Below are positions 1 through 28,652 of a DNA stretch of 28,652 nt, one piece after another; the stretch's first letter is position 1, and each line of letters opens with the position of its first letter. The notes beneath the pieces are model-generated. The model saw only the letters and a list, made by a program, of their open reading frames with translations. It made no database searches and was not told where the DNA came from. Made by a program: the position numbers and the translations under genes. Source of the stretch: a virus. Location of the stretch: positions 1 through 28,652 of IMG/VR virus record IMGVR_UViG_3300020207_002485. One strand, written 5' to 3'.

Positions 1-1
1 G

Positions 2-208
2 GTACAAGAAGTTATGGTTCAACTTGCTTATGCAATTGGATATGACCAACCACTTCAAGCAACTGCTATCGTCGATGGAGAACACGAATTTATCAAAGGA
101 TATGATTTATCACCAAAAGGAATTATTGATTTCTTAGATTTAAGAAAACCGGTATTTGGTGAAAGTGCTTCATTTGGACATATGGGTGCTGGGTTCTCAT
201 GGAAATAA
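2..208 (+). CDS. metK: S-adenosylmethionine synthetase, C-terminal fragment (gene begins upstream of window)
   Basis: The enzyme makes S-adenosylmethionine from methionine and ATP in the cytoplasm. The reading frame is open from base 2, so the 5' part of the gene lies outside the window. The visible 68 residues match the last part of bacterial MetK: the VQLAYAIGYDQP strand (family: VSYAIGVAEP), a GIIDFLDLRKPVF segment (family: GLIxMLDLRRPIY), and the terminal ESASFGHMGAGFSWK (family: ETAAYGHFGRxxxPWE). These are conserved C-terminal features; the catalytic loops are not in view. The stop overlaps the start of the next gene by 10 bases, so the two are probably translationally coupled. A phage copy may raise SAM supply for methyltransferases or other SAM users; that role is inference. 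Confidence 0.88.
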   Translation, partial: VQEVMVQLAYAIGYDQPLQATAIVDGEHEFIKGYDLSPKGIIDFLDLRKPVFGESASFGHMGAGFSWK

Positions 209-792
209 AAGATGGAGGCATATTAATAATATCAGGACCTCGTACAGGTTCAACTAATCTTTTAAAAAGTATTAGTTCTGCTTATAATAAAAAAGAAAGG
301 TTCGAACCTGATATTGTTAAAAAATGGCCACCATATGATTCGAGTAGTGATGTAGTAAAGTTTGTGCCATTGTGGGCTCACCATCTTAGTAAGGATGGAG
401 ATTTACTTTCTAATCATACTCCGTTTTACAAAGGAGTTATAGATAGTACAAAAGAATTTAATACTGTAATTTTACTAAGTAGAAGAAACAGAGAAGAGCA
501 ACTTGAATCTTTATATGTACTTGGTAAGTATCAATATACAGTAAATAAAAAGTGGGGAATCGAAAAAGAAATAGATAAAGAATCTCATTATTGGAAATAT
601 ATTACAAATTGGATGAATCATTTGGATATTGTAATGAATAATTTATCACAAGATTTAAATCTTCCAATCGATTATTACGAAGATGTTTATAAAAATAAAT
701 CATTAATAAATAAAAATATAAAACTTGATTTAGAATATTTCAAACCAAAATATAAGTTGAGGCAAGAAATAAAACCAAAAAGACTTGTTTAA
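199..792 (+). CDS. Putative sulfotransferase-like protein
   Basis: This is a 197-residue protein with a sulfotransferase-type nucleotide-binding signature at the very N-terminus. Strand GGILIIS is followed by GPRTGSTNLL (residues 13-22), which resembles the 5'-phosphosulfate loop that holds PAPS. Further on, VILLSRRNREEQLESLY (about 90-106) resembles the 3'-phosphate-binding segment (RNPxxxxxSxY type). The rest is charged and lysine-rich and is not recognised. If active it would move sulfate from PAPS to a sugar, lipid or protein. The start overlaps the metK stop (ATGGAAATAA), which supports this start and coupled translation. It is unlike the second sulfotransferase at 26224, so the two are not a recent duplication. 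The match to the family is by motif only. Confidence 0.6.
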   Translation: MEIKDGGILIISGPRTGSTNLLKSISSAYNKKERFEPDIVKKWPPYDSSSDVVKFVPLWAHHLSKDGDLLSNHTPFYKGVIDSTKEFNTVILLSRRNREEQLESLYVLGKYQYTVNKKWGIEKEIDKESHYWKYITNWMNHLDIVMNNLSQDLNLPIDYYEDVYKNKSLINKNIKLDLEYFKPKYKLRQEIKPKRLV

Positions 793-815
793 TTAATAAA
801 AAATTCGTATATTTG
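785..815 (+). promoter_or_regulatory. Bacteroidetes-type promoter upstream of the nucleotidyltransferase
   Basis: A TTG at 785-787 (preceded by C) stands 20 bases before TATATTTG at 808-815, matching the Bacteroidetes -33 (TTTG) and -7 (TAnnTTTG) consensus. The extended 14-mer TTCGTATATTTGTA (804-817) recurs at 2693 and 27969. The start codon at 820 lies only 4 bases after the -7 element, so the transcript may be leaderless or nearly so. Confidence 0.7.
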
Positions 816-819
816 TATT

Positions 820-1296
820 ATGAAAAAATATAAAGTTATTTTAATTAGTGGTGGATTTGACCCTGTTCATAAAGGCCACATAGAATGTATCCAAAATGCA
901 AAAGAACTTTCAGATGAAGTTTGGATTGGACTCAACAATGATAGATGGTTGAGAAATAAAAAAGGAAAATCATTTATGGATGAAAAAGAAAGAGCATTCG
1001 TAATGGATAATATAAAGGGAGTAGATTGGGTTTATATTATGAATCCCAAAATTCAAAACGATGAAACCGCTGTAGATTTCATTGATGCTGCCAGACACAA
1101 ATACATGAGAGAACGAGGTACATGGGAAACTGGTATCATGGCTTTCGGTAATGGTGGTGATAGAGTTGCAGGTGGAGTTCCTGCAACAGAAGAAGATGTT
1201 TGTAAAGGATATGGAATCGATATGGTTTGGGGATTAGGAAATAAAGTTCAATCATCTTCTTGGTTACTTGAAAAATACCACAATACCGCAGTTTAA
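820..1296 (+). CDS. Cytidylyltransferase-family nucleotidyltransferase
   Basis: This 158-residue protein has the nucleotidyltransferase HxGH fold of TagD, RfaE C-domain and NadD-like enzymes. Residues 7-20 give the ILISGGFDPVHKGH signature with H17 and H20 as the ATP/CTP-binding histidines. WIGLNNDRWLRNKKG follows, as the second strand and substrate loop, then MDEKERAFVM. VQSSSWLLEKY near the C-terminus stands in for the ISSTxxR motif. Such enzymes activate a phosphorylated sugar, alcohol or cofactor precursor with CTP or ATP; the substrate is unknown. The nearest family pattern is ADP-heptose or glycerol-3-phosphate type. It has its own host-type promoter just upstream. It may feed a glycan or lipid head-group pathway together with the nearby transferases, which is inference. 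Confidence 0.85.
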   Translation: MKKYKVILISGGFDPVHKGHIECIQNAKELSDEVWIGLNNDRWLRNKKGKSFMDEKERAFVMDNIKGVDWVYIMNPKIQNDETAVDFIDAARHKYMRERGTWETGIMAFGNGGDRVAGGVPATEEDVCKGYGIDMVWGLGNKVQSSSWLLEKYHNTAV

Positions 1297-1316
1297 TTTA
1301 ATACAATATAACCACT

Positions 1317-1556
1317 ATGAATATAAATGAATTAGTAGAAACCTATCCAAATGATATGGAGTTAGGTTCTAAAGTTAGAGAATTATATTGGAAAGAAAGA
1401 AAACTTTCCGATGAGTTAAATGAAAAAATGAAAGATGCAAAAATTTATGAATCACCAGATGGGGGTAAAACAATTTACGAAAGACCATGGGGTGGTAATG
1501 TATCTGAAAGAAAGCTTGTAACAAACCAATTAAATTTATTCGATGAAATTAATTAA
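1317..1556 (+). CDS. Small conserved phage protein with clamp-binding-like C-terminus
   Basis: A 79-residue hydrophilic protein of unknown function. The N-terminal half is a predicted charged helix (residues 4-40). It is followed by KIYESPDGGKTIYERPWGG (42-60) with two short related halves (IYESPDGG / IYERPWGG). The C-terminus reads NQLNLFDEIN; Q71-L-N-L-F75 fits the QLxLF pentapeptide used by many proteins to dock on the bacterial sliding clamp. The last 14 bases overlap the start of the deformylase gene in another frame. Length and composition are those of a small regulatory or adaptor protein; the clamp link is inference. Confidence 0.7.
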   Translation: MNINELVETYPNDMELGSKVRELYWKERKLSDELNEKMKDAKIYESPDGGKTIYERPWGGNVSERKLVTNQLNLFDEIN

Positions 1557-2160
1557 AGACCCAAATAAATTAAAAACTCCATTGGAATCAAAACCAATGA
1601 CACAGGAAGAGATAAATTCTATATCTACAACTCTTTTACAAGAACTAACAAGACATGGTGGTATTGGATTATCAGCAAATCAAATTGGGTTAGATGTTCG
1701 TGCTTGTGTAATTAATGTAAAAGAACCTTTGGTATTGATAAACCCAAGAGTAACTGAAGTATCTGATGATGTAGTTGCTTATGTAGAACAATGTTTATCA
1801 ATTCCTAAATCAATGCGTAAACCTGTTAAAACCGTAAGACATAAATCATTTACAGTAGAGTGTGATAACTTGGGAACAGTTATATTTTCACCAGATTCAG
1901 AAACAAATACATGGAAAGATTCTAATGAATTTTTTTCAGATGAAGGATTATTAGAGTGTGTTTGTGCTCAACACGAGATTGACCACTTAGATGGTATATT
2001 GATAACTGATTCACGAAGAAGATATTCTGCAACATATACTGCACCAAAAAAGTATGGTAGAAACGAAAGAGTAATGGTAAAATTATCCAACGGAACTACC
2101 GAATTTATGAAATACAAAAAAGCAGAACCTTTATTAAAGTTAGGTGCTGAAATCTTATAA
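1543..2160 (+). CDS. def: Peptide deformylase
   Basis: Removes the N-formyl group from nascent proteins, acting at the ribosome exit. All three deformylase motifs are present. Motif 1 is GIGLSANQIG (residues 40-49). Motif 2 is EQCLS (82-86), where Q replaces the usual G. Motif 3 is QHEIDHLDG (143-151), with H144 and H148 as metal ligands, E145 as catalytic base and C84 as third ligand. At 205 residues it is a little longer than typical, with a polar insertion around 118-135 and a basic tail after motif 3. The start overlaps the preceding gene by 14 bases, suggesting coupling. Phage deformylases are known from marine cyanophages, where they are linked to photosystem turnover. That explanation would not apply to a Bacteroidetes host. 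Confidence 0.93.
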   Translation: MKLIKDPNKLKTPLESKPMTQEEINSISTTLLQELTRHGGIGLSANQIGLDVRACVINVKEPLVLINPRVTEVSDDVVAYVEQCLSIPKSMRKPVKTVRHKSFTVECDNLGTVIFSPDSETNTWKDSNEFFSDEGLLECVCAQHEIDHLDGILITDSRRRYSATYTAPKKYGRNERVMVKLSNGTTEFMKYKKAEPLLKLGAEIL

Positions 2161-2171
2161 TATTACGAAAA

Positions 2172-2435
2172 ATGGGAAAACTTATATTTAGATATACCGA
2201 TGAAGAGTTCTTAAATATACAAAGAGAAGCTTCAAAAATAGAATTCGATGTACCGGATGATATGGATATGAATGAATTCAAAGTTATGTGTGTTAGATTA
2301 GCTTCAGCTATGGGTTATCATGAAAAATCTATAAAGAGAGCTTTTGGAGATTTAATTTTTGGAGATGATAATCCAAACACAATAAAGGAACTATTAGATG
2401 ACCTCAATATCAAAGTTAGCAATAAAAAATCTTAA
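2172..2435 (+). CDS. Hypothetical protein, 87 aa
   Basis: An acidic 87-residue protein that I do not recognise. It opens with a short strand (MGKLIFRY), then mixed helix with many acidic residues (DVPDDMDMNEFKVMC) and a helix VRLASAMGYHEKSIKRAFGD. No signal peptide, membrane segment or catalytic motif is visible. It starts 11 bases after the deformylase stop and its 3' end overlaps the next gene by 38 bases in another frame. This fits a dense phage operon. Confidence 0.65.
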   Translation: MGKLIFRYTDEEFLNIQREASKIEFDVPDDMDMNEFKVMCVRLASAMGYHEKSIKRAFGDLIFGDDNPNTIKELLDDLNIKVSNKKS

Positions 2436-2655
2436 CGATAGAATTCTTACTCAGAACATAATCATGCAAACTCTTATGGATATTATTCTTGAGAATGGAT
2501 TGGTTACGGAAAAAGAATTAGAATTAAGAATACAAAAAAATATAGAAGGGTTAGAAAATACCCTTACTCGATTACGAGAAGATTCCTCTGAAGAATCAAA
2601 AATCACAGAAGAGGAACTGAACGGTCTTTACTTCGGGCCGGTTGGAGAAGCATAA
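2398..2655 (+). CDS. Hypothetical coiled-coil protein, 85 aa
   Basis: An 85-residue helical protein of unknown function. A leucine/isoleucine-rich helix (residues 10-35, NLNDRILTQNIIMQTLMDII) is followed by a charged coiled coil (TEKELELRIQKNIEGLENTL, 37-56) and an acidic serine/glutamate tail ending GLYFGPVGEA. The pattern resembles small proteins common in marine T4-like genomes. The chosen ATG overlaps the previous gene by 38 bases; an internal ATG at 2464 would avoid the overlap but would cut into the first helix. No functional motif is visible. Confidence 0.6.
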   Translation: MTSISKLAIKNLNDRILTQNIIMQTLMDIILENGLVTEKELELRIQKNIEGLENTLTRLREDSSEESKITEEELNGLYFGPVGEA

Positions 2656-2672
2656 AAGTTTTTATCAATTTA

Positions 2673-2704
2673 TTAGGAATATTCGAAAATTTTTCGTATA
2701 TTTG
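2673..2704 (+). promoter_or_regulatory. Bacteroidetes-type promoter upstream of the transglycosylase
   Basis: TTAG at 2673-2676 (3 of 4 match to TTTG) and TATATTTG at 2697-2704 are separated by 20 bases. The 14-mer TTCGTATATTTGTA at 2693-2706 is identical to the elements before the nucleotidyltransferase and the primase. A leader of about 30 bases with a strong AAAGGAG ribosome site (2725-2731) leads to the ATG at 2740. Confidence 0.72.
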
Positions 2705-2739
2705 TAAGAGAAGTATGTTTAAAAAAAGGAGTAATCCCG

Positions 2740-3324
2740 ATGAAAAAACAGATATTAATAATAATCATAACAATGATTACATCATTAAGTTTAGTTAGTT
2801 TTACACATAACTACTTAAAGGCAAACACAACAAAGGTTTCTAAAATAGAAACAAAACCAATTAAAACAGTTAAAGTTGAAATAAAACCTATTGAAATAGA
2901 AATAAATCAACACGATATGTTTCTTGATGCAATAGGACACCGAGAATCATCAAACCGATACGATGTAGTAAATGGTTGGGGTTATATGGGAAAATACCAA
3001 TTCGGTAGAAGAACTCTAAAGGCATTAGGTTATGATGTTTCAAAAAAAGAGTTTCTTAATTCACCTTACTTACAAGAACAGGCAATGTTAGATTTACTTA
3101 ATCATAATAAAAAAATACTCAACAATTATATTGAATATTGGGATGGTAAGAAAATCAATGGTAACGTAATTACTGAAAGTGGAATATTAGCTGCAGCACA
3201 CTTAGCAGGGCCTGGTAATGTTAAACGATTCTTAAAAAAAGGAGAAGAGTTTAAAGATGGTAATGGTACAAAGTTAACTTCATACCTTACCGAATTTAGT
3301 GGATATAAATTAAATTTAGATTAA
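2740..3324 (+). CDS. Exported or membrane-tethered lytic transglycosylase-like protein
   Basis: A 194-residue protein likely to cleave peptidoglycan in the periplasm. Residues 1-22 form a lysine-initiated hydrophobic segment (MKKQILIIIITMITSLSLVS), a signal peptide or signal anchor. A repetitive KIETKPIKTVKVEIKPIEIE linker (35-54) follows. The catalytic domain starts about residue 58. It has the SLT-type signature AIGHRESSNRY with E69 as the likely catalytic acid, then GYMGKYQFGRRTLKALGY (81-98), and HLAGPGNVKRFL later. It has its own host-type promoter and a strong ribosome site, so it is probably expressed independently of the late sigma. It may serve as endolysin or in cell-wall processing. 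It is separate from the CHAP domain in the tail protein at 8680. Confidence 0.8.
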   Translation: MKKQILIIIITMITSLSLVSFTHNYLKANTTKVSKIETKPIKTVKVEIKPIEIEINQHDMFLDAIGHRESSNRYDVVNGWGYMGKYQFGRRTLKALGYDVSKKEFLNSPYLQEQAMLDLLNHNKKILNNYIEYWDGKKINGNVITESGILAAAHLAGPGNVKRFLKKGEEFKDGNGTKLTSYLTEFSGYKLNLD

Positions 3325-3325
3325 T

Positions 3326-3601
3326 ATGTTAGAAATATTTACTACCTACAACATCATTGTGGGTATCTCAGTAATACTTAATATTATTTTACTGATTGGT
3401 GTTAGAAACTTACTACGCCAAAATGAACAACTTGAAGATAGATTAGTTAATACTAATTTATCAGTTCAAGATAAAGTACAGAATGCATTAAATGAAATGC
3501 GAAAGATAGATACAAGACAGGCATTTGAAAAAGATGATGAGGTTGGAGTTACATTTGATGGGTTAAAAAAAATAGTAGAGGACTTAAATAACGAATTATA
3601 A
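3326..3601 (+). CDS. Small membrane-anchored coiled-coil protein, 91 aa
   Basis: This protein has one N-terminal transmembrane helix (about residues 9-28, NIIVGISVILNIILLIGV), a charged coiled coil (30-65), and a short conserved-looking end with FEKDDEVGVTFDGLKKIVEDL (68-88). The topology would place the C-terminal part in the cytoplasm. It starts one base after the previous stop. Similar TM-plus-FEKDDEVG proteins occur in marine T4-like phages, as I recall, without known function. A spanin-like or lysis-accessory role is conceivable next to the murein enzyme, but no lipobox is present. Confidence 0.7.
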   Translation: MLEIFTTYNIIVGISVILNIILLIGVRNLLRQNEQLEDRLVNTNLSVQDKVQNALNEMRKIDTRQAFEKDDEVGVTFDGLKKIVEDLNNEL

Positions 3602-3605
3602 AAAT

Positions 3606-4334
3606 ATGCCAAGACCAAGAAGAAAAAAATCCAAAATATATTTTGGTACTCCTGCACAAGAAGCAATTATAGAATATAACAACTCTAAAGACCCCGCAGA
3701 AAGGTCTAAAATTTACGAAGAAAGAATTAAATATCCATTCGAAAAACTTGCAGAAAATGTTTTAAATACATTTAAGTTTACTTACTTTGATGTTCCAAAA
3801 AAAGATATCCAAATGGAAGTAGTTTCTACGATGGTAGAAAAAATGCATATGTTTAAAGAAGGTAAGGGTAGGGCATTTTCTTACTTTACTATTATTGCAA
3901 AGAACCATTTAATTTTAAAGAACAATGGTAATTACAAAAGATGGAAACAAAACGCGTTACTATCACAAATGCCAGAAACTTGGAATCCTGAAAATGATTT
4001 TTATGAAGTAGAAGAAAATACTGAGTTTAAAGAATTTAAAGATATTATGTTGGAGTATTGGGATAGAAATCTAACAATAATTTTTAATAAAAAAAGAGAT
4101 ATACAAATCGCAGATGCAGTATTAGAATTATTCAGAAGGTCAGAACATATAGAAAACTTTAATAAAAAACATTTATATCTACTTATAAGAGAAATGACCG
4201 ATTGTAAAACTCATTATATTACCAAAGTTGTAAATGTAATGAAACAACATCAGAAAAAAATGTTAAATGAATATTTAGAAACAGGTCAGTTTAATGATAT
4301 TCAACAAGAATTTTGGGATAACGAAAATTATTAA
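3606..4334 (+). CDS. Late-transcription RNA polymerase sigma factor, gp55-like
   Basis: A 242-residue divergent sigma-70-family protein of the T4 gp55 type. The sigma region 2-like core lies about residues 65-112: KKDIQMEVVSTMVEKMHMFKEG, then GRAFSYFTIIAKNHLILKNN. Its FSYF..IAKN pattern matches the promoter-melting and core-binding helices of gp55. The N-terminus is strongly basic (MPRPRRKKSK). The C-terminal half is a helical region with no clear region 4, as expected for gp55, which recognises only a -10-like late promoter. Such promoters (TATATTTATA) occur repeatedly before structural genes in this window. Partner proteins (sliding clamp gp45, co-activator gp33) are not in view. The call is by motif and context. 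Confidence 0.8.
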   Translation: MPRPRRKKSKIYFGTPAQEAIIEYNNSKDPAERSKIYEERIKYPFEKLAENVLNTFKFTYFDVPKKDIQMEVVSTMVEKMHMFKEGKGRAFSYFTIIAKNHLILKNNGNYKRWKQNALLSQMPETWNPENDFYEVEENTEFKEFKDIMLEYWDRNLTIIFNKKRDIQIADAVLELFRRSEHIENFNKKHLYLLIREMTDCKTHYITKVVNVMKQHQKKMLNEYLETGQFNDIQQEFWDNENY

Positions 4335-4343
4335 AAAAAAAGA

Positions 4344-6047
4344 ATGGGTTATATTTTAGGAATATCATGTGGTTATCACGATAGTGCAGCCGCACTAATT
4401 AAAGATGGTAAAGTTTTGGGTGCAGTTGAAGAGGAAAGATTTACTGGCATAAAACACGATTCTTCATTTCCAATAGAAACTATTAAATGGTTGTACTCTG
4501 AATTTAAAGTACAAAAGGATGATATTGATGCAATTTGTTTTTACGAAAATCCTTCTTTAAAATTAGATAGAATAGAAAACTCTACAAAACGAGGTGGGTT
4601 ATTAAATTATTTTAAAAGAAATAAAATAATATCTCGTAATAAAAAAGAATACGAAAAATTATCTACTACACTAAACTCAATTATAGGAGAAAATACTAAA
4701 GTAATTTATGGTGACCATCACCTTTCTCATGTTGCATATTCATACTACACTTCTCCATTTAATAAAGCAACAATTCTTTCAGTAGATGGTGTTGGAGAGT
4801 GGGAAACAACTTCAATGTATTATGGTGAAAAAAATACACTTACAAAGTTAGGAAGTGTAAACTTTCCACATTCATTAGGAATGTTATATTCAGCCTTTAC
4901 TGCTTTCTTAGGTTTCAAACCAAATGAAGGTGAGTATAAGATAATGGGATTAGCTCCTTATGGTGATTCTACAAAATACAAAAAAGAATTTGAAGAATTA
5001 ATTTCTAAAACAAATGATTCATATGAAATCAATATGGATTATTTTGTTTATGATTATTCAGATGAAATAATGTTTAATGAAAAACTTGGTAAGTTATTTG
5101 GAATTCCTAATAGATTACCAGAAGATGAATTAACACAAGAACATAAAGATATTGCAGCAGGATTACAATCTGCATATGAGAAAATATTTTTTCATTTGTT
5201 AAATAAATTATATGTAAAAAAATCAACTCACAATCTTTGTTTAAGTGGTGGGTGTGCGTACAATGGAACTGCAAATGGAAAAATTATAAAAGAAACAAAC
5301 TACAAAAAAGTTTACATTCCACCTGCACCATCTGATGCCGGTTCTGCTATTGGAGCAGCATTACATTATTATTATAATGAAAATTCCAATTCAAATAGAG
5401 TAACCAATAACAATCCTTATCTTGGTCCTTACTATTCCAATGAAGATGTAGAGAAGGCGTTGGAAGAACTAAAGGTAGATGTGTGGTATGAAAAGAAAAA
5501 TCATTCTGAAATTATAGAAATTGTAGCAAAAGAAATCACAGAAGGAAATGTAATAGGTTGGTTCGAAGGAAGAATGGAATTTGGTGCAAGAGCATTAGGA
5601 AACCGAAGTATTTTTGCAAATCCATGTGACCCTCAAATGAAGGCAAGAGTAAATAGAGTAATTAAGAAGAGAGAAGGGTTTAGACCTTTTGCACCTATTG
5701 TTAAATTAGAAGAACAATCTAAGTACTTTGATTATCCACATGATGTTCCTTATATGAATCAGGTGGTTCAAGTAAAAGAAGAACATAGAAAGAATTTACC
5801 AGCCATTACTCATGTTGATGGTTCTGCAAGAATACAATCACTAACTCAAAGACAACAACCACAAGTTTATAAACTATTAAGAAAACTTCATGAGTTAAAT
5901 GGATATCCAATTGTATTAAATACTTCATTTAACCTTAAAGACCAAACAATGGTATTAGACCCTAAGACTGCTATCCAAACATTTTTGAATTGTGAAATGG
6001 ATACTCTTGTGATTCATAACTATATTATCAAGAAAAAAGTACTTTAA
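4344..6047 (+). CDS. Carbamoyltransferase, NodU/CmcH/TobZ family
   Basis: A full-length 567-residue enzyme that would transfer the carbamoyl group of carbamoyl phosphate, via carbamoyl-adenylate, to a hydroxyl of a sugar or nucleoside. The N-terminal Kae1-like domain opens with ILGISCGYHDSAAALI and continues with AVEEERFTGIKHD (27-39). It carries the metal-binding GDHHLSHVA (123-131, H125 and H129), SVDGVGEWETTS, and GEYKIMGLAPYG (196-207). Then come LSGGCAYNGTANGK and PSDAGSAIGAAL (329-340). The C-terminal domain has GWFEGRMEFGARALGNRSI (405-423), REGFRPFAPIV and LNTSFNLKDQTMV. All key blocks are present and there is no truncation. It follows the sigma gene by 9 bases. The acceptor is unknown; antibiotics, Nod factors and nucleotides are known acceptors in the family. 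Confidence 0.93.
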   Translation: MGYILGISCGYHDSAAALIKDGKVLGAVEEERFTGIKHDSSFPIETIKWLYSEFKVQKDDIDAICFYENPSLKLDRIENSTKRGGLLNYFKRNKIISRNKKEYEKLSTTLNSIIGENTKVIYGDHHLSHVAYSYYTSPFNKATILSVDGVGEWETTSMYYGEKNTLTKLGSVNFPHSLGMLYSAFTAFLGFKPNEGEYKIMGLAPYGDSTKYKKEFEELISKTNDSYEINMDYFVYDYSDEIMFNEKLGKLFGIPNRLPEDELTQEHKDIAAGLQSAYEKIFFHLLNKLYVKKSTHNLCLSGGCAYNGTANGKIIKETNYKKVYIPPAPSDAGSAIGAALHYYYNENSNSNRVTNNNPYLGPYYSNEDVEKALEELKVDVWYEKKNHSEIIEIVAKEITEGNVIGWFEGRMEFGARALGNRSIFANPCDPQMKARVNRVIKKREGFRPFAPIVKLEEQSKYFDYPHDVPYMNQVVQVKEEHRKNLPAITHVDGSARIQSLTQRQQPQVYKLLRKLHELNGYPIVLNTSFNLKDQTMVLDPKTAIQTFLNCEMDTLVIHNYIIKKKVL

Positions 6048-6051
6048 TTTT

Positions 6052-6073
6052 ACAATTTCTTAACAATTTCTTA
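6052..6073 (+). repeat. Two perfect tandem copies of an 11-bp sequence before a late promoter
   Basis: ACAATTTCTTA is repeated head to tail at 6052-6062 and 6063-6073, followed by a partial third start (ACATA). The unit length equals about one helical turn. It ends 7 bases before the late promoter at 6081. It may be a binding site for a regulator or simply slippage. Confidence 0.8.
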
Positions 6074-6080
6074 ACATAGG

Positions 6081-6090
6081 TATATTTATA
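6081..6090 (+). promoter_or_regulatory. T4-type late promoter
   Basis: TATATTTATA matches the T4 late -10 element and is repeated exactly at 6987, 10099, 22863 and 26001. A strong AAGGAGG ribosome site (6094-6100) follows directly, with the ATG at 6105. The transcript leader is therefore very short. Confidence 0.75.
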
Positions 6091-6104
6091 CTAAAGGAGG
6101 AATT

Positions 6105-6476
6105 ATGAATGAACAATTATTCAAAGTAAAGATTGTTCAAATAATAGCAATCCTATTATTTTCTCTGTGTACCATTCCGCTCTTTGGACAAACTTCCAAA
6201 GTTATTACACAGATAGATGACAATCTTTACCAGTATAGAGCTTACAACGAAGATGGTAAGATTCAACAAAAAGGTTACTACAAGAAAATCGATGGTAACT
6301 ACGAAGAACATTGGTATTGGAGAGATTATGCTGGTACAGTAGCATATTTCGAAAATGGAAAAATGTTATGGATTAAACCTAAAGGTCATAAGAAATATAC
6401 TTATGAAGAGATAGAGTACCATAGAATGAAATCAGAAATAGAAAGATTAAAGGCTATTGTAGCTCTTAAAGATTAA
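6105..6476 (+). CDS. Exported hypothetical protein with MORN-2-like repeats
   Basis: A 123-residue protein with a signal peptide: a basic start (KVK), a hydrophobic core (about 10-27, IVQIIAILLFSLCTIPLF) and likely cleavage near LFGQ|TS. The mature part is aromatic and charged. It contains YNEDGKIQQKGYYKKIDG and GTVAYFENGKMLW, resembling the antitoxin-like MORN-2 beta-hairpin repeats often found in secreted Bacteroidetes proteins. A charged helix closes the protein (RMKSEIERLKAIVAL). It lies alone between a late promoter with a near-perfect ribosome site and an intrinsic terminator, so it should be well expressed late. Function unknown; an envelope role such as superinfection exclusion or lysis control is possible but not shown. 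Confidence 0.75.
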   Translation: MNEQLFKVKIVQIIAILLFSLCTIPLFGQTSKVITQIDDNLYQYRAYNEDGKIQQKGYYKKIDGNYEEHWYWRDYAGTVAYFENGKMLWIKPKGHKKYTYEEIEYHRMKSEIERLKAIVALKD

Positions 6477-6510
6477 AATCACTTGGTCGTAGAATAAAGT
6501 GGCTAAGAAC

Positions 6511-6541
6511 AAAAACCCAACTCAAAAAGTTGGGTTTTTTT
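6511..6541 (+). terminator. Intrinsic terminator after the exported protein gene
   Basis: The 7-bp stem CCCAACT (6516-6522) / AGTTGGG (6528-6534) has loop CAAAA, is extended by A/T pairs, and is followed by a run of seven T. It ends the transcript that starts at the 6081 late promoter. Confidence 0.88.
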
Positions 6542-6545
6542 ATTG

Positions 6546-6574
6546 ACACCCAATATTGTTTACTCATTGGGTGT
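6546..6574 (+). repeat. Perfect 9-bp inverted repeat just after the terminator
   Basis: ACACCCAAT (6546-6554) and ATTGGGTGT (6566-6574) are perfectly complementary around an 11-base loop. No T run follows, so it is not a second classic terminator. Its left arm can also pair with the right arm of the preceding terminator (GTTGGG with CCCAAT, one wobble pair). The rest of the gap to 6686 holds no further gene that I can support. Confidence 0.75.
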
Positions 6575-6686
6575 GAAAATCAAAACTTAACTTTTTATTT
6601 CATATATACAATAGTTATTTATTGGATATCCGCTGTTTTGGAATATGAAAAAGTTATTTTTCTTAAAATAAACAAAGGAGAACAAT

Positions 6687-6917
6687 ATGGATTTTTTAAA
6701 GAAAATTGGCTCATGGGCCGATGAATTAACAAAAATCGGTATTAGTATCATCGCTCTTGGAGTAGTACTTGAAGTATTATTCAAAGGTGCAAACATTCCT
6801 TTCTGGCCAAATGTATCAGTAGTTGATAACATCATGGGTATATTGGGAAGTTTGAGTGCTGAAGGTCTATTAGGACTGGTTGGTGCTTTTGTACTTTACC
6901 ACATTATTAAGAAGTAA
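6687..6917 (+). CDS. Small membrane protein with two hydrophobic segments, 76 aa
   Basis: A 76-residue protein with an amphipathic N-terminus (MDFLKKIGSWADELTKIG) and two hydrophobic helices, about residues 17-34 (IGISIIALGVVLEVLF) and 52-73 (GSLSAEGLLGLVGAFVLYHI), ending in two lysines. The strong AAAGGAG ribosome site (6674-6680) fixes the start. Proteins with this layout recur in marine myophages, to my recollection; they have been treated as membrane or virion proteins. A holin is an alternative, since size, two helices and charged C-terminus would fit. No clear late promoter is visible between 6542 and 6686; only a weak TTATTTAT near 6615. A terminator follows. Confidence 0.75.
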   Translation: MDFLKKIGSWADELTKIGISIIALGVVLEVLFKGANIPFWPNVSVVDNIMGILGSLSAEGLLGLVGAFVLYHIIKK

Positions 6918-6953
6918 ATTTTAAACTTAATAATTTCAGAACGCGTTAAGAAC

Positions 6954-6980
6954 AAAACCTCACTTCGGTGAGGTTTTTTT
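6954..6980 (+). terminator. Intrinsic terminator with UUCG tetraloop
   Basis: The stem AAAACCTCAC / GTGAGGTTTT is closed on the extra-stable tetraloop C(TTCG)G (loop 6964-6967) and followed by further T. It lies 37 bases after the membrane protein gene and ends only 6 bases before the next late promoter. Confidence 0.92.
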
Positions 6981-6986
6981 ATTCAG

Positions 6987-6996
6987 TATATTTATA
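6987..6996 (+). promoter_or_regulatory. T4-type late promoter before the baseplate genes
   Basis: TATATTTATA lies directly downstream of a terminator and 22 bases before the ATG at 7019. It is a perfect copy of the late element at 6081, 10099, 22863 and 26001. Confidence 0.78.
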
Positions 6997-7018
6997 TACA
7001 ACATAATGTATAAAAATC

Positions 7019-7429
7019 ATGAGTACAGATTTTGAATTATTTCCAGGAAAGAATCTAAGTGGATTGTTCAAGGATATCTACGATAACCAACAAAACAAGA
7101 AACAAAGAATCTCAGAACTGATTGCTGAAATGAAAAAGGTAATCAGACATGCAGGTGATATGGCTGTTATTGGTCCTATTATCAAAGACCTTGTTGATAC
7201 ATCAGTAAAGAACGATGATGCACTAATCAAGATGGCTGCAATTGCCCAACGAATCATTGGTGCACAACACAAAGCAGAAGGAGATAGTGGATTCCTTTCT
7301 GATGAAGAAAAAGAACAACTTCTAAAACAATTAGATGAAACCATCGCAGAAGTGGCCGATGAGCAAGATTTAAAGGTTGATGAACTTACAAACGAAATAG
7401 AAGAACTTAAACAAAAGGTAAATAAATAA
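7019..7429 (+). CDS. Conserved T4-like structural-region protein, 136 aa
   Basis: A 136-residue all-helical, highly charged protein. FELFPGKNLSGLFKDIYDN (5-23) opens it, followed by KKQRISELIAEMKK and a central IRHAGDMAVIGPIIKDLVD (40-58). It ends in a long coiled coil (ELTNEIEELKQKVNK). The same arrangement at the head of the baseplate operon is familiar from marine T4-like phages, where the function is unassigned. It is the first gene after a late promoter, and its stop overlaps the next start (A of ATG). A virion or assembly role is inferred from position. Confidence 0.75.
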   Translation: MSTDFELFPGKNLSGLFKDIYDNQQNKKQRISELIAEMKKVIRHAGDMAVIGPIIKDLVDTSVKNDDALIKMAAIAQRIIGAQHKAEGDSGFLSDEEKEQLLKQLDETIAEVADEQDLKVDELTNEIEELKQKVNK

Positions 7430-8676
7430 TGGCAAATCGTTTAATACAATCACTTAGTTCAAGTAATACAAATAAAAGTATTAGACCAACTCAACTACCA
7501 ACTGGTCTTGTAGTTGATGTTATTCTTGATGAAACTCACGAAAGATTGGTAAAATACGAAGAAGCATTTAAAGAGCTATTTACAGATGGAAAAGATGCTG
7601 GTTTTAAAGTTGGTGCAGTAGTTGTTCAACCATATGATGATAGAATTTCAGAACCCGAAAATTTACCAATTTATTTACCAGAAGGTAGTGGCTTAGATTT
7701 TGAACTTCCACTTATAGGAGAAGAAGTAATTTTAACAACGATAGGTGGAAAAAAATATTACAAAAGATTTCCAGCAAGAACTTTAAATGTGGGTGATGCA
7801 AGACCAGAACAAATTGCTGGTTTATATCCTGAACAAAACAAAGAAGAAAAAAATCAATCATACTCAAGTGTTTCCCAAACCGGAACTCCTACTTCCAATG
7901 TAAGTAATAGTGAAGAGTATAAGGTTGGAAAATATTTTGAAGAAACTCCTATTAATAAACTAAAACTTTATGAGGGAGATAGATTAATACAATCAAGATT
8001 TGGACAATCAATACGATTTAGTGGATATAATAATGAAGATAAAGAATTTTCACCAACAATAATTTTTAGAAATAAACAAGCAGAACCTGAAACAGAAATA
8101 AAAGAAGGTGATTTAATTGAAGAAGATATTATTAATGATGGTTCTACTATTGTACTATCAAGTAATAAATACAAATTGCCATTTGTACCAGGTAACAGAG
8201 ATGTAAAAGTTGAAACAGCAGAATCTGCAGAATATTATGAAGCACCAGAAGAGTTAGACGGTAATCAAATTTTAATAAATAGTGATAGGATTATCTTATC
8301 TTCAAAAACTCAAGAAATGATTTTCTTTTCCAAAGGAAATATTTCGTTTATATCGGATGGTAAATTTACACTTGATAATGGCCAAGATGGTGCTTCCATT
8401 GATTTGAATGGTGAGTATAGAACTACAACTAATGATAACGATATGTACTTTTTAGGTGGGAGTGGGGATATATATCTTAATACTGAAAGTCAAGATGAAC
8501 CACTTGCAAGAGGTCAAACTCTAATTGATATATTAAGTGAAATACTTGATGAGTTACAAAAAGAAATTCATCCTACTCCAGCTGGTCCATCATCTCCTCC
8601 AACAAATGCATCGGCGTATGCGAAGATACAAAGTAAATTAGATACAATATTATCTACACAAAATTTTACAGAATAA
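7429..8676 (+). CDS. Baseplate hub/tail-spike protein, gp5-like without lysozyme domain
   Basis: A 415-residue protein consistent with the central baseplate spike. An N-terminal region (about 25-125) looks like an OB-fold (TGLVVDVILDE, VGAVVVQPYDD, PLIGEEVILTTIGGKKYYKRF). A low-complexity linker spans about 140-165. A second beta-rich region begins with RLIQSRFGQSIRFSGYN (about 187-203). It is followed by a beta-helix-like strand series NQILINSDRIILSSKTQEMI (about 280-299), FISDGKFTLDN and GSGDIYLNTES. The tail has the HPTPAGPSSPPTNASAYAKI segment often seen in marine T4-like hub proteins. No lysozyme catalytic motif is visible, unlike T4 gp5; murein cleavage may be done by the CHAP domain of the next gene, 3 bases downstream. 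Confidence 0.72.
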   Translation: MANRLIQSLSSSNTNKSIRPTQLPTGLVVDVILDETHERLVKYEEAFKELFTDGKDAGFKVGAVVVQPYDDRISEPENLPIYLPEGSGLDFELPLIGEEVILTTIGGKKYYKRFPARTLNVGDARPEQIAGLYPEQNKEEKNQSYSSVSQTGTPTSNVSNSEEYKVGKYFEETPINKLKLYEGDRLIQSRFGQSIRFSGYNNEDKEFSPTIIFRNKQAEPETEIKEGDLIEEDIINDGSTIVLSSNKYKLPFVPGNRDVKVETAESAEYYEAPEELDGNQILINSDRIILSSKTQEMIFFSKGNISFISDGKFTLDNGQDGASIDLNGEYRTTTNDNDMYFLGGSGDIYLNTESQDEPLARGQTLIDILSEILDELQKEIHPTPAGPSSPPTNASAYAKIQSKLDTILSTQNFTE

Positions 8677-8679
8677 AAA

Positions 8680-10080
8680 ATGTCTTTCGCTATATTCAAA
8701 CAAAATATGTTGAGTTATATGGGAAATCAACCAGGTATAAATTCCTATAATGATTTCGCAAAAAAACTTACTGATGAATATGATATGGCGGTTCGTAGAG
8801 GATACCAAACAATAAATCAAATACCTATTGCTAAAGATAACAAACCACTAATGCAAACGTTGGTTACTTTAGCTTGTAGTACTGCATTAAGTAAACGAGA
8901 GGGACAACATACTTTTATAGATGATATTGGAAAAGGAGTTGTTGGTTATTGGACAGGAGCAACTTTAATGACGGGAATTCCTCCAATCATACCAGCTACA
9001 GGAGCTATACAAAACGTAACTACGGTATCCGCATTTGTAACTACACCTGGTCAGTTTCCAACTGTTGGTCCTTTAACTACTACAATGGATTCGGGTGTAT
9101 TTTTGGACAAGTTAATTAATGCAATGCAAATTCATCTTACATCAATCGAAGGTTTGTATATAACAATATCTTTATATCCTGGATTTCCTCTTGTACCACC
9201 AGCACCTGGTATTAGAAGTTGGACTGGGTTTACAATACCTCCTGCAGGTCCAAGTGTTCCATTCGAACCACCACAGGCAGGTAATACACTACTTGGTGCT
9301 ATTACAAAATTAGCATCTGCAATTCTTGAAGGATTGATAATGAGTGAGGCTGATAAACAAGAAGCTCAACGAGAGGCAGATGAGGCAGATGCTGTTGCAA
9401 ACGATACATCCTTACCTCAAAATGGTAGAACATCTGCAAAAGAATATTCTAACTTAAAAAAATCTGAAATAAACACAGGAGAAAAAAATGCAGCAGCTGT
9501 TGAATTATCAGAAGAAGAATTGAAAGCTATTGAAGAAACCACACCACCTGAATATAAATGTGAACAAGGTACTAAGATTGTTGCAATTGCAAAAAGAGAT
9601 ATTGGTATTTTAGAAACAGGTACACCTCCTGGTAAAAACTATGGCGGGTTTCCTGGTGGAGTTCAAAAAAATGAACGAGGTAGGATTGATGATATGTTTG
9701 ATAATGTAGGATTGGATAATCAGGCTAAAGTTAAAAAAACAGGTAGTGGTTATTATTGGTGTGCTGCCGCTGTTGCAACTTGGTGGCAAGAAGCAGGTTT
9801 AGAAACACCAAGTGGTGGGGCAAGTTGTGATAATTGGATGAATTGGGGAAAACAAAACGGATATTGGAGTACCAAACCAAAAGTAGGTGCAGCTGTTTTA
9901 TATGGTTCACCCTCCGATGCACATCATATTGGTATTGTTGCTGGTGTAACTGCAACTGGTGGTATTATTACAATCGAAGGAAATACAAGTGGTGGTGGAT
10001 TTAATAGAAATGGATGTGGTGTATTTCAGAAAGTACCAAAAAAATATTTAGGATTTGTAAACCCACCTGATTGCTCATAA
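8680..10080 (+). CDS. Tail/baseplate protein with C-terminal CHAP peptidoglycan hydrolase domain
   Basis: A 466-residue two-part protein. Residues 1-220 form a structural module (NDFAKKLTDEYDMAVRRG, DDIGKGVVGYWTGATLM, ISLYPGFPLVPPAPGIRSW) that recurs in marine T4-like phages. A charged linker (222-290) joins it to a CHAP-type amidase/endopeptidase domain (about 296-466). The domain has catalytic C361 in GSGYYWCAAAVATWWQ and catalytic His in DAHHIGIVAG (415/416). EGNTSGGG (433-440) supplies the polar third residue, and DNWMNWGKQNGYW lies between. It would digest the cell wall locally during injection. Position right after the spike gene supports a tail-tip location. No signal peptide is present, as expected for a virion enzyme. 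Confidence 0.85.
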   Translation: MSFAIFKQNMLSYMGNQPGINSYNDFAKKLTDEYDMAVRRGYQTINQIPIAKDNKPLMQTLVTLACSTALSKREGQHTFIDDIGKGVVGYWTGATLMTGIPPIIPATGAIQNVTTVSAFVTTPGQFPTVGPLTTTMDSGVFLDKLINAMQIHLTSIEGLYITISLYPGFPLVPPAPGIRSWTGFTIPPAGPSVPFEPPQAGNTLLGAITKLASAILEGLIMSEADKQEAQREADEADAVANDTSLPQNGRTSAKEYSNLKKSEINTGEKNAAAVELSEEELKAIEETTPPEYKCEQGTKIVAIAKRDIGILETGTPPGKNYGGFPGGVQKNERGRIDDMFDNVGLDNQAKVKKTGSGYYWCAAAVATWWQEAGLETPSGGASCDNWMNWGKQNGYWSTKPKVGAAVLYGSPSDAHHIGIVAGVTATGGIITIEGNTSGGGFNRNGCGVFQKVPKKYLGFVNPPDCS

Positions 10081-10098
10081 CCATAAACTCATAAAGAA

Positions 10099-10108
10099 TA
10101 TATTTATA
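10099..10108 (+). promoter_or_regulatory. T4-type late promoter
   Basis: A perfect TATATTTATA sits in the 53-base gap after the CHAP gene, 25 bases before the ATG at 10134. It probably drives the gp25/gp6 and tail fibre genes down to about 22832. Confidence 0.78.
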
Positions 10109-10133
10109 TTAAGATAAAAGAAAACAATTTATA

Positions 10134-10715
10134 ATGGATACTAAGAAATTAGCAAAATTAATTAAAGTAATTGTAGAAGCTGAAGTGGCTAAAAATCACG
10201 AAAGATTTCTTACTAAAACCTTTCCTAAGATTTTAGAAGAAGAAGTATCTCGTAGAATGAAAGTTCTATCGGAGGAGAGGGGAGGTGTTGCTGCTTCCTC
10301 CACGCAAATCGTGGAAGAGGAAGTAGACCCATTTCAAATGGCAGAACAAGCACTACAAGAAGAAAGACAACAACCTAAAAAACAGTTTACAAAAAATGCT
10401 GTTTTAAATGAGGTACTAAATAATACAAAACCATTTTCAGCAGAACAAAGAAAAGGTGGAGTTGAACAAAAATCTGTATTAGATAAATTTCAACAACCTG
10501 TAAATGAAAGTATGGATAAAACAGTTTCATTTACTCAAACAACTGCAGGAGGTGGTCTTGAAAGCATGAGAGCTCAAATGGCATCTCAAATGGGTTATGG
10601 TGATATAAAAAGGGGACCAAGTAAAACAGGTCTTGGAGTTCAAACAGGATTGCCTGGATTAGATAGAATTTTAAACAGAGATAATTCAGAACTTGTTAAA
10701 AAATTTAAGAGATAG
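10134..10715 (+). CDS. Conserved structural-region protein, 193 aa
   Basis: A hydrophilic 193-residue protein of unknown function. An N-terminal helix (DTKKLAKLIKVIVEAEVAKN) is followed by a coiled-coil-like segment to residue 50. Then comes a long glutamine- and glutamate-rich, probably disordered stretch (60-150). The end is a short conserved-looking piece GLPGLDRILNRDNSELVKKF (171-190). It lies 9 bases before gp25 and downstream of a late promoter, so a baseplate assembly or virion role is likely. No enzyme motif is seen. Confidence 0.72.
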   Translation: MDTKKLAKLIKVIVEAEVAKNHERFLTKTFPKILEEEVSRRMKVLSEERGGVAASSTQIVEEEVDPFQMAEQALQEERQQPKKQFTKNAVLNEVLNNTKPFSAEQRKGGVEQKSVLDKFQQPVNESMDKTVSFTQTTAGGGLESMRAQMASQMGYGDIKRGPSKTGLGVQTGLPGLDRILNRDNSELVKKFKR

Positions 10716-10724
10716 GAATAACTG

Positions 10725-11156
10725 ATGGCTTATGTTCTTGATAGAAAAGTTGTAAAAGATACCAAAGAATTTAATGACTTTGCGTATGGTATAACCTTGC
10801 CTTTAAAAAGAGGTAATACGGGTTTCTTTGAACAATCTTTTTCTTCATTTGAACAGGCTAAGACAAATTTAAAAAATCTTTTGTTAACTAAACAAGGTGA
10901 AAGAGTAATGCAACCAAACTTTGGTACTGGATTACATTCTCTTTTGTTTGAACAAATGACAGATGATTTTGAAAATAAGTTAACAGAAACCATAACTAAG
11001 AGTGTTGGTTATTGGTTACCATATATAAACATAGAAGAAGTTGATATTAAAATGACTGATGAAATGAAAGATATGCACAGAGCAGATATGAACATTAAGT
11101 TTACAGTTGGTAACCAAATAGAAACACAAGAGATAACATTTAGAATTCAGGAGTAA
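10725..11156 (+). CDS. Baseplate wedge subunit, gp25-like (GPW/gp25 family)
   Basis: A 143-residue protein of the gp25 family, which joins the sheath baseplate collar to the wedge in contractile tails. Diagnostic features are YGITLPLKRGNTGFFEQSFS (22-41) and the core KNLLLTKQGERVMQPNFGTG (50-69) leading into LHSLLFEQM. After this come a helix KLTETITKSVGYWLPYI and a final beta pair (DIKM... MNIKFTVG). Length is typical of the family. It lies 6 bases before the gp6 gene, the usual order in contractile phage tails. Confidence 0.92.
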   Translation: MAYVLDRKVVKDTKEFNDFAYGITLPLKRGNTGFFEQSFSSFEQAKTNLKNLLLTKQGERVMQPNFGTGLHSLLFEQMTDDFENKLTETITKSVGYWLPYINIEEVDIKMTDEMKDMHRADMNIKFTVGNQIETQEITFRIQE

Positions 11157-11162
11157 TAAAGG

Positions 11163-13181
11163 ATGGCTTTAAATAGTGTAACAAAAAGAAGTAATCAAGG
11201 GAGAGATATAAAATATCTTAATAAAGATTTTGCTAAATTCAGACAAAATCTAATTGATTACGCAAAAGCATATTTCCCAAAAACTTATTCTGATTTTAAT
11301 GAATCATCACCAGGTATGATGTTTATTGAAATGGCATCATATGTGGGTGATATACTTTCATACTACACAGATGATACTTTAAAAGAATCATTGATGTTGT
11401 ATGCAGAAGATAAGGAAAATGTTATTGCATTGGCCTCTTATTTAGGATACAAACCAAAAGTAACTTCACCTGCTATTGTTAAACTATCTGTTTACCAATT
11501 AGTACCAGCTACTGGTAGTGGTAGTACAATACGACCAGATTATGATTATTCACTAAGAATCAAAGAAGGTATGGTATGTGAATCAAATGGTGGAATTATT
11601 TTTAGAACAACCGAACTTTTAGATTTCAATGATGAAACAGATAGAGAAGTTGTTGTATATCAAAGAGATTCAAACACAAACGAACCAACACAATATCTAA
11701 TAAAAAAATATGTAAATGCAATTTCAGCTGAATTAAAAACAACATCTGTTCAGTTTGGTACTGCTCAACAATTTTCACAAATAAGATTAGCAGATACAAA
11801 TATTATTGATATCTATGATGTAAGAGATTCAAATGGAAACAAATGGTATCAAGTTCCTTATCTTGCACAAGAAATGGTTTATGTGGATTATCCAACTTCA
11901 GAACAAACAGATAAAGATTTAGCACAATTTAAAGATTCTGTATCAAGTGTTTTAAAACTTATAAAAACATCAAGAAGATTTACTACAAAGGTAAATGAAG
12001 ATAATACAACTTCAATAATATTTGGAGGAGGTAACTCAACATCATCAGATGAAACATTAATACCAAACTTTAAAAATGTTGGATTAGGATTAAATTCATC
12101 CATAGATAGATTGGGTGCATCATTTGACCCTTCTAATTTCTTAAAAACTAAAACATATGGACAGGCTCCTGCAAATACAACATTGACTGTTTCTTACTTA
12201 GTAGGTGGTGGAGTTGAATCCAATGTTGCTTCAAAAGAAATAACAAGAATTAATTCTATTTCGTTTGATGAAGATACGAGTGTATTTGGTTCGGCAGAAT
12301 TAGCACTTTATAACAGAATGAAAGCTTCTGTTGCAATAGAAAACGAATTACCAGGTAGAGGAGGTAGAGGTGCAGAATCTATCGAAGAGATTAGAGAAAA
12401 TTCATTAGCAAACTTTGGTTCACAAAACAGAGCGGTAACAAGAAAAGATTATCAAGTAAGAGCGTTATCGTTACCTCCAAAGTATGGTGGTGTTGCAAAA
12501 GCATATTGTGCACCAGATGGAGAGTTAGATAATAATTCACCTTCATCTATTTTAAATAATCCTGATTCATTAGAAGAATTTGCAGGATTAGTTCAATCAT
12601 TAGGAAAACAAAACCTAACAGAACAACAAACAAAAGATGAATTGAGAAAATTCTTAAGTGGAAAGAAAAATAACATAAACGAAAAGAATAATCCATTTGC
12701 AATTAACTTATATGTACTTGGATATGATTCAAGTAAATATCTAACATCATTAAATAAGGCTATTAAAGAAAATCTAAAAACTTATTTAGGAGAATATAGA
12801 ATGTTAACTGATGGTGTTAATGTTATTGATGGGTTTATCATAAACATAGGTGTAGATTTTGAAATCAGAGTTTATGGTGGATATAATAAAAGAGAAGTTC
12901 TTACACGATGTATAAATGAATTGAAAGATTACTTTAACATCGATAATTGGACATTTAATATGGCAATCAACATTTCTGAAATAGAATTACTGATTGCAGG
13001 AGTAGAGGGAGTACAATCAGTACCTAAGTGTGAAATTACTAACAAGTGTTTAGGAAACTATTCATCGCATTCATATAATATACAAGATGCAACTAAAGGT
13101 AAAATGGTTTATCCATCTTTAGACCCATCTATATTTGAAGTGAAGTTTCCTAACAAAGATATTAAAGGGAGGGTTGTATAA
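11163..13181 (+). CDS. Baseplate wedge subunit, gp6-like (J-like family)
   Basis: This 672-residue wedge protein would form the baseplate ring dimers with gp25. The N-terminal region carries YFPKTYSDFNESSPGMMFIE (residues 38-57), then MASYVGDILSYYTDDTLKES. ASYLGYKPK, where the family typically adapts to the axis, comes next. The C-terminal half has the conserved RENSLANFGSQNRAVTRKDY block and RALSLPPKYGGVAKAYC, the hallmark of gp6/gpJ proteins. IDGFIINIGVDFEIRVYGGY and the terminal beta-rich part follow. Size agrees with T4 gp6 (about 660). Its stop TAA shares its last A with the ATG of the next gene, a tight translational coupling. Confidence 0.9.
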   Translation: MALNSVTKRSNQGRDIKYLNKDFAKFRQNLIDYAKAYFPKTYSDFNESSPGMMFIEMASYVGDILSYYTDDTLKESLMLYAEDKENVIALASYLGYKPKVTSPAIVKLSVYQLVPATGSGSTIRPDYDYSLRIKEGMVCESNGGIIFRTTELLDFNDETDREVVVYQRDSNTNEPTQYLIKKYVNAISAELKTTSVQFGTAQQFSQIRLADTNIIDIYDVRDSNGNKWYQVPYLAQEMVYVDYPTSEQTDKDLAQFKDSVSSVLKLIKTSRRFTTKVNEDNTTSIIFGGGNSTSSDETLIPNFKNVGLGLNSSIDRLGASFDPSNFLKTKTYGQAPANTTLTVSYLVGGGVESNVASKEITRINSISFDEDTSVFGSAELALYNRMKASVAIENELPGRGGRGAESIEEIRENSLANFGSQNRAVTRKDYQVRALSLPPKYGGVAKAYCAPDGELDNNSPSSILNNPDSLEEFAGLVQSLGKQNLTEQQTKDELRKFLSGKKNNINEKNNPFAINLYVLGYDSSKYLTSLNKAIKENLKTYLGEYRMLTDGVNVIDGFIINIGVDFEIRVYGGYNKREVLTRCINELKDYFNIDNWTFNMAINISEIELLIAGVEGVQSVPKCEITNKCLGNYSSHSYNIQDATKGKMVYPSLDPSIFEVKFPNKDIKGRVV

Positions 13182-14245
13182 TGTATTATTTTGTAACGGC
13201 ATCAAAAGATGCAACGATTTACTTACAACAACCAACACAAAACACAGGGTTGGATGAGATATTAGAAGTTTCTAAAACTTATTATGGAAACTTAAAAGAT
13301 ATTGCTCACACACTAATCAAGTTTGATACAACATCACTTTCTCAATCAATAGTAAGTGGAGATGTAACTATGAGTTCGGCTGAACTTATTCTAAGAGAAG
13401 CTGATTCATCTGATGAAATACCAACAGATTACACAATATATGCATATGCGGTAACCCAATCATGGGATATGGGAATCGGTACAAGATTTGATGAAATCAG
13501 TACAGATGGTGTTTCTTGGGATAAAGTTAGAACAGGTGTTAATTGGATGACACAAGATTCACATTCAGCAGATACTACTGGCTCATTTAATGGTAAAGGT
13601 GGAACTTGGTTTACTGGTTCATATTCAACTCAATCATTTTCATACGAAACAACTGATATTGAAATGGATGTTATTGATACAATGACTTCGTGGATTAGTG
13701 GTTCTATACCAAACGAAGGATTTATTTTAAAATATTCATCTTCATTAGAAAATGATACAAATGATTACGGTCAATTAAAATTCTTTTCAAAAGAAACAAA
13801 TACTATTTACCAACCTAAATTAAGAATTGGTTGGGATGATTCTTCGTTCTCTACTGGCTCTTTAACAGAACTTACCGCTGATGATATTCATGTAACATTC
13901 AAAAGATTAAAGACCAGATATAAGCGTGGAAGTAAACCTGAAATCAGAGTTTTCGGTAGAGAGAAATATCCTCTCAAAACATACACCAACACATATTCTT
14001 ACACAGATGTAAAATATTTACCATCTACTACTTATTACCAAATAAAAGATGTAATCACAGAAGAGATAATTATACCATTCTCAGATTACACAAAAGTTAG
14101 TTGTGATTCGAGTGGTAACTATTTTAAATTAAACTTAACAAGCTGGGAATACAATAGAGATTACTATATTGAAATTAAAGTAGATAGGGATGGTGTTATA
14201 GAATACTTTGTAGATAAGGATTTAACTTTTACAATAGAGAAATAA
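13181..14245 (+). CDS. DNRLRE-like beta-rich tail protein
   Basis: A 354-residue beta-rich protein. Residues 1-210 resemble the DNRLRE fold of bacterial surface proteins: DATIYLQQPTQNTGLDEILE, then HTLIKFDTTSLSQSIV, SSAELILREADSSDEIPTD and YAYAVTQSWDMGIG. A tail W.SG..PNEGFILKYSS and QPKLRIGWDD completes the fold. The last 130 residues (DIHVTFKRLKTRYKRGSKPE onward) form a separate Ig-like beta domain ending DKDLTFTIEK. Translation is coupled to gp6 by a one-base overlap. It probably forms part of the baseplate periphery or a fibre connector. The domain match is by pattern and is not certain. Confidence 0.65.
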   Translation: MYYFVTASKDATIYLQQPTQNTGLDEILEVSKTYYGNLKDIAHTLIKFDTTSLSQSIVSGDVTMSSAELILREADSSDEIPTDYTIYAYAVTQSWDMGIGTRFDEISTDGVSWDKVRTGVNWMTQDSHSADTTGSFNGKGGTWFTGSYSTQSFSYETTDIEMDVIDTMTSWISGSIPNEGFILKYSSSLENDTNDYGQLKFFSKETNTIYQPKLRIGWDDSSFSTGSLTELTADDIHVTFKRLKTRYKRGSKPEIRVFGREKYPLKTYTNTYSYTDVKYLPSTTYYQIKDVITEEIIIPFSDYTKVSCDSSGNYFKLNLTSWEYNRDYYIEIKVDRDGVIEYFVDKDLTFTIEK

Positions 14246-14246
14246 A

Positions 14247-15458
14247 ATGAGTTTACAAGATAGATTTAGAATAGATGAACTTGTTAAAAAAGGTTCAAAG
14301 GCAACGAAGATAGATACATCTAAAGGAATTGTTGTGCGTAAAGTTGATGGAAAGGAAGTAAAACCTGCTTCATTAAAAAAAGATAAACCATTTGGAACTG
14401 AACAAATTAGAGGAAAACAAATACAACCAAAATTAAAAACCGATTTATTAGAACCACAAGAACAAATACAGGAAGAACAAACATCATTTAGTGGTGAAAC
14501 ATCAGCTCCTTTAGAAAGACCGTATTACGATGAAGAGCAATTACAAAAGGCAATTGATATAAAAGTTGATGAGTTAATAAAAGAAAAAAAACCACCAAGA
14601 GATAGGTATATTAAATATGAAAAATATGAAGATAAACTTACTGAAATTGAAAGATTAATAAATAAAAATGGTGAGTTAACAGTTGAAAATGCCGATTTAT
14701 CTGCTATAATATCAACACTTGAATCTGAAATATCAGATTTACAAAACCAAGTAATTGCTGCTGAAACATTAACACGAACTGTTCAATCAGAATTTGATGC
14801 TTTAACTAAACGATATGAACAACTATTATCTGATTTCCAAAACTCGGTTTTAAAAGGAACTAAAGAAGGAATAGAAAGAGTATCGTTAACTGCACAAACA
14901 CGAGGGTTGGGTGCACAAAAAGAAACACTAGCATCTCAATTAGAATCTGAAAAAGAGATTGTTAAATCGTTACAAGCTGCAAATCAAACACTCCAACAAA
15001 CAATTGAAACAAACCAGCAAATTGCTCAACAACAGATTCAGGCAGCAAACCAACAAGTTAAAGCAGCTCAAGCAACAGCATCAACCGCGGCAAACTCTAA
15101 GAAGAAAAAAATTATTTGTAATGAACTTTATCATCAAGGGTATTTACCACAACACATTTGGGATGCGGATGAACGATGGGGTGATAAAAGATTCGTTACA
15201 GACCCTAAGTTGGTTATTGGATATCAAATGTGGGCAAGAAAAGTTGTGGAGTTTATGAGAAGAAAACCTCAATACACTCCAATTATATATTTCTTATGTA
15301 AACCATGGACAGAATGGATGGCATATGATTTAGGTGTATTACCAAAAAATAATTTAAGAGGACAGTTTACTCAATGGGTGGGTAGATATTTCTCTTATAT
15401 GGTTTATGATTTATATGGTGGAGATAAACTTTACCAAAGATACTTAAACTCTAACTAA
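14247..15458 (+). CDS. Coiled-coil tail fibre/connector protein
   Basis: A 403-residue protein with a basic N-terminus (1-75), a proline/glutamine linker and a long coiled coil (about 120-285). The coiled coil is rich in E, L, Q and A (ELTVENADLSAIISTLESEI; later QQIQAANQQVKAAQATAST). A compact C-terminal domain (287-403) begins KKKKIICNELYHQGYLPQHI and continues WDADERWG, YQMWARKVVEFMRRKPQYT and CKPWTEWMAYDLG. That C-terminal domain, with ICNELYxQGYL, is shared by fibre proteins of many phages, to my knowledge. It fits a trimeric fibre or whisker with a head domain. It starts one base after the previous stop and ends one base before the next start. Confidence 0.68.
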   Translation: MSLQDRFRIDELVKKGSKATKIDTSKGIVVRKVDGKEVKPASLKKDKPFGTEQIRGKQIQPKLKTDLLEPQEQIQEEQTSFSGETSAPLERPYYDEEQLQKAIDIKVDELIKEKKPPRDRYIKYEKYEDKLTEIERLINKNGELTVENADLSAIISTLESEISDLQNQVIAAETLTRTVQSEFDALTKRYEQLLSDFQNSVLKGTKEGIERVSLTAQTRGLGAQKETLASQLESEKEIVKSLQAANQTLQQTIETNQQIAQQQIQAANQQVKAAQATASTAANSKKKKIICNELYHQGYLPQHIWDADERWGDKRFVTDPKLVIGYQMWARKVVEFMRRKPQYTPIIYFLCKPWTEWMAYDLGVLPKNNLRGQFTQWVGRYFSYMVYDLYGGDKLYQRYLNSN

Positions 15459-15459
15459 G

Positions 15460-17517
15460 ATGGCTATAGAAGGATTTAAAGAAATAGTAGATAGAAGAGG
15501 ATACAAAGTAGAATCTGAAGATAGAAAAATCTTTGAGAGAGAGATTGGTAAGTCTTATTTCGGTCTTGGTAATGCTGATATGATTGAATTTATATTATTT
15601 GATTCAAATGAAAATCAATTACCACAAGGTGAAGATGGTAAGTTAGTTAGATACATAAACTTAAATGATTCTAATATTAATGAATATTTTATTATTTCAA
15701 ATAATAACTTTACAAAAAAATTAAACGGTGCTTCTGAGTTTATAGTTGATATTGAAAAATTAGTAAAGGAAGCTGGGTATTCAAGTGGTATTTTTAAAAC
15801 TCAGGTAACTTTATTAAATAGAAGAGCTGGTTCTGAACCTGGTAGTAATGATAAATTATGGATTCATGAAATTTCACCATCAAGAACTGAAATTAGAGTT
15901 TTACCTTTAAAAAATAAAAAACAACCAAACCCTGATTTAGATTTAAGATATAATTTATTTATTGGAAATTCACAATTTAGAGATGATACGATTTATTATG
16001 CAAAACAATATATTCAAAACATAACAACACAAAAAGTAATTGATTCTTTTTCTCGAATAAAAGGAACGCAAAAAGATACATCAACTTATCATTCTTTAAT
16101 AAAAAAAGAATTTAAAATTGAAAGTATTGAACTTTTTATTCAAAAAATTAGAGAAAAATTTATTGAATCTATGAATTATTTTATTGATGATAGAGAATGG
16201 AATATTGTAGATTTAAATTATGGTAAGCCAAAAAATAAATTAGATATTGTTGAATTATCGATAAAGACGATACATCAAGTATTCGAACAATCACTTGGAT
16301 TAATTATTCAGTATTATTTACCCAAAAGAACAATACAAGAAGATAATGAATTAACACCAGAACAACAGGTTACATTTGATGAGGTAAAAGAAATTTTGAA
16401 ATCGAGTGTATCTAATAATTTATACGAAGCAACTCAGCCTGATAAAATAGATGCTGTTATACGAGGTTGTATGGACCCTGATGCTTTAAATTATAATCCA
16501 CAAGCAAAAGAAGATGATGGGAGTTGTAAATATCAACAAAATGACCCAGACCCAATTGAGATTAAAGGTTGTACGGATGCTAGTGCGTTAAACTACAATC
16601 CAAAGGCAACACAAGATGATGGAAGTTGTAAATACAAAGATAAAGTTTCACAAAAAACTCAAACGTATTATGTTTGGTCTCAAGTAGCGAGTATAAAATA
16701 CAAACAAGATGGTGTAATAAAAAATTTACAAGGTATTGAATATGATTCATTTACAATAACATACGATGATAATACTTTTAAATTTAAAGGTGATGTAAGA
16801 ACAGTACCGAAAATAAAAGAAATAAAACCTGTACTTGCAAGTTATAGAATTACAAATGTAAGTAAAAAGAAAACGATAGTACAAAGGAATCGTCTAAAAG
16901 AACCATATCTAAGATATCCTGGTGATGAGTTTAGAGGATTTGGATATGGTGATAGAGATAGGTATGGATATGATTACGATAGGTTGGATTACATTGATGA
17001 ACCAATAGAAATATTTAAAGGCCAATCAATATCATTTACTTATAAAGATTCAAGTGGAAAACTTAAAACATCAGTTCCTTTGGCACCAAATAGTACAACT
17101 ACTATTTGTGCACAATTAGGTTCTGTGGTAACACCAGCTGGATTAAAAGCAACTCAACTTGGAGCTTGTGGTGGGATATTAACTGATGGTGGTGGGATAT
17201 TAACTGATGATAGAATTGACTTAACCGAAAATGCAAATACTGGTATTGGTGCTGGTGCACTTGGTGGGGTTGAGTTGGATTTAAGTGACCAAAATGAAAA
17301 GGCTTTATTTGATATTGTAACCGATACATATGACCAGGTAAATCAAACATCCACAAAACAATTTTTTGAGGACCAGAACAACAAAGCACTTGAACAATTT
17401 GCACCACAAGAAGAAACACGAGGTCAGAGCACAAGTGGTCAAAGTGCAGGACAAGGAAATTCGGTTAATAGAACATTAGATGGTAAAATAAAGGATAGAC
17501 AAGTAAATCAGATATAG
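15460..17517 (+). CDS. Large tail protein with two Bacteroidetes-type GC-DDGSC modules
   Basis: A 685-residue virion protein, possibly a baseplate/fibre connector. The N-terminal 320 residues resemble T4-like structural proteins (MAIEGFKEIVDRRGYKVESE, FEREIGKSYFGLGNADMIEF, LWIHEISPSRTEIRVLPL). Two 23-residue modules of the form GCxDxxALNYNPxAxxDDGSCKY occupy 336-358 and 370-392. Each has two cysteines and an acidic loop that could bind calcium. Beta-rich and tyrosine-rich stretches follow (DRDRYGYDYDRLDYID), then glycine-rich GGILTDG repeats. The C-terminal tail is glutamine-rich, like an assembly or disordered end. No enzyme motif is seen. The next gene carries a third copy of the module, suggesting the two act at the same site on the tail. 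Confidence 0.72.
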   Translation: MAIEGFKEIVDRRGYKVESEDRKIFEREIGKSYFGLGNADMIEFILFDSNENQLPQGEDGKLVRYINLNDSNINEYFIISNNNFTKKLNGASEFIVDIEKLVKEAGYSSGIFKTQVTLLNRRAGSEPGSNDKLWIHEISPSRTEIRVLPLKNKKQPNPDLDLRYNLFIGNSQFRDDTIYYAKQYIQNITTQKVIDSFSRIKGTQKDTSTYHSLIKKEFKIESIELFIQKIREKFIESMNYFIDDREWNIVDLNYGKPKNKLDIVELSIKTIHQVFEQSLGLIIQYYLPKRTIQEDNELTPEQQVTFDEVKEILKSSVSNNLYEATQPDKIDAVIRGCMDPDALNYNPQAKEDDGSCKYQQNDPDPIEIKGCTDASALNYNPKATQDDGSCKYKDKVSQKTQTYYVWSQVASIKYKQDGVIKNLQGIEYDSFTITYDDNTFKFKGDVRTVPKIKEIKPVLASYRITNVSKKKTIVQRNRLKEPYLRYPGDEFRGFGYGDRDRYGYDYDRLDYIDEPIEIFKGQSISFTYKDSSGKLKTSVPLAPNSTTTICAQLGSVVTPAGLKATQLGACGGILTDGGGILTDDRIDLTENANTGIGAGALGGVELDLSDQNEKALFDIVTDTYDQVNQTSTKQFFEDQNNKALEQFAPQEETRGQSTSGQSAGQGNSVNRTLDGKIKDRQVNQI
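16465..16533 (+). repeat. GC-DDGSC module, copy 1
   Basis: Codes for 23 residues starting GCMDPDALNYNP and ending DDGSCKY within the 685-aa tail protein. It shares the two cysteines, the NYN core and the DDGSC acidic loop with the copies at 16567 and 17682. Confidence 0.9.
16567..16635 (+). repeat. GC-DDGSC module, copy 2
   Basis: Codes for 23 residues starting GCTDASALNYNP and ending DDGSCKY, 11 residues after copy 1 in the same protein. It differs from copy 1 mainly in the non-core positions. Confidence 0.9.
17168..17209 (+). repeat. Perfect 21-bp tandem duplication coding a heptapeptide repeat
   Basis: The 21-base unit beginning GTGGTGGGATATTAAC is repeated exactly at 17168-17188 and 17189-17209. 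It keeps the reading frame and gives GGILTDG GGILTDD. It looks like recent replication slippage in a glycine-rich linker. Confidence 0.85.
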
Positions 17518-17525
17518 GATAGATA

Positions 17526-20500
17526 ATGATTAGACAAGAGTTTGCTATATACGATGATAATTTCAACAACGGATTCAACGAAGGATTCGATGATACTCTT
17601 CGTGTCGATGAGTTTGATTATGGAGTTGGAGGTGGTGGTGGTAGTATCATACGAGGCGGTGGAGGTACTACTATTATAAATGGATGTACAGACTCTAAAG
17701 CAAAAAACTATAATAGATTTGCAACAAGAGATGATGGTAGCTGTAGATATAATCCTCCAGCGTTACCAGTATTACTTGATAAAAGTAAAAGTATTACATT
17801 TACTATTGGGGTACAAAATGGAAAAGCAGCTAACGTATTTGTTGATGGTGTTTCTAATACAGTTACTAAGGCAGGATTAACTTTTACTGAAAAGGAATTA
17901 TTAACTCCTAAATTAATAAATGTAGTTTCAAATAACAAAGAAAAATCAATTGAAACGTATCGAATCAAAACATTACATAAAACAATATTTAAAAATATTA
18001 AACCCGTACTTGAAAAAGATTTTGATGATGATACGGTAATTAGAGATTTTGAAGATAGAATTAAATTTCGTTCTGATATAAATTTTAGACCAGATTTTAA
18101 TATTTTTGAATCTGGTAGACAACCTATTTTTAATATTGGTGGATTTGGAAACACAAGAATTCCTGCTATTGATTATGATAGACCAACAACAAGACCAACT
18201 CTTGGAATTGCACCGTATATACCACCAACAAACTTTAAGAAACCATCTTTAACATTTGGAACGTTTGAGTGGACTACTTATGAGTTAATAATTGAAAAAA
18301 GAGATACAAATGGTTCATTTATGCCATTTCCTACACCAAAGCCTCAAAAAATAAATGGAATAGAATTAATTGAAAAGGCAAGAGTAGTACCTTTATATTT
18401 TAGATTTCCTCAACTTCCTCCTCCACTTCCTATTGTAAATGTATTTGATATAAAAATAAAAGGAGATGTAAGTAGTGATGAGATTATTAGATATACTACT
18501 TCTGATGGACAAACTGGTTTAGTTCGTAATGGATTAAATCAAATAACAGTTAATAAAGTTGGAAAAGATACATCTTGTTATATACAATTTAATGGTATTG
18601 GTATAAATGATTATTCTCATCAAGTAGAATATAAGTACGAAAACAATACAGATAAAACAAGAGGAGAAACTAAAAAAGGAATTGATTCTACTTTTAATTT
18701 ATCTGTTGGTGAAAACTTTTTTAAAGTAACCGCAAATAAACAAGTATTTACTCCAGACCCAAGTTCACCTACAATTAAGGTAGAAAATAATAATGTAATT
18801 TTTAACATTGCTAATTCTGATGATGTTAACGTTGTTTATGATACAACATTTGCAGATAAAGTAATTTATACATTAGGTAATGTAGAACGAGAAATAGGAC
18901 CAAGTGGTGTAATTAATTTACAAAACTCAGATTTTCCAAATGGTGTTGGTAGGTATGTACTATATTTACAACCTGTTTCAGCACGAGGTGGTAGTGGTGA
19001 ACTTGAAAAAGTTATCATTACGGTAGAAAGTAAAGCTTATCTACCTGGTCCTGATATTACTCATATTAACTTTCCTCAAAATATCAAAGGTGCTGATTTT
19101 AAAGAATACAATATTGATTTTGAGGTTTCTTGGCAATCTATAAACACAAACTATATCTTAGTATATGCTGGTAAAGTTAGTGAAAGTAATTTAATTAAAA
19201 AAATCCCACCATCAGGAAACATTTCATTAAATGTAGCTGAAGTTATAAAAATTATTGGTAGTGATTTAGATGAAGATAGGGATGTTACTCAATTTAAACT
19301 TTTATTCATTCCTTATAATGAAGAGGGTGATGAAAGAACAGCAGGTAAAACTGAAGAAGCTACTATTACGTTTGATAAAGGAGATTTAAAATTAAGAAGA
19401 GCAAATGTAGTAAATGATTTAAAATCTGCATTTATTTCAAATAGAAATGTTTCTGAATTTGATGATTACGTTTCACCACTATTAACACATTATTTACATC
19501 TTGGTGATGGTGATAATAAATTAATTGGTACCTGGGCAATTGATGATAGAACTTTTTCTGAAGAATATAGAGATGAAGAAGATAATCAAATAAAATATAG
19601 AAATATTGAACCATCTCTTGTATTAAAATTATATGAACCTCTACCAATAACTATAAATGTTAATGATAAGGTTTGGATTTCTAAAGTTCATTCAATCCCA
19701 TTAATTGACCAAATAACAATTATTGATGATGTTACAAAACATTGTACACCTTTAACACCAAACTTTGATTTAGAAGTTGGAGATGATATCGGATATCAGA
19801 TTCTTGATGATTTAATTGCAAGTGGTTCAACGTCATCAACACAAGTTATTAATGAGTTTGTTTCATCAAGTGAATTTTCATTAGAAAACTTAAATATAAA
19901 TTTTGTATCATCATCTACAATGGTAAGTGGTGGAGTTGTTGTTGATACTACCAACGATTACAATTGGAAAGATTTTGTAAAATATTCATCAGCAGTAGAA
20001 AGAGTAGAAAATTTCTATTACAAAATAAAACTAATTAATCAATACGAAGCAAGATACGATTTATTAACATCTGGTTCAGATTGGACAGGTTCTGTTGCGG
20101 TAACAAATGAAGCAAACAAACAACTTGAAAAAATAAATGATGTTAAAAAAGGATTCGATGCTTTTGAAAAATTCTTATTTACATCGTCATCTGCCGATAA
20201 CTTTACATATCCAAAAACAAACAATACTGGTAGTTTAATAAATGCATTTAGTTCATCTGCTGTATCTTGGTATAATGGTGCTATAGAATCTGCAGAAATA
20301 TACGATGAATCAAATACATCAAGATTAACATATAACTTACCAAAACATATACAAGAAGATGATAAGGGTCAAGAGTTCATTTTATTCTTTGATATGATTG
20401 GTCAACATTATGATATCTTATGGACTCACATAAAAGGATTCTCACAATCTAAAAAATTAGAACACAAGTTCGATGGTGGTATTACAAATGATTTAGTTTA

Positions 20501-22832
20501 TCATATGTTAGAATCTCTTGGTTGGGATGCTGATATGGGAGTTCAATCTCAATTACTTTGGGAATATGCCTTCGGACAACACTCAGATGGAACTCAGATA
20601 ACCGAGATGAGTGGTAAGAGTAGACAACAAGAAGTTTGGAGAAGATTACTAAATAACTTACCATATCTTTATAAACACAAAGGAACTAAAAGAGCTTTAC
20701 ATGCGGCAATGTCGTGTTACGGTGTACCCGCTTCTTTATTAACAGTAATCGAATTTGGTGGACCAAATGATGTAGATACTTCTGGTACTACTAAATTTAC
20801 ATTCGAAGATAGAACTGCAGCAATTAACATAAGTGGTTCTCAGAGAATAGATGTACCTTGGAAAGAATATTCAGGTACTTCAGAATATCCAAATTCAGTT
20901 GAATTAAGATTTAATACAGAAGTTAGAGGAAATCAACAACTAATTAGTGGTAGTGATTGGAGTTTAAATTTATTAGCAGATACTGGTTCATTAGCTAAGA
21001 TTCAATTAGTGGTAGGTTCTGAATCAGCATCTACTGATACAATTCCATTCTTTAATGATGAATATACACAAATAGTTGTAAACAGAGAAACGGGTAGTTC
21101 TGATACATTTGAAGTATTTGTAAAAGAAGGATTCCAGGAAAGAATTAGAAACCAAGTTTCTGCTTCATTAACTACATCAGAAAAAGGATGGACGAGTGGT
21201 TCATATATTTCAGTCGGTGGAACTGATATAACAGGTTCAGTTGATGAATTCAGATTATGGACAACTGCTATTTCTGAATCTAAAATAGATAACCACACTT
21301 TATTACCAGATGCAATCGATGGTAATCATGTTTCATCTTCAACTGAAGATTTAATTTTTAGATTAGATTTTGAATATCCAAAAAATAGAAGTACGAGTGG
21401 AGACCCAAATATTAAGAATGTTTCTATAAATCGTTCTTATGGAGAATCTTATGCAACCGCATCTTTATTTGATAATAATACTACCTATCCATATCACTAC
21501 ACACCATATGATAGAACAGTAACTGCGGATGTACCTTCAAGTGGATTTAACTTTAGTAACAAAGTAAGATTTGAAACTCAAACAAAGATTACAGAATTAT
21601 CTTATAGAAGTAGAGCAACTAAAAAATCGTATGACCAAGCACCAATCGATTCGGATAGATTAGGATTATTCTTCTCACCAATCAAAGAGATTAATATGGA
21701 TATCCTTAAATCTCTTGGTTCATTTAATATTGATAATTATATTGGTAATCCACAAGATGAATATTCTGATGAATATACTGAATTAAAACAACTAAGAAAT
21801 TATTACTTTGATAGATATAATTTAAATTTATACGAATATATTCAACTTGTAAGATATATTGATAAATCATTATTTGAAACACTTGAATCTCTTGTACCCG
21901 CAAGAGCAAAAGTATCAAGTGGATTATTGATTGAACCACATATTCTTGAAAGAAGTAAAACTAAATGGAACAGACCTACATCTGAAAAGAAAGATTATTC
22001 AACAATAATAGATGTAGAAAGTGATGTTAATGTAAGTTCAACAAACCCACAATATTCAATGAGTTTGGATGTTGAACAAGATGTTAACTTAAGTGGAACA
22101 TCACCATTTTATTCATCTACCATCAATGCAGAGGCCGATGTTAATCTAACAGGTACAGCTCCTTTTTATTCTTCAAGTATAAACACAGAAGAAGATATTA
22201 ATTTAATTGGAGAAATGACCGTAAACTCTGGCTCTGATATGGGTGGTATTGTATTTAACATTGATGCAAAAATTACAGGTTCTATACAAGGTCAATATGA
22301 TTCTACAAAATATCAACAAATAGGAATGGACCCTGATTCATTATCAAGATTAGGATTTGGATTATATGGTGAAAATGGAAATTCACAGAGAACTTATATA
22401 GATGCATTTGGTAATGTTCAAAAAGATAGAGTTAAGATATATTTATTAAAACAATCTTATACTGAAGATGTACCGCAAAATAGAGATTTCTTTGATGCAT
22501 CAAGAGGTAGAGAATTTGTAACACAAACAAAATACAGATACAAAGTAAATATATTACCATTTACAGGTTCAGATGGAAATGAGATGAGTTCTTCTGTTGG
22601 GGGTGATATTGTTGAAGTAACACCACTTGATGGATACTTCCCACTACATTATAGAAATGTTGGTGATTTGACAAGTGGATTGGAAAATTCATTTCATAAT
22701 GGTTCAAAACAAACTGCAGCTACAACTACCGATGGTGGTTCACCTGTACAAACATTTACAACAAATCCTAACACATTGAGAGTAAACGATAGTGGTAGAG
22801 GAAGTGGAGAACCAATTTTAGAAGTAGATTAA
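17526..22832 (+). CDS. Giant tail protein (1768 aa) with GC-DDGSC, P2 gpI-like, lectin-like and repeat regions
   Basis: The longest gene, likely a distal tail/fibre-base protein. Residues 1-52 are acidic then glycine-rich. The GC-DDGSC module (GCTDSKAKNYNRFATRDDGSCRY split by its core) is at 53-75. Beta-rich Ig-like segments run to about 620. From about 620-1060 comes a T4-like structural region (LKSAFISNRNVSEFDDYVSP, FILFFDMIGQHYDILWTHIK). It ends in EVWRRLLNNLPYLYKHKGTK (1036-1055), reminiscent of P2 gpI-type tail proteins. A LamG/concanavalin-like region covers about 1110-1260 (SVELRFNTEV, ITGSVDEFRLWTTAISESKI), suggesting glycan binding. Residues 1493-1568 hold four 19-residue repeats. 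The last 200 residues are beta-rich. Role in host receptor recognition is inferred. Confidence 0.78.
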   Translation: MIRQEFAIYDDNFNNGFNEGFDDTLRVDEFDYGVGGGGGSIIRGGGGTTIINGCTDSKAKNYNRFATRDDGSCRYNPPALPVLLDKSKSITFTIGVQNGKAANVFVDGVSNTVTKAGLTFTEKELLTPKLINVVSNNKEKSIETYRIKTLHKTIFKNIKPVLEKDFDDDTVIRDFEDRIKFRSDINFRPDFNIFESGRQPIFNIGGFGNTRIPAIDYDRPTTRPTLGIAPYIPPTNFKKPSLTFGTFEWTTYELIIEKRDTNGSFMPFPTPKPQKINGIELIEKARVVPLYFRFPQLPPPLPIVNVFDIKIKGDVSSDEIIRYTTSDGQTGLVRNGLNQITVNKVGKDTSCYIQFNGIGINDYSHQVEYKYENNTDKTRGETKKGIDSTFNLSVGENFFKVTANKQVFTPDPSSPTIKVENNNVIFNIANSDDVNVVYDTTFADKVIYTLGNVEREIGPSGVINLQNSDFPNGVGRYVLYLQPVSARGGSGELEKVIITVESKAYLPGPDITHINFPQNIKGADFKEYNIDFEVSWQSINTNYILVYAGKVSESNLIKKIPPSGNISLNVAEVIKIIGSDLDEDRDVTQFKLLFIPYNEEGDERTAGKTEEATITFDKGDLKLRRANVVNDLKSAFISNRNVSEFDDYVSPLLTHYLHLGDGDNKLIGTWAIDDRTFSEEYRDEEDNQIKYRNIEPSLVLKLYEPLPITINVNDKVWISKVHSIPLIDQITIIDDVTKHCTPLTPNFDLEVGDDIGYQILDDLIASGSTSSTQVINEFVSSSEFSLENLNINFVSSSTMVSGGVVVDTTNDYNWKDFVKYSSAVERVENFYYKIKLINQYEARYDLLTSGSDWTGSVAVTNEANKQLEKINDVKKGFDAFEKFLFTSSSADNFTYPKTNNTGSLINAFSSSAVSWYNGAIESAEIYDESNTSRLTYNLPKHIQEDDKGQEFILFFDMIGQHYDILWTHIKGFSQSKKLEHKFDGGITNDLVYHMLESLGWDADMGVQSQLLWEYAFGQHSDGTQITEMSGKSRQQEVWRRLLNNLPYLYKHKGTKRALHAAMSCYGVPASLLTVIEFGGPNDVDTSGTTKFTFEDRTAAINISGSQRIDVPWKEYSGTSEYPNSVELRFNTEVRGNQQLISGSDWSLNLLADTGSLAKIQLVVGSESASTDTIPFFNDEYTQIVVNRETGSSDTFEVFVKEGFQERIRNQVSASLTTSEKGWTSGSYISVGGTDITGSVDEFRLWTTAISESKIDNHTLLPDAIDGNHVSSSTEDLIFRLDFEYPKNRSTSGDPNIKNVSINRSYGESYATASLFDNNTTYPYHYTPYDRTVTADVPSSGFNFSNKVRFETQTKITELSYRSRATKKSYDQAPIDSDRLGLFFSPIKEINMDILKSLGSFNIDNYIGNPQDEYSDEYTELKQLRNYYFDRYNLNLYEYIQLVRYIDKSLFETLESLVPARAKVSSGLLIEPHILERSKTKWNRPTSEKKDYSTIIDVESDVNVSSTNPQYSMSLDVEQDVNLSGTSPFYSSTINAEADVNLTGTAPFYSSSINTEEDINLIGEMTVNSGSDMGGIVFNIDAKITGSIQGQYDSTKYQQIGMDPDSLSRLGFGLYGENGNSQRTYIDAFGNVQKDRVKIYLLKQSYTEDVPQNRDFFDASRGREFVTQTKYRYKVNILPFTGSDGNEMSSSVGGDIVEVTPLDGYFPLHYRNVGDLTSGLENSFHNGSKQTAATTTDGGSPVQTFTTNPNTLRVNDSGRGSGEPILEVD
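17682..17750 (+). repeat. GC-DDGSC module, copy 3
   Basis: Codes for 23 residues (53-75 of the giant protein), GCTDSKAKNYN onward to DDGSCRY. It is the most diverged copy, keeping both cysteines, NYN and DDGSC. It sits directly after a glycine-rich hinge. Confidence 0.88.
22002..22229 (+). repeat. Four 57-bp (19-aa) tandem repeats in the giant tail protein
   Basis: Four units at 22002-22058, 22059-22115, 22116-22172 and 22173-22229 encode TIIDVESDVNVSSTNPQYS, MSLDVEQDVNLSGTSPFYS, STINAEADVNLTGTAPFYS and SSINTEEDINLIGEMTVNS. The core is D/N-x-E-x-D-V/I-N-L/V. The spacing and alternation suggest a short beta-solenoid or a stalk. Confidence 0.88.
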
Positions 22833-22862
22833 TAAAGAAAAATAACTAAAAATAATAAATGT

Positions 22863-22872
22863 TATATTTATA
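22863..22872 (+). promoter_or_regulatory. T4-type late promoter
   Basis: A perfect TATATTTATA lies in the 69-base gap after the giant gene, 29 bases before the ATG at 22902. It drives the 209-aa and 409-aa virion genes up to the terminator at 24802. Confidence 0.78.
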
Positions 22873-22901
22873 TATTGAACAATAACAAGGAATTTTAAAT
22901 T

Positions 22902-23531
22902 ATGGCTTATTTAGATAATACCGAAATCACAGTAGATGCAATTCTCACAAAGAAGGGTAGGGAGAAGTTAGCAGCTGGGCAAGGTTTAAACATCACAAAG
23001 TTTGCTTTGGGTGATGATGAAATTGATTATACCCTTTACGAACCAGCACACCCAAAGGGAAGTGCTTATTATGATGCTTCTATTAAGGCAATACCTGTAA
23101 CTGAAGCTTCACCAGATGAAACTCAAGTTTTAAGATATAAATTAGTTACCTTACCTAAAGGTACAACTAAAATTCCTAAAGTTGAGTTTGGAGTCCCTTC
23201 AATTTCTACAACTCAAAATGGTGGACAGGTGAACTTATCACCAACAACTTCACCAAGTGGTAATACACAAAGTGGATATACGGTAATTCTTGCTAACAAG
23301 AATGCTGGTTCAATCGTTGGTAGTGGATTAGCAGATGGAGCAGGAGGAACACCAACATTCTTAGGTGATGAATTAACTGCAACGGCAGCAGTTGAGACTG
23401 GATTAACATTCACATTTATCCCTAACCCAAATATTACAGCAACAATTAAAACAACGATTACAGTATATGGTAACGAAACTGGTGGTTCACAATCTATTCC
23501 AGTAACAATTACTTATGTACAACCAACATAA
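22902..23531 (+). CDS. Virion structural protein with conserved N-terminal domain, 209 aa
   Basis: A 209-residue protein. Residues 1-75 form a domain frequent in marine T4-like phages: MAYLDNTEITVDAILTKKGR, KFALGDDEIDYTLYEPAHP and GSAYYDASIKAIPVTEAS. The C-terminal 110 residues are threonine/glycine-rich with Ig-like beta pattern (TPTFLGDELTATAAVETGLT, TIKTTITVYGNETGGSQSIP). No transmembrane or catalytic motif is present. Threonine- and asparagine-rich C-termini of this kind suit an external decoration or fibre-tip position. Gene order places it with the tail genes under its own late promoter, so high copy number is plausible. Confidence 0.75.
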   Translation: MAYLDNTEITVDAILTKKGREKLAAGQGLNITKFALGDDEIDYTLYEPAHPKGSAYYDASIKAIPVTEASPDETQVLRYKLVTLPKGTTKIPKVEFGVPSISTTQNGGQVNLSPTTSPSGNTQSGYTVILANKNAGSIVGSGLADGAGGTPTFLGDELTATAAVETGLTFTFIPNPNITATIKTTITVYGNETGGSQSIPVTITYVQPT

Positions 23532-23551
23532 AAAACGGAGAATAATATAAA

Positions 23552-24781
23552 ATGGCACAAATATCAGGACAGGCAGGAGCAAACTTAACCCAAGAGTTAG
23601 CCAATTATTTATCCGCTCAGCAGGGGAACTTAACATCGGAACAAATTGCATCGATTGTTAACCAATATCTTGTAGGTGGTGATAAATTAGCAACTCAAGG
23701 TGCAAGTGTAACATCGGGCATCTATAAAAGATTTACAGAGTTCGACCAAATTAGTGGTAAAGTTGAAATCGTTACAACTGGTCTATGGAGTGGTGATACA
23801 GGAAGTTTAACTTCATTCTATACATCATCTACTCAGGCATCAGCAGCGAGTTCAGATTACTATGTTAATGTTTATAATGCAGACCCAGCAACGAATTCAT
23901 CAGCAGCTGTACAATATGCTGTTGCTTATGGACACAAACACGCAAGTGGTTCTGTTTCATTATCAAATTCAGATTCATCAACATTAGCAACAAAAGCAAC
24001 TTATGCACAATATCGTTCAATTCTTTTAGACCAAGATGATGAATTATTTACATTCGTATCTTCTTCATCTGCAGGACTACATGATTCTTCAGATATCTAT
24101 GTAATCAATGTATCACGTGCCAGATACAAAGAAAAAATGGATGCTGGAAACTGGTCATTAGTACTTAGTGGTTCAACAGGAACACACACTTTCATTGATG
24201 ATAGTGGTAAAAAATTCTCAGATAGAGTTGGTAAGGCCGGTAGAATCTTTAATGTAGGTAGTGGTTCATTAAACTTAGGTTCAGAATCAGAAGCAACTGT
24301 TAATTCATTAACTGCTTCAAATGGACAAGGATTCGGATTATTTTATCCTGACCAGGGTTTAATCGTTTTAAATCCAGATGCAGTACATGATTTAATTGGA
24401 ACATCAATTGATAGTGGTTCTAACGAAGGTGCATCTGTTTATAGTGGTGTTAGTAGAGAAGGTCAAAACCATTTCTTATTACACAATGCAATTGTAGGTG
24501 GTGGAGATTTTGAGGCAAGAAGAACTGAAAATGTATCTACACAACACTTCTTCGTAAGAGCAACTAACAGAGAATTTAACTTCTCTAACAACCCAACATT
24601 CGTAACAGGTTCAGATGGTTCTTTTGCAGAATCAACTTTTGAAAGAGACCCTAAAACATTTATTACAACCGTTGGTTTATATAATGATGCAAATGAAATG
24701 ATTGCAGTAGCTAAAACTTCACAACCAATCCCTAAATCATTTGATAAAGAAATTTTAATTAAAGTTAAACTTGATTTCTAA
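23552..24781 (+). CDS. Virion fibre-like protein, 409 aa, with C-terminal domain shared with the next gene
   Basis: A 409-residue serine/threonine/glycine-rich virion protein. It starts with a helical, glutamine-rich segment (LTQELANYLSAQQGNLTSEQ) and a loop GIYKRFTEFDQISGKVEIV. The middle is beta-rich. Residues 330-409 (FFVRATNREFNFSNNPTFV, then PKTFITTVGLYNDANEMIAV) form a C-terminal domain. That domain aligns with the end of the 378-aa product at 24862: GEFNYSQNPS and TTYITTIGLYDNDGDMLAIA. Such domains occur in structural proteins of marine T4-like phages. A CGGAG ribosome site lies 5' of the ATG. An intrinsic terminator follows. Exact virion location is unknown; fibre or neck are possible. 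Confidence 0.75.
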   Translation: MAQISGQAGANLTQELANYLSAQQGNLTSEQIASIVNQYLVGGDKLATQGASVTSGIYKRFTEFDQISGKVEIVTTGLWSGDTGSLTSFYTSSTQASAASSDYYVNVYNADPATNSSAAVQYAVAYGHKHASGSVSLSNSDSSTLATKATYAQYRSILLDQDDELFTFVSSSSAGLHDSSDIYVINVSRARYKEKMDAGNWSLVLSGSTGTHTFIDDSGKKFSDRVGKAGRIFNVGSGSLNLGSESEATVNSLTASNGQGFGLFYPDQGLIVLNPDAVHDLIGTSIDSGSNEGASVYSGVSREGQNHFLLHNAIVGGGDFEARRTENVSTQHFFVRATNREFNFSNNPTFVTGSDGSFAESTFERDPKTFITTVGLYNDANEMIAVAKTSQPIPKSFDKEILIKVKLDF

Positions 24782-24801
24782 AATATTTGAAATTTTAAAA
24801 T

Positions 24802-24827
24802 AAACCCCACTTCGAGTGGGGTTTTTT
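24802..24827 (+). terminator. Intrinsic terminator
   Basis: The stem CCCCACT (24805-24811) / AGTGGGG (24815-24821) with loop TCG is flanked by AAA/TTT and followed by a T run. It closes the unit of the 209-aa and 409-aa genes and lies 7 bases before the next late promoter. Confidence 0.92.
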
Positions 24828-24834
24828 ATTTCAA

Positions 24835-24844
24835 CATATTTATA
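24835..24844 (+). promoter_or_regulatory. T4-type late promoter (one mismatch)
   Basis: CATATTTATA differs from the shared TATATTTATA only at the first base. AGAGGAA follows and the ATG is at 24862. Confidence 0.68.
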
Positions 24845-24861
24845 TAGAGGAATTACTGTAT

Positions 24862-25998
24862 ATGTTAAAGACAATACCAAAATCAAGTGTTAATAAAAGA
24901 GCTTTCCAAGTTTATAAACAATGGGAAGTTAATAACACGCAACACGAAGTAATTTCTGCTTCTGTTGGTGAAGGATACTATGATATTGAATCCTCTGTTA
25001 CTCAAAGTGGATTTGTTACTTCTTCACTATATCGTTCTATTAAATCAAAGTATTACAATCAAGAAGCAACTCTTACAAACGTATTTGGTACGATTTCTAA
25101 TCCGTATAATATAGGTACTGAAAGAAATATTAGTGATACTGTATATGTAATTGCTATACCTCAAAATAAGTATGGTGAAGAAATAAAAAGAAATTCCATA
25201 TCTTTAGAAGATACTGATAATAGTCTAACATATCAAGATGATGGTTATGGTTCACTTGTATCTAATGTTCCTTTATATACTCTTGTATCTTTAGATTTTC
25301 AAACACAAGAAATTATTATTCAAGATAATGATTTAGAAATATTTACAGGTACAATAAGTAGTTTCGATGTACAATCTGGACTAGCTACACTAACATTTGG
25401 TACAGATACCGATGTGGTTCAAGTAGTAAAACTTGATGCTCAAAATAACATTTTACAAACATCGATTCCACTTGATTTTGATGGATTAGAAATCGATGAA
25501 CAAAAGTATGGTAATGTGTTTTATGATGATGGTTTATTAGTTTTCACAAACGCAACTCAATTTTCAAGTTATGTTTTAGATTTTAAATCAACTCAAACAA
25601 TATATGAAACTGAAGTATTGATTAGTGTTAAAGCTGGAGAATTTAATTATTCACAAAACCCATCCGCAGTACAAGTTACTTTAAGTGGTTCTTATGATTT
25701 TGAAACAACTGGTTTACAAAATAAAATTGTAGGTGGAACTAAAAAAATTAAAGAAGTACTTGATATAAAACGAAGAGAATTCTTTAGTGGTAGTATTGAC
25801 CATAGTGTTAGTGGTTCTTGGGATGATTACTTTACATCTGCCTCAATAGACCCAACAGGTTCTTACTTAACAACTTATATTACAACAATTGGTTTATATG
25901 ATAATGATGGCGATATGTTAGCAATTGCTAAATTACCCAAACCTATTAAGAATTTACCAGATTATGATGTGAACTTTATTGTTCGTTTCGATACTTAA
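24862..25998 (+). CDS. Virion fibre-like protein, 378 aa, paralogous C-terminus
   Basis: A 378-residue beta-rich protein of the late region. The N-terminal 120 residues (KSSVNKRAFQVYKQWEVNNT, SLYRSIKSKYYNQEATLTNV) begin a structural module found in marine T4-like phages. The middle has FYDDGLLVFTNATQFSSYVL, comparable to FYPDQGLIVLNPDA of the preceding protein. The C-terminus (VLISVKAGEFNYSQNPSAVQ, TTYITTIGLYDNDGDMLAIA, KPI...VNFIVRFDT) is clearly related to that of the 409-aa protein. It probably assembles at the same or a neighbouring site on the tail. Independent late promoter and no downstream terminator before the 60-aa gene. Confidence 0.75.
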   Translation: MLKTIPKSSVNKRAFQVYKQWEVNNTQHEVISASVGEGYYDIESSVTQSGFVTSSLYRSIKSKYYNQEATLTNVFGTISNPYNIGTERNISDTVYVIAIPQNKYGEEIKRNSISLEDTDNSLTYQDDGYGSLVSNVPLYTLVSLDFQTQEIIIQDNDLEIFTGTISSFDVQSGLATLTFGTDTDVVQVVKLDAQNNILQTSIPLDFDGLEIDEQKYGNVFYDDGLLVFTNATQFSSYVLDFKSTQTIYETEVLISVKAGEFNYSQNPSAVQVTLSGSYDFETTGLQNKIVGGTKKIKEVLDIKRREFFSGSIDHSVSGSWDDYFTSASIDPTGSYLTTYITTIGLYDNDGDMLAIAKLPKPIKNLPDYDVNFIVRFDT

Positions 25999-26000
25999 AT

Positions 26001-26010
26001 TATATTTATA
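26001..26010 (+). promoter_or_regulatory. T4-type late promoter
   Basis: A perfect TATATTTATA starts 3 bases after the stop of the 378-aa gene. A strong AAAGGAG (26017-26023) precedes the ATG at 26031. Confidence 0.78.
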
Positions 26011-26030
26011 TTATACAAAGGAGATAAATT

Positions 26031-26213
26031 ATGGCTTCAATTGAAGAATTATACAACAAATCAGAATTTTCAAAATTAGCAGATAAGAGTAAAGATAAAA
26101 CTCCTATCTCTGCTGATAATACAAACAAACTTCACAAAGATGAAAAAGCACTTGCAACAGCAAGAGGTGGAAAATTAAATCAGAAAAAATATTCTGATTC
26201 GGTATCACGATAA
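26031..26213 (+). CDS. Small hydrophilic late protein, 60 aa
   Basis: A 60-residue lysine/serine/aspartate-rich protein without hydrophobic core: MASIEELYNKSEFSKLADKS, then PISADNTNKLHKDEKAL and ARGGKLNQKKYSDSVS. The perfect late promoter and strong AAAGGAG ribosome site suggest high late expression. Small basic proteins like this occur beside tail genes in marine T4-like phages, without known function. It may be a disordered virion or DNA-associated protein. Confidence 0.75.
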   Translation: MASIEELYNKSEFSKLADKSKDKTPISADNTNKLHKDEKALATARGGKLNQKKYSDSVSR

Positions 26214-26223
26214 AATTTTTATT

Positions 26224-26796
26224 TTGAGTTTACTTAAAAATTGTGCTCAGAAATGGGCATTTATTCATATTCCTAAAACAGGTGGAACTTCCATAAGTTC
26301 TGTCCTTCACGAAATAGACGGGACAGAAAAAGTTACAATGCACGATTCTGTTCGTGCTTTAGATGAGGTTAAGGATTACTTTATTTTTACATTTGTAAGA
26401 AATCCTTTCACACGATTACAATCAGCTTACCAACATGGTGTGAGAAAAAATGAATACACAACATCCTTTTCAGAATTTTTAAAATCAGATTTATCATCTA
26501 ATATTTGGATGATGCCTCAATATTATTTTGTTACTGCTGGTTCTTCTGAAAATAAAAAAGTTTCATTTATAGGAAAATATGAAAATTTAAAAGAAGATAC
26601 TTTAAAAATATTTAAAAAACTCAATATAGATAAACAGTTACCTCATCTAAATAACAATCCTATTTACGAAAGACATCCAGGTTTAAAACAAGAAGATTAT
26701 TATAAATCTTTTTATACCGAAGAGTGGATGAAGGATTGGGTAAGAGAAAGGTATGAAAATGATTTCAAAATTTTTAACTATGACATGGACATATAA
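26224..26796 (+). CDS. Sulfotransferase, family 2-like (PAPS-dependent)
   Basis: A 190-residue enzyme of the carbohydrate sulfotransferase type. The 5'-phosphosulfate loop is WAFIHIPKTGGTSISSVL (11-28). The 3'-phosphate site is FVRNPFTRLQSAYQHG (57-72), with R59 and S67 as the usual contacts. FIGKYENLKEDTLKIFKKLN and YYKSFYTEEWMKDWVRERY...DFKIFNYD form the typical C-terminal half, including the final Y-D-F-x-x-F-x-Y pattern. It likely sulfates a glycan. The start is a TTG: no in-frame ATG exists upstream of the PAPS loop within the gap after the previous stop, and no clear ribosome site is seen. The end overlaps the next gene. Confidence 0.85.
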   Translation: MSLLKNCAQKWAFIHIPKTGGTSISSVLHEIDGTEKVTMHDSVRALDEVKDYFIFTFVRNPFTRLQSAYQHGVRKNEYTTSFSEFLKSDLSSNIWMMPQYYFVTAGSSENKKVSFIGKYENLKEDTLKIFKKLNIDKQLPHLNNNPIYERHPGLKQEDYYKSFYTEEWMKDWVRERYENDFKIFNYDMDI

Positions 26797-27250
26797 AGGA
26801 AAACTAATAACTGAATTATCAGATATGCCCGAAGATGTATTTGGGTTTATTTACAAAATAACAAATGGTAAAACTGATGAATACTATATTGGTAAAAAAC
26901 AAGTAGTTTCGGTTCGTAAAAGAAATTTCGGTAAAAAAGAAATTGCTGCTCTTGAAGATAAGAGAATGAAAAAATACGAAATGGTTACCAAAGAATCGGA
27001 TTGGAAAACATATCGTTCGTCCAATAAAGAAGTAAAGGGTTGGTTTGATGAAAACGAAAAAGCTCTTAATGAAGATAGAAGAGATGATATCAATAATCAA
27101 CTTAAATTAGAAATACTTCGTTTCTGTTCAAATAAAAAATCACTCACATACTATGAACTACAAGAACAGTTTGCACATAACGTTCTTGCAGATGAAGATT
27201 CACTAAACGATAATCTTCTTGGAAAGTTTTTCAGAAAAGACTTGGAATAG
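26780..27250 (+). CDS. GIY-YIG-like nuclease-family protein of T4-like phages
   Basis: A 156-residue protein from the ATG at 26780; an upstream in-frame ATG at 26753 would add nine residues and overlap the sulfotransferase by 44 bases. I chose 26780 because the recognisable domain starts right after it (MTWTYKGKLITEL). FGFIYKITN (21-29) and YYIGKK (35-40) resemble the GIY-YIG core. It is followed by basic KRNFGKKEIAALEDKR, ESDWKTYRSSNKEVK and the C-terminal LTYYELQEQFAHNVL, SLNDNLLGKFFRKDL. Proteins of this form are widespread in marine T4-like phages. A role in DNA cutting, as free-standing homing or host-DNA nuclease, is possible; activity is unproven. Confidence 0.72.
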   Translation: MTWTYKGKLITELSDMPEDVFGFIYKITNGKTDEYYIGKKQVVSVRKRNFGKKEIAALEDKRMKKYEMVTKESDWKTYRSSNKEVKGWFDENEKALNEDRRDDINNQLKLEILRFCSNKKSLTYYELQEQFAHNVLADEDSLNDNLLGKFFRKDLE

Positions 27251-27260
27251 TTAAATTTTT

Positions 27261-27289
27261 TTTGTATATTATTGTATAAGGTATATTGT
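27261..27289 (+). promoter_or_regulatory. Possible weak host-type promoter before the SGNH hydrolase
   Basis: TTTG (27261-27264) lies 17 bases before TATATTGT (27282-27289), a partial match to TAnnTTTG. The ATG at 27291 follows after one base, so a leaderless start is again possible. The match is weaker than at the other three sites. Confidence 0.35.
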
Positions 27290-27290
27290 A

Positions 27291-27944
27291 ATGAAAAGTA
27301 AAATTTGGTTTTTTGGTGATAGTGTAACTAAGGGGGTTGGTTGTTTAAAAGGAGACCCATATTATCAAGAAGATAAAAAAATATTTACACAAATAGTAGC
27401 TGATAAATTAAACATGGTGGTTAAAGATGTATCTATTGGTGGTGCATCTACCGATTGGATACTTCATCAAATTTTAGTTTCTATTAAGTATATGAAACCG
27501 CATGATATTGTAGTTGTATCCAATACACTACCTTGGGGTACTATTATGTTTAATAATGAAAAAGATAAATTATTATCAATTAATGATTTATGGATAGCCA
27601 ATAATGATTTTTTATATAACAGTAAAGAAGAAAAAGATATCATTTTCCAATTCTCAAATTTAAAAAGAAAATACAAAAAAGCTTTTTATGAAAAATTCGA
27701 AAAAGAAATAGATGCATTAAAACCAATATTAAAAAAATTTGGAGTAGAGTTATATCAATGGGATATTAGAATTTGGTTTGATGATGAAAATTTAAAACCT
27801 TATGATACTGAATATGAAAGTATAATGAAAGTTACAAATGAAAAAATAAAAGATGGACATTTTTCATATGGTGCTCATGAAAAAATAGCTCAACATATAC
27901 TAAACAAGATTGAGATTAGTAAAAAAGATAAAACTTTTATATAA
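27291..27944 (+). CDS. SGNH/GDSL-family hydrolase-like protein
   Basis: A 217-residue protein with the SGNH layout. Block I is IWFFGDSVTKGVGC (5-18) with nucleophile S11. Block II glycine lies in SIGGASTDW (48-56). Block III is VVSNTLPW (75-82), with N78 replacing the usual G-N-D context. Block V is DGHFSYGAHEKIA (188-200), with D188 and H190 as likely catalytic pair, one residue closer than the classic DxxH. Such enzymes remove acyl or acetyl groups from glycans or lipids. Similar proteins occur in marine T4-like phages near tail or glycan genes. It lacks a signal peptide, so it acts in the cytoplasm or on the virion. Substrate unknown. Confidence 0.78.
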   Translation: MKSKIWFFGDSVTKGVGCLKGDPYYQEDKKIFTQIVADKLNMVVKDVSIGGASTDWILHQILVSIKYMKPHDIVVVSNTLPWGTIMFNNEKDKLLSINDLWIANNDFLYNSKEEKDIIFQFSNLKRKYKKAFYEKFEKEIDALKPILKKFGVELYQWDIRIWFDDENLKPYDTEYESIMKVTNEKIKDGHFSYGAHEKIAQHILNKIEISKKDKTFI

Positions 27945-27948
27945 AATA

Positions 27949-27980
27949 TTTGGCTATATCAAAAATATTTCGTATATTTG
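27949..27980 (+). promoter_or_regulatory. Bacteroidetes-type promoter before the primase
   Basis: TTTG (27949-27952), a 20-base spacer and TATATTTG (27973-27980) match both consensus elements in full. The 14-mer TTCGTATATTTGTA (27969-27982) is shared with the promoters at 785 and 2673. The primase ATG is at 28001, 20 bases downstream. Confidence 0.82.
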
Positions 27981-28000
27981 TATCAGTTTAAAAGCAAAGT

Positions 28001-28652
28001 ATGCTATCACACCACGAAAAGCAATCGGTTATAAACATCTTAGATGATGTATTAGGACCTGGTACATCTTTAAAAGGGGATGAACAAGCACATTATTGTC
28101 CTTTTTGTCATCACCACAAAAAGAAGTTACAAGTAAATCTACAAACTCAACAATGGCATTGTTGGGTATGTGATGCTAAAGGAAAACGCATCCAACGGTT
28201 ATTAAAAAGATTGCATGTAGATTCTCGAAAGTTAAAAAAGATATACGAAATCTATGGTGATGATTATGTTGTATATAGTAACAATACCGAAGATGAAAAG
28301 GTAGAGTTAAGGTTACCTAACGAGTTTTGTTCACTACTAAAAGAACCAAAGGGAAAAATAAACCCTCTGTTCAGAAAGGTAATGGAATATGCAAAACAAA
28401 GAGGAATTACCACAGAAGATATTAGAAGATATAATATCGGGTATTGTGATACTGGTCATTATGCCAATCGTATTATTATTCCATCTTATGATTCTGATAA
28501 TCGACTCAATTACTTCATCGCACGTTCTGTATTCGATGAGGAAAAATTTAAGTATAAGAATCCGCCGGTTTCGAAAAATGTTATCATGTTTGAAAACCAA
28601 ATAAATTGGAATGAACCAATTACCTTAGTAGAGGGAGTTTTTGATGCAATGG
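28001..28652 (+). CDS. DNA primase, gp61/DnaG-type (3' end outside window)
   Basis: The 217 residues in view start at ATG 28001, and the frame stays open to the window edge. The N-terminal zinc-binding domain has CPFC (C33, C36) and CWVC (C54, C57) within HYCPFCHHHKKKLQVN and WHCWVCDAKGKR, the four-cysteine form of the primase zinc ribbon. A linker follows, then the RNA polymerase core with RRYNIGYC and RIIIPSYDSDNRLNYFIARS. The last visible residues, LVEGVFDAM, are the TOPRIM glutamate motif. It would make RNA primers with the phage helicase. A host-type promoter lies immediately upstream, consistent with early or middle expression. This marks the start of a replication module beyond the window. 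Confidence 0.9.
   Translation, partial: MLSHHEKQSVINILDDVLGPGTSLKGDEQAHYCPFCHHHKKKLQVNLQTQQWHCWVCDAKGKRIQRLLKRLHVDSRKLKKIYEIYGDDYVVYSNNTEDEKVELRLPNEFCSLLKEPKGKINPLFRKVMEYAKQRGITTEDIRRYNIGYCDTGHYANRIIIPSYDSDNRLNYFIARSVFDEEKFKYKNPPVSKNVIMFENQINWNEPITLVEGVFDAM

Follow-up and report, generated by a model that had tools for sequence, protein, structure and literature searches.

A compact metK lineage common to phages and Patescibacteria, and a possible phage-encoded SAM cycle

The window, a stretch of 28,652 bases that makes up the whole of one virus record, begins inside metK, the gene for S-adenosylmethionine (SAM) synthetase, apparently in the last fifth of the gene of a tailed phage. Sequence comparison assigns this gene to a compact MetK lineage common to phages and Patescibacteria, bacteria with tiny genomes; the enzyme is to all appearances a familiar one, but its form and genomic context are uncommon. 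The explanation preferred here, held with moderate confidence, is that the phage MetK would supply SAM in infection, chiefly for the phage's own methyltransferases, and that the sulfotransferase-like gene behind it is cargo. In the proposed mechanism, a compact methionine adenosyltransferase of about 320 residues would convert methionine and ATP to SAM, keeping it available when host synthesis fails or lags. DNA methyltransferases would be among the recipients in the relative G003. There the SAM cycle would be closed by an SAH/MTA-type nucleosidase, clearing the inhibitory product, together with an adenine phosphoribosyltransferase that converts the released adenine to AMP. The sulfotransferase-like gene would be an insert, probably carried on the same message, and not needed in the SAM chemistry. 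The compact phage metK is probably functional and most likely feeds the phage's own methylation; the timing, the use of SAM and the substrate of the nucleosidase are what we infer beyond this.

The metK frame runs in from the 5' edge of the record, where it has no start, to a TAA stop codon at 206-208. The window being the entire record, no upstream part of the gene lies within it, and the C-terminal domain is the sole MetK domain visible, matched by the 68-residue fragment at 36.7 bits (Pfam S-AdoMet_synt_C, cut-off 25; Table 1). Other window content includes baseplate genes and, at the far end, a cut DNA primase gene. Scanning viral contigs with the 68 residues identified 62 loci that encode a relative, the best 96% identical, with 34 of them (L002-L034 and L039) at 85-96% identity. 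The fragment falls outside the D101 and F230 positions and outside both trees discussed below, its placement in the compact clade being made through identity to these 34 loci. The preliminary description was right in reporting a phage metK, as the 62 viral relatives and dN/dS values of 0.06-0.23 between the fragment and 12 relatives exclude a chance match. The overlap with the next gene is also exactly the 10 bases described there, with the ATG of that gene at 199.

Table 1. Features at the metK end of the window.
Feature	Position	Strand	Remark
metK 3' end, last 68 residues and stop codon	2..208	+	compact methionine adenosyltransferase; remainder beyond the record edge
Overlap of metK end and next gene start	199..208	+	10 bases; ATG within the last metK codons
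Sulfotransferase-like gene, 197 aa	199..792	+	putative variable cargo, flanked by metK and a promoter-like element
TTCGTATATTTGTAT promoter-like element, TAnnTTTG type	804..818	+	between the metK block and the next gene
Cytidylyltransferase-like gene	820..1296	+	commonest downstream metK neighbour; own promoter-like element

The start of metK lies inside the locus in 49 of the 62 relatives, and all 49 genes are open, free of stops and 316-327 aa long; in the other 13 loci metK is cut at the 5' end, and these were excluded from the length and tree work. The MetK of L003 matches the N-terminal, central and C-terminal S-AdoMet_synt families (PF00438, PF02772 and PF02773), all above cut-off. Seventeen positions of E. 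coli MetK, regarded here as its catalytic and substrate-binding active-site residues, were checked, and 15 are identical in every one of the 49 full-length phage rows; D101 is replaced by E and F230 by W in all 49. With open frames and catalytic residues retained in the full-length relatives, the earlier concern that the gene might be a pseudogene fragment or lack such residues does not apply. Among 10 full-length genes (45 pairs), dN/dS ranged from 0.051 to 0.245, with a median of 0.174.

The active-site lid is five residues shorter than that of E. coli MetK in 49/49 sequences, a trait also present in compact Patescibacteria, Fusobacterium, and Streptococcus and Faecalibacterium phage MetKs. 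Because the Fusobacterium and Streptococcus-phage enzymes share it, the short lid alone does not mark the compact clade; nor does it exclude membership of the MetK family. Together with D101E and F230W, the shorter lid could alter activity. Against the NCBI equivalog TIGR01034, L003 scored 230.2 bits, under the cut-off of 309.4, and in our judgement this shortfall speaks for a divergent form of MetK over another enzyme. An AlphaFold model of a compact phage MetK reached a pLDDT of 79.5, with poor confidence for residues 196-222; its best Foldseek match was human MAT2A (E 2.9e-26, rmsd near 6), and the solved structures matched include 8bb1, a complex of T3 SAM lyase and MetK. Catalysis by the compact phage enzyme is presumed.

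Compared with canonical MetK (E. coli MetK and human MAT2A), the compact form belongs to the same three-domain family, keeps the catalytic His, Asp and Lys and the GAGDQG and GGGAFSGKD motifs, and has a matching predicted fold. It differs in length (about 320 against 384 aa), in the spacing between GVD and GAGDQG (two residues against seven), and in the D101E and F230W replacements, and is 36-40% identical to full-length canonical rows. The compact MetKs of Saccharibacteria and other Patescibacteria share the length class, the short lid and the signature residues of the phage enzyme. A search of bacterial and archaeal genomes gave 273 pattern hits, 261 of them relatives, and the best 80 of these 261 comprised 78 Saccharibacteria, one Patescibacteria and one unnamed bacterium at 55-62% identity; canonical MetKs, that of Prevotella included, are mostly 34-40% identical to the compact phage MetK. 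In a sample of the Patescibacteria phylum, 74 of 192 genomes gave a match, and the best 29 complete genes examined there form a graded length series from about 375 down to 312 residues, which favours an origin of compact MetK in Patescibacteria. The cellular neighbourhood was examined at one locus, L072, where the neighbours look cellular.

Two trees were built. For tree 1 (87 proteins), the 49 full-length phage rows were reduced to 35 at 97% identity, and 14 of the best 80 cellular loci were used for the trees. Tree 1 omits the repeats L165-L167, the partial L191, L154 because of its nearness to E. coli, L157 because of a split frame, and L160, which is truncated under translation table 11. 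The compact clade holds 62 rows, 35 from phages and 27 from Patescibacteria, with support of 100/100; the 35 phage rows lie on one side of a branch supported at 100/99, forming a clade of their own, and the E. coli, Prevotella and Streptococcus-phage MetKs fall outside the compact clade. Tree 2 added 29 viral rows from 44 further viral loci, 13 of which were left out (mostly near-copies) and two of which had no called MetK gene; the phage rows were thinned from 35 to 14, the Patescibacteria from 42 to 31 and the others from 10 to 5, and one row, VRL248, is only 25% filled. Here the compact clade has 63 rows in several lineages, 43 viral and 20 from Patescibacteria (100/100), and all 14 rows of the first scan stand inside a 23-row viral clade (99/98). 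E at D101 and W at F230 are residues of a clade separate from canonical MetK. The branching order within the compact clade is poorly resolved. The phylogeny against host metK that the preliminary description proposed had a surprising outcome: the phage gene groups with Patescibacteria and not with Prevotella, the sole Bacteroidota row in the trees; that row is far away, and on it a Bacteroidota-type metK grouping was rejected.

The same description had called MetK rare in phages, which the counts contradict. The full-length L003 MetK matches 159 of 50,697 phage records, every one below 60% identity, and a profile scan of viral contigs gave at least 600 pattern hits and at least 591 confirmed relatives. 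Streptococcus phages account for 99 of the 159 records, and some of the 159 resemble bacterial sequence. At L157 (Helicobacter phage Pt11417A_1), metK is annotated as three pieces, its neighbours being an integrase, plsX and parts of a nucleoside diphosphate kinase gene, and therefore looks like host sequence at a prophage edge. The family phrog_1569, annotated as of unknown function, is matched over nearly its whole length by a compact phage MetK at 270 bits and by one from a Streptococcus phage at 570 bits, and these scores identify it as a SAM synthetase family, an annotation gap.

Temperate Streptococcus phages (Javan558 and phi1207.3; phrog_1569) likewise carry a MetK. That of Javan558 has 345 aa, canonical D101 and F230, about 40% identity and a position outside the compact clade, though its lid is short too. 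For the SAM synthetase of phi1207.3, a role in providing the methyl donor to the cytosine methylase of that phage has been proposed (PMC4260502). A marine review (PMC6359870) lists metK as an auxiliary gene of viruses, as does work on Lake Baikal (PMC9611531), a karst lake (PMC8226683) and groundwater (PMC10980836), and a jumbo-phage survey reported dcm in the phage, and metK and mtnN in the host genome (PMC13037316). The passages of the aquatic and groundwater virome papers describe a virus-borne SAM synthetase without giving its sequence type or neighbourhood, and contain no tie of metK to Patescibacteria. A compact MetK common to phages and Patescibacteria was not found in the literature, represented mostly by titles and the openings of abstracts, and a search for MetK with nucleosidase and apt in phages returned none. 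Lists of auxiliary genes thus already include phage metK, the purpose of which has been little understood so far, and what sets the present case apart is the compact lineage, which links phages to Patescibacteria and offers enzymology a short natural MetK, and the possible SAM cycle.

The possible cycle comes from the relative G003 (L286-L299), apparently a complete phage of about 274 kb. The record has 275,970 bases, and its two ends share an overlap of about 2 kb with 97-99% identity. Its G+C is even and 310 of its 315 ORFs lie on one strand; 26 of the 31 window ORFs are matched, and 25 of these matches keep the window order, at 38-65 kb. PF01555 (N6_N4_Mtase) is matched with 116.5 bits by a DNA methyltransferase at 259,011-260,372, and a split copy lies at 251-253 kb. 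An adenine phosphoribosyltransferase gene (apt) is found at 256,660-257,157, and a nucleosidase of SAH/MTA type (PNP_UDP_1) at 257,610-258,158; the latter scores below the NCBI cut-offs, and its exact substrate is therefore putative. A scan for close relatives with this nucleosidase returned only itself. Two proteins with an SPPY motif at 189-196 kb give weak DNA-methyltransferase matches. All four genes (metK, methyltransferase, SAH-type nucleosidase and apt) thus occur in one phage genome, and the closeness of the DNA methyltransferases to the nucleosidase and apt makes a phage-encoded SAM cycle plausible. Across 106 viral loci, apt, mtnN and metK occur together in 10; overlapping genes are seen among such loci (L047, L054, L056, L057 and L251), three of which (L054, L056 and L057) have identical MetKs. 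The window's own phage would be expected to have the same distant genes. The gene set would spell out a loop of making, using and recycling SAM that a handful of cloned enzymes could test. As side observations, the two methyltransferase copies of G003 (251431-252781 and 259011-260372) are nearly identical over the first 90 residues and both carry a DPPY motif, one being split into two frames, and G003 has a chaperonin gene (PF00118, 247 bits).

A more far-reaching version is offered only tentatively. Compact MetK may be a mobile, streamlined enzyme, reduced stepwise in Patescibacteria and shared with many phage lineages, jumbo phages too. In these phages it would open a full SAM cycle encoded by the virus (metK, DNA methyltransferase, mtnN, apt), and the shortened lid and altered binding residues would release it from normal product inhibition. 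If that were true, a phage could push methylation flux on its own.

The preliminary description had suggested DNA methylation as the process demanding SAM and a look for neighbouring methyltransferases. This sink is supported indirectly, through the methyltransferases and likely SAH-recycling genes in a distant region of G003, although the 28.6-kb window holds none of the three methyltransferase families searched there (PF02086, PF08241 and PF05050). Among related records, PF01555 was found in 8 of 30 and PF00145 in none of 30; among 26, PF02086 was present in two, PF08241 and PF05050 in two each (one of each above cut-off), and AdoMet decarboxylase in none. The idea that close relatives lack DNA methyltransferases was dropped, such genes lying about 52-125 kb from metK around the G003 circle (151-221 kb along the record). 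Five of the 30 records extend as far as 52 kb upstream of metK or 151 kb downstream, and PF01555 occurs in all five, against three of the 25 that do not reach that far. Three of these five, together with the other three records with PF01555, belong to one phage group that includes near-copies and has another gene order, so the G003 distances fit those three of the five only loosely. By length, PF01555 is present in three of five records above 120 kb and in five of 25 shorter ones. The two long records that showed none of PF01555, PF00145 and PF02086 are G006 and G018. The absence in G006 (123 kb) says little because it covers only the match to about 39-162 kb of G003; G018 (128 kb), by contrast, includes the regions on either side of the apt-mtnN-methyltransferase island, but none of the island proteins is matched in it. 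A G018 gene with a DPPY motif had no PHROG or NCBIfam match. Elsewhere, Streptococcus phage Javan558 and an Evtepia phage have annotated DNA methyltransferase genes about 1.1 kb after metK, and in Faecalibacterium phage FP_Brigit the surroundings of metK contain no annotated methyltransferase.

Possible, but rather unlikely in our estimate, is that metK is a housekeeping supplement that replaces host MetK lost with the degradation of host DNA and mRNA and, with no dedicated phage methyltransferase, feeds host-encoded RNA and protein methylation. The 22 of 30 related records lacking PF01555, with PF00145 and PF02086 rarer still, agree with this, as do thyA within 2 kb upstream of metK in 22 of the 40 loci able to show it, peptide deformylase downstream of metK in the window, and genes near metK in some loci that inspection by eye and the match to G003 label as chaperonin-like. 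But 25 of the 30 records extend too short a distance from metK to include methyltransferases at the G003 positions, the five that extend far enough all have PF01555, and the loci in which apt and mtnN lie close to metK indicate genuine turnover of SAM. A role against a host response, in which MetK compensates for SAM depletion, as raised beforehand, restores SAM after a defence that uses it, or feeds a SAM-needing system, is quite improbable; a precedent for phage and host contending over SAM is the T3 SAM lyase, seen bound to MetK in the 8bb1 structure matched above. A reading of the 68 residues as a remnant or assembly edge, with no functional gene behind them, is barely credible: the record does hold just the C-terminal part of metK, but close relatives have the full gene in the same place with the same downstream genes, and the fragment is under purifying selection. 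Supply of SAM for the phage's own methyltransferases is the preferred reading.

The preliminary description had further coupled metK to the sulfotransferase-like gene. The pair is adjacent in four of 62 loci, window included, always with the 10-base overlap, and another gene follows metK in the other 58; of 53 viral loci of the sulfotransferase family, 44 have no metK, apt or mtnN in their flanks (up to 6 kb a side), and the nine that do are all from the same broad phage group. On these counts the sulfotransferase-like gene was rejected as a general metK partner. Very improbable, too, is that the two genes form one functional unit, for instance in modifying virion or cell-surface glycans. The constancy of the overlap in the four loci would suit such a unit, as would sulfotransferase-like relatives that overlap the end of mtnN in L052, lie 2.6 kb from apt in G003 (the G003 match, at 253.6 kb, is 29% identical to the window ORF), or stand about 5 kb from apt and mtnN in L403-L405. 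One of the four, L018, has upstream a glycosyltransferase (family 25) and a member of a cluster whose L031 copy matches Methyltransf_11. Against a unit stand the 58 loci with a different gene after metK, the 44 family loci free of SAM genes and the single broad group of the other nine, and the same slot being filled by other inserts in relatives. Inserts or nearby cargo around metK include FkbM, Methyltransf_11 and SET methyltransferases and a 2OG-Fe oxygenase. Where present, the sulfotransferase-like gene sits between the metK stop and the cytidylyltransferase-like gene.

The name sulfotransferase-like itself is reasonable but weakly backed. The protein scores 17.9 bits against Pfam Sulfotransfer_1, below the cut-off of 22, with no Pfam family at threshold and no PHROG or NCBIfam match. 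The best solved match of its model (pLDDT 74.9) is the Stf0 sulfotransferase (E 3.9e-3, prob 1.00, TM 0.52), and a profile search of solved structures with the family gave no sulfotransferase among the matches. Scans for close relatives found two loci with the window gene and three with the L052 copy. A second sulfotransferase of the window, at 26224-26796, matches Sulfotransfer_2 with 68.4 bits, clearly above cut-off.

The TTCGTATATTTGTAT element recurs in the window at 2693-2707 (one mismatch) and 27969-27983, with 0.27 copies expected in shuffles; all three lie a short distance upstream of an ORF start and are perhaps phage promoters of TAnnTTTG type. The element follows the sulfotransferase insert in the window and L015, the exact motif being lost in L018 and L020. 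The cytidylyltransferase-like gene is the next gene of at least 60 aa after metK in 30 of 62 loci, window included, and a TAnnTTTG site precedes it in 28 of 40 loci (at least one of them, L048, only through a site at the metK end) against one of 49 before metK. The host is perhaps a Bacteroidota bacterium: TAnnTTTG, which we take to be the Bacteroidota promoter type, occurs in the 60 bases preceding 97 of 873 phage genes, while eight permuted versions of the motif gave 11-57 (the loci including near-copies), an enrichment that suggests such a host. Counting against it are the Shine-Dalgarno-like sites that 11 of 25 window genes have in front of them (4 of 25 in shuffles) and the absence of the longer promoter-like element from 50 kb of Flavobacterium phage immuto. 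Over the 62 loci, though, Shine-Dalgarno-like sites precede only 138 of 852 genes (70 shuffled), compared with 213 of 458 (95 shuffled) in Saccharibacteria loci. The window baseplate protein is 38% identical to that of immuto and 43% identical to that of a Microcystis phage.

Two further genes of the window merit mention. A peptide deformylase gene lies at 1543-2160 (80.9 bits), and its cluster, c2, is found a few genes after metK in many related loci. A NodU-like carbamoyltransferase is encoded at 4344-6047, with both domains over 200 bits; enzymes of this kind can decorate antibiotics or hydroxymethylated bases.
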